NCBI GenBank assembly: GCA_023511295.1
Contig: JAIMBT010000016.1
Location: 1 to 64,000 of the forward strand
DNA: 64,000 nt
Direction: 5' to 3'
Source: Alicyclobacillus sp.
GTDB taxonomy: Bacteria; Bacillota; Bacilli; Alicyclobacillales; Alicyclobacillaceae
Shown in pieces: positions 1-64,000 of this stretch. The translations under genes were made by a program, and so were the position numbers. Every line of letters begins with the position of its first letter. The stretch's first letter is position 1. The notes beneath the pieces were generated by a model. That model made no database searches and was not told where the DNA came from. It saw only the letters and a program-made list of their open reading frames with translations.

Positions 1-666
1 GGCATCGGGTTTCTCGTGATGACCACATGGTTCACCCTTCAGGTGTTTGAACGCATACAGGAAATGGTGCGCATCCTCGACCGTCACAGCGTCGCCCGCC
101 AAGAACTGTTGGTGGAAAACATTCAGATGGAACGTCTCTCCAAGTTAGATCCCCTCACGCAACTGTACAACCGGCAGGCGTTGGCGGATTACTTGGCGCG
201 GGTGATTGAGGTCTGCCAACACCACGCCTTAGACCTGCACCTGGCTGTGGTGGACGTGGATGACTTCAAGCAGATTAACGATTCGTTTGGTCACGATGTC
301 GGAGATCTGGTCCTGAAGGGGGTTGCCGAGCTCATGCGGCAACAGCTGCCGACAGATCACTTCGTGGCGCGATACGGCGGAGAGGAGTTCGTGGTCCTCG
401 GGATTGGCATACCGTTCCACACGTTCTATGAGCAGATGGAACGGCTGCGCGTCCAGGTGTCTGCCCAGCCGTTGACCGCCCGCCCCGTAACGGTCAGCAT
501 CGGCATCCACACGCACGTCCCCGGAGAGACGGCCGCTCAGTTGTTCCGCTACGCGGACCAGAACCTCTACTGGTCGAAAGGACAGGGCAAAAACCAGGTC
601 CGAACGTCGTGGGACGGCGACCCGCAGCGGCCTGACGACCCACCGCAGGCGCCCGCCCTGACGTGA
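1..666 (+). CDS. GGDEF-domain diguanylate cyclase, 5'-truncated by window edge
   Basis: The frame is open to the first base, so the gene starts upstream of the window; the first in-window start is a GTG at 16. The visible N-terminus is hydrophobic (GIGFLV...) and is probably the end of a membrane region. A helical linker leads into a complete GGDEF domain of about 165 residues with DPLTQLYNR at the entry and the active-site loop RYGGEEF. GGEEF is a catalytically competent variant, so it should make cyclic di-GMP from two GTP. No RxxD inhibitory site is seen five residues before the motif. The signal it senses lies in the missing N-terminal part. It converges with the histidine kinase gene on the other strand, 10 bp away. 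Confidence 0.9.
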   Translation, partial: GIGFLVMTTWFTLQVFERIQEMVRILDRHSVARQELLVENIQMERLSKLDPLTQLYNRQALADYLARVIEVCQHHALDLHLAVVDVDDFKQINDSFGHDVGDLVLKGVAELMRQQLPTDHFVARYGGEEFVVLGIGIPFHTFYEQMERLRVQVSAQPLTARPVTVSIGIHTHVPGETAAQLFRYADQNLYWSKGQGKNQVRTSWDGDPQRPDDPPQAPALT

Positions 667-676
667 CCCATGGGTG

Positions 677-2182
677 TCAGGATGTCTCGCTGTCGTCCAC
701 CGCTTCGGGCAGCCACACGGTGAAGGTCGTGCCGACGCCGAGGGTGCTGGTAGCGGAGATGGTTCCACCGTGGATTTCCAGAAGTTCTTTCGCAATGGCG
801 AGGCCGAGGCCGAGGCCGCCGCTCTCCCGAGATCTCGCTTCTTCGGTCCGGTAGAACCGGTCAAAGATGCGGTCCAGCTTGTCCGGTTCAATCCCGGGCC
901 CGGTGTCGTGGACGTGAACCACGACGGGCCGTTCGGACTCCGCGGCATGGGTCGCACTGGGTTCGTCGTTGCTACGGACGGTGTCCGCCGCGCTCCCCGC
1001 TCCACCGGTTCCGGAATCTCGGGTCACCTCCACCGTCACGATGCCGTTGCTCGGCGTGTAGCGGATGGCGTTGCCGACGAGGTTGGCGAACACCTGTGTG
1101 AGTCGCTGGCTGTCGGCGTTCACCCAGACTGCGGGTACCTCCGCTCGGAGGGTCAGATGCAGCCTCTTCTCAGCCGCTTCCGGCCGGAATTTGTCCAGGA
1201 GTTGCCGCATCCACCCGACGAGTTCCAGTCGCTCGAGGTGCAGCACCAGTTGGCGCGACTCGGCCAGCGCCAGTTGCTGTAGTTCGTCAATCAAGGTCCG
1301 CAACCGCAATACCTCGTCTTGCAACGGCAGCAACGACGCCGGCTCCGTGGGGACGAGGCCGTCTTGCAGCAGGTCCAACTGGCCCTGAATGATGGTCACC
1401 GGCGTGCGCAACTCGTGTGCGACGTCCGCAATCAGGTGTCGACGGGCTTGGATACTGGCGTCAAGGTCTTGCGACATTTCGTTCATGGCGGATGCGAGGC
1501 GGGCGAACTCGTCGTGGGACCGCACGTCGACACGGGCGCTGAGGTCTCCTTCTCGAATTCGCCGAACAAAGCCCATCATCACCTGAAGCGGTGCCGTGAC
1601 GCGGCGGGCGAGCACCGCCGCAGCGACCAGGGAGATGCCTGCCGTCAGGAGCAGGCCGAGGACGGTGGCCACCATCGTGGAATGCAGCGCTTCCTGTTCA
1701 AGGACCTGTTGTCCGGCAATCTCGCGGTCGACAATCGTCGCCTTCGCCACCGTGCGGCCGTTCAGCCGGATAGGGATCTGGATGGCCCCTGTCAGCGGGC
1801 CGTCGTCCGAGCCGAGCGGCGGCAACGCGTTGTCCGCGTCCGTGAGCGGTTGCGCCGTATCAGAGGACGGAATGTTCACCTGAACGATGGTGTGGCCGCT
1901 CGGCGTCGAGATGACCATTCGCTCCAAGGTCAGGTTGTGGCCCTGTTGTGCCAGGTGGTTGCTGTACGCGAGGATGTCCTGACCCACACCCTTCCAGTTG
2001 TGGTGGTCTTGATAGTAGTCCGTCAGGTACTGGGCCCAGTGGGCCGCCTGTTGCTTCTGAGACGCCGCCGTATACTCCTGAAACTGCGACTCCAGGTAGA
2101 CCCGGCTGATGCCGAAGAAGGCAGCGGACATCCACAGGATGAGGGCTCCCATCGCAATCCAGACCTTGAGCCGGACGCTCAT
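677..2182 (-). CDS. Membrane sensor histidine kinase (HAMP-HisKA-HATPase)
   Basis: 501 residues. An N-terminal membrane helix (from about residue 7), an extracytoplasmic sensor region of about 140 residues and a second membrane helix (about 170-190) are followed by HAMP. HisKA carries the phosphoacceptor in DVAHELRTP, and the HATPase domain has an N box (VGNAIRYTP) and glycine boxes (DTGPGIE, GLGLGLAI). It should autophosphorylate and pass phosphate to the response regulator whose stop overlaps its start by 4 bases (ATGA), so the two are translationally coupled. About 25 Ser/Gly/Ala-rich residues interrupt the ATPase domain between the N box and DTGPGIE. The ligand is unknown; the adjacent YcdB/SLH gene on the same strand is a possible target. 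Confidence 0.93.
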   Translation of the reverse strand: MSVRLKVWIAMGALILWMSAAFFGISRVYLESQFQEYTAASQKQQAAHWAQYLTDYYQDHHNWKGVGQDILAYSNHLAQQGHNLTLERMVISTPSGHTIVQVNIPSSDTAQPLTDADNALPPLGSDDGPLTGAIQIPIRLNGRTVAKATIVDREIAGQQVLEQEALHSTMVATVLGLLLTAGISLVAAAVLARRVTAPLQVMMGFVRRIREGDLSARVDVRSHDEFARLASAMNEMSQDLDASIQARRHLIADVAHELRTPVTIIQGQLDLLQDGLVPTEPASLLPLQDEVLRLRTLIDELQQLALAESRQLVLHLERLELVGWMRQLLDKFRPEAAEKRLHLTLRAEVPAVWVNADSQRLTQVFANLVGNAIRYTPSNGIVTVEVTRDSGTGGAGSAADTVRSNDEPSATHAAESERPVVVHVHDTGPGIEPDKLDRIFDRFYRTEEARSRESGGLGLGLAIAKELLEIHGGTISATSTLGVGTTFTVWLPEAVDDSETS

Positions 2183-2910
2183 TTGGCCACACCAAATCGG
2201 TAGCCCACCCCGTACACCGTCTGGATGTACTCCGGTTGTGCCGGGTTGGCCTCAATCTTCTTGCGCAGGTGGCTGATATGGGTGTCGATACTGCGCTCGT
2301 AGTGGACGTAGTCTTCGCCGAGGGCAATCTCCGACAGTTGCAGCCGGCTAAACACGACGCCCGGTCGTTGGGCAAGTGTGATGAGGATCTTGAACTCGGT
2401 CGGCGTCAGCATCAGGTCGCGCCCGCGCTTGCGGGCGATGAACTTGTCCGGTTCAATCACCAGGTCTCCACGCACCAGCGGAGCCGGCTGCGTGTAATCC
2501 CCCCCGTGCCGGGCTTGCGTCCGCCGCAGGACCGTTCGAATGCGGGCAGCCAGTTCACGCATCCGGAAGGGCTTCTTCACGTAGTCGTCTGCCCCCATCT
2601 CGAGGCCGATGACCATGTCCGCCTCGTCCGTCTTGGCGGTCAGCATGATCACGGCGACCGAGCTCGTCCGGCGAATCTCCTTGCACACTTCGAGCCCGCT
2701 CGGGCCGCCTGGGAGCATCCAGTCCAAGACCACCAGGTCGAATTGGCCCTCCTGCAGCAATTCCAGCGCTTGTGCACCCGTCGCCGCTTCGGTCACCCGA
2801 AAACCTTCAGCGGTCAGGTACTGCGTGATGAGCGACCGCACGCGGGGCTCATCGTCGACAACCAGGATGCGGCTGGCCTGCGGGTCTGCTTGCAGGATTT
2901 CATCTGCCAC
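2179..2910 (-). CDS. OmpR-family response regulator
   Basis: Receiver domain with acidic pair VVDDEP, phosphoacceptor Asp in VVLDWMLPGG, the conserved Thr in MLTAKT and Lys in DDYVKKPF, followed by a C-terminal winged helix (LMLTPTEFKIL ... GVGYRF). It should bind direct repeats in target promoters when phosphorylated by the kinase encoded immediately downstream. I chose the GTG at 2910 because GGGGTG sits 6 bases upstream of it; an in-frame GTG at 2961 would add 17 residues without a better ribosome site. An extended -10 promoter lies about 135 bases upstream. Confidence 0.93.
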   Translation of the reverse strand: MADEILQADPQASRILVVDDEPRVRSLITQYLTAEGFRVTEAATGAQALELLQEGQFDLVVLDWMLPGGPSGLEVCKEIRRTSSVAVIMLTAKTDEADMVIGLEMGADDYVKKPFRMRELAARIRTVLRRTQARHGGDYTQPAPLVRGDLVIEPDKFIARKRGRDLMLTPTEFKILITLAQRPGVVFSRLQLSEIALGEDYVHYERSIDTHISHLRKKIEANPAQPEYIQTVYGVGYRFGVAK

Positions 2911-3045
2911 TGTGTTCACCCCACTCGGGAAGACGGGCGCACCGGTCTGCGGACCGTGCACCGGTCGCGCTTGTACCGCGGCGGACCCACACGCTCGCCG
3001 CCGCTCCTGCGGGTCGTGCGGAACCTGCCCCGACAGAACGCCTAC

Positions 3046-3051
3046 ATTATA
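3046..3051 (-). promoter_or_regulatory. Extended -10 element for the two-component operon
   Basis: Reading on the minus strand, TGC precedes a perfect TATAAT (plus-strand ATTATA at 3046-3051). There is no convincing -35, which is usual for extended -10 promoters. It points at the response regulator gene and would give a leader of roughly 130 nt. Confidence 0.5.
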
Positions 3052-3173
3052 GCAACAACCGGCACAGACCGCGCATCCGGCGGAAGTGGTCGTGGGCGGA
3101 CTCCACCAGACGCCGGGGGCCTGGCGGCAGATGGCCAGGGCCCCGCGAAGCGTGCGACGGGATGGGTGGGCGC

Positions 3174-5474
3174 TCAGTGAACCACCCGGTCCGGGTGTCC
3201 TTGCATCCCGAGGATGTCAGCAGCCTGTACGACGGCCACCGCTGCATCCGCCAGGGTGAGGGAAGCGGTCGGCTGAAAGTCCTGGCTCGCGTCGAGAGAG
3301 AGCAGGCCCAGCGTGACCGCCAACGCGTCGCCCGCCTTGTCGCCCGCTGGAATTTGCGCCACATCGCTCGGAGAGAATTGGAAGGCATCTGGATGGCTCA
3401 GCAACGCCGTCATGCCGACTGCGCGGCTGAGTACTTGAGCCGCGTAATCGCGTGTGGTCGTGGCGTTCGGGTCAAACGGTTCGCCAGCCGGGATCCAACC
3501 CATTGAGTAGGCGGCGGCCACCTCGTCGTAGTCCGGTGAGGTCACGGGAATGGCGCCAAGGGCGCTTTGGGCGGCGGCGCTCTTCATCACCAGCGGGTCA
3601 ATCCGGCCCTGGTATCCAAGCGCGTCCACGAGCAACTTGATGAACGCGCTGTGCGTCATCGTCTGGTTTGGATGCACGTCGCCGCGGCTATCGACGGAGA
3701 TAAGTTCCCGGTCGACCAGCAGCTGAATCTGGGGGGCCGCAGGCAATCCCGCGATGTCCTGGATGGTGCCGGTGAACGGCAGTTGCGAACCGTAGGTCTC
3801 AAACGTTCCAGTCACCGCGTTGAACGGGCCGGAGGACGTTTGATCCGCCGTCGGTGCATACACAAGCACAATCCGTGGCAATGCATTCGCAGCAGCGGTC
3901 GCCGACTTTCCGGCCGGGTTCATCTTGACTTGCAATTGCGGCTGGGTCTCCAGGTATTCCAGCGTCAACGGGCGAGCGGCCATCCAGGTCGCCGTGGCCT
4001 TGCTGACCGGCATCGCCTGTGCGGGCGCTGGATACACTCCTGAGCTCGCCTGGATGTTCAGGTACAGGTTTTGCACTTCCCCGGTCTGTGGATTGACCGA
4101 TACACTGCCGCTGCCCGTTTCATCCGGCAGTCCGTTGACCAGTGGGATGATCTGATACGAGGTCTGGAGCTGCGAACCGTCGCCTGGGTTGGACGGCTCC
4201 GGAAGGACGGCAAGGGCCCCCGTGTGTTGCGGGTACAACCTCTTCACGAAGGCGTCGACGGCCGCAGTGACCTGGGCCTGCGTCAACTTCGTCGCCGCCT
4301 TTGTCGGCGGCGCTGGATGGGTGGGATAGGCGCTGAATCCGGTGAGGATACCAGCGTCTGCGTCCACGGTCGCGGTGACCGCCAGACCTCCCGGTGTTTG
4401 CCACGTTAAGTTCCATGTGGTATGGCTCTGTGGATTGCTGTACTCGTAGACGTTCGTGAGTGTGTCCGCGCTGGTGATGCCAAGGGCCTTGGTTGCGTAC
4501 TGCTCGACCTGTTCCTGTGTCCAGTGCACCGACGGGCCGGTGAACGAAGCCGAAGGTCCACCGGTCACCAGGGGCTTCGGCGGCGCGTACGGCGTGAGCG
4601 GGATGGCTTGACCGGTTCCGTCCAACACCTTGCCCGAAGTTGCGTCAATCACAGGGAACTGGATATTCGATTGCGGCGTGAACAGCTGTCCCCACCAACC
4701 CACGGCGTTCTGTGGCGCCGCTTCGTACACAAGGTCCGTCGCCGGTTGACGGTTGGCGCTGTAGATGGACTGGTAGGCGAGATGCAGTTCCAGAGACTGC
4801 CCGTATACTTGGTTCGCGGCCGATTTCGACAGGGTGGGCTTGGCGCTTGGAAAGGGCAGGTCGGTCCAGTGGTCCTGGACAGACACAAGCTGCCCGTCTT
4901 GGTCAATCGTCAAGCTGAACCCGTCGAACGGGGCCGGCAGGCCATCGACCACGCGCTCGTAGGTGTAGGTGTACTGGGTTGGTCCCTGCAGCGCGCCCTG
5001 TACCGGGGCCAAGGGCAGTGCCTTCACCTGCCCGAACTGGGACGGAAACAGCTTTTTCGCCCAGGTGTCCGCCAGTTGCCGGGCCTGGTCTGCCGACACG
5101 GGGACCGGGAATACAAACTGGTTGTCGTCAGACGGCTGGTTGAAGTTCACGACCCATCCCGTGTTCGCGTCGATGCTCACGTTGATGGACTGACCCGCGG
5201 CCGCTGGGTCGGGGTCTTGAAACGTCAGGTTGTACTGCGGCGGCTGGCCGTTACCAGCACTGTACGATTCGCTCTGGACGGTGTACGAGTCCGCGATGGA
5301 GAACGTCTTGCGAGCCAGTTGCTCGGCCTGCTGCAACGTGACCTTCGGCGCTGTGGCGGACGGGGTTGAGGCGGTCGCTGCGAACGCTTGGGCGCCCCCG
5401 GCCATCAGGGTGCCAATGCTGGCGACGATGGCGAGCCCGGCTGGAAGGGCTCGCTGAATAGATGAGGTCTTCAA
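3174..5474 (-). CDS. Secreted YcdB/YcdC-repeat protein with C-terminal SLH-like region
   Basis: 766 residues. TTG start at 5474 with GAGGTG eight bases upstream. A Sec signal peptide (MKTSSIQRALPAGLAIVA..., probable cleavage after AQAFA) precedes a mature region with PepSY-like YcdB/YcdC modules: repeated patterns of the type VxVDANTGxxxxF and two TQAQVTAAVDAF-like helices at about residues 45-300 and 320-500. The last 170 residues, from about DSRGDVHPNQTMTHSAFIKLLVDALGY, look like divergent SLH repeats that would hold it on the cell wall. Function of the YcdB family is not established. Location beside a two-component system suggests an envelope-stress role, which is inference. Confidence 0.8.
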   Translation of the reverse strand: MKTSSIQRALPAGLAIVASIGTLMAGGAQAFAATASTPSATAPKVTLQQAEQLARKTFSIADSYTVQSESYSAGNGQPPQYNLTFQDPDPAAAGQSINVSIDANTGWVVNFNQPSDDNQFVFPVPVSADQARQLADTWAKKLFPSQFGQVKALPLAPVQGALQGPTQYTYTYERVVDGLPAPFDGFSLTIDQDGQLVSVQDHWTDLPFPSAKPTLSKSAANQVYGQSLELHLAYQSIYSANRQPATDLVYEAAPQNAVGWWGQLFTPQSNIQFPVIDATSGKVLDGTGQAIPLTPYAPPKPLVTGGPSASFTGPSVHWTQEQVEQYATKALGITSADTLTNVYEYSNPQSHTTWNLTWQTPGGLAVTATVDADAGILTGFSAYPTHPAPPTKAATKLTQAQVTAAVDAFVKRLYPQHTGALAVLPEPSNPGDGSQLQTSYQIIPLVNGLPDETGSGSVSVNPQTGEVQNLYLNIQASSGVYPAPAQAMPVSKATATWMAARPLTLEYLETQPQLQVKMNPAGKSATAAANALPRIVLVYAPTADQTSSGPFNAVTGTFETYGSQLPFTGTIQDIAGLPAAPQIQLLVDRELISVDSRGDVHPNQTMTHSAFIKLLVDALGYQGRIDPLVMKSAAAQSALGAIPVTSPDYDEVAAAYSMGWIPAGEPFDPNATTTRDYAAQVLSRAVGMTALLSHPDAFQFSPSDVAQIPAGDKAGDALAVTLGLLSLDASQDFQPTASLTLADAAVAVVQAADILGMQGHPDRVVH

Positions 5475-5785
5475 GGGCAGTCACCTCGTATGGGATTTGG
5501 TGGAACCGTGGGGTGGGACCGATAGGTGTCAAAACGGTAGACGGTTTGGCCTTCCGATTTGTGACACTGCCTTCGGAAAATTGTGCCGCAGCGTCCAGCC
5601 GTTGTCCGTCTCGCGTGCCGAGGCACCGAAGCTGCGGGTCGGTCGTCTTGTTGGGCGATGTCTCCCTGTGCTACCATCGTTTCACTGAGAGATGTTCGTC
5701 GAGCAGATCTTGCCGCGCAGACGGCGCACGTCGGCCGCCAAGGGGGTCGACGGGGTTCGGACAGGTCGGGAAGGGACCGGTGGCG
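5475..5785. other. Divergent intergenic region before cheA, with a weak candidate promoter
   Basis: 311 bases between the YcdB/SLH gene and cheA. On the plus strand TTGTTG (5648-5653), 18 bases, then TACCAT (5672-5677) with a TG extension forms a plausible weak sigma-A promoter for cheA. I see no sigma-D (TAAA ... GCCGATAA) motif, although chemotaxis genes often use one. No gene recognised. Confidence 0.3.
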
Positions 5786-7798
5786 ATGGACGCGCAGTAC
5801 CTGCAGGTCTTCATCGATGAGTCGACGCTGCACGTGGAGCAGATGAGCGACGGTCTGTTGCAGCTCGAGCGGCACCCCGAGGACCAGAACGTGATTTCCA
5901 CCATCTTTCGATCCGCTCATACCCTGAAAGGCATGTCAGCAGCGATGGGCTTTCAGCGCATGGCCACCTTGACGCACCAGATGGAGCAGCTGTTGGCTGT
6001 GCTCCGAGATGGCGAGATGCCGCCCACGGCGGGGCAACTGGACGCGCTGTTCGCCGCCCTTCGGGTTCTGGATGCCATGGTGCAATCGGTGGCCCATTCC
6101 GGAGACGAGGTCCACGGGGCGGCTGGGATGGCAGCAGCCGAGGCGGCTCTGGCTCGCGTGAACGGGGCAGAGTCGCCAGTTCAGCGGTCCGCCTCCGTCG
6201 GCGAAATGGGCGAGCAGCCGAGCGAGTGGTTTCGTGACGACGAGGCGGTGCAGCGGGGGCTGGAGCGTGGCACCGCGTTGTGGCACGTCGTCGTCCAGCT
6301 CGGACCGGCCACTTCGCTGCCGGCGGTACGAGCCATGGTCATCCTCCGCGACTGTGCCGAACGCGGGGAGCTGCTGGCTGCCCGACCGGATGCCGCGGCC
6401 TTGCAGGCCGGGGCAGATCCGTACCGGATCGAGTTCGTGTGGACCGCTGGCGACCGCGGGCCGGCTGACCTCGAGGCCGTACTGAAGGCGTCGCCTGAGG
6501 TGGCGTCGTTCGAAGTTCGGCCAGTGCTCGCCGCGCCACGAGGTGCTGCACCGGCTGAGGCGGCGTCCGCGGCCACGGAGAGGGATGAAAAGGCTGCGGC
6601 GCTCAGCCGCGCCGCCACGGAAACAGCGGACGACAACCACCGACCGATGGCCGTGGGCCGGACCTTGCGCGTGAACGTGGAGCGACTGGACCAGCTCATC
6701 AACCGTACCAGCGAGTTGGTGATGGACAAGACCCGCCTCGAACAGCTCGCCGCGAGCCGGGAGGACCGGGCGCTTCGCGAGACGGTTCAGCACCTCGCAC
6801 GGGTGGTGAGCGACCTGCAGGAGGTGGCGCTGCGGTTGCGAATGGTGCCGCTTCAAACCGTATTCGGGCGGTTTCCGCGAACCGTCCGAGACCTCGCCAG
6901 AGCGCTCGGGAAGCGGGTTGAGTTGACGGTTGAGGGCGGGGAGACGGAGCTAGATCGGACGCTGATAGACGAGCTGGGAGACCCGCTGTTGCACCTCGTC
7001 CGCAACGCGATTGATCACGGTTTGGAACACCCGACAGACCGGTTGGCGAAAGGAAAGCCAGAAGTCGGGCGGCTGTGGCTGCGCGCGTACGCCGCGGGTG
7101 ACCGGGTGCGCGTGGAGCTCGAGGACGACGGGCGCGGCATCCAGCGCGAGGCGGTCCTCCGCAAGGCGGTTGCGAACGGGTGGGTGAGCCCGACCGAGGC
7201 GGCGGTGATGGCCGAAGACCAGGTGCATGCGCTGTTGTTCCGGCCGGGCTTCAGCACGGCGGAACAGGTCACGGAGATCTCCGGCCGAGGTGTGGGGCTG
7301 GATGCCGTGCAGGCGCAGATGGCGCACATCGGCGGGCATGTTCGCGTCTTCTCGAAACCAGGTGCCGGGACGCGCTTCGTCATTGACCTGCCGCTGACGG
7401 TGTCGATTGTCCGCGCCATTCTGGTCGAGGTCGGCTCCGAGGTGTACGCCATCCCGCTCGGACACGTCGTGCACCTCGACCGCCTGGCGGAGGAGGAGGT
7501 GCAGGTCGCGCACGGCGTCCGCCGGGTTCGGTTCGACGACGGGTGGATTCCGTTGTTGGACCTCGCACCTCTGTTGGACGTGCCGGGCCCGATACAACGG
7601 CGGCGGGCGATGGTCGCCGTGCGGGCCGGTGAGCGCATCGCAGCGTTTGCCGTCACGCGGCTCATCGGACAGCAGGACGTGGTGCAAAAGCCGCTCGGCG
7701 CGTACTTCCGAAGGCCACCGGCCGGCGTTGCGGGTGCCACCATCCTCGGCGACGGCCGAGTTGCCGTGATGTTGGACCTGCGCCCGTGGGTCCCCTGA
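5786..7798 (+). CDS. cheA: Chemotaxis histidine kinase CheA
   Basis: 670 residues from ATG 5786 (a GTG at 5780 is equally possible; AAGGG lies just upstream). Hpt domain with phosphoacceptor His45 in RSAHTLKG, a P2-like region, a long Ala/Glu-rich linker, the dimerisation helices (LRVNVERLDQLINRTSELV), HATPase with N box HLVRNAIDHGLE and G boxes (DDGRGI, GRGVGLDAV), and a C-terminal CheW-like domain. It autophosphorylates in response to receptor arrays and phosphorylates CheY/CheB. The partner CheW follows 72 bp downstream. No cheY, cheB, cheR or receptor gene is in the window. Confidence 0.95.
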   Translation: MDAQYLQVFIDESTLHVEQMSDGLLQLERHPEDQNVISTIFRSAHTLKGMSAAMGFQRMATLTHQMEQLLAVLRDGEMPPTAGQLDALFAALRVLDAMVQSVAHSGDEVHGAAGMAAAEAALARVNGAESPVQRSASVGEMGEQPSEWFRDDEAVQRGLERGTALWHVVVQLGPATSLPAVRAMVILRDCAERGELLAARPDAAALQAGADPYRIEFVWTAGDRGPADLEAVLKASPEVASFEVRPVLAAPRGAAPAEAASAATERDEKAAALSRAATETADDNHRPMAVGRTLRVNVERLDQLINRTSELVMDKTRLEQLAASREDRALRETVQHLARVVSDLQEVALRLRMVPLQTVFGRFPRTVRDLARALGKRVELTVEGGETELDRTLIDELGDPLLHLVRNAIDHGLEHPTDRLAKGKPEVGRLWLRAYAAGDRVRVELEDDGRGIQREAVLRKAVANGWVSPTEAAVMAEDQVHALLFRPGFSTAEQVTEISGRGVGLDAVQAQMAHIGGHVRVFSKPGAGTRFVIDLPLTVSIVRAILVEVGSEVYAIPLGHVVHLDRLAEEEVQVAHGVRRVRFDDGWIPLLDLAPLLDVPGPIQRRRAMVAVRAGERIAAFAVTRLIGQQDVVQKPLGAYFRRPPAGVAGATILGDGRVAVMLDLRPWVP

Positions 7799-7870
7799 CG
7801 CGCGGTTGCCGAAGGTCTGTTGAGACGAGGGTACGGGAAATGACCCGGAGGCACGGGGAGGGGATTCAAG

Positions 7871-8293
7871 GTGCCGACGTGTGTACTTTTTGATGTGGGC
7901 GGTCAAACGTACGGCGTCGCCATTGAGGCGGTCCAGTCCATCGAGCGCATGACCCGCGTCACGCGTGTGCCCGGCGTGCCGCGCGCGGTGCTCGGGCTCA
8001 TCCCCCTGCGCGGGGAACTGCTGCCCATCCTAGACCTGCCGTGGCTTCTCGGCCTGCCCGCGGAGGGCGTACCTGGACCGGAGGCGCGCGTCCTGGTGCT
8101 GGCGTCCGGCGAGGTGTCGGCCGCCGTCGCGGTGGACAAGACGCGCCACGTCGTTTCGTACGACGAACGCGCGGTGGTCCCGGACACGCCTGCGTCCGCA
8201 GTGCCGGGTGTCCTGTCCGGCGTGGTGCAGGTGGACGGGCGGTGGGTCGGACTGGTGCACGCAGAGGCCGTTCTGGCCTGGCATGCGTCTTGA
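7871..8293 (+). CDS. cheW: CheW coupling protein
   Basis: 140 residues from GTG 7871; the weak AGG just before it is the only ribosome-site signal. Single CheW-like SH3-type fold: FDVGGQTYGVAIEAVQSIE at the start and the typical VLGLIPLRGELLPILDL segment in the middle. It bridges CheA to receptor signalling tips. Adjacent and co-directional with cheA, so probably co-transcribed. The last codons abut a transposase remnant, and the usual C-terminus appears complete. Confidence 0.9.
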   Translation: MPTCVLFDVGGQTYGVAIEAVQSIERMTRVTRVPGVPRAVLGLIPLRGELLPILDLPWLLGLPAEGVPGPEARVLVLASGEVSAAVAVDKTRHVVSYDERAVVPDTPASAVPGVLSGVVQVDGRWVGLVHAEAVLAWHAS

Positions 8294-8570
8294 CACCACC
8301 ACCTGTCAACGGTTCCTCCAAGAGAAGAACGGCTATCCCAACTTCAAGAGCAAGAAGCTCCTGAAGCCGTGTTACGTCGCCAAACGCAATGGCGACGAGG
8401 ATGACAAAATGACCGACCGCCATGAGGGCAACCGGATGCGGCTCCCGAAAGTGGGACGGGGGATGTTTGTCAGGTCCGGTCGGCAGGTGGTGAACGTGTC
8501 GTCCTTGTTCCCGTCCAGTGCTGTAAAACGCGCGTCGTACGGAATCCTGGTTCGGAAGGAAATCATGACA
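8286..8570 (+). pseudogene. Remnant of an IS605/IS200-type TnpB (OrfB) gene
   Basis: In the frame of 8286 onward the translation includes FLQEKNGYPNFKSKK, then EGNRMRLPKVG and, after a gap, ASYGILVRKEI. This order matches the N-terminal third of TnpB proteins, where a GYPxFKSKK motif is followed by N.IRLPKLG and a strand of the type YFVSILVE. The start, the RuvC-like catalytic core and the zinc-finger region are missing, so it is a decayed internal fragment. From 8571 to the promoter at 8818 I see no recognisable gene; a Pro/Cys-containing stretch near 8640-8790 might be the decayed 3' end of the same element, but this is weak. Confidence 0.65.
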
Positions 8571-8817
8571 TACGGGGACGAGGGTGCCGGTCAGCGCTCG
8601 GCGATTGCGGGGTATTCGGGCGAGATCGTTTAAATCTTCAAAACTCCGGCGACACTGTGAGCAGGCCGGTCGGCCGGCGACACGTCGCGCGGAGGAAATG
8701 TGACCGGAGTTCCGGGCCCCTTGAAGCAACCCAGTGTGAACCCCATGCGCCGATGCTTTCTGAAAGGGTGAGACCTGGATACGCCGTCTCTTGGTCAATG
8801 TCCGTGTCGTCTGTCGT

Positions 8818-8846
8818 TTGGTGTCGAAACAGGAATGTGATATAAT
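8818..8846 (+). promoter_or_regulatory. Strong sigma-A promoter
   Basis: TTGGTG at 8818-8823, 17-base spacer, extended -10 TGATATAAT with TATAAT at 8841-8846. It lies 43 bases upstream of the start of the small gene at 8889, which it should drive. Confidence 0.75.
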
Positions 8847-8888
8847 TGTGGGAAGCGTCAGAAATCAATGAATTGGAGATGAAGCAAG

Positions 8889-9086
8889 TTGGCGCAGCAG
8901 ATGGACATCCAGGACTCCGGTGACTTGTATGTCGTGTGGTATGGCGGCAAGCAAGGCTGGCGCCCCAGCAAACCGATGGCGCACCAGCACGCGGAGCTCT
9001 ACGCAGAAAGTCTGCGGCACGAAGGATACGAGACCCGAATCCATCCGCGTATGCGGGTGACCCGGGATGACTGGCTGGAAGAATGA
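8889..9086 (+). CDS. Small hypothetical protein (65 aa)
   Basis: TTG start at 8889 with GGAGATG 10 bases upstream and a near-consensus promoter just before that, which argues the gene is real. The product is soluble, charged and rich in aromatic residues and histidine (DLYVVWYGGKQGWRPSKP in the N-terminal half, RIHPRMRVTRDDWLEE at the end). No family recognised. It converges with the gene at 9115. Confidence 0.65.
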   Translation: MAQQMDIQDSGDLYVVWYGGKQGWRPSKPMAHQHAELYAESLRHEGYETRIHPRMRVTRDDWLEE

Positions 9087-9114
9087 CGAGCGGCGGGGCG
9101 TTGCCCCTGCCGCT

Positions 9115-9654
9115 TCACAGCGTCCCGCGAACGCGCAACAAAGGCAAGTGTCCGCTGCCGGTGCAGGACGTGAACTCTCGCCGGAGGTGCTCGCGGAACA
9201 CCGAGCGGTAGGACAGCCGGATGGACAGCGGCTGGCCGGGCTGCACGCGCTGCACGGACTTGGCATCCATCCGGAGTTCCACCCGAGCATCCTCGTTCGG
9301 CGCGAGATTCATGTACTGCACGGCCTCCCCTGCGTTGACCAACTGGTCAATCGGCAGTTCCACCCACGCGGCCGTGCCGTTGCTCCGAGGGGTCTGAACC
9401 TTGGCTCGAAAGCGGACGTCGAGGGCGGGCCCCGTTCCGTAGTTTTTCAGGTGCAGACAGATGCGCTCCAGCTGCAGATCATCCGCGTGGGGCGCCGACC
9501 TCGTCGCGTCCAGCCATAACGCGTCGGCATACACCATCGGGTGCAGTTGATCTTTGCGCCCGCGCCGCAGCTGGTAGAACGAGGTGCAGGCGAGGGCGAG
9601 GGTTCCGGCCGCCGAGGCAAGGGTGGCTAGTTCCATGATGGTGAGTGGTTTCAC
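9115..9654 (-). CDS. Membrane-anchored hypothetical protein (179 aa)
   Basis: GTG at 9654 chosen because AAGGAG lies 8 bases upstream; in-frame codons further upstream have no ribosome site. One N-terminal membrane helix (MELATLASAAGTLALACTSF) is followed by a basic stop-transfer (QLRRGRKDQ) and a ~145-residue beta-rich domain with a pattern seen in proteins of unknown function that sit behind a single helix (LHLKNYGTGPALDVRF). The domain is probably cytoplasmic by the positive-inside rule. No enzymatic motif is visible. Confidence 0.65.
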   Translation of the reverse strand: MKPLTIMELATLASAAGTLALACTSFYQLRRGRKDQLHPMVYADALWLDATRSAPHADDLQLERICLHLKNYGTGPALDVRFRAKVQTPRSNGTAAWVELPIDQLVNAGEAVQYMNLAPNEDARVELRMDAKSVQRVQPGQPLSIRLSYRSVFREHLRREFTSCTGSGHLPLLRVRGTL

Positions 9655-9848
9655 CGGCGCGGCTCCTTTCTCAGAAGTTCCCCCCCGAGGGTCGGTGTTT
9701 TCTTGGACGGCATGATCTTCCTCGCCACCTCCTGATATCATGTGCGGAGGGAAGGTACCGGATTCCACAGCGGGCTCCCGCGTTCGATACGCTGTCCGCC
9801 GTCGGCGTCCGTGGATTCACAAGAGACCAAGGAGAGGCGGGATGAGGC

Positions 9849-10799
9849 GTGAAGTGGGTCGTGATGGGGGCTGGTGCGGTGGGCGGTTACTTCGGCGGAC
9901 GACTGGCGCAAGCGGGGTACCCGGTTCAATTCTTGGTCCGGCCGCGCCGCTTCGGGCAACTCATGGAGCGCGGGCTGCGCGTGCGCAGTGTGCACGGGGA
10001 CTTCGCCATCGCGCCGGAAGCGACCACGGACCCGGCCGCAGCGGCCGAGGGGGTCTCGGTGGTGATGTTGGCGGTGAAGAATTACCATCTGGACGACACC
10101 ATTCCGGCGTTGGACACGCTGGTGGCGGCAGGTGCCGACGTATTGCCCGTGGGAAACGGTGTGGAACATTTCGAGCAGCTGCGGCGCCGCTACGGCCCCG
10201 ACCGGGTCCTTGGGGGTACCTGCTTGATAGAGACGACGCTGGATGAATCAGGTGACGTGGTACAAACCAGTCCCATGCACGAGCTCATCTTCGGACCGTT
10301 GCCCGGAGATACGGCCCACCAACGCGGCGGCCCGCGGCGCGCCCGACTGGAGGAGCTGCAGACTGCACTTCGGGCATCCGGGGTGCAGGTGACCCTGACG
10401 GACGAGGCGTGGCCCGCGATTTGGATGAAGTACCTGTTTCTCACGGCGTTCAGCGGGCTTACGGCCGCCGTTCGGTCTCCCATCGGGGAGATCCTCGCCG
10501 ACCGCGAGACCCGCAGCTTGTTGCAGGACGTGTTGGAAGAAGGACGGCAGGTGGCCGTAGGGCGTGGAGTACCGCTCCCGCCTGATGCGGTGGAACAGAT
10601 CATGGCCCGGGTGACCGGCCTTCACCCGACGATGACGTCTTCGCTGCACCGAGATCTGCAAAAGGGGCTGCCGCTCGAGGTGGACAGCCTGCAGGGGGCC
10701 TGGGTTCGGATGGCCGCCGAAGTCGGCGTTCCCTCTCCCTTGATGCGGACCCTGTACGCGGTCCTCCATCCGCACAGAGACGGCGGCTCTGGCGCTTGA
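9849..10799 (+). CDS. panE: 2-dehydropantoate 2-reductase (ketopantoate reductase)
   Basis: 316 residues, GTG start at 9849 after GGCGGGATGAG. Rossmann motif GAGAVGGYFGGRLAQAG for NADPH, then VKNYHLDD and the GNGVEH segment; the C-terminal ApbA/PanE_C helical domain includes the catalytic-type Lys in WMKYLFLTAFSGLTA and the S-S-L-H-RDLQKGLPLEVD substrate region. It reduces ketopantoate to pantoate in coenzyme A synthesis. It stands alone, about 17 kb from panB and panC, which have their own reductase-like neighbour. Some family members act on other 2-keto acids, so the substrate is inferred. Confidence 0.88.
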   Translation: MKWVVMGAGAVGGYFGGRLAQAGYPVQFLVRPRRFGQLMERGLRVRSVHGDFAIAPEATTDPAAAAEGVSVVMLAVKNYHLDDTIPALDTLVAAGADVLPVGNGVEHFEQLRRRYGPDRVLGGTCLIETTLDESGDVVQTSPMHELIFGPLPGDTAHQRGGPRRARLEELQTALRASGVQVTLTDEAWPAIWMKYLFLTAFSGLTAAVRSPIGEILADRETRSLLQDVLEEGRQVAVGRGVPLPPDAVEQIMARVTGLHPTMTSSLHRDLQKGLPLEVDSLQGAWVRMAAEVGVPSPLMRTLYAVLHPHRDGGSGA

Positions 10800-10893
10800 C
10801 CCCTCGGCTCCTGCACTTCCCGGCCGCGCCGGATGCATGAACGAAGTTGCCGCGCCCCGCGCGGGGCGTCGGCAGCCCTCCTGTGAAGCACCT

Positions 10894-12627
10894 TCATTCC
10901 GTGGCGGCCGGTTCCTCGTCCCGGCTGAGTTTGTTCAGGGCCATCTCTTGCAATTTGAACTTCTGAATCTTCCCCGTCCCGGTCATCGGCCAATCTCCGG
11001 GCTGCATGAACCACACGTAGCGCGGAATCTTGAACTTCGCCAGGCGTTCTTGGCACCATTGGATGACCTCGCGGCGCGTTAGACGGACCCCTTCTCGGCA
11101 TTCTACGAAGGCGGCGCCCGTCTCCGTGGTCAGCTTGTCCGGTACGCCCACGACGTACGCCTGGCGCACCCCGGGGTGACGTGTGATGACGTCCTCAATC
11201 TCGCGCGGTGAAACGTTCTCGCCGGAGACCTTGTACATCTCCTTGCTGCGCCCGAGAAACTCGATGTATCCATCTTCGTCTATTCGCCCGAGGTCTCCCG
11301 TCCGCAGCCAACCATCTTTGTCGATGGTCCGTCCGGTTTCGTCGGGTTTGTTGTAATACCCGTGGCTGACGATGTTCCCGCGGACCACCAGCTCACCCAC
11401 AGCCCCTTCTGGAAGGTCTTCCAGCGTGTCCGGGTCAATCGTCTTGTACTCCGTGTTGCGCCAACCGAACTCCGGCAGCCCGCTAGATCCGCCCGGTTTG
11501 AGGCGGCCGACACGGGTGGTGATGCGCTCCAGACTGTCGCCAATCTCGGTGTGGGCCGTCGCTGCGCTCACCTCTGTTCCGCCGTACCCGGTGCAGATTT
11601 CCTGGAGTCCAAACGCTTCGACGGCCTGTTGCCAAACGGGAATCGGTGCCGGTGCTGCCGCGCACATCAGGGCAAACAGGCTGGACAGGTCGTGTTTGGG
11701 CCGGTCCGGATGGTTCAACACGGCGAGCAGGATGGACGGCACGCACAGCATGTCGGTTGCCTGGTACTTCTCCATCATTTCCAGTGCTTGCTTGGGGCGG
11801 AACGCGGGTGGGATGATGAGCGCGCCTCCGACAAAGGAGAGCGCGGATAGACCTTCTACGTAGGCGAACACGTGGTACAGGGGCAACGGAATGAAGATCC
11901 GCCGGCCGTCCTCGTAGGCCCGGCTCAGTGCCGAACTGAACCCGCAGCGCAGGATGTGCTGGTGCGTCAACATCACGCCTTTGGGCAATCCGGTAGACCC
12001 GGAGGTGTAGACGATGTCACACACTTCGTCCGGGTACTGTTTGGCCTCCAGCAGGTGTTCGACGTTGCCGTCGGGAATCGAATCGCCGGCCTGCACGAAA
12101 TCCGCCCATGGCAAAAACACAGGGGGGAGGGGCCGGTCCGTGTTCGGAATGCAGACCGCTTGCACGACGCGTAAGGGCAGGTCACCCCCGCGCGAGCCCT
12201 GCAGCAACCTGGAAACGCTTTCGGCGTGGTCGGTTCCCACCGCTGTTTGGTGCAGAATCAGCCAGCGGGCATCGGATTGCCGCAACATGTAGTCCAATTC
12301 GTCTTCGCGCAACATGGTGTTGAGCGGCACGCAGACCGCACCGACGACAGCGATGGCAAGTTTCACCGTGACGAACTCAGGTTCATTGGCGAGCAGGACC
12401 GCAACGTGGTCCCGGCGGCGGACACCGAGCGCCAGCAAGGCCTTGGCCACACGCACGGTTTCGCGCCAGACGTCGCCGTACGTCCAGGCTGCGCTCGGTG
12501 TGAGCAGCATGGGTCGCTCCGCGTACATCGCACAGTGGTCCCGGAAATGTTGAGCCAGCGTTTGTCGCTGCCACTCCGGGTAGCGTCGGTTCAGTTCGGC
12601 CCGCCGTTCTGCGGGAGACGCCACCAT
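10894..12627 (-). CDS. Long-chain fatty-acid--CoA ligase (AMP-dependent synthetase)
   Basis: 577 residues from ATG 12627, with AAGGAGGA 9 bases upstream. ANL-superfamily motifs in order: P-loop YTSGSTGLPKGV, PLYHV, YGGTE, the adenylate-binding Asp in WLRTGDLG, and the C-terminal Lys in GTGKIQKF. It activates a carboxylic acid to acyl-AMP and then acyl-CoA. The strong overall similarity to FadD/LcfB-type enzymes points to medium- or long-chain fatty acids, but acyl specificity cannot be read from sequence alone. Confidence 0.88.
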   Translation of the reverse strand: MVASPAERRAELNRRYPEWQRQTLAQHFRDHCAMYAERPMLLTPSAAWTYGDVWRETVRVAKALLALGVRRRDHVAVLLANEPEFVTVKLAIAVVGAVCVPLNTMLREDELDYMLRQSDARWLILHQTAVGTDHAESVSRLLQGSRGGDLPLRVVQAVCIPNTDRPLPPVFLPWADFVQAGDSIPDGNVEHLLEAKQYPDEVCDIVYTSGSTGLPKGVMLTHQHILRCGFSSALSRAYEDGRRIFIPLPLYHVFAYVEGLSALSFVGGALIIPPAFRPKQALEMMEKYQATDMLCVPSILLAVLNHPDRPKHDLSSLFALMCAAAPAPIPVWQQAVEAFGLQEICTGYGGTEVSAATAHTEIGDSLERITTRVGRLKPGGSSGLPEFGWRNTEYKTIDPDTLEDLPEGAVGELVVRGNIVSHGYYNKPDETGRTIDKDGWLRTGDLGRIDEDGYIEFLGRSKEMYKVSGENVSPREIEDVITRHPGVRQAYVVGVPDKLTTETGAAFVECREGVRLTRREVIQWCQERLAKFKIPRYVWFMQPGDWPMTGTGKIQKFKLQEMALNKLSRDEEPAATE

Positions 12628-12757
12628 CTTCGTGATTCCTCCTTCAAGGTCCGTATCGACGGGTCTGTGGGCACCGCGGCCCTCCCAGTCGCGGTTTGCG
12701 GGGACGTCTGCTCGCTGCAGTGTGGCCGTCTCGCAGGACCCCAGAATCCTTGAGAGG

Positions 12758-12763
12758 ATTATA
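12758..12763 (-). promoter_or_regulatory. Extended -10 element upstream of the acyl-CoA ligase
   Basis: Minus-strand TGCTATAAT (plus-strand ATTATA at 12758-12763); no clear -35. It lies about 130 bases before the ATG and faces the ligase gene. Confidence 0.45.
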
Positions 12764-12832
12764 GCACACGCCTTGACAGGGACCGGGCGGTAAGGCATCT
12801 TCATAGAGAATCCAGGGAGAGGAGGGTTTTGC

Positions 12833-13348
12833 GTGCTGTTGACGGGTATTTACCTGGCGGCCATTGTCCTCGCCAACCTGTCGGTCACGTGGTTCGGTCC
12901 TGCTTCGGCCATCGCGAACGCGTTCTTGTTCGTCGGACTGGACTTCACCGCGCGCGACGGCCTGCACCTGCGCTGGAACGGTCGGCGCCTGACGGCGAAG
13001 ATGGCCCTCCTGATTGGCAGTGGGGCGCTGTTGTCGGTGCTGCTGAACCATCACGCGATGCGGGTCGCCATCGCTTCCTGCATCTCGTTCGCGCTGTCCG
13101 AGACGGCGGATGCCGTCAGTTTTCAACTCTTGAAGCGAAGGGCTCGCATGTTGCGGCTGAACGGTGCGAACGCGGTCGGCGCCATCGTCGACTCCGTCGT
13201 CTTCCCGACGATTGCCTTCGGCGCCTTCATGCCGTGGGTGACCTTCGGTCAGTTCGCCGCGAAGTTGGTGGGCGGCGCCCTGTGGGCGCTCGTGCTGTCT
13301 CGCCTCATCTGGCCGCGAGCCGCAGAGCGGAGCACGCCCGGCGTCTGA
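12833..13348 (+). CDS. VUT-family (queuosine-precursor-type) transporter
   Basis: 171 residues, GTG start at 12833 after GAGGAGGG. Five to six membrane helices. The segment SAIANAFLFVGLDFTARD followed by LHLRW, and later SFALSETADAVSFQLLKRR, is characteristic of the VUT/YhhQ family, whose studied members import the 7-deazaguanine precursor preQ0 for queuosine. Substrate assignment here is by family only. A terminator follows immediately. Confidence 0.75.
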   Translation: MLLTGIYLAAIVLANLSVTWFGPASAIANAFLFVGLDFTARDGLHLRWNGRRLTAKMALLIGSGALLSVLLNHHAMRVAIASCISFALSETADAVSFQLLKRRARMLRLNGANAVGAIVDSVVFPTIAFGAFMPWVTFGQFAAKLVGGALWALVLSRLIWPRAAERSTPGV

Positions 13349-13364
13349 TGCCGGGCTCCCTTTT
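13336..13364 (+). terminator. Rho-independent terminator after the VUT transporter
   Basis: GCCCGGC (13336-13342), 7-base loop containing the stop codon, GCCGGGC (13350-13356), then TCCCTTTT. The stem overlaps the last codons of the gene. Confidence 0.75.
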
Positions 13365-13458
13365 GCCAAGGTCCACATCTTCACGACAGCAATGTCGGTT
13401 CGCCATCTCACAAATACCCACCACTTGGCACCCCTCGAGGCTGTGCAGCGCCCCCAAA

Positions 13459-14835
13459 CTACCTCTGCTGGTGGACGGCGGTCTCCATCCGCTGGGTCCG
13501 TCGCGTCCGCCACGCGTGCCAACCGATGCCGAAGACGACGGCCAAGAGCGGCATCAGCGGGTAACGGAATCGGTCCCACGCCGGGAAGAACAGGAACAGA
13601 AGCGTGTTGTAGAGGACGAACGTGAACAGCAGGCCGAGCGCGGGTGCCAGGCCGCCGTGGGACACCAAGCCCGCGGTGAGCAGGGGGTTGGCCATGCGTG
13701 GGCGCGCAACCGCCCGAACGACCCAAAACAGCCCGTACAGCAGCGCGGCCACCATCGCCCAGTACACCACCGTGTCGAGGGCGTCAAAGGTGTACAGCAA
13801 CCCCTTGTTGTCCTTGTACACCACGTGGAACGTGTACCAGACTGCGTTCGTATCGACTTTGTACAGGTCGAACACCTTGATGAGCCCGTTGTGCAGGGTT
13901 GTGAACGGGTGGTGCAGGATGTACTTCATCGCCGTCTGCTTGCCAATCTTGTCCTCCAGCACTTCGTTCGTTCCCGCTTTGAGCAGCGGGTTCCGGTACG
14001 GGTTCCACGTCCAGAAGTAGCCGCCGTTGATCTTCGTTCCCTGCCACAGGTTCACACCGCCATTCGTCGAAACCAGCACGAAGCTATGCAACACGCGGAG
14101 GTTCCGGAGGGTGACGGGCAGGATGCCGACGAGCATGCTGACGCCGAAGGTCAACCCGCGCATCACGGCCTCCACGACCCGGCGGCGGTTGAGAAACAGC
14201 TCGTATCCCGCGAGGAAGACCGGGAACAGCAGCCCAATCGGTCGGGTGACGGACGCAAATCCGAAGAGCAGGCCGCACAGCGCCGTCCGCCAAAACCAAG
14301 GGACACCGGACGGGCGGCGGACGAGAGGAACGTACAGCGCGAGCGATGCTGTGAGCAGCAGCGTGAACGATTCCTCGGACCCCAGTACGGAATTCCACTC
14401 AATCTGGCTCGGCAAGGCGGAATAGCCGATGGCGGCAGCCATGGCCACCCAGTGGCGCAGGCGCGCCGGCTGCTCGGGCCCCAACACCGCGCGGGTGAGA
14501 GCGTACACGACGAGGACGATGCCGGTGCTGAACACGACATTTGTGAACAAGCCCGCCATGACGTGCGGGCCGAAGAGTCGAATCACCACCATCAACACGA
14601 GCGGCCAACCGATGGGCCAGTAGGCGGTGGGGTGATTGTTCATGGTGTACCCTTGGCCAGCGGCCAGTTGTGTCGCGTGCGTGAAGTACCAGTCGAAATC
14701 GGCCAGTTGCGGCGGGTGCATGTAGCACACCCAGGCGACGCGGACCAGCAGGTTGAAGACGACCAGCCAGAGCAGTGGATGCCGGCTCCAGATGCTGCGT
14801 CGGGTCACCTCGGCAGACGCTGTCACCGATGTCAT
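13459..14835 (-). CDS. Polytopic membrane glycosyltransferase, GT39/ArnT-like
   Basis: 458 residues with about 10-12 predicted helices. The first loop after helix 1 carries HPPQLADFDWYFTHA, the position and acidic content expected of the DxD/DDE-type catalytic loop in GT-C enzymes, and PTAYWPIGWPLVL follows as in ArnT/Pmt-like proteins. It would transfer a sugar from a polyprenyl-phosphate carrier outside the membrane. The ATG (14833-14835) overlaps the stop of the GT2-GtrA gene (ATGA), and that partner is of the type that makes polyprenyl-phosphate sugars, so the two probably work in sequence on a surface glycan or glycoprotein. Confidence 0.78.
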   Translation of the reverse strand: MTSVTASAEVTRRSIWSRHPLLWLVVFNLLVRVAWVCYMHPPQLADFDWYFTHATQLAAGQGYTMNNHPTAYWPIGWPLVLMVVIRLFGPHVMAGLFTNVVFSTGIVLVVYALTRAVLGPEQPARLRHWVAMAAAIGYSALPSQIEWNSVLGSEESFTLLLTASLALYVPLVRRPSGVPWFWRTALCGLLFGFASVTRPIGLLFPVFLAGYELFLNRRRVVEAVMRGLTFGVSMLVGILPVTLRNLRVLHSFVLVSTNGGVNLWQGTKINGGYFWTWNPYRNPLLKAGTNEVLEDKIGKQTAMKYILHHPFTTLHNGLIKVFDLYKVDTNAVWYTFHVVYKDNKGLLYTFDALDTVVYWAMVAALLYGLFWVVRAVARPRMANPLLTAGLVSHGGLAPALGLLFTFVLYNTLLFLFFPAWDRFRYPLMPLLAVVFGIGWHAWRTRRTQRMETAVHQQR

Positions 14836-15962
14836 TCCTGAGTCACCCGCACCTTTCTTTTCGTGTGTGTCTCCGTGCTCTTCGGCGTGCTCCACGTAAA
14901 GCGGCTGTTGGCCGTGAACGACCACACCGTCGCGACCACAATGCCGAGGCACTGGCCGAGGAGTTCTTCCCAGCCGAGCAGCACGAACAGGCGGACGAAG
15001 AGGGCCGTGATGCCGATCCCGACAGCGGACACCGCCATGAAGATGGGCATCTGCAGCATGCGCCGCCAACGGACGGGGTGCGCGTGTTCCTTCCACGTGA
15101 CCTTGTCGTTCCACAGGAAGTTGTGGCACATCGCGACGACCGATGCAATCACGGATGCGAGCGTCGCCGGGCGTACATGTAAGCCGTAGAGCAGGATGCT
15201 CATCACGACGAGGTTCACGACCACGCCGAGTGCGCCGACCATGCAGAACACGTAGAAGCGCCGTTCATCTGGACTGTTCCAAATCAGCTTTGCGAGGTGG
15301 CGGATGTAGTTCCACTGCTCGTGTAAACTCATCTTCGACTCGCCAGCATCCCGGGCGTGAAACTCGTACGGGATCTCGTGCACGCTGTGGTAGTTCCCCT
15401 TGACCAAGATTTCAAGTAAAATTTTCCAACCGATGGGATCTAGTTCAACGCCTTCCACGACGGCGCGGTGCAGGCCAAAGTATCCGCCGGTACAGTCAGA
15501 GATCCGGCGAATCCGACTGATGGCGAGCCGCCCGAGGGTGCGGGCGCCCCACGAGATGAGCTTCCGGACAGGGCTTAAACCTCCGTCCGATCCGCCCTTG
15601 ACGAAGCGACTCGGAATCACGATGTCCGCACCCGCCTGCAGTCGCGAGAGGATGGTCGGCAGCAACTCGGGGGGGTGCTGGAGGTCCGCATCCATCACCA
15701 CGAGCCATGTGCCGGTCGCTCGCGAAAATCCCTCCACCACGGCTGTCGCGAGACCGCGTCCATTTTCTCGGTGGATATACTTCACGTGTCGATGGTGAGC
15801 CGCTAGCTCTTCTAATATAATGGGAGTGTCGTCCCGGCTGTCGTCGACGAACCAAATCTCGTAACGGTCGGTCGTTCCGTTCAGGGCGCGCTCAATCCGC
15901 TCCACGACGGTGCGGACGTTGTCCCGCTCGTTGAACGTGGGAACGATGATACTGAGTTGCAT
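14832..15962 (-). CDS. GT2 polyprenyl-phosphate glycosyltransferase fused to GtrA domain
   Basis: 376 residues from ATG 15962 with AGAGG upstream. The N-terminal GT2 domain has SIIVPTFNERDNV, FVDDSRDDT and the metal-binding MDADLQHPPE, as in dolichol-phosphate mannosyltransferases. From about residue 240 a GtrA-like domain of four helices begins (FYVFCMVGALGVVVN ... NFLWNDKVTW), ending in a basic tail. It should transfer a sugar from an NDP donor to undecaprenyl phosphate and help move the product across the membrane. It is coupled to the membrane glycosyltransferase downstream; ManC on the opposite strand would supply GDP-mannose, suggesting mannose as the sugar. Confidence 0.87.
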   Translation of the reverse strand: MQLSIIVPTFNERDNVRTVVERIERALNGTTDRYEIWFVDDSRDDTPIILEELAAHHRHVKYIHRENGRGLATAVVEGFSRATGTWLVVMDADLQHPPELLPTILSRLQAGADIVIPSRFVKGGSDGGLSPVRKLISWGARTLGRLAISRIRRISDCTGGYFGLHRAVVEGVELDPIGWKILLEILVKGNYHSVHEIPYEFHARDAGESKMSLHEQWNYIRHLAKLIWNSPDERRFYVFCMVGALGVVVNLVVMSILLYGLHVRPATLASVIASVVAMCHNFLWNDKVTWKEHAHPVRWRRMLQMPIFMAVSAVGIGITALFVRLFVLLGWEELLGQCLGIVVATVWSFTANSRFTWSTPKSTETHTKRKVRVTQE

Positions 15963-16174
15963 AGGTTGGCCTCTTTTCTCGGATTCGTCAAAAACGTCGG
16001 AGGGCACTGGTGGCGCGCCATATCGGCAGCCGGTGCGCCGAGCCACGTGCCCTGTCGTCCGCATGGACGCTCTATCTATACCACATGGATCTCCGTGCGA
16101 TGATGAACACGTCTATTTTAGAGGAGTCCTTTGCTGGAGTCCACCGGTTGGGACTGGAAAGCGAGTGTTTGGCA

Positions 16175-17542
16175 TTGAAGATGGTGTTGCTCAGCGGCGG
16201 TTCAGGCAAACGCCTGTGGCCGCTCTCCAACGACAGTCGGTCGAAGCAGTTTCTCCGCGTCCTGCCAGGGCACGGGGGCACCGAGGAGTCGATGCTGCAG
16301 CGCGTCTGGCGGCAACTGGGGGATGTGGGACTGCAGCAGGCTGCGTACGTCTGCGCGTCGAGGGCGCAGTGGGAATTGATTGAGGCGCAAATCGGCGATG
16401 TCCCGTTCATCGAGGAACCGGAACGTCGTGACACTTTTCCTGCCATCGCGCTGGCCGCCAGTTTTCTGGCAGACGAAGGCGCACGGCCTGACGAGGTCGT
16501 GGTCGTCCTGCCGGTTGACCACTTCGTTGAGGACGCGTACTTTCGCCGCGTCGCGGCGCTGGAGCGCGTGTTGACCGAATCGGGAGCGGAGATGGCGCTG
16601 CTCGGCGTACGGCCAACCGAGCCCTCGAGCAAGTTCGGCTATATCGCGCTGGGACATCTGGTCAAGGGTGTCGAGGCGCGTTGGGTGCAGCGGTTCGTGG
16701 AAAAACCGGATCGAGCCGAGGCGGAGCGCCTGTTGGCGGACGGGGCCCTGTGGAACTGCGGCGTGTTCTGCTTCCGGCTCGGCTACCTGCAGAACCTGCT
16801 CGAAGCGCGCGGCCTGCCGGCCAGCTACGCGGAGCTCCGCGCTCAGTTTCCAACCCTGCCAAAGCGGAGCTTCGACTACGAAGTGGTCGAACACGCGCGG
16901 TCCGTGGTGGCCTCTTCGTACGACGGCACCTGGACCGACCTCGGCACCTGGGGCAGCTTGGCGGAGGAAATGGCGGCGCCGTTCGTCGGGCTCGGCGACG
17001 CCGTGGATTGCAGGGAGACGCACGTGGTCAACGAACTCGGCATTCCGGTGGTCGCGATGGGCCTCAAGCAGACCATTGTCGTCGCCTCGCCGGACGGCAT
17101 CCTGGTCGCGGACAAGGCGCAAAGTGCCGGGCTGAAAAACGTCATCAACGATTACGACGAGCGGCCAATGTACGAGGAGCGAAAGTGGGGATCCTATCGA
17201 GTCCTTGACCTCCAGAAGCTGCCGGACGGGACGGAAGTCTTGACGAAGAGCATCGAGTTGCGCCCGGGCGGGCTCATCAGCTACCAGAAACACCTGCAGC
17301 GGAGCGAGGTGTGGACGGTGATTGACGGGCACGGTCAGCTGGCGCTGGACGGCCGCATCGCCCCGGTGGCTGCGGGAGATGTCATCCGCATCTATCCAGA
17401 GCAGTGGCACGCCATCCGCAGCGAGGGTGGGATGAGGTTCATTGAAGTCCAACGCGGTCCCGCGCTGGTCGAGGAGGACATCATTCGGCGCTACCTGACG
17501 TGGGAAGAAGTTGTGCAGCATTGCTCCGTTGGTATCCGCTGA
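16175..17542 (+). CDS. manC: Mannose-1-phosphate guanylyltransferase (ManC type)
   Basis: 455 residues if it starts at TTG 16175, giving MKMVLLSGGSGKRLWPLS, the normal family N-terminus; an ATG at 16181 also fits, and upstream in-frame ATGs would add an unrelated tail. N-terminal nucleotidyltransferase domain with GGSGKRLWP (GTP binding), LPVDHF and FVEKPDRAEA; the C-terminal cupin has GGLISYQKHLQRSEVW and EQWHAI and may confer mannose-6-phosphate isomerase activity. It makes GDP-mannose. Divergent from the GT2-GtrA gene, so both are likely part of one glycan pathway. No clear core promoter in the 210-bp gap. Confidence 0.88.
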   Translation: MKMVLLSGGSGKRLWPLSNDSRSKQFLRVLPGHGGTEESMLQRVWRQLGDVGLQQAAYVCASRAQWELIEAQIGDVPFIEEPERRDTFPAIALAASFLADEGARPDEVVVVLPVDHFVEDAYFRRVAALERVLTESGAEMALLGVRPTEPSSKFGYIALGHLVKGVEARWVQRFVEKPDRAEAERLLADGALWNCGVFCFRLGYLQNLLEARGLPASYAELRAQFPTLPKRSFDYEVVEHARSVVASSYDGTWTDLGTWGSLAEEMAAPFVGLGDAVDCRETHVVNELGIPVVAMGLKQTIVVASPDGILVADKAQSAGLKNVINDYDERPMYEERKWGSYRVLDLQKLPDGTEVLTKSIELRPGGLISYQKHLQRSEVWTVIDGHGQLALDGRIAPVAAGDVIRIYPEQWHAIRSEGGMRFIEVQRGPALVEEDIIRRYLTWEEVVQHCSVGIR

Positions 17543-17591
17543 CAACGAGGTCGGGCCGCGTCCCGCGCGGCAGAAAGGAGTGAGACCGGCA

Positions 17592-18158
17592 ATGGCAAGT
17601 GGGGGCCGGGCGCTCATCGTGATCGATTACACCTACGACTTTGTCGCACCAGACGGCAAGCTGACCTGCGGCGCGCCGGGCCAGGCGATTGGGCCGTACA
17701 TCGCGCGGCAGATTGAAGATTTCGCCGCCACAGGGGACCTCGTGGTGTTCGCGGTGGACGTCCATGACGAGGGAGATTGGTACCACCCGGAATCGCGGCT
17801 GTTTCCGCCGCACAACCTGCGTGGCACGGCGGGCCGCGCGCTGTACGGCGCGGTCGGTGCGGCCTATGACCGGCTGGCAGCGGATGGACTGCCAGCGAAC
17901 GTACGCTGGATGGACAAGACCCGGTACAGTGCGTTCGCAGGCACGGTCTTGGAGATGGACCTGCGCGCCCGCGGGATTGAGGAATTGCACCTCGTCGGGG
18001 TTTGCACGGACATCTGCGTGCTCCACACCGCCATCGATGCGTACAACCGCGGATTTCGCGTGGTGCTGCACGAGAAGGGGGTCGCCAGCTTTTCGCCGGA
18101 GGGCCACGCGTTTGCACTCCAACACGTGCGCCAGGTGCTCGGCGCGGATGTGAAGTAG
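17592..18158 (+). CDS. Isochorismatase-family hydrolase, nicotinamidase-like
   Basis: 188 residues, ATG 17592 after AAAGGAG. Catalytic triad of the cysteine hydrolase family: Asp in VIDYTYDF, Lys in MDKTRYSAF, Cys in VGVCTDICVLHTA. The Asp/His-containing segment around VDVHDEGDWYHPES corresponds to the metal site of nicotinamidases. It probably deamidates nicotinamide to nicotinate for NAD salvage; other isochorismatase-family amidases are possible. Followed by the M42 peptidase gene on the same strand. Confidence 0.78.
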   Translation: MASGGRALIVIDYTYDFVAPDGKLTCGAPGQAIGPYIARQIEDFAATGDLVVFAVDVHDEGDWYHPESRLFPPHNLRGTAGRALYGAVGAAYDRLAADGLPANVRWMDKTRYSAFAGTVLEMDLRARGIEELHLVGVCTDICVLHTAIDAYNRGFRVVLHEKGVASFSPEGHAFALQHVRQVLGADVK

Positions 18159-18194
18159 ATAGGGGCAGAGGACCGATGAACGGGAGGGAACGCT

Positions 18195-19289
18195 GTGAGC
18201 GAACGGCGTGAGCGCGGTGATGTATCGAGACTGGAGCAGACGCTGAGGGAATTGACGGCGCTCGTCGGGCCGTGCGGCTACGAGCACGACGTGGCGCGTT
18301 ACCTGGTGAACGCTCTGCAGGAACTGGGTGCGGAGGTCCAGGTCGATGGGGTGGGCAACGTGATTGCCGCGGTGCGTGGTGCACAGCCGGGGCCGCGGTT
18401 GGCCGTCTCAACGCACATGGACGAGGTCGGCTTTGTGGTCAAGAAGGTCGAGCCGAACGGTTTGCTGCGGTTTGAGAAACTGGGCGGGCACGACGACCGC
18501 ATCCTGCTCGCGCAGCAGGTGTTCGTAGCGTCGGCGGGCGGGATTCACCGCGGCGTGATAGGCACCATCTCCGCCCACATGAACCGCTTCGACGACCCGA
18601 CGAAGGTCCGCCATTACCGGCAACTGTACATCGACGTCGGGGCAACCAGCCGAGACGAGGTCGCTGAGCTGGGTATCTCGGTCGGAGATCCCATCGGTTG
18701 GGCGACGGAGATGCAACCCCTCGGCCGCCATCGCTGGGTGGGCAAGTCGTTTGACGACCGAGCGGGCTGTGCCGTCTTGCTCGAGACACTTCGCGCCCTG
18801 CGTCGGGAGTCCCTCCACGGGACGGTGTATGGAGTTTTCTCCGTTCAGGAAGAGGTCGGCCTGCGCGGGGCGCGGGTGGCGGGCCAACACCTGGACGCGG
18901 ATGTCGCGTTGGCCGTCGACACGACGGCTGTGTCGGACACGCCGGAGGAGATGATGGACGGCACGCTCGGCCTCGGTGCCGGTGTGGGCATCAAGGTCAT
19001 GGACAACAGCTTGGTGGCGAGTGTCCGCGTGCGCCGCACGTTGATGGAGGTTGCGCGGGCGGCGGCCATTCCGTATCAGCTGGAGGTGTTCACCGGCATC
19101 GGCACCGACGCCGGAGAGCTCGCCCTGTCGCAGAGCGGCGTGCCGACCGGCGTGTTGTCCATCCCGACGCGCTACGCCCACGCCCCCGTGGAAGTCCTCG
19201 ACGGCCGCGACTTGGCCGCGACCCAGCGCCTGCTGCAGGCCTTCATCGAGTCGATGCGCGATGGGCAGGCGTTTGCGTTCCTCGCCTGA
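18195..19289 (+). CDS. M42-family aminopeptidase
   Basis: 364 residues, GTG 18195 with GGGAGGG upstream. Di-metal ligands and catalytic residues: His and Asp in STHMDEVGF, Asp in SFDDRAGC, Glu pair in VQEEVGLRG, Asp in AVDTTAV and His near RYAHAPVE. The family forms large tetrahedral cytosolic complexes that trim peptides (glutamyl, deblocking or aromatic aminopeptidases). Specificity is not readable here. Convergent with the CpsB-like gene. Confidence 0.9.
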   Translation: MSERRERGDVSRLEQTLRELTALVGPCGYEHDVARYLVNALQELGAEVQVDGVGNVIAAVRGAQPGPRLAVSTHMDEVGFVVKKVEPNGLLRFEKLGGHDDRILLAQQVFVASAGGIHRGVIGTISAHMNRFDDPTKVRHYRQLYIDVGATSRDEVAELGISVGDPIGWATEMQPLGRHRWVGKSFDDRAGCAVLLETLRALRRESLHGTVYGVFSVQEEVGLRGARVAGQHLDADVALAVDTTAVSDTPEEMMDGTLGLGAGVGIKVMDNSLVASVRVRRTLMEVARAAAIPYQLEVFTGIGTDAGELALSQSGVPTGVLSIPTRYAHAPVEVLDGRDLAATQRLLQAFIESMRDGQAFAFLA

Positions 19290-19319
19290 GCGCCCTCCGG
19301 CGCGCCGCGATGAGCTTCG

Positions 19320-20144
19320 TTACCGCCGCCAACCGAGGGTGAACCTGCGCCGGCGCCGTTCCACGGCGACCTCCTGGGCCGGTTCCCCCGCCCAGATGGC
19401 GTTTGCGTTCTGAATCAGAGCGTCGGCGACCGAACTGCCGAGGCGCGCCGAAATCTCCCCGTAGGCGTCGAGCAAGCCCGGCGGGCGCCACTCTGTGTCG
19501 TGCGCGTCTGAGGCAATCACGGCCGCACGCCCCCGCTCGAGGATGGCCCACGCCGTCTCCTCTGTGCGGTGCGGGCGGCCCGCTGGCCCTCGCTCGGGCA
19601 CCAGGCTTTCGGCGGTCAGCTGCAACAACAGCCCCGCTGCCGTCAGCTCGTCCACGAGGTCCGTCCGTTTCTGCACCTGGATGTTGCGCTCGGGATGCGC
19701 CATGATGGGTTGCAGCCCGCGCACCCGGAGTTCGTGGACCAAGGCGAAGAGGTCCGCGCCCAACTCGTTGTTCGGGAATTCGACCAGCACGTAGTGCGTG
19801 TGTCCCAACACCGGGATGCGCTCGTCCCAGATGACGTCGCGCAGGCGGGGACTCAAGCGAACTTCGGCACCCGGTGCAAACGCGGGCGCCCGGTGAAGCC
19901 CCTCGCCGGCTTCGTCTCGTGTGCTCTGCACCGCTTGCTGAAGGGCTGTGAACGCTGCGGGCAATGCCTCGTCCGGGGTGTCGAAATGCGGACTGCGGAA
20001 ATGGGGCGTACAGAAGCACCGGTCTGTTCCCGCCGCCGTGTGCGCCGCCAACAGATTCAGCGCCGTGGCGAGGTCGGGGGGGCCATCGTCGACGCCGGGC
20101 AAGACGTGGGTGTGGATGTCAGTGATACAGGTCGTGGTGCTCAC
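19320..20144 (-). CDS. CpsB/YwqE-like PHP-type tyrosine-protein phosphatase
   Basis: 274 residues; GTG at 20144 with AAGGAGGGG upstream. PHP metal-binding motifs: DIHTHVLPGVDDG at the N-terminus, CTPHF, AHPERN and SDAHD. These manganese-dependent phosphatases dephosphorylate bacterial tyrosine kinases that control polysaccharide export. No BY-kinase gene is in the window. Its start lies 26 bases inside the LapA-domain gene, so the two are tightly coupled. Confidence 0.85.
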   Translation of the reverse strand: MSTTTCITDIHTHVLPGVDDGPPDLATALNLLAAHTAAGTDRCFCTPHFRSPHFDTPDEALPAAFTALQQAVQSTRDEAGEGLHRAPAFAPGAEVRLSPRLRDVIWDERIPVLGHTHYVLVEFPNNELGADLFALVHELRVRGLQPIMAHPERNIQVQKRTDLVDELTAAGLLLQLTAESLVPERGPAGRPHRTEETAWAILERGRAAVIASDAHDTEWRPPGLLDAYGEISARLGSSVADALIQNANAIWAGEPAQEVAVERRRRRFTLGWRR

Positions 20145-20478
20145 CTGATACCCCTCCTTCCGTGCGTTCGTCCTCGGACCCGGTCGCCGTTTCGGCGATC
20201 TCGCTCCCCAGCCCGTCCTCTGCCGCTGCGAGACCGGCACGCAGTTCGTTCAGTTCCTGCCGCAATTGGCGGTTGGCGCGGGCCAGCCGCCAACTGCGCG
20301 CTGACCACAGGACGGCCATCAGGCACATCCCGAGCAGCACGGAGAGCAGGATGACGAACACCAAGTTCATGGGTTGCTTGACGACGAAGAAGTCGACGGT
20401 CACCTGGGTCGAGTTCACCAAGGTAAACCACGCAATCAAAATGGCAAAGATGACAATGCCGAGTAGTTTCCAGCGCAC
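20119..20478 (-). CDS. LapA-domain small membrane protein
   Basis: 119 residues; GTG 20478 with GGAGGTGG upstream. Two membrane helices (about 5-22 and 42-62) separated by NSTQVTVDFFVVKQP, the normal LapA/YrvD arrangement, followed by a coiled-coil-like helix (RLARANRQLRQELNEL) and an acidic tail. Related E. coli proteins act in LPS assembly control; function in Firmicutes is unclear. The tail overlaps the start of the phosphatase gene in another frame. Confidence 0.78.
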   Translation of the reverse strand: MRWKLLGIVIFAILIAWFTLVNSTQVTVDFFVVKQPMNLVFVILLSVLLGMCLMAVLWSARSWRLARANRQLRQELNELRAGLAAAEDGLGSEIAETATGSEDERTEGGVSGEHHDLYH

Positions 20479-20563
20479 GCACCCACCTCCGTCGTCCGTT
20501 GTGTGAACGCGCGGTTCTGTTCCGAGCCGGGCTCCGCGCAAGCCGAATGTCGATGTATCTAAA

Positions 20564-20592
20564 ATTATAGAGGTTCCGAGCGAACCGTCCAA
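20564..20592 (-). promoter_or_regulatory. Sigma-A promoter for the LapA-phosphatase operon
   Basis: On the minus strand TTGGAC (20592-20587), 17-base spacer, TATAAT (20569-20564). It is about 85 bases upstream of the GTG at 20478 and overlaps the intergenic region before the divergent phosphoesterase gene. Confidence 0.75.
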
Positions 20593-20617
20593 GCGGCAGA
20601 ACAGGAGGCGATGAGGC

Positions 20618-21400
20618 ATGTCGTGGTGGAGTTTGGCCGTGCTGTTCCTGTTCGTCGCGCTGTGGCTATCCCTCACCGTCCCGACGCGCTGGCTGGCGGT
20701 CGTCCACGTGCACCCCGGCCTCGGCCTCGGCAAGAAGGCCCTGCAGATCTCCGACCTGCACGTGGAGATGCTGCGCGTTCCGCCTGAGCGGCTGCGTGAC
20801 GTCGCGCGGGCAGAAGCGGTCGATTACATCTTCATCACCGGAGATTTCCTCACGAAGGACCGATACCTGCCGCGGGTCGAGCATCTGTTGCGCGTGTTGG
20901 CACAGGTGGGTGTGCCGATGTTCGCGGTGCTCGGCAACCACGACTATCGAATGCGCCGTGTTCAGTCCCTCATCGACCTGCTCGACCGCTTTGGTGTGCA
21001 GCGGATCGACAACGCGAGCGTGCGGACGGAAACCTGTTGGATTGTCGGGATTGGCGATTCGACGACGGGGCACAGCCATCCCCGTCAGGCGTTTTCCGCC
21101 GTGGACGCTGGTGGCGATGTGGCATCGCTGCCGATTGTCGTGCTCACGCACAATCCGAACGTGATTTTCGAGCTTCGCCATCCGTTCGACTACCTGATGG
21201 CCGGTCATCTGCACGGAAAGCAGTTCGCCATCCCGGGCTTGTTCCTTCTCAAGCCGATGGGCCCCTTGCCTCGCCGCGGCGTGTACCGCGGGCTGCACCG
21301 CCTCCCGGAAGGACTGCTCTACATCTCGAGCGGCGTCAGCCAGGTCGGGCTCAACCTCCGCTTTCTGGTGCGCGCGGAAGTGACGGTACACCACCTGTAA
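20618..21400 (+). CDS. Membrane-anchored metallophosphoesterase (YkuE/YaeI-like)
   Basis: 260 residues, ATG 20618 after GGAGGCGATGAGGC. An N-terminal hydrophobic helix is followed by the calcineurin-like motif series: DLH (QISDLHVEM), GDFLTKD, GNHDYR, LTHNPN and GHLHGKQ. Members of this group are membrane-bound phosphoesterases, some acting on UDP-diacylglucosamine or other envelope substrates. Substrate not determinable here. Confidence 0.87.
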   Translation: MSWWSLAVLFLFVALWLSLTVPTRWLAVVHVHPGLGLGKKALQISDLHVEMLRVPPERLRDVARAEAVDYIFITGDFLTKDRYLPRVEHLLRVLAQVGVPMFAVLGNHDYRMRRVQSLIDLLDRFGVQRIDNASVRTETCWIVGIGDSTTGHSHPRQAFSAVDAGGDVASLPIVVLTHNPNVIFELRHPFDYLMAGHLHGKQFAIPGLFLLKPMGPLPRRGVYRGLHRLPEGLLYISSGVSQVGLNLRFLVRAEVTVHHL

Positions 21401-21574
21401 CGCTCGCATCTGAATTGGTAGTATCATAAGGGGAAAGCGTGTCCGAGAATTCCTACAATGAATGGGTCAAGACGGAGGCTGCCACCGTTGCGGGGCGGTG
21501 CTGCGCCTGCACCCACAGAACCGGACCGCTGTACCAGCGTACCGAAAAGCAGAGCGTACTGGGGGAGAAGAAAC

Positions 21575-23002
21575 ATGAGACGAAGCACGACCGATGCCAG
21601 CGAGACCCGCCGCGGACGACGTGTGCAGAGGGCGGTCGCACTTGGCGTGACGGCCGCGTTGGCACTGCAGGCAGCCGCCGCTGTTCCGACGGCGTTCGCC
21701 GCGAGCGGAACCGGTGCCGCCCACGGCCCGGCTGGGGGGAGCGGAACGGATCGACCACCGTCGTTGGTCGCCCTGGGAGATTCTATCACGTTCGGTTACA
21801 ACCTCGCGGACACGAAAGGCAACACGGTGCCGTCGCAGTCGGCGTATCCGATGCTGATAGGGAAGGCCGACCACCTCTCGGTGTCCGACCTCGGGGTACC
21901 GGGGTGGACGTCCGCAGACCTGTTGGCGGCGCTGCAGACGCCACCTTTCGCCCAAGCGGTCGCAGGAGCGAGTGTCGTATCGGTCGACATCGGAAGCAAC
22001 GACTTACTGCAGCCAGCCGCGCAGATGGGTCTGCTGAAGCAAGGGGCCGCGGACCCGTCGGGAGAGATCACCTTTACACCGCAGGAGCAGCAGGCGTTTG
22101 CGGCGGCGGTGCAGGCGTTTGGCCGCAACCTCAGCGCCATCGTCGGAGACATCCGTCGCCAGACGCAAGCGCCCATCCTCCTGTACAACCTGTACAATCC
22201 GTTCCCCCTGGGAACGGGGCTTGGCGCTGCCACCGAGCAGTTGGAGGTGCCGATGAACCAGACGGTGGCAGAGGTGGCGAAATCGGTTCCTGGCGTGACG
22301 GTGGTGGACGCGCACCAGGCGTTTGACCAGAACCAGCTGCTCGACGTGCGCGTGGCGGAACAGGATGTGCATCCAACGCCGACCGGGCAGGTGGTGTTGG
22401 CGCGCATCGGCGAAGCGGCGTTGCAGCCGGAACTCTCTGACGTGGAGCGGGCGGCGCAGCACGCCGCGGGGACAGCCGGTACCTGGACGCTGCAGATGCG
22501 TGCGGTGCCGGCAGGCGGCGGCAGCGCGCAGTTCTCCACCGGCGGGAGCGCGGTGTCATTGCAGTTTCCCGCGGGCAGTGTCAAGGAGGGGCTGGCGCTG
22601 GCCGTCACGACGAATCCGACGGCGGCAGCGGCCCTCGCCCCTGTCCACACGGCCGTGGTGGCTTCGTTTGGCGTCAACTGGAAGGCGAATGCCGAGGTGC
22701 TCGGCCCCTACAGTGTGACTGTTCGCAACCCGGTGATTGGGCCGGGCGCAGCCGTGTATGAACTCGTCGCGGGCAAGCTCATCCCCGTCTCTGGCGCCGT
22801 CGTCCACGCCGGCGAGGTCCGGTTCCCGGCCTCTGGACCCGCGGAGTACGTCGTCCTGCGGCCTGTACAGGCGGTGGTCCCGGCGGCCACGAAGCCGGTG
22901 ACGGGCCTGCCGGTGCGCATGGAGGGCAGCGTTGCGCTCAGCCTGATGGCCCTCGGGGGACTGTTGCTCTGGTTTGCTCGGCGCAGATCGGCGCGCGCGT
23001 AG
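21575..23002 (+). CDS. Secreted SGNH/GDSL hydrolase with C-terminal anchor
   Basis: 475 residues, ATG 21575 with GGGGGAGAAG upstream. Signal peptide (basic start, then ALGVTAALALQAAAAV, cleavage near AFA). SGNH blocks: catalytic Ser70 in ALGDSITFG, Gly in DLGVPGW, Asn in IGSNDLL, and catalytic Asp264/His266 in QDVHPT. About 110 residues of a beta-rich, Ala/Val-rich domain follow. The C-terminus is LPVRM (445-449), a hydrophobic run and RRRSARA, which resembles a cell-wall sorting signal without the usual Thr/Gly. Esterase or lipase activity on surface substrates is expected. The sortase gene begins 4 bp after the stop. Confidence 0.82.
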   Translation: MRRSTTDASETRRGRRVQRAVALGVTAALALQAAAAVPTAFAASGTGAAHGPAGGSGTDRPPSLVALGDSITFGYNLADTKGNTVPSQSAYPMLIGKADHLSVSDLGVPGWTSADLLAALQTPPFAQAVAGASVVSVDIGSNDLLQPAAQMGLLKQGAADPSGEITFTPQEQQAFAAAVQAFGRNLSAIVGDIRRQTQAPILLYNLYNPFPLGTGLGAATEQLEVPMNQTVAEVAKSVPGVTVVDAHQAFDQNQLLDVRVAEQDVHPTPTGQVVLARIGEAALQPELSDVERAAQHAAGTAGTWTLQMRAVPAGGGSAQFSTGGSAVSLQFPAGSVKEGLALAVTTNPTAAAALAPVHTAVVASFGVNWKANAEVLGPYSVTVRNPVIGPGAAVYELVAGKLIPVSGAVVHAGEVRFPASGPAEYVVLRPVQAVVPAATKPVTGLPVRMEGSVALSLMALGGLLLWFARRRSARA

Positions 23003-23005
23003 GGC

Positions 23006-24286
23006 GTGTGGGCGATGCGCTCGCGCAGACTGACCATTGCAGGCTGGATGCTGGTATGCGCCGGCGCGGTCGTCGGCCTGCAGATCCCGTACTTCTACCT
23101 GCACAACGACATCGCTTCGCGAAGGCTGCTGGCGACCGCCCAGCAGCTCGCCGCGGGCGGGAGCACACAGGGCGACCCAGCCGCGACGCAGACTGCGAAG
23201 GCTGCTCTGGCGGGCGGGGCCAATGGTGAAGCGGATGAGGGTGCGGCGTCAGGACCCGCGGCCGCCGCACCGCTGACCACCACGGTGCCGCTCTCCGCCT
23301 CCTCGAGTCCCGTGCTCGGCCTCCTCGACATTCCGAAGCTGCACTTGCAGGCGCCTGTGCTGGAAGGGACCGCGGATGCGACGCTGAACGTCGGCGTCGG
23401 CCATCTCACGGGGTCCGCGCTTCCCGGAATGCCGTCGGTTTGCCTGCTCGCGGCGCACAACGCGACCTGGTTTCGCCGGATTGACGCGCTGCAACCCGGT
23501 GACGATATCCGCGTCGCAACCGCTGCCGGCACGTTCACCTACAGCGTGACCGGGCACCGGATTGTGCAGGCCGGCAGTCCGCTCCCACAGACGGCCGCGG
23601 CGGAGCTCGTGCTGGAGTCGTGCTACCCGCTCGGCGCACTGTACCTGACGTCGCAGCGGTACCTCGTGACGGCGGTGCTCACTGGAACGTCCGCGCCGAC
23701 CCGCCGCGCGGACCTGGCCGGTGCGTCCGACACATCCGGCGTCGGCTCCGCCCCCGCTCGTTCAGGCGGCGCGCGGTCCGCTGTCCAGCCGCCGGTTGTG
23801 CTGGCGCAGGTACCGAGCGACCTCGCGCAGCAAGGGTTACTGCTGCACGAGAACAATCTGCCGCTTGGCACCTTGTCCTACGAGGGGAGTCCGGCGACCG
23901 CGTGGACAGAGAGCGCTTGGCCACTGGCCGTGACAAACGCGGCCACACAGCTGTGGGACGCGTGGGTGCACGGGTCCGAACAGCGACGGACCGGAGACCT
24001 GCGCGCGATGCTGTCGGGGGCTGTCGACGATGCCAGCCAGGCCCGCAACCCGCTGTTCGCTGCGTCGCCAGATGAGGTCATTTACACGAGCCGCGTCGAC
24101 ATCGCGTTGAACGTACAGGGGATGCGGTTGACGGCGGTGAAGATGACGGCTCGGTTGCGCGTCGACGGGACCCTCTGGGACCTCACGCTGACGGCGGGGG
24201 CTGTACCGCTTGCGACCGGATCGAGCCCCGACAAAGCCGGGTACCGCTTGGTGCTGACGGGGGTGTCGGCACGCAGACCGTCGTGA
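23006..24286 (+). CDS. Sortase with ~200-residue C-terminal extension
   Basis: 426 residues from GTG 23006 (ATG 23015 also possible). N-terminal membrane anchor, a Thr/Ala/Gly-rich linker, then the sortase barrel from about LGLLDIPKLHLQAPVLEGT with catalytic His151 (LLAAHNATWF), Cys206 (LESCYPLGAL) and Arg218 (LTSQRYLV). The CYP after the cysteine is typical of class D-like enzymes. The barrel ends near residue 228. A low-complexity linker and a further ~170 residues (LLHENNLPLG ... RLRVDGTLWDLTLTAG) follow that I do not recognise in sortases. Directly behind the SGNH hydrolase, its probable substrate. Confidence 0.83.
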   Translation: MWAMRSRRLTIAGWMLVCAGAVVGLQIPYFYLHNDIASRRLLATAQQLAAGGSTQGDPAATQTAKAALAGGANGEADEGAASGPAAAAPLTTTVPLSASSSPVLGLLDIPKLHLQAPVLEGTADATLNVGVGHLTGSALPGMPSVCLLAAHNATWFRRIDALQPGDDIRVATAAGTFTYSVTGHRIVQAGSPLPQTAAAELVLESCYPLGALYLTSQRYLVTAVLTGTSAPTRRADLAGASDTSGVGSAPARSGGARSAVQPPVVLAQVPSDLAQQGLLLHENNLPLGTLSYEGSPATAWTESAWPLAVTNAATQLWDAWVHGSEQRRTGDLRAMLSGAVDDASQARNPLFAASPDEVIYTSRVDIALNVQGMRLTAVKMTARLRVDGTLWDLTLTAGAVPLATGSSPDKAGYRLVLTGVSARRPS

Positions 24287-24371
24287 ACGGGCACGGGCCT
24301 GCTGCTTCAGCGTCTGGTCGCGGCAGGCGGGACGGGACACCCGGACGGCGGCGAGGGAATTGGTCCGTCCG

Positions 24372-24380
24372 TGGTATGAT
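24372..24380 (+). promoter_or_regulatory. Extended -10 promoter for the penicillin-binding protein
   Basis: TGGTATGAT with -10 TATGAT at 24375-24380, 30 bases before the ATG at 24411; no good -35. Confidence 0.45.
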
Positions 24381-24410
24381 AAGGGTTGGCAGTCAGGAGG
24401 TGGGGCGCAG

Positions 24411-26519
24411 ATGTGGCCGATTCGGCGCAGGCGGCGCAAGCGCAAACGGCGCCATCCCAGCGACGGCGCGGCAGAGACGCAGGTGGCCCGCAAGGAGAAG
24501 CGGTCGCACACGGCGCGCGTGAACTTCATCTACGGCGTGGTTTTTGTAGCCTTCGCCGGGCTCATCCTGCGGACGGGGTACCTACAGATTGCAAAGGGCG
24601 ACTTCTTCCGAAACCAAGCGACCACCACGTCGCTCAACCGGGTGCCCGTCCTGCCGGCGCGCGGCTACATCTACGACCGCAACGGCAACCTGCTCGCGTA
24701 CGACAAACCGTCGTACAACGTCTACCTGACGCAGATCCCGCACGTGGTGCAGAACTACCAGCAGATGGCCGCCATCCTCGCTCCGGTGTTCCACATGGAC
24801 CCGGACAAACTGTACCAGACGATGGAGAGCGATACCTCCCTCGCCACGGCAACGCTCTTCAAGGGCATCACGGACGCGCAACTGGCTTTCATCCTGGAAC
24901 ACCAGAGCGAGCTGCCCGGCATCAGCGTGGTGCTCGACTCGCAGCGGACGTATCCGCAAGGGGACCTGGCGGGGAAGGTGCTCGGCTACATTGGCGCCAT
25001 CACGCCGCAGACGGAGGCGAAGTACGAGAAGCTCGGGTATCTGCCCAACCAGAAGGTCGGCGAAGCGGGGATTGAGCTGGAGTACGAGAAGCGGCTTCAG
25101 GGGCAGGTTGGCTATCAGGTGGTCGAGACGACGGCGAGTGGGACGCAGCTCAAAAAACTGGGGTTCGATCCGCCGCCGACCCCGGGCCAGTACCTGCAGC
25201 TGACCCTCGACGGCCGGCTGCAGGCGTTCACGCAGAACTACGTGTACAACCTCATCAACGCCTCGAAGTACCGGAACCAGATTCAGAACGCCTCGGCGGT
25301 GATGCTGGACGTGAAAACCGGCGGCGTCCTTGCCCTGGTGAGTTATCCGTACCTGGACCCGAACTGGTTCCCGAGCCAGGTCCTGCAGCACCAGAAGTAT
25401 TTGAGCAGGCCGTTCGTGCAGTACAACACGGTGATTCAGGCATCCGGCGCGCCAGGCTCCACCGTCAAACCGGCCAACCTGCTGACGGCGCTGCAAGCCG
25501 GCGTGGTGACACCGCAGACGGTGTTTCCAGATCACCTCGTGACGATGATTGGCTCCTACCCGATTCACGACGACGGCGCCCACGGGCTGGTGACCCCGTC
25601 GTACGCCATCACGGTGTCCTGCGACTCATTCTTTTACCACGTGGGCCTGGAACTCGGCCGGTGGCTTGGGAGCACGTCCACGTCCGGCGGCGGTCCGCCG
25701 TCGGGAGAAGGGTATTTGACCTGGCTGCACCGGGATTTCATCAAAGGTTTGACGGCGTTGTACCAGGGGGAGGCGCGGTTTGGGCTCGGCGAGTTGACCC
25801 ACATCGATCTCCCGGGTGAACAGCCGGGCAAGTTCCTTATCGACAAGAACTATTCGAAGGTACCGCTCGACTTGAAGGCTGCAGAAGCGTCCATCCGGAA
25901 GACGGGCGCGTACGACAACAGCGGCACGCCGGTGGACCTGGCGTTTGCAGGCATCGGTCAGGCCCAGCAGTTCACGCCGATTGAGCTCGCCCAGTACGTG
26001 ATGACGATTGCGGACAACGGCGTCAAGCTGCAGCCGCACCTGCTGCAGGCCGTCTATCCGTCGAACATGCAACAGCGGCTGACGCCGCAGATGAAGCCGC
26101 TGCAGACCTTCGGACCGACGGTGCAAGCGAACCTGAACATCCCGTCTCCGTACCTGAAGATTGTCCAACAAGGGATGTACGGCGTGGTGAATAACCCGAA
26201 CGGCACAGCCTACGGAGATTTTGCCAATGCGCCGTACAAAGCGGCCGGCAAGACGGGGACCGCACAGCTCGGTGCGAACCAGGACAACTCCGTGTTCATC
26301 GCCTACGCACCGTACGACAAACCGGAGGTCGCTGTGGCGGTCATGGTGCCAGGCGCCGGCTACGGGTCGGATACGGCCGCGCCCATTGCGCGCGCGATGC
26401 TGGACGAGTACTTCAAGGAGCACCACGAGTTCTTCCCGAAGGACCAGTGGGTGTCGACGGACATCCCGGCCAACTGGACCCAATCCGCCGCGTATCGGAT
26501 GCCGGAGCAGGGCCACTAG
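24411..26519 (+). CDS. Class B penicillin-binding protein, PBP2/MrdA-like transpeptidase
   Basis: 702 residues; ATG 24411 with AGGAGGTGGGGCGCAG ideally placed. Very basic cytoplasmic N-terminus, one membrane helix (FIYGVVFVAFAGLIL), dimerisation domain with RGYIYDRNGNLLA, then the transpeptidase domain: SxxK at Ser350-Lys353 (GSTVKP), SxD at Ser403-Asp405 (SCDSFFY) and KTG at 614-616 (GKTGTAQ). It cross-links peptidoglycan, probably for elongation or spore outgrowth. A Ser/Gly-rich insert lies after residue 415. Own promoter, but downstream of the SGNH-sortase pair, giving a cell-surface block. Confidence 0.92.
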   Translation: MWPIRRRRRKRKRRHPSDGAAETQVARKEKRSHTARVNFIYGVVFVAFAGLILRTGYLQIAKGDFFRNQATTTSLNRVPVLPARGYIYDRNGNLLAYDKPSYNVYLTQIPHVVQNYQQMAAILAPVFHMDPDKLYQTMESDTSLATATLFKGITDAQLAFILEHQSELPGISVVLDSQRTYPQGDLAGKVLGYIGAITPQTEAKYEKLGYLPNQKVGEAGIELEYEKRLQGQVGYQVVETTASGTQLKKLGFDPPPTPGQYLQLTLDGRLQAFTQNYVYNLINASKYRNQIQNASAVMLDVKTGGVLALVSYPYLDPNWFPSQVLQHQKYLSRPFVQYNTVIQASGAPGSTVKPANLLTALQAGVVTPQTVFPDHLVTMIGSYPIHDDGAHGLVTPSYAITVSCDSFFYHVGLELGRWLGSTSTSGGGPPSGEGYLTWLHRDFIKGLTALYQGEARFGLGELTHIDLPGEQPGKFLIDKNYSKVPLDLKAAEASIRKTGAYDNSGTPVDLAFAGIGQAQQFTPIELAQYVMTIADNGVKLQPHLLQAVYPSNMQQRLTPQMKPLQTFGPTVQANLNIPSPYLKIVQQGMYGVVNNPNGTAYGDFANAPYKAAGKTGTAQLGANQDNSVFIAYAPYDKPEVAVAVMVPGAGYGSDTAAPIARAMLDEYFKEHHEFFPKDQWVSTDIPANWTQSAAYRMPEQGH

Positions 26520-26588
26520 TTCGGCTTGAACCGGAGGGGCGTGCGGTGAGCGCGGCCTCCGCATGCAGCACCCGGGAGGAGGGGGAGG

Positions 26589-27248
26589 ATGGATTTACCA
26601 GAAAATAGAGGAGACAACTGGATGGGGGCGCTGACCGAGCGCTTGTCGTCTCGCGAGCTCGGCCTGCTCGGGTGCGAGGCAGCGCAGCGAACCGCGGTCC
26701 TGGTCACCCTGCAGCACCATCGTGAGGGGGGGTGGCACGTGCTGCTCGAGCGCAGATCTACCACGCTGCGCAGACAGCCCGGCGAGATCTGCTTCCCCGG
26801 CGGGCATCGGGCCCCGCAGGACTCAGATATGGCGGCGACCGCCGTTCGCGAGACGTGCGAGGAACTGGGGGTCCGCGCGGCAGACATCGACCTGGTGGGC
26901 CCGCTCGACCTATTGGTCGCTTCGAGCGGGCTTTTGGTCTACCCGTTTGTCGGAAGGCTGCGGCCGTCCGCTGCCCTACAGCCCAATCGAGACGAGGTCG
27001 GGGCGGTTCACGCCATTCCGCTGGCTGACCTCCTCGCCCTCGCGCCCCAGGTCCACGATGTCGAACTCGTGCCCCATCCATCTCCTGATTTCCCCTACCA
27101 CCTGTTGCCGGGCGGGGCCAGCTATCCGTTGCGCCGCTCGGTGCGCCGCCACTTCTTCTACGTGTGGCAGGACGTGGTGATTTGGGGACTGACGGCGCAC
27201 ATCTTGCATCATTTTCTGGATTTGGCCCGTTCAGTGAATCGTCCCTGA
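26589..27248 (+). CDS. Nudix hydrolase, CoA-pyrophosphatase type
   Basis: 219 residues, ATG 26589 after GGAGGAGGGGGAGG. The Nudix box region is FPGGHRAPQDSDMAATAVRE followed by TCEELGV, with catalytic RETCEEL. The preceding LLERRSTTLRRQPGEICFPG fits the extra signature of CoA pyrophosphatases (LLxRxxxLRxHxGQVSFPGG), with Glu-Ile for Gln-Val. It probably splits CoA or oxidised CoA to 4'-phosphopantetheine and 3',5'-ADP. The pantothenate operon lies nearby on the other strand. Confidence 0.8.
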   Translation: MDLPENRGDNWMGALTERLSSRELGLLGCEAAQRTAVLVTLQHHREGGWHVLLERRSTTLRRQPGEICFPGGHRAPQDSDMAATAVRETCEELGVRAADIDLVGPLDLLVASSGLLVYPFVGRLRPSAALQPNRDEVGAVHAIPLADLLALAPQVHDVELVPHPSPDFPYHLLPGGASYPLRRSVRRHFFYVWQDVVIWGLTAHILHHFLDLARSVNRP

Positions 27249-27284
27249 GGGGGACGACCGTCGAAGGAGAGGGAGGTGGCCGCG

Positions 27285-27416
27285 GTGCGGCGGCTCATCG
27301 TCGGCGGGCCGGAGCGTACCTGGATGCAGTCGGACGCGGCTCGAATTCAAGCCCGGGAGGTGCGCGGCGGTCGGGCGGACCCGTACGCGCGGGTCAGCGC
27401 GTCAGGGACTCGCTGA
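27285..27416 (+). CDS. Possible 43-aa basic peptide
   Basis: GTG 27285 is preceded by AAGGAGAGGGAGGTGG at good spacing, and an open frame runs to TGA 27414-27416, overlapping the 3' end of udk on the other strand by 23 bases. The product is Arg-rich (MRRLIVGGPERTWMQSDAAR...). No family recognised; it may be chance in GC-rich DNA, and the ribosome site is the only positive evidence. Confidence 0.25.
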   Translation: MRRLIVGGPERTWMQSDAARIQAREVRGGRADPYARVSASGTR

Positions 27417-28017
27417 GAAAGCTGCGGATGCGAGAGGTCAGCAGGCTGATGGCAATCTTGTTCTCGCCACCCTCTGGCACAATCAAGTCCGCGTACCGTT
27501 TCGACGGTTCAATGAACGCGTCGTGCATCGGCTTGACGGTACTCACGTACTGCTCGTAGACGGACTCGATGGTGCGGCCGCGCTCCTGGATGTCGCGCAG
27601 AACACGCCGCAACACGCGCACGTCCGCATCGGTGTCGACGTAGACCTTGATGTCCAGTTGTGCGCGAATCCGCTCGTCCACCAGCACGTGAATGCCTTCC
27701 AACACGACCACCGGCTTCGGCGGGACCGGGATGGTCTCCGGACGCCGGGCGTGCATCGCGAAGTCGTAGACCGGCATCTCGATGGCTGCTCCTGCCCGCA
27801 GGGCGTCGAGGTGCTGGCAGAGGAGCTCGTTGTCAAACGAGTCCGGGTGGTCGTAATTGAGCTGTCGGCGTTCGTCGAAGGTCAGCGGCGCGTGGTCTTT
27901 GTAGTAGGCGTCCTGGGACAGGAGTGCGACGTGCTTCGGACCCAGTGCATCGAGGATGGCGCAGGCGACCGTGGTCTTTCCGGACCCCGTGCCGCCAGCG
28001 ATTCCAACGGTCAACAT
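27394..28017 (-). CDS. udk: Uridine kinase
   Basis: 207 residues, ATG 28017 after GAAGGGAG. Walker A in GIAGGTGSGKTT; YDHPDSFD and PVYDFAMHAR for nucleoside binding; VVVLEGIHVL as Walker B region; lid with RVLRRVLRDIQERGR. It phosphorylates uridine and cytidine in pyrimidine salvage. Length and motif order are normal. Confidence 0.93.
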   Translation of the reverse strand: MLTVGIAGGTGSGKTTVACAILDALGPKHVALLSQDAYYKDHAPLTFDERRQLNYDHPDSFDNELLCQHLDALRAGAAIEMPVYDFAMHARRPETIPVPPKPVVVLEGIHVLVDERIRAQLDIKVYVDTDADVRVLRRVLRDIQERGRTIESVYEQYVSTVKPMHDAFIEPSKRYADLIVPEGGENKIAISLLTSRIRSFLSESLTR

Positions 28018-28092
28018 GGCGCGTACTCCCTTCGGCGGGCATCAACGTAGGAGTATACCGGTTTGCGGCGCCCGCCGCAACGACTCGCGGCG

Positions 28093-28962
28093 TTAGACGC
28101 GGCGCACTTCGTCCGCGCTCACGTGCAGCTGCACGTTGTCAATCAGCCGTGCCCTGCCGAGGTACGCCGCAATCGCCAACAGTACATATCCGTCCACCAC
28201 GGCCAGCGGCCGAAGAGACGTCCCATCCACCACTTCGGCGTAATCGAGGCGTACGGACGGGCGCTCGGCCACCGTTTGCACCATCGCTTCGCGGACCGCC
28301 TCTGGACGCCGCTCCCCTGCTTCGATGCGCTGCACCCCTGCCTGCAAAGCGCGGTACAGCACGGGGGCGTCGGCGCGCTCCGCCGGGGTCAGGTAGACGT
28401 TGCGGGAACTCTTCGCCAAGCCGTCCGGCTCTCGAACGGTCGGCACAGCGCGAATTTCGACCGGGATTGACAGGTCCTCCACCATCCTCCGCACGACGGC
28501 CACCTGCTGCGCGTCCTTTTGGCCGAAGAAGGCGACGTCCGGCTGGACAATCTGGAACAACTTGCAGACCACCGTTGCGACACCGCGGAAGTGGGTGGGC
28601 CGGCTGCGCCCGCAGAGGACGGCCGCCAGGTTTGGCAGGTTCACCTCGGTCTCCATCGGCCGTGGGTACATCTCGTCGACCGAAGGCGCGAACAAGAGGT
28701 CGCAATTTCCCGCCTCGAGCAGGCGCTGATCTCGCTCCAGGTCGCGCGGGTAGCGCGCCAGGTCCTCATTCGGCCCGAACTGCAGGGGGTTGACGAAGAG
28801 GCTCACCACCACCAGGTCGGTCTCTGCTCGGGCGGCCGCGACGAGACTCAGATGGCCTTCGTGCAGGTACCCCATCGTCGGGACGAACCCAATTCGCTGG
28901 CCTCGGCTGCGGGCCGCGCGCACCGCGGCCCGCACCTCAGCAATCGTGTTTACGACTTGCAT
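28093..28962 (-). CDS. panC: Pantothenate synthetase
   Basis: 289 residues, ATG 28962 with AAAGGAG upstream. Adenylate-forming motifs: PTMGYLHEGHLSLV (HIGH-like), FVNPLQFGPNEDLARYPRD, GQKDAQQ and SSRNVYL (KMSKS-like position). It joins pantoate and beta-alanine. Last gene of a panG-like/panB/panC operon; panD is not in the window. Confidence 0.95.
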   Translation of the reverse strand: MQVVNTIAEVRAAVRAARSRGQRIGFVPTMGYLHEGHLSLVAAARAETDLVVVSLFVNPLQFGPNEDLARYPRDLERDQRLLEAGNCDLLFAPSVDEMYPRPMETEVNLPNLAAVLCGRSRPTHFRGVATVVCKLFQIVQPDVAFFGQKDAQQVAVVRRMVEDLSIPVEIRAVPTVREPDGLAKSSRNVYLTPAERADAPVLYRALQAGVQRIEAGERRPEAVREAMVQTVAERPSVRLDYAEVVDGTSLRPLAVVDGYVLLAIAAYLGRARLIDNVQLHVSADEVRRV

Positions 28963-28996
28963 TGCCGTCCGCTCCTTTCTCTGTGGGATGGCCGCA

Positions 28997-29857
28997 TCAC
29001 GGTTCCGTCCGCTGAAGGCGCAGGTGCGCCTCGAGATGGGCGCGTTCCTCCGGCTTCAGGTGTGTGGTCTGGGCCTCGCCCGGGAAGGTGCCGGCGGCAA
29101 CGTCGGCCAGGTACGCCTTGGCGGCTTCCGTCACCACCTGGCCCAGGTTCGCGTACGGCTTGTTGTGCTTTGGGATGTACCCCGACGTGAGCCCCATCAT
29201 GTCGTGGAAGACCAACACCTGCCCGTCGCAGCCCGGTCCCGCACCGATGCCGATGGTCGGGATGCGCAACTGGCCTGAAATCCAGGCGGCAATCTCCGCT
29301 GGCACCATCTCAATCACGACGGCAAACGCACCGGCCGCCTCTAAGGCGAGGGCGTCCTCGCGCATGCGCTCCGCCGCTTCGAGGGTTCGGCCTTGGACCG
29401 CAAACCCGCCGAGGGCGTGCACGGATTGGGGCAGCAGGCCGATGTGGGCCATCACGGGAATCCCGGCTGTCACGAGGGCGGTCACAAGCGGCGCCAGTTC
29501 CTTTCCACCCTCCATCTTCACCGCCTGCGCACCGCCTTCTTGCAGCAGGCGGCCGGCTGCCCGCAACACCTCGTCTTGGGACAGGTGCGCGGTCAGGAAC
29601 GGCAGGTCCGCCACCACCAGGGCGCGTTTCGCGGCGCGGCTGACGAGGCTGGCGTGGTAGACGACGTCGTCCAGCGTCACGGGCACGGTGGTCGCATGGC
29701 CTTGGACCACCATCCCCAGCGAATCGCCTACGAGTAAGACGTGAATCCCCGCTTCATCCAACAGGGCGGCGGTCGGGTAGTCGTACGCCGTGATCATCGC
29801 AATCCGCTCGCCGTCCGCCTTCATCTTCAGCAGCGTGCGCACGGTCACCGGTTTCAC
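28997..29857 (-). CDS. panB: Ketopantoate hydroxymethyltransferase
   Basis: 286 residues, GTG 29857 with AAGGAGGTCG upstream. TIM-barrel motifs: MITAYDYPTA, VGDSLGMVVQGH (metal Asp), VKMEGG, HIGLLPQS and IGIGAGPGCDGQVLV. It transfers a hydroxymethyl group from 5,10-methylene-tetrahydrofolate to 2-ketoisovalerate. Its start overlaps the stop of the upstream reductase-like gene by 4 bases. Confidence 0.95.
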   Translation of the reverse strand: MKPVTVRTLLKMKADGERIAMITAYDYPTAALLDEAGIHVLLVGDSLGMVVQGHATTVPVTLDDVVYHASLVSRAAKRALVVADLPFLTAHLSQDEVLRAAGRLLQEGGAQAVKMEGGKELAPLVTALVTAGIPVMAHIGLLPQSVHALGGFAVQGRTLEAAERMREDALALEAAGAFAVVIEMVPAEIAAWISGQLRIPTIGIGAGPGCDGQVLVFHDMMGLTSGYIPKHNKPYANLGQVVTEAAKAYLADVAAGTFPGEAQTTHLKPEERAHLEAHLRLQRTEP

Positions 29858-30777
29858 CGTATCGACCTCCTTGCGGCGCCAGTGTCCTGGCGCTCGATTG
29901 CGTGCGGGTTGCGCTCTGTGGCGAGGATACTCGCCAGTTCCTCCGCAGCTCGTTGGGAAAGCCGCCCTTTCGCTGCGGCCAACTGCACCATGACTCGGCC
30001 GAGTGCGAGATACACGTCGAGGGCCACGGGTTCGTCCCGCAGCGCGGCGATGTGTCGCCGCACCGTCGCCGTATCCCCTCTATCCATGGGGCCGGTCAGG
30101 GCGGTCGGGAGCCCCAAGGTCGCGAGGTTGGCCAGGGCGCCGCGCAGCAGAGGTAACAAGGGGGCGACGCCGTCCGGCAGACCGGCCAGTTCCGCGGCCA
30201 CTGCGGCGAGCGCCGTCACGCCGCCGGCCGCGAGGACGGCTGCCGCATGATAGCGGGCTCGGTTGTCCGGCGAGAGCTCGACCGGCACGCCGTTCCAACG
30301 GGTGACCCAATCGCGTCCGCGTGCGACGGCTTCCGCATCCCCTTCGAGCGTGCAGTAGACACCTGCGAACAGTGCCGGACCGCGGCTTGGTTCGGCAAAC
30401 GCCTGCAGCGGGTGGAGCGCCAAGCGCAGGGCGCCGCTGCGGGCGGCCGCAGTGAGGACGTCCGCGCCGAGGGATCCGGCGGTGTGAACAACGACCTGCC
30501 CGCGCCGCACCGCGCCGGCATCGGCCAGCCACGCGGCCGTCTCCTCGATGGCGCCATCGGGTGTCGTGAGGAAGATGGCGTCGCATGCCCGAAGTGCCGC
30601 TGCGGAAGACGCATCCATCGGCTGAACCGGGCACGCGAGAGCCGACGTGAACGCCTGACTGGACGTGGAATCGGGACGTCGGCCGACGGCGGTCCATACG
30701 GTGCAGCCGATGGAGCGCAGGGTGAGCGCCAGCGCCAACCCCAGCTTTCCGGGTCCGACCAGCCCCATGCGCTCCAT
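29854..30777 (-). CDS. Rossmann/DUF2520 protein, PanG-like candidate ketopantoate reductase
   Basis: 307 residues from ATG 30777 (GGAGTGAGGTGG upstream; ATG 30810 is an alternative). N-terminal NAD(P)-binding motif VGPGKLGLALALTLRSIG, then FLTTPDGAIEETAAWL, VVHTAGSLGADVL and HPLQAFAEP, followed by an all-helical DUF2520 domain. This order matches the COG5495-type proteins, and PanG of other bacteria is an alternative ketopantoate reductase encoded with panB and panC. Its GTGA overlap with panB strongly ties it to pantothenate synthesis. The activity is inferred. Confidence 0.78.
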   Translation of the reverse strand: MERMGLVGPGKLGLALALTLRSIGCTVWTAVGRRPDSTSSQAFTSALACPVQPMDASSAAALRACDAIFLTTPDGAIEETAAWLADAGAVRRGQVVVHTAGSLGADVLTAAARSGALRLALHPLQAFAEPSRGPALFAGVYCTLEGDAEAVARGRDWVTRWNGVPVELSPDNRARYHAAAVLAAGGVTALAAVAAELAGLPDGVAPLLPLLRGALANLATLGLPTALTGPMDRGDTATVRRHIAALRDEPVALDVYLALGRVMVQLAAAKGRLSQRAAEELASILATERNPHAIERQDTGAARRSIR

Positions 30778-30976
30778 ACGAGCCACCTCACTCCATTCAC
30801 TGTCCTCCATGATACACCTCGGCGTGTCTCCTCCGCACCTGTCGGGGCATCGCCCATTTCGGTTCAGATGGGCCCGCGTCCTTTGCGCTGGGATGGCTTG
30901 AAGCATTTGTATACACCGTGCGGCGTCAAAGGACGCCCACCCCGAACATATCACGACTCAGAAAGGATGAGGATGT

Positions 30977-31099
30977 ATGTACGGTGTGTTTGGCGGTTAC
31001 ACGCGGTGGGCAGTTGTGTTCCTGATCATCTTCGTGCTGTTCTTCCTGCTGGTTCCGACATACACCACGACGTGCACCACGACCCCGGTGCAGCCGTAA
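30977..31099 (+). CDS. YjcZ-like 40-aa membrane peptide
   Basis: ATG 30977 after AAGGATGAGG; stop TAA 31097-31099. The product begins MYGVFGGYTRWAVVFLIIFV, a Gly/aromatic leader plus one hydrophobic helix, as in the small YjcZ-type sporulation proteins, and ends in an unusual Thr-rich tail (PTYTTTCTTTPVQP). A strong terminator follows 16 bases later, supporting a monocistronic gene. Assignment to the YjcZ group is by pattern only. Confidence 0.65.
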   Translation: MYGVFGGYTRWAVVFLIIFVLFFLLVPTYTTTCTTTPVQP

Positions 31100-31114
31100 C
31101 AGGCGCCTACGGAT

Positions 31115-31161
31115 GGCAGCGGGCGCAGAGGACAGCTCCCTCTGCGCCCGCTGCCGCTTTT
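31115..31161. terminator. Strong hairpin terminator
   Basis: A perfect 17-bp stem (GGCAGCGGGCGCAGAGG at 31115-31131 with its complement at 31139-31155), 7-base loop, then GCTTTT. It should terminate the 40-aa gene and could also stop the opposite transcript from 31246. Confidence 0.85.
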
Positions 31162-31245
31162 GGAGCGTACGCCGCGGCCTGGAGCACAGGCCGCGCGCCA
31201 TCAGACCCTGAGGCGCCAGCCCGTGGGCGACTCGGGGTTGTCAGG

Positions 31246-31629
31246 TCAAAACCAGAACGCGGAGCGGCCGCCACCCCAGCCGCCGGGGCCCATTCCCGTT
31301 GCGTACGGGTTGCCGTACCCCCAGCCGCCGGGTGCTGCACCGAAGCCGCCGCCGGGTGCACCCCAACCGCCGGTACCAGCGCCCCAACCTGGGCCGCCGC
31401 CCCAGCCGGCCGCTGCGCGGTTTCGCGCGCCGAACGCCCGCGAGCCGCCCCAGAGTCCCCACAGCATGAACAGCGGGAGAAAACACGTCTCGGGCTCCGG
31501 GTTCGATGCGCCGCTCGCGATGGCGTGTTGAAGGTCGGTGTGGACACGCTGCGCAGCGCCGGTCGGGCGTCGGGTCCGCATCCGCGGACGGGACGCTGAC
31601 GACTGTACGGATTGCTTCGCTTGTGCCAA
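31246..31629 (-). CDS. Gly/Trp-rich small protein (coat-like)
   Basis: 127 residues from TTG 31629, which has GGAGGG seven bases upstream; ATG 31644 is in frame but has a poorer site. N-terminal half polar and basic, a short hydrophobic patch (ETCFLPLFMLWGLWGGS), then about 60 residues of Gly-Trp-Gly-Ala-Pro repeats ending GGGRSAFWF. Composition is like small spore-coat or surface proteins. The opposite strand has a Pro-rich open frame over the same bases, so strand choice rests on the ribosome site and the aromatic C-terminus. Confidence 0.55.
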   Translation of the reverse strand: MAQAKQSVQSSASRPRMRTRRPTGAAQRVHTDLQHAIASGASNPEPETCFLPLFMLWGLWGGSRAFGARNRAAAGWGGGPGWGAGTGGWGAPGGGFGAAPGGWGYGNPYATGMGPGGWGGGRSAFWF

Positions 31630-31828
31630 TGCAAATCCCTCCATCGGTGAGTGTCCTCTGCAAAGAATATGCGGGGATGAGGACGTGCGCGTGGACAGAT
31701 GGCGGGTGTCCGCTCGCGCGTTTGGCGCTGAGCGCGCGCTGGTGTACGCTGGAAGGACGGCGGCCCCGCGCCTACGGACAGCCGTCAGCGCGGTGACTCG
31801 GTAGGAACCGGATAGGAGGCGGAGTGTC

Positions 31829-32275
31829 GTGACGGCGGAAGGTGGAGGTGGCGGGAGGATGCCTCCCGTGCGGAAGGTGATGATTGTCGAAGGGGAAACG
31901 GATCGAGATCGGGTCTTGCAGGTGCTGCGGGAGCCAGTCCACATCATCTGTACGGGCGGCACCCTGAGCTACGAGAAGGTCGAGGCGCGAATTGAACCGC
32001 TGTACGCCGCTGATTGCGAAGTGTACGTGCTGGTGGACGCCGATGCGCCCGGAATGAAGCTGCGCAACCAGCTCCGCCAAGAGCTCCCGCATGCCACACA
32101 CTTGTACACGCGCCGCATGTATCGGGAGGTGGCGGCGACGCCCCTTGACGTGTTGGCGAGCATCCTCGAAGCCGCCCATTTCGCCGTCGACGAAACGTGG
32201 CTCCAGGTGGCGCAACGCCCTCCCAGCCGCGACTGGCCGAGCGGTGTCGACGGTGCCGGCCGTCGGCGGCGCTGA
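31829..32275 (+). CDS. Small Toprim-domain protein
   Basis: 148 residues, GTG 31829 after AGGAGGCGGAG. Toprim signature: Glu in VMIVEGETDRD and DxD in YVLVDADAPG, as in YusF-like proteins and RNase M5. It lacks the C-terminal domain of RNase M5. Nucleic-acid binding or cleavage is expected, but no substrate can be named. Confidence 0.78.
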   Translation: MTAEGGGGGRMPPVRKVMIVEGETDRDRVLQVLREPVHIICTGGTLSYEKVEARIEPLYAADCEVYVLVDADAPGMKLRNQLRQELPHATHLYTRRMYREVAATPLDVLASILEAAHFAVDETWLQVAQRPPSRDWPSGVDGAGRRRR

Positions 32276-32323
32276 CCGAGCGAAGCGGTTCCGCTGGACG
32301 GGCTGCGCGGCTGACCCGGTCCG

Positions 32324-32332
32324 TGCTACAAT
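32324..32332 (+). promoter_or_regulatory. Extended -10 promoter for the ferritin-VIT gene
   Basis: TGCTACAAT, -10 TACAAT at 32327-32332; no convincing -35 and no Fur-box-like palindrome seen in the adjoining 80 bases. Confidence 0.4.
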
Positions 32333-32413
32333 GACGGACGAAAATGCACGTGAGACTGACAGGACGGCCCAACGAGCGGCAGAACGTTACAGGTGGCGAA
32401 GGGGCGGTGGAGC

Positions 32414-33580
32414 ATGGCGGAAGGCACGCGGGAAAGTCGAGATCACCAGTTGTTGAAACGGACACTGGAGGAGAACTGGCGGCGCGAGATGACGGCGGCG
32501 CGGCTCTACGAGCGGTCGGCGCAGGTGGAGCGAGACGCGCGCCGCCGCGGGATTTTGCAGCAGTTGGCGGACCTCGAGTACCGTCATGCGCGCATGTGGG
32601 CGGATCGCTTGCAGCAAGAAGGGGTGAACCCGGACACCCTGGCAGCCCCTGCGGTAGATCTCGGTCCGAAAGTCCCGCTGCAGATGCTCTTTCGCCAGAT
32701 TGAAGAGGTCGAGCACGGGAACATGGCGTGGTATCGGTCGCTCGAGAACGTGCTCGACGACGAGGCGTCGCTGCGAATCATCGAGCAAATCAACCACGAT
32801 GAGGCATCTCACCAGGAACTCGACGAGCTGTTCACAGAACCCGGGTCCGCGGAGAAGCGGCTGACGAAGCTGTGGAAGAATGAGCGGCACAACAGGGGCG
32901 CGGGAGACTGGGTTGGGGATGCCATCTACGGTGTCAACGACGGCCTCGGCGCCATCTTCGGCATCATCTCGGGCGTCGCGGGGTTCACGGCCAACACGCA
33001 GACGGTCCTGGTCAGTGGCCTCTTCGGAGCGCTCGCAAGCACCCTTTCGATGGGTGCCGGCGCGTGGCTGGCGACGAAGTCGGAGAACGAAGTGATGCAG
33101 ACCACGTTCGCGGAGGAGCGCGCGGAAATTGCTGAGGACCCGGACCACGAGGTCGAAGAATTGGCGCTGCTCTACCAGTTGAAGGGGTTTGATCCCGCTG
33201 AGTCGGACCGAATCGCCCACCAAATCGCACAGGACGACGAGCAATTCCTGAAGACCATGGTGCAAGAGGAGTTCGGGTTTCACGAAGCGAACCAGGGCAA
33301 CCCGTGGAAGTCGGCGGTGTTTGGTGGCCTTTCCACGTTGGTCGGCGGGGTCATCCCGCTCATCCCCTTTTTCTTCCTGCAGGGGTGGCCCGCCCTCATC
33401 ACCGCGGCCGTGGTCAGCATCCTTGCGCACTTTGCGGTGGGTGCCGCGAAGAGCCTCATCACGGTCCGCGGTTGGCTGGCGAGTGGTCTGGAGATGACCG
33501 CGGTGGGCGTCATTGTGGGCTTGGCCTCGTACGGCCTCGGCATGCTCGCTTCCGCGTTGTTTGGCACAACCATCGGTTGA
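32414..33580 (+). CDS. Ferritin-like/VIT1 fusion iron exporter (MbfA-type)
   Basis: 388 residues from ATG 32414 (GGGGCGGTGGAG upstream; GTG 32393 also open). The N-terminal ~150 residues are a rubrerythrin-like four-helix domain with Glu and ExxH di-iron ligands (NWRREMTAARLYE, LEYRHARMW, EEVEHGNM, HDEASHQELDE). The C-terminal ~230 residues are a VIT1/CCC1 transporter: GVNDGLGAIFGIISGVAGFT, GALASTLSMGAGAWLATKSE and three later helices. Characterised fusions of this kind in alphaproteobacteria export ferrous iron and protect from peroxide. Manganese is an alternative substrate. Confidence 0.88.
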   Translation: MAEGTRESRDHQLLKRTLEENWRREMTAARLYERSAQVERDARRRGILQQLADLEYRHARMWADRLQQEGVNPDTLAAPAVDLGPKVPLQMLFRQIEEVEHGNMAWYRSLENVLDDEASLRIIEQINHDEASHQELDELFTEPGSAEKRLTKLWKNERHNRGAGDWVGDAIYGVNDGLGAIFGIISGVAGFTANTQTVLVSGLFGALASTLSMGAGAWLATKSENEVMQTTFAEERAEIAEDPDHEVEELALLYQLKGFDPAESDRIAHQIAQDDEQFLKTMVQEEFGFHEANQGNPWKSAVFGGLSTLVGGVIPLIPFFFLQGWPALITAAVVSILAHFAVGAAKSLITVRGWLASGLEMTAVGVIVGLASYGLGMLASALFGTTIG

Positions 33581-33629
33581 CGGCGGACAACCCGTTCAGA
33601 CCCGAGACCGGTGCGGGTTCAGACGCAGG

Positions 33630-34376
33630 TCAGAGCGCGGTCAGGATGTCTGGCCCGTTGTCGGTGATGACGAGGGTGTGTTCGTACTGGATGCTCAGGC
33701 CGCCGTCTTTGGTGCGCACCGTCCAGCCGTCGCTGTCCACCTTCGTCTCGTACGTCCCGGTGTTCACCATGGGTTCAATGGTGATGGCGAGGCCCTTGCG
33801 AAGCCGGATGCCTTTGTGCGGCGGGCCGTAGTGGAGCACCTGCGGGTCTTCGTGCATCTCGCGGCCGATGCCATGTCCAATGTAGTCGCGCACGACGGAA
33901 AGCCCCTCGGACTCCACGTAGGTCTGGATGGCGTGGCCGATGTCGGACAGGTGGTTACCGACGACGGCCTGTTCAATCCCGACGAACAGCGCCCGATGGG
34001 TGACAACCATCAGGTGGCGGGCCTGTGGGCTGATGTCCCCGACGGCGTAGCTCCACGCGGAGTCCGCGTGCAACCCCTTGTGCTTGGCGACCATGTCGAC
34101 CGTAATGATGTCGCCGTCCTTCAGCCGGTAGGTACTGGGGAAACCGTGGCAGATGACGTCGTTCACCGACGTGCACGCTGCGAATGGGTAGCCGTTGTAC
34201 CCCTTCTGGGCAGGTTCCATGCCGTGCCGAGTGATGTACGACTCGACGAACGTGTCAATCTCAAGGGTCGTGATGCCCGGGCGGATGAACTTGGCCAGCT
34301 CGGCGTGGCACGCGGCCACCACCTTCCCAGCCTCGCGCATAATCTCAATCTCGTGTGGGCTCTTCGTCATAATCAA
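33630..34376 (-). CDS. map: Methionine aminopeptidase, type I
   Basis: 248 residues; TTG 34376 has GGAGG about nine bases upstream and gives MIMTKSPHEIEIMREAGK. Metal ligands: Asp in DIITVDMVAK and in DSAWSYAVGD, His in GHGIGREMHEDP, Glu in TIEPMVN and near the C-terminus. It removes N-terminal methionine from new proteins. Stands outside the usual ribosomal-protein cluster, so it is probably a second copy; this cannot be checked here. Confidence 0.93.
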   Translation of the reverse strand: MIMTKSPHEIEIMREAGKVVAACHAELAKFIRPGITTLEIDTFVESYITRHGMEPAQKGYNGYPFAACTSVNDVICHGFPSTYRLKDGDIITVDMVAKHKGLHADSAWSYAVGDISPQARHLMVVTHRALFVGIEQAVVGNHLSDIGHAIQTYVESEGLSVVRDYIGHGIGREMHEDPQVLHYGPPHKGIRLRKGLAITIEPMVNTGTYETKVDSDGWTVRTKDGGLSIQYEHTLVITDNGPDILTAL

Positions 34377-34509
34377 CCGGATGCGCCTCCTTCAGCCCGA
34401 GTCAACCCGATTCCTTCACTTTAGCACATCCCGTCGAACCTCTGCATCCGACGCCGGAAGCCCTAGGGCGGGTGCGCCGGTGCACACCCGCCAGACCCTG
34501 ATTCTCCCT

Positions 34510-36351
34510 TTACGACGGTCCGTTCAAGTGGCGGTCGAGGAAATCCGCAATCTTCCCGTAGGCGACGATGCGGTTGGGCAACTTCACCACACCGTGCCCC
34601 TCGTCTTCGAATCGGAGGTACTCGACGGGATGGTTGCGGCGCTGCAGCGCGTCGACGATCTGCTCCGCCTCCCCGATGGGCACCCGGGGGTCGTTGGCGC
34701 CGTGGATGACCATCAAAGGCGCTGTGATGCGCTCGACATGGTGGATGGGCGAGATCTCGTCGAAAAATTCTCCGTCGTGTTCGATGGTTCCGTACTCCGG
34801 TTCGCGCAGGTGGCGCCGGTACGGGCTGGTGTGTTCGATGAACGTCCGCAGGTTGGCAATCCCAACGATGTCGACGCCGGCTGCCCACAGTTCCGGGTAG
34901 TGGGTGACGGCGGCGAGGACCATGAAGCCGCCGTAGCTGCCGCCCATCACGGTGATGGCGTCCCGCTTCGCCTGCCCGTGCTCGACCAGCCAATCGACGC
35001 AGCAGGCGAGGTCTGCGACCGAGTCCATCCGCTTGCGGACGTCGTCGAGGTGGACGTAGGTCCGACCGTAACCGCTGCTCCCGCGCACGTTGGGCACGAA
35101 CACCGCGTAGCCGCGGTTTACGAAGTACTGCACCACGCTGTTAAAACCGTTGCGACTCTGCGACTCCGGCCCGCCGTGGACGTAGACGACCACAGGGTAC
35201 GGGCCTTGTACATGCTGGGGCCGGTAGTAGAAGGCTGGGATGGACAATCCGTCGAACGACGGGTAGTGTACGAGTTCCGGCGCCACAAAGGTGTCCGCTG
35301 GCACGGCGGAGATGGAAGCGAACGTGCGGCGGTGCGCCGTCCTCTGCGCCACGTCCACGGTCCACACCTCCATCGCGTGACCAGGGGCGCTGAGGGTGAG
35401 CGACAACTCCTTTCCGTTCGGCGACCACGCGATGTCCGCGATGACGCCCTCCGGCAGTCCGTCGATCTGGCCGAGCGGCACGAGCTCTGGATGGGCCTCG
35501 GTGCGAATGGTGGCGACGGTGAGGCGGGAAGTGCCGTCGACGTTGTGTGCGAAGGCCATCTGGTCGCCAGCCGGCGCAATGGCCAACGCCTCCGCGTCCC
35601 ACTGGTCCTCGCTAAGGAAGGTGACCTGCTTCGTGCGCAGGTCGATGTAGGCCACGCGGTGAAATTCGCTGGTCAGGTCTGTAAGGACGTACACGCCTTT
35701 GCCCTGTGCGTCGAACTGCGCCTGGATAAAGGACGCCTCTCCTTCGTGCGGGGTGAGGAGGTCGAACTGCCCGCTCTCGAGGTCGAGCAGAAACAGGTCG
35801 CTGTTCATGTTACCGTACCGGCGCGCGAACAGGAGGGCCGCCCCGCTCGGGTGGAAGGCGCCCGCGTAGTTGCTGAAGTCGCTGGTGTGGACCGGCGTGT
35901 GGGTGCCGCTAGCGATGTCGTACACGTACACGTCGAACGCGCGGCCGTTGCGGCGGTTGCTGGTGTAGCTGAAGCGCAGTCCGTCCGGGGCCCAGTGTCC
36001 AAAGCTGTAGATATGGGCCGTGTCCTGCGAGAGGTCCTCTAGTTCCAGTCCGTCGGGTGCCGCGAGGAGCAACTGCGCGTTCTCGCTCCCGCCCTGGTCG
36101 GCGTTGACGACGAGGACATCGCTCGCGGGTGAAGGCGCGACCGACATGACCCGGTCCCCGAAGAAGGTGACCTGGCGCGGCCAGTGTGCACCGGGCTCGT
36201 CGACCCAAACCTGCGGGACGCCGGTGATGTTACTGAGGAAGAACAACCGCTCCCCGTCGTGGCTGTAGGCGGGGCTGTGCGCGCTGCGAACCTCCATGTA
36301 GCGTTCAATCGGAACGTTTCGACGTTGTTTCGCGTGCGGCGTATCGGTCAT
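34510..36351 (-). CDS. S9-family prolyl oligopeptidase-type peptidase
   Basis: 613 residues, ATG 36351 after AAAGGAGGAGACG. N-terminal two thirds are a beta-propeller with repeated WAPDGLRFSY/PSGAALLFA-type blades; the C-terminal alpha/beta-hydrolase domain has the nucleophile in GGSYGGFM, Asp in ANDPRVP and His in DEGHGV. It is of the acylaminoacyl-peptidase/dipeptidyl-aminopeptidase group and lacks a signal peptide, so it acts on peptides in the cytosol. Confidence 0.9.
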   Translation of the reverse strand: MTDTPHAKQRRNVPIERYMEVRSAHSPAYSHDGERLFFLSNITGVPQVWVDEPGAHWPRQVTFFGDRVMSVAPSPASDVLVVNADQGGSENAQLLLAAPDGLELEDLSQDTAHIYSFGHWAPDGLRFSYTSNRRNGRAFDVYVYDIASGTHTPVHTSDFSNYAGAFHPSGAALLFARRYGNMNSDLFLLDLESGQFDLLTPHEGEASFIQAQFDAQGKGVYVLTDLTSEFHRVAYIDLRTKQVTFLSEDQWDAEALAIAPAGDQMAFAHNVDGTSRLTVATIRTEAHPELVPLGQIDGLPEGVIADIAWSPNGKELSLTLSAPGHAMEVWTVDVAQRTAHRRTFASISAVPADTFVAPELVHYPSFDGLSIPAFYYRPQHVQGPYPVVVYVHGGPESQSRNGFNSVVQYFVNRGYAVFVPNVRGSSGYGRTYVHLDDVRKRMDSVADLACCVDWLVEHGQAKRDAITVMGGSYGGFMVLAAVTHYPELWAAGVDIVGIANLRTFIEHTSPYRRHLREPEYGTIEHDGEFFDEISPIHHVERITAPLMVIHGANDPRVPIGEAEQIVDALQRRNHPVEYLRFEDEGHGVVKLPNRIVAYGKIADFLDRHLNGPS

Positions 36352-36512
36352 GAACGTCTCCTCCTTTGCAGCCGCTCAGCGGCTGCGTGTATGGGGATTT
36401 CCACCGGCGCGGCCGTGGCGCTCCACAATTTTCGCGCGTCTGCAGGATTGCGCTCCCGCCTCGTCCGGCCCATAATAAAAGCAGACAACCAGGATTCGGA
36501 AGGAGAATGCAT

Positions 36513-36713
36513 ATGGCTTCTGCCATCTGTCCGTACTGCAAGGAGCCGGCCTACTCCAGTGCGGGCTTCGATGAACCGTGGACGTGCCCGAGTTGCGGAA
36601 AGATGGTGATTCCGACCGGCGAGGACGCACGCCGTCGTCGGGCGGTTCGCGACGCGTACGTGGAGACGTATAGCCGGTACTGGACAAAGGTTGATGTACC
36701 ACCGACCGAGTAG
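36513..36713 (+). CDS. Small zinc-ribbon protein (66 aa)
   Basis: ATG 36513, AAGGAG seven bases upstream. Two CxxC pairs (CPYCKEP ... CPSCGKM) about 20 residues apart form a zinc ribbon; the second half is a charged helix with Arg repeats and Tyr residues. No family name; likely a metal-binding or nucleic-acid-associated protein. Confidence 0.68.
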   Translation: MASAICPYCKEPAYSSAGFDEPWTCPSCGKMVIPTGEDARRRRAVRDAYVETYSRYWTKVDVPPTE

Positions 36714-36753
36714 CGCGTCGGCCTCACCGGAGGGACGATACCGTCGGCCGCGG

Positions 36754-36936
36754 TCAGGACGCGGCGTACAGGTTGTCTGAGAGCAGGAATACGCCGCCGA
36801 TGATGAGGCCGAGGACGAACACGCTCGCCAACCGGCCCCGGCTCATCGCTTGCCCGTTTGGGCGAACGCGGATGAGGACCGTGTAGAGGGCCGCGATGAC
36901 GACGGTGACGACGAGTTTCAGTGCGAGATGGAGCAT
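36754..36936 (-). CDS. Small two-helix membrane protein (60 aa)
   Basis: ATG 36936, AAAGGAAG upstream. Helix 1 (HLALKLVVTVVIAALYTVLI), a basic loop (RVRPNGQAMSRGR), helix 2 (LASVFVLGLIIGGVFLL). It follows the larger membrane-protein gene on the same strand by 74 bases. Function unknown. Confidence 0.6.
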   Translation of the reverse strand: MLHLALKLVVTVVIAALYTVLIRVRPNGQAMSRGRLASVFVLGLIIGGVFLLSDNLYAAS

Positions 36937-37010
36937 GAGATGCGCTTCCTTTCTGTCTGGTCTGCCGCGCCCAGCTTCACGTGAAACGGCGCCCCACGGT
37001 CCAGCGCCGC

Positions 37011-37742
37011 TCAGGCGGCCTGGGCTTGTTGCCGCGTCCACCAGTTGCTGACGTACAGGTAGCGGGAGGTCACCATGTGCAACACCCACGCAACGGCCAC
37101 CACGTACACCACGGCGACCGCGAGTAACCCGGTGCCGTTGACGCTGGCGGCCAAGGCACTGCCGGTTCCGGTCAAAAGGAACAGGACGACCGCGAAGGGC
37201 AGCATCGCGAGCCAGCTTTGAAATAGGGAGCCAATGCCGCTTTGCAGCGCGAACCGGACATCGCGCTCGGCGACCAACGCCACGTCGACGAACAGGCAGG
37301 CGAATCGAAGCAGCAGGAACACGATGTTGAGCCCGGTAGCGAATACGGGCAACACCTGGTGGAATCCGAGCACGACGAGCGCGGCAGCGGACCAAAGCAG
37401 GTTCCACAGCAACAGCCGCCAGAAGACCCGAAACCCATCGGACGCGAAGGTGACGGCATTGCTCTCAAGGCCGGAATTGGCGCGAATCAGCGTCCCGTAG
37501 AAGCCGCCGGTCAGCCAAACCTGCACCACCAACACCACGACTGGAACCAGGAACGACCCCGACTTCCCGAGTGCGACCAGGTTCCACATCGAGGGGACAT
37601 CGGTCGGTAACACGAGGCGCTCGCTCGCTGCAGCGGCGTCGGCTTGCCATCCGTGGGTTACAATGTACATCCAGGAGAGCGCGGTGAAGGCCGTCAGCAG
37701 GCAGGCCAGACCGATGAATGCGCGCCAGAATCTGCGGGCCAA
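37011..37742 (-). CDS. Polytopic membrane protein, unknown function
   Basis: 243 residues from TTG 37742 (AGAGGTGAT 8 bases upstream); a GTG at 37754 would add four residues. About six hydrophobic helices, with one long extracytoplasmic loop after helix 1 (QADAAAASERLVLP) and a pattern reminiscent of glycerophosphoryl-diester-phosphodiesterase membrane domains. No catalytic motif visible. Probably co-transcribed with the 60-aa membrane protein. Confidence 0.65.
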   Translation of the reverse strand: MARRFWRAFIGLACLLTAFTALSWMYIVTHGWQADAAAASERLVLPTDVPSMWNLVALGKSGSFLVPVVVLVVQVWLTGGFYGTLIRANSGLESNAVTFASDGFRVFWRLLLWNLLWSAAALVVLGFHQVLPVFATGLNIVFLLLRFACLFVDVALVAERDVRFALQSGIGSLFQSWLAMLPFAVVLFLLTGTGSALAASVNGTGLLAVAVVYVVAVAWVLHMVTSRYLYVSNWWTRQQAQAA

Positions 37743-37902
37743 GGGACAGATCACCTCTTATCGGACGGATGGATTCGGCGGTTGGTTCCACCAACCGTGC
37801 GTTGCCAGCAGCCCCGCGGCTCCGGCCGCGTGGTTCAATCGGGGACGACCTCTTTCCACCTCCATTCTACCCTACAGCCTGAATGGGAAGCGAGTGATTC
37901 GC

Positions 37903-38265
37903 GTGATTGTCGGGATGGGCAGCGATGTCGTCGAGATGGAGCGCGTGAAGGCAGCGCTCGAGCGCCAAGGGGAGCGCTTTCTGCAACGCGTCCTGTCTGA
38001 AGCGGAACGGCAAACCGCCAAGGGGCTGACGGGTGCCCGCCGAACGGAGTTCGTGGCGGGCCGCTTTGCAGCCAAGGAGGCGATGGCGAAAGCGAGCGGC
38101 ACAGGATTGGGCCGGCTTGGGATGTCGCGCGTCGACATCCACGTCGGCGCGAGCGGCCTCGAGGTGACCACGCCGCTGTATCCAGACCAGACATTCCGGT
38201 GGCACGTGTCCATCTCGCACGAACGACGCATCGCGTTCGCAGTCGCCATCCTCGAACGGTTGTGA
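37903..38265 (+). CDS. acpS: Holo-[acyl-carrier-protein] synthase
   Basis: 120 residues from GTG 37903 (GTG 37894 would add three). Magnesium ligands in MGSDVVEMERV and GRFAAKEAMAKA with the family signature FAxKEAxxKA; WHVSISHERRIAFA closes the protein. It transfers 4'-phosphopantetheine from CoA to ACP. It starts the conserved Bacilli block acpS / NAD(P)HX repair / lipoprotein / alr / mazEF. Confidence 0.93.
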   Translation: MIVGMGSDVVEMERVKAALERQGERFLQRVLSEAERQTAKGLTGARRTEFVAGRFAAKEAMAKASGTGLGRLGMSRVDIHVGASGLEVTTPLYPDQTFRWHVSISHERRIAFAVAILERL

Positions 38266-38345
38266 CGCGCTGGCGGACCAGCCAGGATTGTACTATTCGT
38301 CGGACGGGCCGAATATCCTATACCAATCCTCGGGGAGGGTACCGA

Positions 38346-39785
38346 GTGTATCTTGTAACGAGTGATCAAATGCAGGCATTCGACAGCAACGCAATCTCCA
38401 ACCTCGGTGTACCTGGAATGGTTTGGATGGATCACGCAGGCAAGGCCGTTGCGGACGTCGTGCGCGCACTGCAGCCGCAGACGGTGGTGGTGTGCGCGGG
38501 AAAAGGCAACAACGGAGGCGATGGCTGGGTGGCCGCGCGGTGGTGCCGCCACTACGGTCTGGATGTGCAGGTGTTGTCCATCGCCGCGCCGGAGGCCCTC
38601 GCCAAGGACGCCCGCTGGGCAGCGGAGACCGCGCTGCGAGCCGGTGTGCCGTGGCGGTTGTACGACCCGGCGGTGGCGTTGCCCGACGCGGACGTGTACG
38701 TGGACGCGCTCCTCGGAACCGGCGCGAGTCGCCCGCTCACCGGCGCGATGCAGACCTGGGTGGAACAGGTGAATGCCCGTGAGGCGACCGTCGTCGCGGT
38801 CGACGTTCCGACGGGCGTCCATCCGTCGACGGGGGAGGTCCCAGGTGCCGCCGTTCGGGCCACGACGACCGTCTGCTTGGCCGCGGCGAAGCTCGGTACG
38901 GCGGTCGCTCCGGGGTGCTACCACGCGGGGACGGTCACGGTGGCTGACATCGGCATCCCCATCCCGGATGACGACCGATGGGCCGCTCTCGTGACGGAAG
39001 CAACTGCGCGGGCTCTGCTGCCCGCCCGGCCGCTGGACGCGCACAAGGGGACCTTCGGCCGCGTTGCAGTATGGACGGGGCGCATGTCTGGGGCAGCCGT
39101 GCTCGCGGGGCAGGCTGCTCTGCGCACCGGTGCTGGGCTCGTCGTCCAGTTGACCGACGGTCTTCCCGGCGCTCCGCCGGAGTTTGTCTTCCGTCCGCGG
39201 ACCGGCGCGTTGCCACTGTTGCTCGCAGACTGTCGCGCCGTCGTGGCGGGCCCTGGCCTGGGAAATGCGGAGGACGCTCCGGAATGGTCCGCCTTGCTGA
39301 CCTCGTTTTCCGGATATGTGGTGGTCGACGCCGAAGCGCTCTCTTCGCTGCCCTTCGGGGTGCCCGAAGTCGGACAACGGCTGGTGCTCACGCCGCATCC
39401 GAAGGAGTGTGCCCACCTGCTCGGTTGGACCACGGCGCAGGTGCAGGCGAGGCGCCTTCAGGCGGCGACGGAGTTGGCCCGCCGCAGTGGCGCGGTGACG
39501 GTTTTGAAAGGGTACCACACCCTCGTGGCAGACCCAGCCGGCCGCGTGCGCGTCAACTCCACGGGGGGGCCGGCCCTGGCCACCGCTGGCACAGGCGACG
39601 TCCTCGCGGGGATGATTGGCGCGCTGTTGGCGCAGGGGCTCGCGCCGTTTGACGCCGCCTGCCTCGGCGTGTGGCTGCACGGGCGGGCGGGCGACCTCGC
39701 GGAGGCGGTGCATGGCAGCGCCAGCGTCGTGGCCACCGATGTGATTGGCGCCATCCCGGCCGCCATCCGGTCCGTATCCGCGTGA
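38346..39785 (+). CDS. nnr: Bifunctional NAD(P)HX epimerase/dehydratase
   Basis: 479 residues, GTG 38346 with GGGGAGGG upstream, giving MYLVTSDQMQAFD, the normal family start. YjeF_N epimerase domain (about 1-205) with GKGNNGGDGWVAAR and the catalytic Asp in VDVPTGVHPSTG; C-terminal ribokinase-like dehydratase with HKGTFGRVAV, TPHPKECAHLL and NSTGGPALATAGTGDVLAGM. It repairs hydrated NADH and NADPH. The dehydratase domain is slightly short (total 479 against about 500). Confidence 0.92.
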   Translation: MYLVTSDQMQAFDSNAISNLGVPGMVWMDHAGKAVADVVRALQPQTVVVCAGKGNNGGDGWVAARWCRHYGLDVQVLSIAAPEALAKDARWAAETALRAGVPWRLYDPAVALPDADVYVDALLGTGASRPLTGAMQTWVEQVNAREATVVAVDVPTGVHPSTGEVPGAAVRATTTVCLAAAKLGTAVAPGCYHAGTVTVADIGIPIPDDDRWAALVTEATARALLPARPLDAHKGTFGRVAVWTGRMSGAAVLAGQAALRTGAGLVVQLTDGLPGAPPEFVFRPRTGALPLLLADCRAVVAGPGLGNAEDAPEWSALLTSFSGYVVVDAEALSSLPFGVPEVGQRLVLTPHPKECAHLLGWTTAQVQARRLQAATELARRSGAVTVLKGYHTLVADPAGRVRVNSTGGPALATAGTGDVLAGMIGALLAQGLAPFDAACLGVWLHGRAGDLAEAVHGSASVVATDVIGAIPAAIRSVSA

Positions 39786-39849
39786 TTCCAGGTCATTCCA
39801 GGTTCTGCTCAGGGTTGTTGCGCGCTGTCGGCGAAAGGCGAGGTGGACC

Positions 39850-40860
39850 ATGCGCAAGGCAGCAGGTTTCATATTGGCCGCGGGTCTGGCGGTAGGGCTG
39901 GTCGCAGGGTGCGGCGCGCCGTCCAAACAGAACGTGGTGTCTCAGCTGCAAACGCAGGCGGAGGAGCTGGACGCAACCAACTACCAGAGCACAGCCATCA
40001 TGACCGTGCAGATGGACAGCGGATCCCAAAAGTACTACGTGGAAACCAGCTTCGACTCGCCCACGACGTACAAGATTGCGCTGGGTGACGCGAACAAACA
40101 CATCAACCAGATCATCGTCCGCAACGAGAATGGGATGTTCATCGTCAGCCCGTCGCTGCAAAAGGTCTTTCGCTTCAACGGCAACTGGGCGCAGAATCAG
40201 GGACACATCTACTTGTATGATCAAATTCTGGAGCAGATTGTGAAGACGCCGGACCTGAAGATGGGCCGCGCTGGCCAAGAGACCACCTTCACGATGCCCA
40301 TCACGCCGAAGAACGACGTGGTCGCGACCCAGAAGGTGTCGTTGATGCCGACGTCGAACGGCTATCAGCCGAAGCAGATTGTCCTCCTCGACAGCAAGGA
40401 CAAGGCGGTTGTCACCATCGACTTTACCAGCTACAAGCAAGGCGTGAAGTTCAGCAATGGGGACTTTGACCCGCAGAAGCTGGCGACTTCGGAAGGCAAT
40501 GCGGCGAAGACCACGATGGCGAGCGACAACGCCCTGACCTACATCGAGCCACAGCAGACGTTCGGCGCGAAGATCGACGTGTTGGAACCAGACGCGAGCG
40601 CGGGGTCGACGCTGTTGCACTATACGGGGCCGTACGGTTTCACGCTCGACGAATCCCGCCCGGCACCCGGCGTGTCCGGTCTACCGTCGGCGGAACTGGT
40701 CGACCTCTACGGCGTCCCCGGTATCCTGTCGGGCGACGACCAGACGCGACAACTCACCTGGTTCAACGACGGCATCGAGTTCTCGCTGACCAGTTCACAG
40801 TTGTCCCTCGACCAGATGGAGTCGGTTGCCATTTCGACGATTGGCCAGACCGGGAAGTGA
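39850..40860 (+). CDS. LolA-like/YdcC-type lipoprotein
   Basis: 336 residues, ATG 39850 after GCGAGGTGG. Lipoprotein signal peptide with lipobox VAGCG (Cys21). The mature part is a half-barrel with LolA-like features (KYYVETSFDSPTTYKI, IIVRNENGMFIVSPSLQKVFRF). It holds the position of B. subtilis ydcC between the NAD(P)HX repair gene and alr, a gene expressed in the mother cell. Export or sporulation role is inferred from that parallel. Confidence 0.82.
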   Translation: MRKAAGFILAAGLAVGLVAGCGAPSKQNVVSQLQTQAEELDATNYQSTAIMTVQMDSGSQKYYVETSFDSPTTYKIALGDANKHINQIIVRNENGMFIVSPSLQKVFRFNGNWAQNQGHIYLYDQILEQIVKTPDLKMGRAGQETTFTMPITPKNDVVATQKVSLMPTSNGYQPKQIVLLDSKDKAVVTIDFTSYKQGVKFSNGDFDPQKLATSEGNAAKTTMASDNALTYIEPQQTFGAKIDVLEPDASAGSTLLHYTGPYGFTLDESRPAPGVSGLPSAELVDLYGVPGILSGDDQTRQLTWFNDGIEFSLTSSQLSLDQMESVAISTIGQTGK

Positions 40861-40949
40861 GCGTTCGTTCGCTGATATCCGGATGCGCTCGGGTGCAGCG
40901 ACGGCCGTTTCCAGGGCGCTTCGAAGAAAGATCCATCCGAACGGTGATC

Positions 40950-40981
40950 GAAAGCCCCTTGAGTCGTCTCAAGGGGCTTTC
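40950..40981. terminator. Bidirectional terminator-like hairpin
   Basis: A perfect 14-bp stem (GAAAGCCCCTTGAG / CTCAAGGGGCTTTC) with a TCGT loop, ending in TTTC. It separates the lipoprotein gene from alr. Confidence 0.8.
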
Positions 40982-41095
40982 GGTCTGTCGCCCTTTGGGA
41001 GTAGACTGGATGCCGTCAGGTCGTTCGGGCGGAGTCCACTGCCGTCGGTCGGGGCGGGTCCGTGCCGGGGCGACCGTGTGGGGAGGCGGAGACAG

Positions 41096-42292
41096 ATGCG
41101 GGGCACGTTTGCGGTCATCGATACGCGCGCGATGGAGGACAATGTCCGAGCCATCCGCGGGGTGTTGCGTCCCGGCGTGCAGTTGCTGACGGCCGTGAAG
41201 GCCGGCGGCTATGGACACGGGGCGGTTCCGGCCGCGCGGGCGGCGCTGGCCGGTGGAGCGACGGCGCTCGGTGTGGCGTCGCTGGAGGAGGCGCTGGAAC
41301 TGCGGCGAGCTGGCATCGACGCGCAGGTCCTGGTGTTCGGCAGGGTGCCCGCGGTTGGACTGCCGGTGGCAGCGGCGGCCGGCGTCGACGTGACACTGAC
41401 GTCCGATTGGGCGACGGAAGGGGTGCCGCCCTGCTCGCCCGCGCTGCGGGTGCACATCAAGGTCGACACGGGCATGGCGCGCCTCGGCTTTCGCGACACG
41501 GCGGACGCCCTTCGAGCCGCCGAGTTCGTGCAAAGTCGGTCGGACATGGAGCTCGTTGGCCTCTTCTCCCACCTGGCGTGCGCCGACGACCTGGCGTCCG
41601 ACCACGCACCGCGGCAGGCCGAGCGATTTGCCGCCATCGTGAACGCGTTCGAGGCGGCGGGGTTGCGGCCGCCGCAGGTCCATCTGGCGAACAGCGCGGG
41701 TACGTTTCGAAGCGCCTCGTGGCACCACGACCTGGTCCGGGTCGGCATCAGTGCGTATGGGCTGCCGCCGTCCGCAGACTTTCCGGTCCCTTGTACGCTG
41801 ACGCAGGCGATGCACGTGTACGCCGTGGTTCAGCGTGTGGCTTGGCTCGACGAAGGGGAGACGGTGGGGTACGGCGCGACCTTTCGGACTGCGCGGAGGA
41901 CGCGCGTGGCAACGCTGCCCATCGGTTACGCCGACGGGTATCATCGGGTGCTGTCGAACCGCGGGCAGGTGCTGCTGCGGGGTCGGCGGGTGCCGGTCAT
42001 CGGGCGGGTCTGTATGGACCAGATGATGGTGGACGTGACGGATGTTCCGGAGGCCGCCGCGGGAGATGTCGCCACGGTGTACGGCATGGCGGCGCCGGAC
42101 GTGTGGAACGGCGGTGCGCTTCAGGCGCGGACCGGCGCGGATGTGGCTCAGTGGATCTGCGATACCTTCCGCGCGCACCAGGCGACGCAGCCCTCGGTGT
42201 TGTCGCTGACCGAGGTCGCGCGGGCTGCGGACACCATCTCCTACGAGCTGATGTGCGCGCTGGCGCCGCGGGTGGTGCGGCTGTACGTCTGA
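41096..42292 (+). CDS. alr: Alanine racemase
   Basis: 398 residues, ATG 41096 with GGGAGGCGGAG upstream. The PLP-lysine motif is VKAGGYGHGA, where most family members have VKANAYGHG or VKADAYGHG, so the Lys and Tyr are kept but the Asn/Asp-Ala is Gly-Gly. Other motifs are normal: KVDTGMARLGF, HLANSAGTF, and the catalytic Tyr in VGYGATF; CMDQMMVDV near the substrate. It makes D-alanine for the cell wall. Directly upstream of mazEF as in Bacillus. Confidence 0.9.
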   Translation: MRGTFAVIDTRAMEDNVRAIRGVLRPGVQLLTAVKAGGYGHGAVPAARAALAGGATALGVASLEEALELRRAGIDAQVLVFGRVPAVGLPVAAAAGVDVTLTSDWATEGVPPCSPALRVHIKVDTGMARLGFRDTADALRAAEFVQSRSDMELVGLFSHLACADDLASDHAPRQAERFAAIVNAFEAAGLRPPQVHLANSAGTFRSASWHHDLVRVGISAYGLPPSADFPVPCTLTQAMHVYAVVQRVAWLDEGETVGYGATFRTARRTRVATLPIGYADGYHRVLSNRGQVLLRGRRVPVIGRVCMDQMMVDVTDVPEAAAGDVATVYGMAAPDVWNGGALQARTGADVAQWICDTFRAHQATQPSVLSLTEVARAADTISYELMCALAPRVVRLYV

Positions 42293-42350
42293 CGGCGCCG
42301 CCGCGCCAGGGCGGGCGGGGAACGGCGGAGCGGATTGGATCTTTCGGAAG

Positions 42351-42380
42351 TTGTACCGCGGCGCTGCACTCAGATATAAT
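42351..42380 (+). promoter_or_regulatory. Sigma-A promoter for the toxin-antitoxin pair
   Basis: TTGTAC (42351-42356), 18-base spacer, perfect TATAAT (42375-42380), 33 bases before the antitoxin GTG. Confidence 0.75.
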
Positions 42381-42412
42381 GCATCTGTATATCGCCGTTG
42401 GAGGTGCCGCCT

Positions 42413-42685
42413 GTGTCCGACAAGAGGCGCATAGTCCTGAGCATTTCTCAGCAACTGTTGGAACAAGTGGATGGCATAGCGCAACGCGAGCAGTCGAATC
42501 GCAGCGAGGTCATTCGCGAAGCGATGCGGGCATATGTTTCGGAACGACGGAAACGCGACATTCGCGCGGCGCTGCAACAGGGCTACCTGGAGATGGCTCG
42601 CATCAACTTGCGCATCGCCTCCGAGGCGTTCGCCGCGGAGCAGGAAGCCGGCGGTACTGTGGAACGACTGGTAAGCGGGGGATGA
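42413..42685 (+). CDS. mazE: MazE/EndoAI-type ribbon-helix-helix antitoxin
   Basis: 90 residues; GTG 42413 with GGAGGTG eight bases upstream. N-terminal ribbon-helix-helix ([19 protein letters not shown], then [13 protein letters not shown]) and a C-terminal helix that would block the toxin. It forms a DNA-binding dimer and neutralises the downstream RNase; autoregulation of the promoter just upstream is expected. Confidence 0.88.
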
Positions 42686-42689
42686 TCGG

Positions 42690-43040
42690 TTGAACGTCAA
42701 GCGGGGCGACATCTTTTTTGCCGACCTTTCGCCGGTTGTCGGGTCAGAGCAGGGCGGATTCCGCCCAGTTTTGATCATCCAAAATGATATTGGGAACCGG
42801 TTCAGCCCCACGGTGATTGTCGCCGCCATCACCGCCCAGATTCAAAAGGCGAAACTCCCCACGCACGTCGAAGTTCAGGCTCGGGAGGGCGGGTTGGAAC
42901 GGGACTCCGTCATCCTATTGGAGCAGATTCGGACCATCGACAAGCAACGCCTCACCGACAAGATTACCCACCTGGACGCGGAGATGATGCGACGCGTCGA
43001 CGAGGGGCTGCAGATTAGCCTCGGCCTGGTGGACTTCTGA
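42690..43040 (+). CDS. mazF: MazF/EndoA-type mRNA interferase
   Basis: 116 residues, TTG 42690, 4 bp after the antitoxin stop. Typical start [20 protein letters not shown], then [20 protein letters not shown] and [13 protein letters not shown], nearly identical in pattern to B. subtilis EndoA (NdoA), which cleaves at UACAU. Cleavage specificity is therefore predicted to be similar. Confidence 0.94.
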
Positions 43041-43304
43041 ACGGCGGACAGGGCACACAGCCGCAGAGGCCGCATCTCCACTGGAACGACCGCCGCACAG
43101 ATACATCCTTCTGCAAGTGGGACTGCACGTCCCGCGGCTTGCCCAGGGCCTTCCGCCGCTTGGGCCTTCCTCAACCACGCTCTGAACCCCAGTTTGCGAT
43201 GCGAGGCCAGCCACCCAGACCTTCGCGTTGTCCCCATTCGCCGTTGTTCCACGCATGTCCTTCCATGCGCAGCCACGACACAGCGCACGAAGGAGGGATG
43301 GAGT

Positions 43305-43544
43305 ATGGCACAGGTCACACCGCTGTCGCGCAGCTTGCAACTGCAGTTCCAGATTGGAACGTTGCAGAACGGCATGCCGCAGGTCCAGAACCGCACCTTC
43401 AAGTACCTCTCGCCGAGCGCATCGGACGACGACATCCTGGCGGTCGGACAGGCGTTGGCCGGGCTGTTCGCGGACACGCTCGTGCAGGTCGCACGCGTGG
43501 ACCAGGACGGGATTGCGGCTGCGAGCGGATTAACCAGCGCATAA
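43305..43544 (+). CDS. DUF1659 protein
   Basis: 79 residues; ATG 43305 after AAGGAGGGATGGAG. Pattern SLQLQFQIGTLQNGMPQVQN and a helical middle (SDDDILAVGQALAGLF) is that of the small DUF1659 family found in Bacilli. Function unknown. Paired with a DUF2922 gene 129 bp downstream, an association common in the group. The 264 bp before it hold no recognised feature. Confidence 0.78.
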   Translation: MAQVTPLSRSLQLQFQIGTLQNGMPQVQNRTFKYLSPSASDDDILAVGQALAGLFADTLVQVARVDQDGIAAASGLTSA

Positions 43545-43673
43545 CGGGGAATGCCTCTTGCGCTCGATGACGCAGCGGACCACAGGCGGCGCAGAGCGGC
43601 CCAACATGGCGAGCTCCGCGTGAGCGCAAAGACACGTCGAGCCCGCCCAGCCGGAGGAGAGGAGGTGGCGAAG

Positions 43674-43892
43674 ATGGCGACGAAGACAAGCTTGCAACTG
43701 GACTTTATGACGGACCAGAACAAGCGGGTTCGGTTCACCGTGGCCAACCCGAAGCAGCCGGTGGACAATACGGCTGTGAGCAACGCGATGGACCTGATTG
43801 TGAGCAAAGGGGTGTTCGCGTTCCCGCAGGGGAAGATTGTCAGCAAATCCGCGGCGACGCTCGTGGAGACGGACAGTACCACGGTCGTGTGA
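43674..43892 (+). CDS. DUF2922 protein
   Basis: 72 residues; ATG 43674, GGAGGAGAGGAGGTG upstream. KTSLQLDFMTDQNKRVRFTV, then VSNAMDLIVSKGVF is the DUF2922 pattern: a beta-hairpin and one helix. Unknown function; likely expressed with the DUF1659 gene. Confidence 0.78.
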   Translation: MATKTSLQLDFMTDQNKRVRFTVANPKQPVDNTAVSNAMDLIVSKGVFAFPQGKIVSKSAATLVETDSTTVV

Positions 43893-43956
43893 GCGGCGCG
43901 GGGTGACCGCATGACCAGAGGGGGCGGCGGGGGTCCTCCGCCGCCTCCTCCCTGCG

Positions 43957-44229
43957 TCAGGATGCCGCTCCAGGCCGCGGCGCCTCGCCGTGTTCCCTTA
44001 AGTACGACTCCACGCGCGCGAACAATTCCTCGGCGCTGGGCGCTTCGAGGTACGTGTCGTCGTCCATCAGCACCGCCGGGCCGTGGATGCACCGGTGGCA
44101 CCAGCCGAGGCAACCCCACCGGCGGAGGCGGACGTTCGGATACTTCTCCGCCACCCAATCCCAGACGGCTTGCGACCCGAGGTCCAAGTTGGAGACGCAG
44201 ACCTCTAACTTGTGCGTGTAGATGGCCAC
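43957..44229 (-). CDS. YuzB-like DUF1450 protein
   Basis: 90 residues, GTG 44229 with AAGGAGG upstream. Cys-rich segment RRWGCLGWCHRCIHGPAVLM with three cysteines, as in YuzB, whose CxxxC pattern suggests a thioredoxin-like or Fe-S-binding fold. Role unknown. Confidence 0.8.
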   Translation of the reverse strand: MAIYTHKLEVCVSNLDLGSQAVWDWVAEKYPNVRLRRWGCLGWCHRCIHGPAVLMDDDTYLEAPSAEELFARVESYLREHGEAPRPGAAS

Positions 44230-44293
44230 CGCACAACCTCCTTCGCCAAATCCCGCCCGTCACAACAGGCCCGGCCTCACACGCTCGCGGCAC

Positions 44294-44896
44294 TCAGCGG
44301 GCGTGCCGAGTGCGCCGAACGGCCCAGACGACCACCGCAACCACCAGCGCCGCCCCGGTGACGTAGGTCAGAGACGACTGCAGGGTGTGGAAGATACCGT
44401 CGAGGTACTCGCCGCACCAGTATCCCACCATCACCCACAGCGAGCACCAAGCGACAACTCCAACGGTAGTATAGACGAGGAAACGCCCGAATTCCATGCG
44501 CAAGGCGCCGGCCACGTACGAGCTGGCGGAACGAACGCCGGGTAGGAAGCGGCCTGGAATGAGGAGGAGTGGGCCGTACCGAGAGAGGAGACCGGAGGTG
44601 CGCGACATGCTCCTTGCACTGAACCAGCGCGCGTTCGCGAGCCGGTCGAGCCAGTTTGCTCCGTATCGGCGGCTGACCACGTAAGCCGCGACGGCGGCGG
44701 TCATGTACCCGAACACGCTCGCTGCAATCAGCGGGATTGGGTGAAACTGCCCCGACGCCGCAGCAACGCCGTAAAACGCCATCACCGCATCGCCGGGAAA
44801 CGGGAGCCCGAGGCCCTCGATAATGAGGGCTGCGAAAATTCCGGTGTAGCCCCACGCGTACACCGCCTCTGCCAGGTGTCCGAACCAGTCCAGCAA
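44294..44896 (-). CDS. DedA-family membrane protein
   Basis: 200 residues, TTG 44896 after AAAGGCGGTG. GYTGIFAALIIEGLGLPFPGD at the N-terminus, the conserved Arg-containing RFLPGVRSASSYVAG and a C-terminal basic tail are diagnostic of DedA. Studied members recycle undecaprenyl phosphate or phosphatidylethanolamine across the membrane. Confidence 0.88.
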   Translation of the reverse strand: MLDWFGHLAEAVYAWGYTGIFAALIIEGLGLPFPGDAVMAFYGVAAASGQFHPIPLIAASVFGYMTAAVAAYVVSRRYGANWLDRLANARWFSARSMSRTSGLLSRYGPLLLIPGRFLPGVRSASSYVAGALRMEFGRFLVYTTVGVVAWCSLWVMVGYWCGEYLDGIFHTLQSSLTYVTGAALVVAVVVWAVRRTRHAR

Positions 44897-45100
44897 ACGT
44901 CGTCACCGCCTTTTGCGCGTCCTGCTTGATGTGTCCAGGTGCCGCGGATGGATTGGACACGCCAGACACTCTCAGGTATACGCGCGGGCGGTGGATGGGA
45001 TGCAGCGGGGATACGACGGCTGTCCGATGATACCCAGGCCCCAGTGGGTGGAGCGAAGGGGCCTGGGAAGGCGATGTGTCACCTGCGCCAGGAGCGGTAG

Positions 45101-45176
45101 GCGCGGTCAGGCGCGGTCAGGCGCGGTCAGGCGCGGTCAGGCGCGGTCAGGCGCGGTCAGGCGCGGTCAGGCGCGG
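45101..45176. repeat. 10-bp tandem repeat, seven copies
   Basis: GCGCGGTCAG repeated seven times without a mismatch from 45101 to 45170, then a partial GCGCGG. It lies in the 330-bp gap between dedA and the cytochrome c gene; the rest of the gap holds no gene I can support. The period of ten is about one helical turn. Confidence 0.97.
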
Positions 45177-45228
45177 GTGGTCCCATCCGGTGCAGCGACC
45201 TCGGATGACCTCGCACTCCGTGTCCAAG

Positions 45229-45756
45229 TCAACCGGTCTGCTTCGCCAGCCACTGGACGACCTGCTGGACCTGGGCGTCACTGGACAACCCGCCGCGCGG
45301 CGGCATCATGCCGCGGCCTTGCTCCACGAATGCGGTGATCTGCGCCTCACTCCAGTGCTGGCCGATGGCGTAGATGGCGGGCCCGACGCCGCCCTGACCC
45401 TTGTCGCCGTGACAGGCCGCGCAGGTCTGCTCAAAGATCTGGTAGCCGGGCATGGTGGTGTCAATCAGGTTGATTTGAGACGGATCTTTTTGCGGCAGCG
45501 TCACCAACTGCTGTGGCGGCTGGACGGTGCCACCGGTGCTGGCCGTGTTGCCGCCGGACCCGGTCCCGCCTGTGGAAGTGCCGGACGTGCTGTTGCTGGC
45601 GGGCTGGTTGGCGGCCGAACTTTGGATGGGCGGGTTGTCCGCGAGGCGGCGGTGGGTGCTGTCATTCGGGAGGGCAATCAACCCGACCACCCATATCAGG
45701 ATGCCGGCGACGGCACCGATGAGGACCACGAATACACCGACCGGGGACAGTTTCAT
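45229..45756 (-). CDS. Membrane-anchored cytochrome c (one haem)
   Basis: 175 residues, ATG 45756 after AAAGGAGCGTG. N-terminal membrane helix, a Ser/Thr/Gly-rich linker (about 45-80), then a cytochrome c domain with haem site CAACHG near residue 112 and axial Met candidate in GRGMMPPRGG. An outer-face electron carrier of the cytochrome c-551/c-550 kind, feeding an oxidase. No partner genes adjacent. Confidence 0.9.
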   Translation of the reverse strand: MKLSPVGVFVVLIGAVAGILIWVVGLIALPNDSTHRRLADNPPIQSSAANQPASNSTSGTSTGGTGSGGNTASTGGTVQPPQQLVTLPQKDPSQINLIDTTMPGYQIFEQTCAACHGDKGQGGVGPAIYAIGQHWSEAQITAFVEQGRGMMPPRGGLSSDAQVQQVVQWLAKQTG

Positions 45757-45947
45757 GCGTACACGCTCCTTTCCGAACCGCGGCTGCAGTGACTGGTATC
45801 CCTGTACATGTTCCTCGAACAAAACGTAACGACCATAGTCTACCATGTTCTAGAGATTCCGGGTGGTCTGTCAGTCGAAAAAAACAGAATTTCTCGATCC
45901 CGCCGACCCCTGCGGGTCGGCACCAACGGATGGGGCCCGAAGCGCGC

Positions 45948-47147
45948 CTAGGCTTCGGACGCAGCCGCGGACAGCCACGGGACCTGCGGGTCGACGTCGG
46001 CGTCGTAGTCGACTCCGTCCATTCCGAACCCGAACAACTGCAGGAAGTCGTTCCGGTACTCGTCGAGGTTGGCCAACTCGCCGAGGTTTTCGCTGTCGAC
46101 AGCTGCCCATTTCCCCATGATCTCGGCCTGGATGTCCGGCCGCATTTCGCGGTCGTCGAGGCGAATACGGTGCTTTTCGTCTGTGGCGACATCGCCGCCG
46201 GTGCCAAGGCGCTCGCCGAAGAGACGCACCATCTGTTCGATGCATCCTTCGTGCAGGCCGTGCGCCTTCATCACGCGGAAGAGGATGGAGATGTACAGGG
46301 GAACCACCGGGATGGCGGAACTGGACTGCGTGACCACCGCCTTGTTCACAGAGATGAAGGCTCGGCCGCCCGACGCCTGCATTTCCTCGTGAAGTCGCAG
46401 TGCGGTCGCTTCGAGGTCGTCCTTCGCCCGCCCGATGGTCCCTTCCCGGTAGATGGGGAAGGTCAGTTCGGGGCCAATGTAGGAATAGGCCACGGTTGTC
46501 GCGTCTGGCGCCAACGCACCCGCGCTGCGAAGGGCGTCCATCCACATTTGCCAGTCCTCGCCGCCCATCACCGCGATGGTGTTCCGGACCTCCTCGTCCG
46601 TTGCGGGTTGCAGGGTCACCTCCGAGACGCGGCCGGTATGTACGTCGATGGTCTTACTCGAGAACGGCGCGCCAATCGGTTTGATGACGGACGAGAACGT
46701 CTCGCCGGTGCGCGGATGGGTGCGCCGCGGCGAGGCCAGGCTGTAAACCACCAGGTCCACCTGCCCGAAGGTGCGCTGTATCTGCTCGATGGTTTGTTGC
46801 TTCACCTCATCCGAGAACGCGTCGCCGTTGAGAGTGATGGCCGTTCTGCCGGCTTTGTGGGCCAAGCGCTCAAACGCCGCCGTGTTGTACCACCCTGCCG
46901 TCGCGGTCCGGGTGTCACTGGCTGGCTTCTCGAAGCACACGCCGATGGTGTCCGCGCCCGCCCCGAACGTGAGGGCAATGCGGGAAGCCAAGCCGTATCC
47001 GGTGGAGCACCCGATGACGAGCACCCGCTTCGGACCGACAAACGGGTGACGGCGAGCGTAGTCCACCTGATTCTGAACGTGCTGGGCACAGCCGACGGGG
47101 TGTGCCGTGGTGCAGATGAATCCGCGAATTTTCGGTTGAATAACCAT
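45948..47147 (-). CDS. fabV: FabV-type trans-2-enoyl-CoA/ACP reductase
   Basis: 399 residues, ATG 47147 with AAAGGACAG upstream. MVIQPKIRGFICTTAHPVGC is the FabV start; GCSTGYGLASRIALTFGAGA binds NADH; the catalytic Y-x8-K is YREGTIGRAK; near the C-terminus GFGMDGVDYDADVDP. It reduces the enoyl double bond in fatty-acid elongation, or crotonyl-CoA in TER-like members. FabV is mostly proteobacterial and less usual in Bacilli, where FabI or FabL is standard. Confidence 0.93.
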   Translation of the reverse strand: MVIQPKIRGFICTTAHPVGCAQHVQNQVDYARRHPFVGPKRVLVIGCSTGYGLASRIALTFGAGADTIGVCFEKPASDTRTATAGWYNTAAFERLAHKAGRTAITLNGDAFSDEVKQQTIEQIQRTFGQVDLVVYSLASPRRTHPRTGETFSSVIKPIGAPFSSKTIDVHTGRVSEVTLQPATDEEVRNTIAVMGGEDWQMWMDALRSAGALAPDATTVAYSYIGPELTFPIYREGTIGRAKDDLEATALRLHEEMQASGGRAFISVNKAVVTQSSSAIPVVPLYISILFRVMKAHGLHEGCIEQMVRLFGERLGTGGDVATDEKHRIRLDDREMRPDIQAEIMGKWAAVDSENLGELANLDEYRNDFLQLFGFGMDGVDYDADVDPQVPWLSAAASEA

Positions 47148-47334
47148 GCGCTCTGTCCTTTCTGGGAACGGTCTCTTCAAATTATACACGGCCAGGCCCG
47201 GCAGGGCCATTGTCTCGTCGCACGCAGCCCGGCTGGACGAGGCGGGCGTCTCCGCGGCCGAGACGTGTCCGTGGGCGGATGCCACACCCCTTGGGTTGAG
47301 CCGCCGCATAGCCTGTGGGCAGGAGGTGGGAGCT

Positions 47335-47496
47335 GTGGTGACGCAGCGCAGGTTGGCCGTGGTGAAGATGAGGCGGCGCCGCATCGTGATTGACCTGACC
47401 CCGCGCTACTGGGCCGTCGGCCTGGCGGTGGGGCGGCCGAACTTCCATGTACAGGTGGGCCCCATCGGCCTGGCCGTACAGAAGCACGTGTGTTAG
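47335..47496 (+). CDS. Possible 53-aa protein
   Basis: GTG 47335 (or 47338) preceded by AGGAGGTGGGAG. Basic N-terminus (VKMRRRRIVIDLTPRYW) then an alternating hydrophobic stretch (AVGLAVGRPNFHVQVGPIGLAVQ). No family recognised; the ribosome site and balanced composition favour a real gene. Confidence 0.42.
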   Translation: MVTQRRLAVVKMRRRRIVIDLTPRYWAVGLAVGRPNFHVQVGPIGLAVQKHVC

Positions 47497-47693
47497 GACG
47501 GATGTTGGAAGAACCGAGGCGATGGCTGCGGAAGACGCCGGGGACGGATGGAACGCTGGCGGCGGCGTGCAGGGCTTGCGTGGGGCCTTGCACGGCAGGC
47601 AGCGCCTGGACAGGCTGCGGGCCTGTCAGACCCGTACCCCCCTTCCTCGGCGGTCGACCCAGTCCCGCTCTTTGAGACCTCGGAAACCCCTCT

Positions 47694-47766
47694 TTTCAAC
47701 GGCTGGATGGTCGTGTATCATCCAATGTAACCGCTTTAGTATATCGTTTTCGTATATCGTTATACT
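47694..47766 (+). promoter_or_regulatory. AT-rich control region of the hexonate genes
   Basis: An AT-rich island in GC-rich DNA. TTTCAA (47694-47699), 17 bases, TATCAT (47717-47722) is a possible promoter. Inverted repeat TGGATG / CATCCA (47704-47709, 47719-47724) overlaps it. Downstream is TGTAACCG, like a half-site for GntR-type LacI regulators, and a 10-bp direct repeat GTATATCGTT at 47739-47748 and 47752-47761. Probably the target of the LacI-family regulator at 50664. The DNA from 47497 to here holds no supported gene. Confidence 0.45.
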
Positions 47767-47826
47767 GGATGAGCGGCAGACCCTCCGGGCACCATCGAAG
47801 GATATGAGGAAAAGGGGGAAGGTTTT

Positions 47827-49098
47827 GTGAAGCGCTGGGGCATTGGACTCATCTTAGGCATCGGGGTACTCATCAACTACTTTGACCGGGTCAACTTGTC
47901 TGTCGCGCAAAAGCCGATTACGGACGCGTACCACTTGACGCCCGGGGAAATGGGTATCGTCCTGTCTGCCTTCGGTTGGTCGTATGCACTCTTTCAGATT
48001 CCTGTGGGTGTGGTGTTGGACCGGATCGGCGTGAAGTGGTTGGTGCGCATCGGCACCTTGCTGTGGACCCTGGCGACGTTCATGACGGCTGTCGTGAGCG
48101 GCATGGGGCTCATCATCCTGTCCCGCGTGATTCTCGGTCTCGCCGAAGCGCCGGCATTCCCGGCGGCCTCGAAAGCGACCGGGTACTGGTTCCCGGTCCG
48201 GGAGCGGGGGCTCGCAACCTCGCTGTTCGACGGCGCTGCGAAGTTCTCGAACGTGATTGGGACCCCGCTGGTCGCCTGGGCGGTGACGGTGTGGGGGTGG
48301 AAAGGCGGATTCTGGCCGACCGGTGTGTTGAGCCTGCTGTTTTTCATCGCGTACTGGGTGGTCTACCGCGACCCGCGGGAGGCCCACCTGTCGGCTGAGG
48401 AGCAGCAACTGCTTGCGGAAGGCGGGGCTCAGGCGGAGGAAGCAGCGGCGGGCTCCATCTGGCAAAACCTCGGTTTTCTTCTTCGTCAGCGCAAAGTGTG
48501 GGGGCTCACCTTGGGCTTCTCCGCCTATGGATATTCGTTTTACCTCTTCCTCACCTGGTTGCCTGGCTACCTCGAGAAGCAGATGCACATGAGCATCCTC
48601 AAGTCTGGCTGGTACACGGCGGGCCCGTGGCTCGTCGCCACCATCACCGACCTGCTCATCGGCGGTTGGCTGGTTGACAGGTTGATTCGGAATGGGCATG
48701 ATCCGACAAGAGTCCGCAAGACGGTGCTCGTCATCGGCATGATTCTCGGCCTCGCCGTCATCCCGGCAGCGTTTACCACGAATGCGAACGTGGCGGTGGT
48801 GTGGATTGCGATTGCGCTCGGCGGTCTGGCCTTTTCGGCGCCGGTCGGCTGGTCCATCCCGTCGCTCATCGCTCCGAAGGGCACGGTCGGGACGGTCGGT
48901 TCCATCATGAACTTCCTGAACAACGTGATGAGCATCGTCGCGCCGATTGTGACCGGGTACGTCGTGCAGTTCACCGGGTCCTTCGAGACGGCGTTCGTGG
49001 TCGCCGGCGTCGTGCTGTTGCTCGGGATTTTGTTCTACGTGGTCATGCTCGGAAAGATTGAGCAGATTCCGTCGCCGTTCGAGAAACAGCGGGCTTGA
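47827..49098 (+). CDS. MFS transporter, anion:cation symporter (ACS) family
   Basis: 423 residues, GTG 47827 after AAGGGGGAAGG. Twelve helices; the first has NYFDRVNLSVAQKPI, close to the NYxDRxNLS signature of hexuronate, galactonate and glucarate transporters, and GLAEAPAFPAASKATGYWFP is a further ACS hallmark. With the downstream sugar-acid kinase and LacI regulator, import of gluconate or a related hexonate is likely. Confidence 0.87.
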   Translation: MKRWGIGLILGIGVLINYFDRVNLSVAQKPITDAYHLTPGEMGIVLSAFGWSYALFQIPVGVVLDRIGVKWLVRIGTLLWTLATFMTAVVSGMGLIILSRVILGLAEAPAFPAASKATGYWFPVRERGLATSLFDGAAKFSNVIGTPLVAWAVTVWGWKGGFWPTGVLSLLFFIAYWVVYRDPREAHLSAEEQQLLAEGGAQAEEAAAGSIWQNLGFLLRQRKVWGLTLGFSAYGYSFYLFLTWLPGYLEKQMHMSILKSGWYTAGPWLVATITDLLIGGWLVDRLIRNGHDPTRVRKTVLVIGMILGLAVIPAAFTTNANVAVVWIAIALGGLAFSAPVGWSIPSLIAPKGTVGTVGSIMNFLNNVMSIVAPIVTGYVVQFTGSFETAFVVAGVVLLLGILFYVVMLGKIEQIPSPFEKQRA

Positions 49099-49115
49099 AC
49101 CGAACGTGTGACACC

Positions 49116-49151
49116 CATACAGGCCGTCGATGGAAGTCGGCGGCCTGTATG
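49116..49151 (+). other. Hairpin between transporter and kinase
   Basis: CATACAGGCCG (49116-49126) and CGGCCTGTATG (49141-49151) form an 11-bp stem with a 14-base loop and no T-run. It may protect the transporter mRNA or reduce read-through into the kinase. Confidence 0.55.
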
Positions 49152-49205
49152 ATCTGTCTGGGACGCAACATCGAAATCTGCGCCGATGAGTGAGGGTGAA
49201 CGGAC

Positions 49206-50684
49206 TTGGACGACCGGATTTGCACAGTGGCACTGGACATCGGGACGACCTCTCTGAAAGCTGTGGCTTATGCGGTGGACGGCACACCCCTCACCCGTGC
49301 GTCGGTCCGCGTGCAGACGGACTACCTCGAAGACGGCGGGGTGGTGCAGGATGTCGAGGCTATCTACGAGTCGGCTGTGACCGCCCTTCTGCGCACAGCG
49401 GACGCCGCTGCGTTGCAGGGATACCGCGTGGCGGCGGTGGGGTTGAGCGCCGCGATGCACAGTCTCATCCCCATCTCGGCGGACAACGAGCCACTGGCAC
49501 CGGCGATGACGTGGCTAGATCAACGCGCGGCGGACGAGGCCGTCGCCCTCTGGCACAGCCACACGGGCCCCACGCTCTACGCGCGAACCGGGACGCCCAT
49601 CCACGCGATGGCGCCCCTCACCAAGGTCCGGTGGCTGGCGCAGCACCGCCCGGAACTGTTCCGGCGGGCGGTCCGCTTCGCGTCCATCAAGGAGTACGTG
49701 TGGTACCGGTGGTTCGCGGTCTGGGAGATTGACATCTCGATGGCGGGGGCCACCGGGTTTTTCGACGTGCGCGAACATCACTGGGACGCTGGTGCGCTGG
49801 ATTACGCCGGCATCTGTGCGGACCAGCTGTCGACGATTGTACCGACCCGGTGGGTGCGCCGAGGCAACGGCGAACCCCGGTTCGCGGGCACGCCGTTCGC
49901 GGAAACGGTGGGCTTCTGTATCGGGTCCTCCGATGGGGTACTCGCCACACTGGCGGCAGATGCCATCCGTCCCGAGGTCGTGGTCGTGACGATGGGCACG
50001 AGCCTTGCGGTCCGCTCAGGGACCGCCGCGCCAGTCACGGATGCGGCCACGCGCCAGTTCTGTTACCCCCTCGACGACGCGCGGTACGTGGTCGGTGCAC
50101 CGAGCAACAACGGCGGCGTCGTCTTGGATTGGTTGGTGGGCAACGTGCTCGGCGTCGACGCAGCGGATGCGGGCGAACGGTTGGAGGCGCTGTTGCCAGT
50201 CGCCGGATTGGTCCGGGCGGACAACCTGTTCTGCATTCCGTACGTCTCCGGTGAGCGGGCGCCGCTCTGGAACGAACGCGCGTCCATGTCCATCGTGGGC
50301 CTGCGCTTGGAGCACCGACGCGAGCACGTGGTGCGCGCGGTCGTCGAGGGGATCTTGTTCAACGCGTACTGGCTGGCGACGTCCATCCAGCCGACTCACC
50401 GCCGGGAGCGGGTTGTGCTCTCCGGAAAGCTGTTCTCGCTGCCGTGGGTGCAGCAACTGTGCGCGGACCTGTTTGGGTTGCCGGTCATCGTCCAGAGTGG
50501 CGTCGACGGAGCCACCCTCGGCGCTGCCGTGTTGGCCAACGCGGCCCTGGGTCTGCCGGAGATCCCGATTGCGCAGACGCTCACGGAATCCGTGTCGCCA
50601 ACCGCCGCTGCAAAGGCGAAGTGGGCAGCCAAGTATCGTCAGTATCGCGCCTTGTGCGACGTGTTAGCGGCCACCGAGCGTTGA
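49206..50684 (+). CDS. gntK: FGGY-family kinase, probable gluconokinase
   Basis: 492 residues, TTG 49206 after GAGGGTGAAC. FGGY N-domain ALDIGTTSLKAVAY; GLSAAMHSLIPI and MTWLDQRA with TGTPIHAMAPLTKVRW are closest to gluconate kinases of the GntK type; C-domain VVLSGKLFSLPWVQQLCADL and DGATLGAAVLA. It phosphorylates the sugar acid to its 6-phosphate. The 3' end overlaps the convergent regulator by 21 bases. Confidence 0.85.
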   Translation: MDDRICTVALDIGTTSLKAVAYAVDGTPLTRASVRVQTDYLEDGGVVQDVEAIYESAVTALLRTADAAALQGYRVAAVGLSAAMHSLIPISADNEPLAPAMTWLDQRAADEAVALWHSHTGPTLYARTGTPIHAMAPLTKVRWLAQHRPELFRRAVRFASIKEYVWYRWFAVWEIDISMAGATGFFDVREHHWDAGALDYAGICADQLSTIVPTRWVRRGNGEPRFAGTPFAETVGFCIGSSDGVLATLAADAIRPEVVVVTMGTSLAVRSGTAAPVTDAATRQFCYPLDDARYVVGAPSNNGGVVLDWLVGNVLGVDAADAGERLEALLPVAGLVRADNLFCIPYVSGERAPLWNERASMSIVGLRLEHRREHVVRAVVEGILFNAYWLATSIQPTHRRERVVLSGKLFSLPWVQQLCADLFGLPVIVQSGVDGATLGAAVLANAALGLPEIPIAQTLTESVSPTAAAKAKWAAKYRQYRALCDVLAATER

Positions 50685-51749
50685 CCCACCGACGACCAGG
50701 GCGGAGGGGATCTCTTCGTATACAGGCGCGTCCGTCGGGGGAGCGGACGGCGATTCCAACTGGGCGAGAAGCACCTGGCCGGCCCGCAACCCCATCTCTG
50801 CTACGGGTTGCCCCACGCAGGTCAGGGTCGGCTGAACCAGCTTCGCCCAGTCTGGCTCATCGAACGTCGCCAATCCGAGCGGGTCCGGTACGGAGACAGG
50901 CAGCCTGCGCAGATACGGGTACAGCTGCATCATGATAAGCCCGTTCGCCGTGTAGACGGCGAGACGGACGTCCGATGCGCGCGTGGACGGGTCGCCGTGC
51001 GGCACTGCAGTATGGCCGGCCGTCCGCTGCGCTCCGTCGAGCGCTTCCCCAATCCGATCCGCTGCGCTGGCGAAGGTCTCCGGCTGTCCGCGGTCGACGG
51101 TGAGGATGAACGGTTCCACACCCACTTCCGCGCAGGCGGCTTCGTATCCCTGCCGCCGATCCACCCGCGTCCGCACCCCCTGTTCCACCTCTGTGACGTA
51201 CGCCACCCTCGGATACCCAACGCCAAACAGGTGTCGCGTCATGGACAGCGACGCCTCGCGGTTGTTCGTCGCGATGTTGACCGTCCTCGGGACGCGGTGG
51301 ATGCGGTCGACGAAGACGACGGGCACGGTCTTCGCCACTTCCGCGATCAGGCCGTTGTTTGCTCCGTCTGTCTGCAGGATGATGCCATCCACGCGTTGCG
51401 CGCAGGCCGATTCAATCACGTCGCGTTCGCGGCGGGCGTCACCGCCGGTTTCCGATACGAACAGGCTGTACCCCGCTTCTGCCAGCACGTGGTTGAGCGC
51501 CCGGATGAGGCCAACGCAAAAGGGATATCCCATGTTCACGACGATGGCTGCAACCGTCCGCGTCCGGTTCCCCTTCAAACCCTGGGCGTGGATGTTGGGG
51601 CGGTAGCCGAGTTCGTCAATCACGCGCGCGATGCGGGCGCGCGTCTCGTCGCTCATGGCCTCGTACCGCTGGTTGAGGTAGCGCGAGACGGTGGTCACAG
51701 AGACGCCCGCCTGGGCTGCAACGTCTTGGATGCGCACTGGTTTGACCAA
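50664..51749 (-). CDS. LacI-family regulator of hexonate use
   Basis: 361 residues, TTG 51749 with AAAGGAGG upstream. HTH RIQDVAAQAGVSVTTVSRYLN and hinge YRPNIHAQGLKGNRTRTVA; periplasmic-binding-like domain resembles GntR-group members, including ATFDEPDWAKLVQPTLT and VGQPVAEMG. About 20 polar residues (AQRTAGHTAVPHGDPSTRA) are inserted before the strand LAVYTANG. Probably represses the transporter-kinase genes until the sugar acid binds. Confidence 0.85.
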   Translation of the reverse strand: MVKPVRIQDVAAQAGVSVTTVSRYLNQRYEAMSDETRARIARVIDELGYRPNIHAQGLKGNRTRTVAAIVVNMGYPFCVGLIRALNHVLAEAGYSLFVSETGGDARRERDVIESACAQRVDGIILQTDGANNGLIAEVAKTVPVVFVDRIHRVPRTVNIATNNREASLSMTRHLFGVGYPRVAYVTEVEQGVRTRVDRRQGYEAACAEVGVEPFILTVDRGQPETFASAADRIGEALDGAQRTAGHTAVPHGDPSTRASDVRLAVYTANGLIMMQLYPYLRRLPVSVPDPLGLATFDEPDWAKLVQPTLTCVGQPVAEMGLRAGQVLLAQLESPSAPPTDAPVYEEIPSALVVGGSTLGGR

Positions 51750-51872
51750 CCGGGCCGTGCCTCCTTTGCGTCGGCTTTCTGTCTTTCACCATACCACCGG
51801 TCCTGCGGACGACGTTTGACATCTTCTCGACATTGCGATGGAAGTCCTGTTTCACGCCGCCCTACCAGCGAT

Positions 51873-51901
51873 TTGTCAGGGTTGCAGACAATCGATATAA
51901 T
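51873..51901 (+). promoter_or_regulatory. Sigma-A promoter for the crcB pair, with structured leader
   Basis: TTGTCA (51873-51878), 17 bases, TATAAT (51896-51901). The ~95-base leader has stem CCGAA/TTCGG (around 51905-51921) and CTGCCC/GGGCGG (about 51927-51944). A fluoride riboswitch is expected here, but the conserved core is not clear. Confidence 0.65.
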
Positions 51902-52002
51902 GCCCGAAGTGGCATGTTCGGCAATCCTGCCCGCAGAGGGCGGCGCAAAACCCGGTCGCGGCGCGCGAACAGACGGCGAAATGGAAGCGAGGGGGGACCC
52001 GA

Positions 52003-52395
52003 GTGACCGAGCTGGTTCTGCTGGTTGGGGGCGCTATCGGCGGCGTCCTTCGCCTTTTGGTGGAACAGGTGATGCCCACACCTGACCAGTTTCCGCTGGG
52101 GACGCTCTGTATCAACTTGGGTGGAAGTTTGGTGCTTGGGTTCTTTTACGCGCTGGCAGATCGGCGAAATATCTCCCCTTTGTTCCGATCCGCCTTTGGC
52201 ACCGGTGTCATCGGCGCGTTCACGACGTTCTCCACCTTCGTGCTGGAGACGACGGACCTGGTCGAGATCCACTGGTGGATGGCGGTGGTCTACGGCATCG
52301 GCAGCCTGTTCGGCGGGCTCGTCTGCGCAGCGGGGGGCGAGCGCCTGGCCGTGTGGCTGCTGGAGCGACCGCTGACGGAGGGGCGGGCGAGATGA
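52003..52395 (+). CDS. crcB: Fluoride ion channel subunit CrcB/Fluc 1
   Basis: 130 residues, GTG 52003 after GAGGGGGGA. Four helices with LGTLCINLGGSLVLGFF (pore Asn) and FGTGVIGAFTTFSTFV, the Phe-box and TTFS signature. It exports fluoride. Overlaps the second crcB by 4 bases, so the two probably form a heterodimer. Confidence 0.92.
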   Translation: MTELVLLVGGAIGGVLRLLVEQVMPTPDQFPLGTLCINLGGSLVLGFFYALADRRNISPLFRSAFGTGVIGAFTTFSTFVLETTDLVEIHWWMAVVYGIGSLFGGLVCAAGGERLAVWLLERPLTEGRAR

Positions 52396-52754
52396 CCGCC
52401 GGGGTGATGGGCCTCGTCAGCGCAGGCGCCGCCGTCGGCGCGGTGGCCCGGTACCGAGTCGGCCGCTTCGTCACGCAGCGGGTCACCAGTGACTTCCCCT
52501 GGGGGACCTGGGTGATTAACGTCCTTGGCACCCTGCTCCTCGGCATTTTTTACCAAGAGTTGGATGTCCTGCACGCGGACGCATCGGCCTGGGCTCTGCT
52601 CGGAACTGGCTTTTGCGGTGCGTTTACGACCTTCTCCACCATGTCGGTCGAGGCCATCGCGCTGTTTCGACGACGCCCCTCGATGTGCATCGCCTACGTC
52701 GGCAGTTCGCTGCTGGTGGGCATGGCCTTGGCGTGGATCACGCAGTGGGTGTGA
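52392..52754 (+). CDS. crcB: Fluoride ion channel subunit CrcB/Fluc 2
   Basis: 120 residues, ATG 52392 within the stop of the first crcB (ATGA). AVARYRVGRFV, WGTWVINVLGTLLLG and GTGFCGAFTTFSTMSVEA are the same signatures. Paired small CrcB genes are usual in Bacilli and act as heterodimers. Confidence 0.92.
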   Translation: MTAGVMGLVSAGAAVGAVARYRVGRFVTQRVTSDFPWGTWVINVLGTLLLGIFYQELDVLHADASAWALLGTGFCGAFTTFSTMSVEAIALFRRRPSMCIAYVGSSLLVGMALAWITQWV

Positions 52755-52781
52755 CAGCATGCAACCACCAGCCGGTAATTT

Positions 52782-52811
52782 TTGAACGGTTTCGACGGAA
52801 GCTGTTATCAT
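52782..52811 (+). promoter_or_regulatory. Sigma-A promoter of the amidohydrolase-tsaD operon
   Basis: TTGAAC (52782-52787), 18 bases, TATCAT (52806-52811). It lies about 145 bases upstream of the first start codon and would drive six co-directional, mostly overlapping genes. Confidence 0.6.
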
Positions 52812-52956
52812 AGACGTGGACACATGCGACCGCGCGCAGATAGAACATCGGCAGGCCCCTGGAGCATCCGGGCATCGACAGGCATCTGGGTATCGCAACA
52901 TCGACGGGCATTCGGCGAACGGGTCGGAATTACGGACGAGACGGGAGGACATGCGC

Positions 52957-54579
52957 ATGTGGATGTTGGCCAAGGCAAACGGGTACGCGCTGGATGCCGG
53001 CGGGTCTCGCTTCGACGCGGTGGTGTGCGACGGGGACCGCGTGGTGGCGGTCGGCACGGAGGCGGACCTGCGGCTGCAGTTTGGAGCGCGCCTGGAACGG
53101 GTCTGTGACGTGGATGGGGCGACCGTGTTGCCCGGGTTCATAGACAGCCACCTGCACGTCGCGGCACTGGGTGAGCAGGCCGTACGGTTGGACGTCAGCG
53201 GGGTGCACTCCGCCGCTGAACTGCTTGACCGCGTCGCGGCACGGGCCGCGAAGGCCGCGCCGGGGACGTGGATCTTGGGCGGCGGCTGGGACGACAACCG
53301 GTTTGCCGTCCCGGGGCTACCCACACTCGACGAACTGGACCGGGCGGCGGGTGGCCGGCCGCTCTTGTTGACGCGGGTGTGTCACCACGCGTACCTCGCC
53401 AATCGTGCGGCGTTCGCGGCCGCCGGGCTGGGGGATCAACCGGCGGATCCCCCTGATGGGCGGTACGGGCGCGACGCGGCCGGCCGCCTGAACGGGTTGG
53501 TCTACGAGAACGCGTCGCGTCCGCTTCTGCGGGCGGTCCCGGCGCGTTCGCCAGCCGAGTGGCGGGCGGTCGTCAAAGCGGGGATGCAGCGCGCACTTTC
53601 CCACGGCATCACCGCGGTGCACACCGACGACGTGCGCAGTCTCGGGAGCTTTCAAGCGGTGTGGGAGACGTACTGGGGGCTCATCCACGAGGACGGCGTT
53701 CGCCTGCGCGTGCACGAGCTGGTGGACTGGCACGCGCTCGATGAGTACCGGTCGGTCCTGTCCGCTCTACCTGGTCCCGACGCTTGGCTGGACCGCGGCG
53801 CGGCAAAACTGTTCTCCGACGGGGCCCTCGGCGGCCGGACCGCCTGGCTGTCGGCGCCGTACACAGACGACGCCGCGACGTCGGGGACGCCGATGTACAG
53901 CCCAGATGAACTCGCACAGCGCGTGGCGAAGGCCCACGCCAATGGGTTCGGCGCGGCCATCCACGCCATCGGCGACGCGGCCGTGGACGTCGCACTGCGG
54001 GCGATGGCAGCCTCGCCGCGGGCGGTGCAGCGAGATCGATTGATTCACGCGGAGATTGTGCGGCCGGACCTGGTGGAGCGGATGCGGGGGCTTGGGGAGC
54101 AATTGGCCGTCGATGTGCAGCCGCGGTTTACGGTGAGTGACTTCCCCTGGATTGTCGACCGGATTGGGCCGGAGCGTGCGCGGCTCGCGTGCGCTTGGCA
54201 GACGCTGCGGGGCGCCGGGCTGCATTTGGCCGGCGGGTCGGATGCGCCGATTGAACCGGTGGCTCCGTTGCTCGGTGTCCACGCGGCGGTCTTCCGGCGG
54301 TTGCCGGGGGCAGACCACCCCGGGTACGAGATGCAGGAGGCACTCGACGTCGTGGCGGCGTTGCGGCTGTTCACGCAGGACGCGGCGTACGCGGCCGGCA
54401 GGGAACACGAGCAAGGGGTCGTGGCACCCGGGTTTCTGGCTGACTTCACGGTGGTCGACGGGGACGTGGTGGCCGACCCGGAGCGACTCGCTTCCGCGCG
54501 CGTCCTGTACACCATCGTCGGCGGCGAAGTAGCGTCCGCTGCGGAGGGGGCCGCAGGTGCGGCCGGCGCTGCTGGATGA
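52957..54579 (+). CDS. YtcJ-like metal-dependent amidohydrolase
   Basis: 540 residues from ATG 52957, nine bases after GGGAGGAC; ATG 52951 is too close to the site. Amidohydrolase-3 fold: DSHLHV metal motif, TWILGGGWDDNRF, KLFSDGALGGRTAWL, HAIGDAAVDVAL, GSDAPIEPVAPL and a composite beta domain at both ends. Ends in an Ala/Gly repeat. Substrate of this group is unknown. Overlaps thiL by 4 bases. Confidence 0.88.
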   Translation: MWMLAKANGYALDAGGSRFDAVVCDGDRVVAVGTEADLRLQFGARLERVCDVDGATVLPGFIDSHLHVAALGEQAVRLDVSGVHSAAELLDRVAARAAKAAPGTWILGGGWDDNRFAVPGLPTLDELDRAAGGRPLLLTRVCHHAYLANRAAFAAAGLGDQPADPPDGRYGRDAAGRLNGLVYENASRPLLRAVPARSPAEWRAVVKAGMQRALSHGITAVHTDDVRSLGSFQAVWETYWGLIHEDGVRLRVHELVDWHALDEYRSVLSALPGPDAWLDRGAAKLFSDGALGGRTAWLSAPYTDDAATSGTPMYSPDELAQRVAKAHANGFGAAIHAIGDAAVDVALRAMAASPRAVQRDRLIHAEIVRPDLVERMRGLGEQLAVDVQPRFTVSDFPWIVDRIGPERARLACAWQTLRGAGLHLAGGSDAPIEPVAPLLGVHAAVFRRLPGADHPGYEMQEALDVVAALRLFTQDAAYAAGREHEQGVVAPGFLADFTVVDGDVVADPERLASARVLYTIVGGEVASAAEGAAGAAGAAG

Positions 54580-55583
54580 AGGTGGACGAGTTTGGGCTGA
54601 TACGCCGGTTGACCGGGCGGGTTCCCGGGACGGCCGCAGATGTGCGCATCGGCATCGGAGACGATGCGGCGGCTGTCGCTTTCCCGGCTGGGACGGACGT
54701 GTTGGTCAGCACGGACACGATGGTGGGGGGACGGCATTTTCTGCCTGCGACGATGGGCATGGCGGACATCGGCTACAAGGCCGCTGTCGCCTCCATCAGC
54801 GACATCGCCGCAATGGGCGGTGAACCGCGGCACGTGTTGGTTGCGCTCGGGGTCTCCCAAGAGGTGGGGCCGGATGAGTTGGACCGCGTATACGACGGGA
54901 TTGGCGATGCGTGCCGGGCGTTCGCGTGCGCGGTCGTCGGGGGCGACGTGGTGGCGACCGACGGCCCGCTGTTTGTCAACACCACCGTCCTTGGCTGGGT
55001 CGAGGCGGGGCGCGCCATCCGGCGCGGCGGCGCGCAACCCGGGGACGTCGTCTTTCTGACCGGCGAGGTGGGCAGCGCCGAGGCGGGACTGCGGGATCTG
55101 CTCCAGCCGGAGATGACGGCTGTGGTCCATCCGGCGGACCGGGCGGACGTCCGGCAGGCGCACCAGCGGCCGACGCCGCAGGTCGCTGCGGGACGGATCT
55201 TCGCTGCGGAGGGCGCGACGAGCTGTGACGACATCAGCGACGGGCTGGCGAGCGAGTTGAACGAAATTGCGGACGCGAGCGGCGTGCGCATTCGCGTGGA
55301 CGAACGGCGGATTCCGATATCCACGGCGGCGCGCAACATCGCCCGTCAGCGCGGAGAAGACCCGCTGGAGTACGCTTGGTACGGCGGCGAGGACTACCAA
55401 CTGGTTGGGACGGCGAGCCCGTTTGTGTTTGCACGCATCTTGGCGCGCTGCGAGAGCATCGGCGTGAAGGTGGCGCAGATTGGCCGCGTCGAGGCCGGCG
55501 ACGGCGTGGTGGCTGACCGGTTGGCGGGCGGGATCGACATCGTCCTGCCCCGCGGCTACAACCACTTTCCGACCGACGCGTGA
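54576..55583 (+). CDS. thiL: Thiamine-monophosphate kinase
   Basis: 335 residues, ATG 54576 overlapping the preceding stop (ATGA). IGDDAAAVAFPAGTDVLVSTDTMV, GYKAAVASISDIAAMGGEPRHVLV, VVGGDVVATDG and CDDISDGLASEL carry the Mg-ATP Asp residues of the PurM-like fold. It makes thiamine diphosphate. In many Bacilli thiL sits before tsaE-tsaB-rimI-tsaD, as here. Confidence 0.94.
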   Translation: MKVDEFGLIRRLTGRVPGTAADVRIGIGDDAAAVAFPAGTDVLVSTDTMVGGRHFLPATMGMADIGYKAAVASISDIAAMGGEPRHVLVALGVSQEVGPDELDRVYDGIGDACRAFACAVVGGDVVATDGPLFVNTTVLGWVEAGRAIRRGGAQPGDVVFLTGEVGSAEAGLRDLLQPEMTAVVHPADRADVRQAHQRPTPQVAAGRIFAAEGATSCDDISDGLASELNEIADASGVRIRVDERRIPISTAARNIARQRGEDPLEYAWYGGEDYQLVGTASPFVFARILARCESIGVKVAQIGRVEAGDGVVADRLAGGIDIVLPRGYNHFPTDA

Positions 55584-55598
55584 AGGGTGGCAGGTGAG

Positions 55599-56108
55599 AT
55601 GGTCAACCGGATGTCGTTTGTAACGCAGTCGGCGATGGAGACGCGGCGGTTGGGCGAGTACCTGGGTCGACTGATGAAGGCGGGGGACGTGGTGCTGCTC
55701 GACGGCACCCTCGGCGCCGGGAAGACGACGTTCGTGCAAGGGGTCGCGCGGGGACTGGGCGTACACGGCGACGTGACGAGTCCGACCTTCACCTTGGTGG
55801 CGGAGTACGCGGGCCGCGTGCCGGTGGCGCACATGGACCTCTATCGGCTGCAACCATCCCCGGGCACAGGGGCGGCGCTGGCGGAGGGGGACCTCGCGGC
55901 CATCGGGATGGACGATTACCTGGACGGGTCCCACGCGGTTCTCGTGGAGTGGCCCGGTGACCTTGTGGAGACCGTGGCGGACGCACTACACGTGGAGATT
56001 GTCCCCCGACCTCTGCCGCACGTGGACGAACGCGAACTGCACTGCCGGGCGAGCGGCGCCCGGAGCTGGGAGATACTCGACGAGTGGGTGAAGGAATGGC
56101 TGTTTTAG
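55599..56108 (+). CDS. tsaE: tRNA t6A synthesis ATPase TsaE
   Basis: 169 residues; ATG 55599 after GGGTGGCAGGTG (GTG 55587 also open). Walker A GTLGAGKTTFVQG, switch GDVTSPTFTLVAEY, and HMDLYRL plus LVEWPGDL. It works with TsaB and TsaD to make threonylcarbamoyl-adenosine 37 in tRNA. Its end overlaps tsaB by 13 bases. Confidence 0.93.
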   Translation: MVNRMSFVTQSAMETRRLGEYLGRLMKAGDVVLLDGTLGAGKTTFVQGVARGLGVHGDVTSPTFTLVAEYAGRVPVAHMDLYRLQPSPGTGAALAEGDLAAIGMDDYLDGSHAVLVEWPGDLVETVADALHVEIVPRPLPHVDERELHCRASGARSWEILDEWVKEWLF

Positions 56109-56851
56109 CAGTGGACACGGCGACCGGGGTGCTGGCTGCGGCCGTCGGCCGCGACGGTGTGGCGCTCGTGAGCGCGGCGTCGGCGGTCCCGCGCGGGCAC
56201 TCGCGGCTGTTGCAGCCGATGGTGTGCCAACTGCTCGACGGCGCCGGTTTGCAGCCGCGAGCGCTGACCGGCGTGGTCGTCGGGGTGGGACCGGGATCAT
56301 ACACCGGAGTCCGGCTCGGCGTAACGGCGGCGAAGACCCTCGGGCTGACGCTGGGAATTCCGGTATTCGGTGCCTCCACCTTGGCGGCCGTGGCAGAGGC
56401 AGCGCTGCCAGCGAAGGCCGCTTCACCGATGACCGTGGTGCCGCTGTTGTACGCCCGGCGCCAGCGCGCGTTCGGTGCGGTCTACGAGCGATCCGCCGGC
56501 CACCTGGTCTGCCTTCAGCCACCGCGGGTAGACCCTTACGAGGCGTGGGAAGCCGTCCTGGCCCGCTCTTCTCGTCCGGTGTGGCTGGTGACGGATGGCG
56601 TCGACGTCCCGGAGGTGGCGGACTGGTTGGCCAAAGCCGCGCCGCTTGCCGCCGGGTGGAGCCCGCTTGGCGACGTGGCCTCTGGCATGGGGCCCGCGCT
56701 GTTGCGAATCGCGGCACGCCAGGACGTGGGGTGTGTGCCGCAATACGGGGAGGATCTGCATGCGCTGGCTCCAGACTATGCGCTTCGCGTGGAGGCAGAG
56801 GTCAAACAAGAGGAGAGGAGTGCGGCCGATGGATCCGACCCCCGTGTTTGA
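56096..56851 (+). CDS. tsaB: tRNA t6A synthesis protein TsaB
   Basis: 251 residues, ATG 56096. MAVLAVDTATGVLAAAV and GVGPGSYTGVRLGVTAAKTLGL are the TsaB signatures; it lacks the metal-binding histidines of TsaD. It forms the scaffold with TsaD. Overlaps tsaE and rimI, so translation is coupled. Confidence 0.93.
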   Translation: MAVLAVDTATGVLAAAVGRDGVALVSAASAVPRGHSRLLQPMVCQLLDGAGLQPRALTGVVVGVGPGSYTGVRLGVTAAKTLGLTLGIPVFGASTLAAVAEAALPAKAASPMTVVPLLYARRQRAFGAVYERSAGHLVCLQPPRVDPYEAWEAVLARSSRPVWLVTDGVDVPEVADWLAKAAPLAAGWSPLGDVASGMGPALLRIAARQDVGCVPQYGEDLHALAPDYALRVEAEVKQEERSAADGSDPRV

Positions 56852-57323
56852 ATCGGAGCGGACGACCATTCGCCGGATGACCTTGCGCGACATTGACCAG
56901 GTGCTGGAGGTGGAGCACCTGTGTTTCACGGCTCCGTGGTCTCGCCAGGCCTTCGTCACAGAGCTCGTGGACAACCGGCTGGCCGAATACCTGGTGCTGG
57001 AGCACGACCATCGCGTGATTGGCTACATCGGGGTCTGGCTGGTGATTGACGAGGGCCACATCACCAACGTCGCAGTCCACCCGGACTTCCGCGGCCAACA
57101 CCTCGGCGAGTTTCTGATGCGGACCGTGATGGACAACTGCGCCGCGCGGGGGATGCGGCGGATCACCCTGGAGGTTCGGGTGACGAACACGGTCGCGCAG
57201 AACCTGTACCGCAAACTTGGCTTTGTCGCCGTCGGCAAACGGCGCGGCTACTACACGGACAACAACGAGGACGCCATCATCATGTGGGCGGACCTGCCGG
57301 CACACGGAGGACAGGAAGCTTGA
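56829..57323 (+). CDS. rimI: Ribosomal-protein-alanine acetyltransferase RimI
   Basis: 164 residues, ATG 56829 after GAGGAGAGGAG. GNAT motifs: TNVAVHPDFRGQHLGEFLM for acetyl-CoA and VTNTVAQNLYRKLGFVAVGKRRGYY. N-terminal acetylation of S18 is the usual role. Overlaps both neighbours. Confidence 0.92.
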   Translation: MDPTPVFESERTTIRRMTLRDIDQVLEVEHLCFTAPWSRQAFVTELVDNRLAEYLVLEHDHRVIGYIGVWLVIDEGHITNVAVHPDFRGQHLGEFLMRTVMDNCAARGMRRITLEVRVTNTVAQNLYRKLGFVAVGKRRGYYTDNNEDAIIMWADLPAHGGQEA

Positions 57324-58354
57324 AGGTGTTGGGAATTGAAACGAGCTGTGACGAGACGGCTGCCGCGGTGGTGGAGGACGGCTGCACGCTCCTGGGGCAG
57401 ATGGTGGCCTCCCAGATGGACCTTCACGCCCGATTTGGCGGGGTGGTCCCGGAAGTCGCCTCGCGACAGCACGTGGAGCACATCACGCGCGTCATCGCCG
57501 AAGCCATGCGGGACGCCGCGGTCACGTGGGCGGACCTCGACGGCATCGCAGTGACCTGCGGCCCTGGCTTGCTCGGGTCACTGTTGGTTGGCGTATCCGC
57601 CGCCAAGTCTCTCGCGTTGGCGACGGGCTTGCCGTTGGTGCCGGTCCACCACATCGCGGGGCACGTGGCGGCGGCTCTGATTGACCGGAGGGCGGCGCTG
57701 CCGTTTCTCGCTTTGGTCGTATCCGGTGGCCACACGGAGTTGCTGTGGGTGGACGGTTCCTTCCGCTTTCGGAAGTTGGGCGGTACCCAGGACGACGCAG
57801 CTGGGGAGGCCTACGACAAAGTGGCGCGGATGGTGGGCCTGCCGTATCCGGGGGGCCCGGCGGTGGACCACCTCGCCACGACCGGCAACCCCGCGGCGTA
57901 CGCCTTTCCGCGGTCCATGATGGACGAGTCCAACTACGACTTTTCCTTCAGCGGGCTGAAGACGGCCGTCCTGAACGAGGTGAACCGCCTGCGCCAACAG
58001 GGCCAGCCGATCCCGACGGCTGACCTGTGCGCCAGCTTTCAGGCGGCGGTGATAGACGTTTTGGTGGCGAAGACGATGCGGGCGGCGAAGGAGACCGGCG
58101 CGAAGCAGCTGGTGGTGGCGGGCGGCGTGGCTGCCAACCGGGGCCTGCGCGCGGCCCTCACCACCGCGACGGCCCACGCTGGGCTGCCTGTGCACTTTCC
58201 ACCGCTCGCGCTGTGCACGGACAACGCGGCGATGATTGCGGCCGCAGGATGCCTGCTGTTGGCGCAGGGGCGTACGGCGGGGTTGGACCTCGACGCGTAC
58301 GCCAACCTGACGCTGTCGGACTGGCAGGAAAGCCGGTTTCCCGTCCGGCGGTAA
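57320..58354 (+). CDS. tsaD: tRNA t6A synthesis transferase TsaD
   Basis: 344 residues, TTG 57320 overlapping the rimI stop; GGAGGACAGG upstream. ETSCDETAAAVV, metal-binding HHIAGHVAAAL, VVSGGHTELL, SFSGLKTAV and GGVAANRGLR are all present. It transfers the threonylcarbamoyl group. TsaC, which makes the intermediate, is not in the window. Confidence 0.95.
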   Translation: MKVLGIETSCDETAAAVVEDGCTLLGQMVASQMDLHARFGGVVPEVASRQHVEHITRVIAEAMRDAAVTWADLDGIAVTCGPGLLGSLLVGVSAAKSLALATGLPLVPVHHIAGHVAAALIDRRAALPFLALVVSGGHTELLWVDGSFRFRKLGGTQDDAAGEAYDKVARMVGLPYPGGPAVDHLATTGNPAAYAFPRSMMDESNYDFSFSGLKTAVLNEVNRLRQQGQPIPTADLCASFQAAVIDVLVAKTMRAAKETGAKQLVVAGGVAANRGLRAALTTATAHAGLPVHFPPLALCTDNAAMIAAAGCLLLAQGRTAGLDLDAYANLTLSDWQESRFPVRR

Positions 58355-58544
58355 CGGCGGCGGTGTGGACACGGGACGGGCGGCCGTGCGCCGTGATGTC
58401 GCCACGCTTACCGACAAGCGTCCCATCCGGAGGTGAGGACGCGGGACGGGCGGCCGCGCGCGGGGCGCAGGAGAACACGTGCGAAGCGGGGCAAATGCGT
58501 TGGGTGGCCGAGATTGGGCCGTTCAAAACGACGGAGGGGTTGCG

Positions 58545-58907
58545 ATGGAACGCTGGGTACACGGCGTGCGGGTGCGCGGGGTGGAGGTCGACGAAGCGAC
58601 TCGGTGCCGCCACTATCACAAGGCGGAGGACGTGGTTGCCATCCGCTTCCCCTGTTGCGACACGTATTACCCGTGCCACGCCTGTCACGAAGAGACGGCA
58701 GGGCACGAGGCGGCGCGTTGGCCGGCGAGCCGACTGTCGGAGCGGGCGGTGCTGTGTGGGGCGTGTGGGACGGAGTTGACCATCTCGGCTTACGTAGCGG
58801 CAAAGGACCACTGCCCGGTCTGCCAACATCCGTTCAATCCGCGGTGCGCGTCTCACTATGAGCTGTATTTTGAATTGCCATCGGAGGAGGTTTGTGCGGA
58901 TGCGTGA
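58545..58907 (+). CDS. CHY zinc-finger protein
   Basis: 120 residues; ATG 58545 with GGAGGGG upstream. The CHY fold has CRHYHKAEDVVAI, FPCCDTYYPCHACHEE, CGACGTELTI and CPVCQHPFNPRC, enough Cys/His for about three zinc ions. Function in bacteria is unknown. The stop overlaps the VOC gene by 8 bases. Confidence 0.88.
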   Translation: MERWVHGVRVRGVEVDEATRCRHYHKAEDVVAIRFPCCDTYYPCHACHEETAGHEAARWPASRLSERAVLCGACGTELTISAYVAAKDHCPVCQHPFNPRCASHYELYFELPSEEVCADA

Positions 58908-59310
58908 TGGAGCGAGAGAGGCGACGCAAGACACGGCGCTGCACGGGTTGTGCGTCAAGTTTGCCAGCGTGCCAGTGAGAGACCAGGAGAGGGCGCTGCA
59001 GTTTTACGTGGAGAAACTTGGCTGCAAGGTTCGGACGGACGTTCCCTTTGGCAACGGCATGCGGTGGATTGAAGTGGAGCCGCCGGGCGGAGGCTGCGGC
59101 ATCGTGCTATTCACGCCGCCAGGTCAAGAGGGGCGGATTGGCACCTTCACGAATATCTCGTTCACGTGTGACGACGTGGAGGCGACGTACCGGGTGCTCG
59201 CCGACCGGGGCGTGGAGTTCGTGGAACCGGCGAAGCGTGCCGACTGGGGCGGAATGCAGGCGATATTCAAGGATGTCGACGGGAACCTGTTCGTGCTGGC
59301 GGGCGAGTAG
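58900..59310 (+). CDS. VOC-superfamily (glyoxalase/bleomycin-resistance-like) protein
   Basis: 136 residues, ATG 58900 after GGAGGAGG. Two beta-alpha-beta modules: KFASVPVRDQERALQFYVEK and ISFTCDDVEATYRVLADRG, ending FKDVDGNLFVL with a likely metal Asp/Glu. Could be a lyase, dioxygenase or binding protein. Confidence 0.87.
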   Translation: MRDGAREATQDTALHGLCVKFASVPVRDQERALQFYVEKLGCKVRTDVPFGNGMRWIEVEPPGGGCGIVLFTPPGQEGRIGTFTNISFTCDDVEATYRVLADRGVEFVEPAKRADWGGMQAIFKDVDGNLFVLAGE

Positions 59311-59341
59311 GAACGGTGCTGGCAGCCCGGGGCCGCTCAGA

Positions 59342-59575
59342 CGGTTGCGGACGGGGGGCAGGGGGGCAAAGTTGGGCCTGCTTGGGCGCACAAGGGAACG
59401 CCGTTCCGTTGTGGAGGCCGGGACTGGGCCGCGGAGCGGGAATAGAGGAACGGCGTTCCGCTAAGGCGGTTGCGGACGGGGGGCAGGTCGGCCCACAGGG
59501 CCCCTCCAATGCGCACAAGGGAACGCCGTTCCGTTGTGGAGGCCGGGACTGGGCCGCGGAGCGGGGCCGGGGTCC
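59342..59575. repeat. Repeat array 1 (two ~125-bp units)
   Basis: First unit 59342-59466, second from 59467, truncated near 59575. Each begins CGGTTGCGGACGGGGGG and contains GGAACGCCGTTCC (59395-59407, 59520-59532); the first unit also has GGAACGGCGTTCC at 59447-59459. The unit recurs beyond the padR operon at 60985-61598. Frames stay open here by GC bias; no gene is supported. Confidence 0.95.
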
Positions 59576-59592
59576 CGTCCCCCTCTCGGATA

Positions 59593-60549
59593 TCATGCCG
59601 CTTGCGCCGATGCTCGATCGCCGCGCTGGCGGTCGAACCGACGGAACAGGGCCAACAAGAGACCCAGGACCATGGCGCGAGCGGCGACGGTGATGATCAG
59701 CTGCAACACGGTGAAGGTGTCTGTGAACGGGTTCCAATGCCCCCAAAGTGCCGGATTTCCGGTCAGGTGGTACAGGGCCGCCTGTGCCGCGTTGCGCACC
59801 GGGAACAGCAGTCCCTCTGCGACGGATAAGGCGATGGGAAACAGGCTGACGATGCGGTTTTGGGTCCAACGATACAAGGCCAGACCGAGACCGAACAGAA
59901 TGGTGCACCCTGCGAGGAACGCCGGATCCAGTAAGTGTACGGGACCCATGGCTCCGTAGAAGGTGAGTGTGGCACCAAGGCTCGGCGTGTGCAGGGCGCG
60001 CTGTCCAATCCAAGCGCATGCGAACAGCAGGATCGTCACGCCAATCCCGCCCCGATCTCGCCGGCTCCGGCACCGAAACATGGCCAAGCACGCGAGGGTC
60101 CAAGCCAGCATCAGCGACGGTGACAAGGGAAAGCCTTGCGTGAATAGGGAGACCCACCTGGGTGGGTGCCACGGAATTTCCATCGACGGGACGGGTGGCA
60201 CGGCCCAGTACAGGGCGTAGAGGCTGCACAACAGCAGTACCACGCCGATACAGGCGACGATGAGCAGCACGCTAGGCGGGTACCCGAGGGCCTCGCGATC
60301 TATCTGCCGCCGCAATTCCCGCGGCACTCCGAACTGGTGGATGGCATGTGCAACGGCTTCGTCCGGGGTCTGCCCTCGATCGGCGAACTGTGAAACTTGC
60401 TCGAGAAGGTGGGCGGTCATTTCCGCCGTCCAGTCCGCCTGTTCCCGCCGGGTGAGCACTGGGGTGCACACGATCCGCCGAACGTACGCCTCCAACTCCC
60501 GCTGCACTGCCGCTATCTCCTCCGCCGACCACGTTCCGAACCCGCTCAT
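59593..60549 (-). CDS. Multi-helix membrane protein with HAAS-like N-terminus
   Basis: 318 residues, ATG 60549 with CGAGGAGGGGAAC upstream. The cytoplasmic first 85 residues (ELEAYVRRIVCTPVLTRREQ ... EAVAHAIHQFGVPRELRR) match the helical HAAS domain found in proteins encoded beside PadR regulators. Six to eight helices follow. Overlaps padR by 4 bases. Such pairs often sense envelope stress or drugs; the function here is unknown. Confidence 0.8.
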   Translation of the reverse strand: MSGFGTWSAEEIAAVQRELEAYVRRIVCTPVLTRREQADWTAEMTAHLLEQVSQFADRGQTPDEAVAHAIHQFGVPRELRRQIDREALGYPPSVLLIVACIGVVLLLCSLYALYWAVPPVPSMEIPWHPPRWVSLFTQGFPLSPSLMLAWTLACLAMFRCRSRRDRGGIGVTILLFACAWIGQRALHTPSLGATLTFYGAMGPVHLLDPAFLAGCTILFGLGLALYRWTQNRIVSLFPIALSVAEGLLFPVRNAAQAALYHLTGNPALWGHWNPFTDTFTVLQLIITVAARAMVLGLLLALFRRFDRQRGDRASAQAA

Positions 60550-60875
60550 GCGTTCCCCTCCTCGAGCAAGCGACCGATGACACGTTGTTGAACCGACCAT
60601 GCGGCGCGCAGGTGTTCCAGGTGTTTCCTACCCCGATCTGTCAATGCGTAGTACCGCCGCCGCGGTCCGTCGTCGTCGCCGCCCCAGTAACCTTCGACGT
60701 ATCCCTCCGCCTCCAGACGGCGGAGACACGGGTAGAGCGTGCCCTCCTTCAGCGACAGCACGCCTTCGCTGCGATCGTTGACCTGTTTGGCGATGGCATA
60801 ACCATAGGTGTCCCCACGCGACAGAATTGCGAGCACGACGGCGTCAACGTGGCCCTTCAGCATGTCGCGGTGCAA
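60546..60875 (-). CDS. PadR-family transcriptional regulator
   Basis: 109 residues from TTG 60875, seven bases after GGGGGTG; GTG 60881 and one at 60899 are alternatives. Winged helix with HVDAVVLAILSRGDTYGYAI, SLKEGTLYPCLRRLEAEGYV and RRRYYALTDRGRKHL. It should bind the palindrome at 60911-60931 and control itself and the membrane protein. Confidence 0.9.
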   Translation of the reverse strand: MHRDMLKGHVDAVVLAILSRGDTYGYAIAKQVNDRSEGVLSLKEGTLYPCLRRLEAEGYVEGYWGGDDDGPRRRYYALTDRGRKHLEHLRAAWSVQQRVIGRLLEEGNA

Positions 60876-60910
60876 GATCACGCACCCCCTTTGGAACATT
60901 GATGAGTCAA

Positions 60911-60931
60911 ATACATAGACTATCTATGTAT
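60911..60931 (-). promoter_or_regulatory. Palindromic PadR operator overlapping the promoter
   Basis: ATACATAGA (60911-60919), CTA, TCTATGTAT (60923-60931): perfect 9-bp arms with a 3-bp centre, containing the ATACAT/ATGTAT core seen in PadR operators. On the minus strand TTCATT and TATGTA are 18 bases apart, and the palindrome covers the -10, so binding would block transcription. Confidence 0.75.
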
Positions 60932-60984
60932 ATGGAATGAAGATACGACACCCGTCACCAGGGTGTCAATGGTCAGGGCCGTGC

Positions 60985-61598
60985 TCGGGGGGCAAAGTTG
61001 GGCCTGCTTGGGCGCATAAGGGAACGCCGTTCCGTTGTGGGGGCCGGGACTGGGCCGCGGAGCGGGAATAGAGGAACGGCGTTCCGCTAAGGCGGTTGCG
61101 GACGGGGGGGGCAGGTCGGCCCACAGGGCCCCTCCAATGCGCACAAGGGAACGCCGTTCCGTTGTGGGGGACGGGATCGGGCCGTGGAGCGGAAATAGAG
61201 GAACGGCGTTCCGCTAAGGCGGTTGCGCACGGGGGGCAGGGGGCGGGGGGCAAAGTTGGGCCTGCTTGGGCGCACAAGGGAACGCTGTTCCGTTGTGGGG
61301 GCCGGGATCGGGCCGCGGAACGGGAATAGAGGAACGGCGTTCCGCTAAGGCGGTTGCGGACGGGGGGCAGGTCGGCCCACCGGGCCCCTCCAATGCGCAC
61401 AAGGGAACGCCGTTCCGTTGTGGAGGCCGGGAATGGGCCGCGAAACGGGAATAGAGGAACGGCGTTCCGCTCAGGCGGTTGCGGACGGGGGGCAGGTCGG
61501 CCCACCGGGTCCCTGCAATGCACACAAGGGAACGCCGTTCTGTTGGGGGGGACGAGATCGGCCCGTGGAACGGGAATAGAGGACCGGCGTTCCCTTGT
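60985..61598. repeat. Repeat array 2 (five ~125-131-bp units)
   Basis: Palindrome GGAACGCCGTTCC starts at 61021, 61148, 61279 (one change), 61404 and 61529 (one change); its partner GGAACGGCGTTCC starts at 61073, 61200, 61331, 61456 and 61581 (one change), always exactly 52 bp later. Units alternate between two leader types, one with CAAAGTTGGGCCTGCTTGG and one with CAGGTCGGCCCAC, though the last two are both of the second type. No promoter or gene seen in the array. Confidence 0.96.
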
Positions 61599-61632
61599 CT
61601 GCGCCGCCGGCCCTCGAGCTCTCCGAGCTCGC

Positions 61633-62400
61633 CTACCGCTCCAGGTGCCGTAAGAACGCCTTGACCGCCAGCGCGGCCGCGCGCGGGGCTTCGATGGGGA
61701 TGAAGTGGCCCGTGTCCAACTCGACCAGTTCGGCGTTCGCCAAGCGCTCGGCCAGTAGTTGGGCGTCTGCCGGATTGGATACCCCGTCCTCGCGTCCGGA
61801 GAGTACGAGGGTGGGGGCTTGAACCCGCGACAAATCCGCGCGCACGTCGTAACCGTTGTACCGCTCGAAGAGACCGCGGATGGTTTCCGGTGCCGTACTT
61901 TCCATGCCGCGCTGCATGCCGGCAATCATCGTCTCCGACGTGCGGCTTCCCGCCCCGCGGCGCACGAACGCACCGTTCGCGACGGACGCAATCAACTGTT
62001 CCAACTCGTCCGCGGACACGCGGAACTGCGCCCGCGGCGACATCAGCACCAGAGCGGACACCCGATTGGGGTGGCGAACCGCCAACGTCAGACAGACGGC
62101 TGTGCCGTACGAGATCCCGAGGCAGACCACCCGGTCAAGTCCCACCTTCCCAAGCAAGCCGGCCACCATGTCCGCGTTGTCCGAGACGGACAGCGGGTCT
62201 CCGGGGGATCGCCCGTGGCCGGGCAGGTCGACGTAGAGGCAGTCGTAGTTGCGGAAGTACGGGCGCATCCCGACCCACGATTCAATCGCACCCCCCATTC
62301 CGTGCACAAACAACAGCGCGGGGGCCGAAGGCCCCAAGCCTTCCTCTGGCAACGCGCGCTCGTAATAGATATCCCGTTGTCCAACGGTGCAGATGGGCAT
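61633..62400 (-). CDS. Alpha/beta-fold hydrolase
   Basis: 255 residues, ATG 62400 with GGAGGGATAGACA upstream. FVHGMGGAIESW oxyanion region, nucleophile in CLGISYGTAV, Asp in LSGREDGVSN and His in DTGHFIPIEAP. Small esterase or C-C hydrolase type; substrate unknown. Confidence 0.88.
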   Translation of the reverse strand: MPICTVGQRDIYYERALPEEGLGPSAPALLFVHGMGGAIESWVGMRPYFRNYDCLYVDLPGHGRSPGDPLSVSDNADMVAGLLGKVGLDRVVCLGISYGTAVCLTLAVRHPNRVSALVLMSPRAQFRVSADELEQLIASVANGAFVRRGAGSRTSETMIAGMQRGMESTAPETIRGLFERYNGYDVRADLSRVQAPTLVLSGREDGVSNPADAQLLAERLANAELVELDTGHFIPIEAPRAAALAVKAFLRHLER

Positions 62401-62433
62401 TGTCTATCCCTCCGTATTGTCCTCCACTGCGTT

Positions 62434-62524
62434 CCCAAGGCCCCAGCGGCGTGATGCCCGGGAAACCGCCGCCCCAAGGCCCCAGCGGCGTGATGCCCGG
62501 AACATCGGTGTCCCAAGGCCCCGC
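62434..62524. repeat. 39-bp direct repeat, about 2.3 copies
   Basis: CCCAAGGCCCCAGCGGCGTG followed by ATGCCCGG occurs at 62434 and 62473, and its first 12 bases again at 62512. It sits in the 376-bp gap between the divergent hydrolase and rocD genes, where I see no other gene. Confidence 0.9.
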
Positions 62525-62776
62525 GCCGGTGTGGCGTCCAGGCCACCGCCCTTCCTGGACAGTGCGGATCTCCCTTTCCATCTCGGGCTGTCAGACGGAA
62601 CGATACCACGGATGGAGGACCGGCACAAACCATGCAGCGAGCGGCCCTATCCGTGTGGCGACGCTCGCGCCCGGATTGCCGGAGCATCGTCGCTTCCGGT
62701 TGCGTTATCATAGAAGGAGACAGCGGCGCCGGCGGGACAAAGCGGGAACGGCGGCGCGTGCAGGGAGGGATTGGCC

Positions 62777-63970
62777 TTGTTGTCGACATCGGCGTCCATG
62801 GAACTGGAAGACAAATACGGTGCGCACAACTACCACCCGTTGCCGATTGTGCTGGTTCGCGGCGAAGGCGTGTGGGTCGAGGACCCGGAAGGCAATCGCT
62901 ACATGGACATGCTGAGCGCCTACTCCGCGCTGAACCAAGGTCACCGGCACCCGAAGATCATCTAGGCGTTGAAGGAGCAGGCGGATCGAATCACCATCAC
63001 CTCGCGCGCCTTCCGCAACGACCAGATTGGCCCGTTCTACGAGCGGCTGGCGCGGCTCACCGGCAAAAACATGATCTTGCCGATGAACACGGGCGCGGAG
63101 GCGGTGGAGACGGCCATCAAGGCGGTCCGCCGCTGGGCGTACGACGTCAAGGGTGTGCCGGACGGGCAGGCGGAGATCATCGTCTGCACCGGCAACTTTC
63201 ACGGCCGCACGACGACCATTGTGTCGTTCTCGTCGGACCCAGAATACCAGCGCGGGTTTGGACCGCTCACCCCCGGGTTTCGCATCATCCCGTACGGAGA
63301 CATCGACGCGCTCCGCGCAGCTATCACGCCGAACACGGCTGCGTTTTTGGTCGAACCGATTCAGGGCGAGGCGGGCATCGTGATTCCGCCGGACGGTTTC
63401 CTGCAGAGGGCGGCCGACGTCTGCCGGGAGCACAATGTTCTCCTCGTTGCGGATGAGATTCAGACCGGGCTTGGACGGACGGGTAAGCTGTTCGCCTGTG
63501 AGTGGGAGGCGGTGGTTCCGGACGTGTTTGTGATTGGCAAAGCGCTGGGTGGCGGGGTGTTTCCCGTGTCCGCAGTCGCAGCCGACCGGGAGGTGCTCGG
63601 TGTGTTCGAACCGGGCTCGCACGGGTCGACCTTCGGCGGGAATCCGCTGGCGTGCGCGGTCGCGCTGGCGGCGCTGGAGGTGGTGGAAGAGGAGCATCTG
63701 CCAGAGCGCTCGCGCGAACTGGGCGCGTACTTCCTTGAGCAGTTGCAGCAGATTCAGCACCCCGACATCCGGGAGGTGCGCGGGCGGGGCTTGTTCATCG
63801 GGATTGAACTGCACGGGAAGGCCCGGCCGTACTGCGAAGCGCTGAAGGACGCGGGGTTGCTGTGCAAGGAGACGCACGAGAACACCATCCGCTTCGCGCC
63901 GCCGCTGGTCATCACGCGGGACGAGTTGGACTGGGCGCTGGAGCGTATCCGCAAGGTCTTCACGTCGTAA
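62777..63970 (+). pseudogene. rocD: Ornithine aminotransferase gene with in-frame TAG
   Basis: TTG 62777 is eight bases after GGAGG. The reading frame is RocD throughout: [37 protein letters not shown], then [26 protein letters not shown], and [23 protein letters not shown] and the PLP Lys255 in VIGKALGGG. The TAG at 62963-62965 replaces a codon where Gln or Ala is usual, so CAG to TAG is likely. Without read-through only 62 residues are made; a GTG/TTG at 62969 might restart translation but would lack the N-terminal part of the active site. If functional it converts ornithine and 2-oxoglutarate to glutamate semialdehyde. Confidence 0.85.
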
Positions 63971-64000
63971 GGCGGGCCTGTGCGGCTTCGGGGGCAGCCG

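Follow-up and report, generated by a model that had tools for sequence, protein, structure and literature searches.

Paired palindromes spaced mostly at whole helical turns form a family of dispersed intergenic elements in some acid-loving and soil bacteria

In the genome of Alicyclobacillus sp., a two-gene padR operon lies between two clusters of a palindromic repeat, which raises the question of what the repeats are and whether they are tied to the operon that they flank. The clusters were noticed within a stretch of 64,000 nucleotides (hereafter the window), and the original prediction offered four possible roles for them: a transposable or REP-like element, a family of structured RNAs, a protein-binding array, or a recombination site through which the operon arrived. 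We counted 13 palindromes in the window, with cores of the GGAACGCCGTTCC / GGAACGGCGTTCC type, distributed over two clusters at 59390-59537 and 61016-61598. Searching for GGAACGNCGTTCC with at most one mismatch returned 14 matches in the window, including one unrelated match; 100 shuffles gave 0.38 on average and never more than three, which indicates that the clusters are real.

The 13 copies form seven units, six of which retain both palindromes. Cluster 1 consists of a pair at 59390-59464 (cores 59395-59407 and 59447-59459, 52 bp apart) followed by a third palindrome at 59515-59537 (core 59520-59532, 73 bp past the second), whose expected partner at 59572 has been destroyed. Cluster 2 consists of five pairs, which lie at 61016-61090 (cores 61021 and 61073), 61143-61217 (61148 and 61200; 75 bp past the preceding palindrome), 61274-61348 (61279 and 61331; 79 bp past, with the excess in G tracts), 61399-61473 (61404 and 61456; 73 bp past) and 61524-61598 (61529 and 61581; 73 bp past). 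The recount agreed with the predicted arrangement, as the distance within a pair is 52 bp in all six complete pairs while the steps from one unit to the next are 73, 75, 79, 73 and 73 bp. The palindrome had been described as exact and 13 bp long; it is present, but its conserved length is 23 bp and three of the 13 copies carry one mismatch (61279, GGAACGCTGTTCC; 61529, GGAACGCCGTTCT; 61581, GGACCGGCGTTCC). The window also contains two other tandem repeats, namely nine copies of the 10-bp CAGGCGCGGT at 45089-45176 and 2.3 copies of a 39-bp repeat at 62434-62522, just past the hydrolase gene described below.

We determined how far the repeat extends beyond the window by pattern searches of genomes and sequence stretches. 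One unit compared by blastn with the host assembly (3.43 Mb, 42 contigs) gave 98 matches across many contigs. Allowing one mismatch, we counted 130 palindromes in the host genome and 13 matches to a reversed control. Pairs of GGAACNNNGTTCC separated by 49-79 bp numbered 55, compared with none for the reversed pattern; these pairs are grouped in about 20 arrays. Paired palindromes were found in two of 41 genomes of the family, those of the host and of Alicyclobacillus ferrooxydans (299 pairs, control 0), and a third genome has a few looser sites. Outside the family, a public genome collection yielded carriers with the same flanks in at least 10 Paenibacillaceae species, comprising Gordonibacillus (54 pairs), three Cohnella and six Paenibacillus, and the other counted Paenibacillaceae genomes have 2 to 41 pairs, with controls of 0. 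A stricter flanked motif matched only six of 399 Bacilli genomes, which indicates that the palindrome family is rare and patchy. A plasmid search with one tetrad (the four-palindrome unit described below) gave no match. Of three matches among viral contigs, one was to a contig of the same size as one from Gordonibacillus and another fell within phage coding sequence, so that these matches were uninformative. Neither the palindrome motif nor the carrier genomes turned up in a literature search. The repeat is thus a member of a dispersed family of intergenic DNA elements found in certain acid-loving and soil bacteria.

Several other families that contain GGAACNNNGTTCC were set aside because their flanks differ, namely those of Curtobacterium, Viridilinea and Saprospiraceae and a 68-bp array in Paenibacillaceae MAGs. 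In Curtobacterium genomes (L084, L089, L090, L097, L109, L115, L125, L131, L137, L142), GGAACCWGGTTCC-type pairs are inverted, are separated by exactly 49 bp and have the inner flanks GGACAC/GTGTCC, which looks like a separate REPIN-like family. Saprospiraceae MAGs (L069, L072, L075, L098, L103-L105, L129) contain dispersed TACCCCGGAACNNNGTTCCGGGGTA-type palindromes, and the Paenibacillaceae MAGs (L095, 6463-7155; L166, 3253-4567) contain long 68-bp tandem arrays of GGAACTSAGTTCC that lack helical phase.

The dispersal of the arrays also bears on the operon in the window. Both of its genes are on the minus strand and encode a 335-residue membrane protein (59593-60600), with a weak Pfam match to PF14023 below the cut-off, and a 117-residue PadR-family regulator (60546-60899; PF03551, E=1.7e-26). 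A glyoxalase-family gene on the plus strand (58858-59310; PF00903, E=4.2e-21) is the convergent neighbour of cluster 1, and the 3' end of an alpha/beta hydrolase gene on the minus strand (61633-62400; PF00561, E=6.9e-28) adjoins cluster 2. The padR operon is missing at most other arrays, and 13 further family genomes have homologues of the membrane protein, whereas only one family genome besides the host has paired palindromes, which suggests that the operon has no special tie to the arrays and that both genes are probably bystanders. Given these observations, and array neighbourhoods that share no gene family beyond widespread ones, a recombination site that imported the operon is not supported.

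Comparison of all carriers gave the consensus ATARCGGAAC-NNN-GTTCCGYTAT, a 23-bp palindrome in which the middle triplet is free. The pair, which the original prediction rightly took to be the conserved element, is itself part of a larger design. In most Paenibacillaceae, the usual unit is a tetrad with successive spacings of 51/52, 62 or 73, and 51/52 bp, whereas palindromes in A. ferrooxydans and two Cohnella species follow one another in tandem at 51/52 bp, and in the host 52/73 tetrads are linked to each other at distances of 73-79 or 92-95 bp. In P. oryzisoli, the outer half-sites differ from the inner ones, which gives the tetrad an overall dyad. Seven Gordonibacillus elements (L101, L132, L213, L214, L217, L220, L227) have two GGGAAAT direct repeats in their P3-P4 spacers.

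Spacings cluster at whole turns of the helix. Among short spacings, 251 of 252 distinct ones measure 50-53 bp, and the 89 intermediate spacings include 28 at 61-64 bp, 57 at 71-75 bp and none at 65-70 bp. Across 384 distinct spacers, a period of 10.42 bp gives the best fit (R=0.886), and the periodicity has p=0.013 for recurrent classes but is not significant (p=0.28) when every rare class is counted as well. Two of the five 7-turn gaps in the window are off phase, as gaps of 75 and 79 bp correspond to 7.2 and 7.6 turns, and their extra bases sit in G tracts. Descent from a few ancestral elements could also account for part of the common spacing.

We also compared constraint on the palindromes with that on the DNA between them. 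Spacer sequences from different arrays are close to random, with identities of 0.42 in the host (0.37 when shuffled) and 0.36 in Gordonibacillus (0.29 when shuffled). Spacer lengths are held closely, at 52 bp in 17 of 18 non-redundant host spacers and at 50-52 bp in all 25 from Gordonibacillus. Because the sites had been found by their exact cores, we tested positions outside the bait. Among 48 elements found through one exact pair, 38 had another pair where it was predicted to lie, matching the core at 16 or more of 20 positions, while none of 794 control placements reached 16 of 20 (maximum 13). Within one Gordonibacillus subfamily, unbaited cores differ from their own consensus at 1.5-3.8% of positions and spacers at 16-34%, with the exception of one already degenerate half-site that mismatches in 22%.

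The elements are also distributed unevenly with respect to genes. Of 76 elements, 24 lie in convergent, 46 in tandem and six in divergent gaps, compared with 28% divergent gaps in the background (P about 1e-5), which indicates that divergent regions are avoided; as genes were defined by simple longest-ORF calls, this is a strong trend rather than a census. An idea formed by eye in Gordonibacillus, that elements lie near intrinsic terminators, was not supported (7 of 79 elements versus 6 of 114 other gaps). One host contig (C2; L044, 1-1646) starts inside a 16S gene, upstream of which are a promoter-like sequence, a palindrome array of ~0.9 kb and then the 3' end of the adjacent gene. Near-copies of this array, 85-94% identical and in matching orientation, are found at five further host contig ends, which may also border rRNA operons. 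In G006, a fully assembled relative, none of the 11 16S genes is accompanied by such an array.

The symmetry of the units could mean that each palindrome, or each 52-bp pair, acts as a hairpin in RNA or as a cruciform. Single units fold favourably (z about -2 to -3.7), which is to be expected of any strong palindrome. However, in an alignment of 17 host sequences the single-palindrome hairpin model had fewer paired cells than every one of 500 shuffles, the position beside the core was unpaired in 10-12 of the 17 sequences, and a stem formed between the arms 52 bp apart showed no covariation and no excess of pairing. Complementarity at flanking positions within palindromes was no higher than for re-paired halves, and between neighbouring palindromes it did not exceed permutation, with one of seven comparisons at p=0.04. 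Rfam returned nothing relevant except 16S, so that neither compensatory stem changes nor a match to a curated family was found. Because the arms do not covary, a conserved RNA hairpin or cruciform, including the long hairpin originally proposed, is disfavoured and we consider it improbable. The same lack of compensatory changes had been named, together with confinement of the unit to this locus, as the mark of a simple local duplication; the unit does occur elsewhere. Near-identical units inside one array indicate that arrays do grow by duplication, but both the motif and its spacing recur across genera and in arrays that are not linked, which refutes local duplication as their source and leaves a functionless tandem duplication very improbable indeed. 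The repeat pattern is not that of a CRISPR array, as spacers repeat within arrays and the period differs between genomes.

Palindromes in helical phase are the kind of site expected for a regulator, and the rRNA-adjacent array lies upstream of a promoter-like sequence, so the tetrads might be classical transcription-factor operators that serve as promoter or enhancer sites of a regulon. This is unlikely given that divergent regions are avoided, many elements lie between convergent genes, and the neighbours have no common function or gene. Somewhat less unlikely, though still doubtful, is that the units are selfish non-autonomous mobile elements (MITE- or REPIN-like) without host function, whose palindromes are recognised by a transposase that spreads them. 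Some copying of elements has clearly happened: dispersed copies in one Gordonibacillus subfamily have homologous spacers and a conserved left extension of ~60 bp, and elsewhere homology stops near the outer palindromes. The patchy distribution, and the P. oryzisoli tetrad with its resemblance to two transposon ends, also fit mobility. On the other hand, five of eight carriers lack a Y1/RAYT transposase, including the host, whose assembly is 99.6% complete (PF01797 is absent in G000, G019, G411, G412 and G416, partial in G410 and G415, and full-length in G413), and no target-site duplication was seen by eye at tetrad ends; mobility driven by RAYT is not supported. Moreover, old copies retain their palindromes and spacing as the spacers decay, which makes dead insertions unlikely.

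Among known systems, the closest in form are the REP/BIME elements of Enterobacteria and Pseudomonas, which are likewise short, clustered extragenic palindromes with alternating spacers and many copies per genome. REP/BIME elements are largely kept out of divergent promoter regions, as are the elements described here, and the numbers found between called genes (55 pairs in the host and up to 299 in relatives) match the REP-like dispersal that the original prediction entertained. Unlike REP/BIME elements, those studied here belong to a different phylum, are built as tetrads with spacings mostly of whole helical turns, have arms that do not covary and occur mostly, among the carriers tested, without a tyrosine transposase. 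REPINs with RAYT are similar in having paired palindromes at a fixed distance dispersed within one genome, but here no RAYT accompanies the elements in five of eight carriers, and a symmetric double-stranded signal is conserved rather than a hairpin. Helix-phased multi-site arrays that bind protein include Fis sites upstream of rrn P1, resolvase res sites and centromere-like arrays. Such arrays resemble the present elements in repeating one palindromic site several times at intervals of whole turns and, for one of our arrays, in lying upstream of a ribosomal RNA operon; they differ in that our elements number dozens to hundreds per genome and their binder is only putative. Part of the definition of REP is a GTAG or CGTC tag at one end (PMC3733652). 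The flanks of the consensus, ATARC and GYTAT, contain neither tag.

Symmetric half-sites, a free centre, the lack of pairing covariation, helical phase and constraint on each copy point to a putative dimeric protein that binds double-stranded DNA. We therefore favour, with a probability of about 0.6, the interpretation that the arrays are BIME-like interspersed non-coding intergenic elements that act as helically phased, double-stranded binding arrays for such a protein, which makes a protein-binding array the best fit of the four roles first proposed, with binding itself being what we infer. The working part would be the 23-bp palindrome, read as double-stranded DNA by a sequence-specific dimer of which each subunit would take one half-site of ~10 bp and leave the middle 3 bp unread. 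Palindromes are placed at 5, 6 or 7 helical turns (50-52, 61-64 or 71-75 bp), usually in a tetrad of 5, 6/7 and 5 turns and in some genomes in longer arrays. Whole-turn spacing would put bound dimers mostly on one face of the helix, so that they could assemble cooperatively to wrap, bridge or block the DNA. Most of the elements follow genes, and in the host at least one rRNA operon has an array upstream; our guess is a structural or insulator/roadblock role. Our analysis linked no candidate binding protein to the arrays.

A bolder and less probable possibility is that these bacteria have a sequence-directed chromatin or insulator system, in which a dedicated accessory protein would polymerise on phased tetrads after genes and before rRNA operons, isolating or folding the chromosome at sites that number from dozens to hundreds. 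Interspersed palindromic repeats of bacteria are mostly taken as hairpins or as remnants of transposition. In the two Bacillota families considered here, what is constrained in each copy is the double-stranded sequence together with its helical phase, a pattern that predicts a single, specific DNA-binding protein for which there are many sites.
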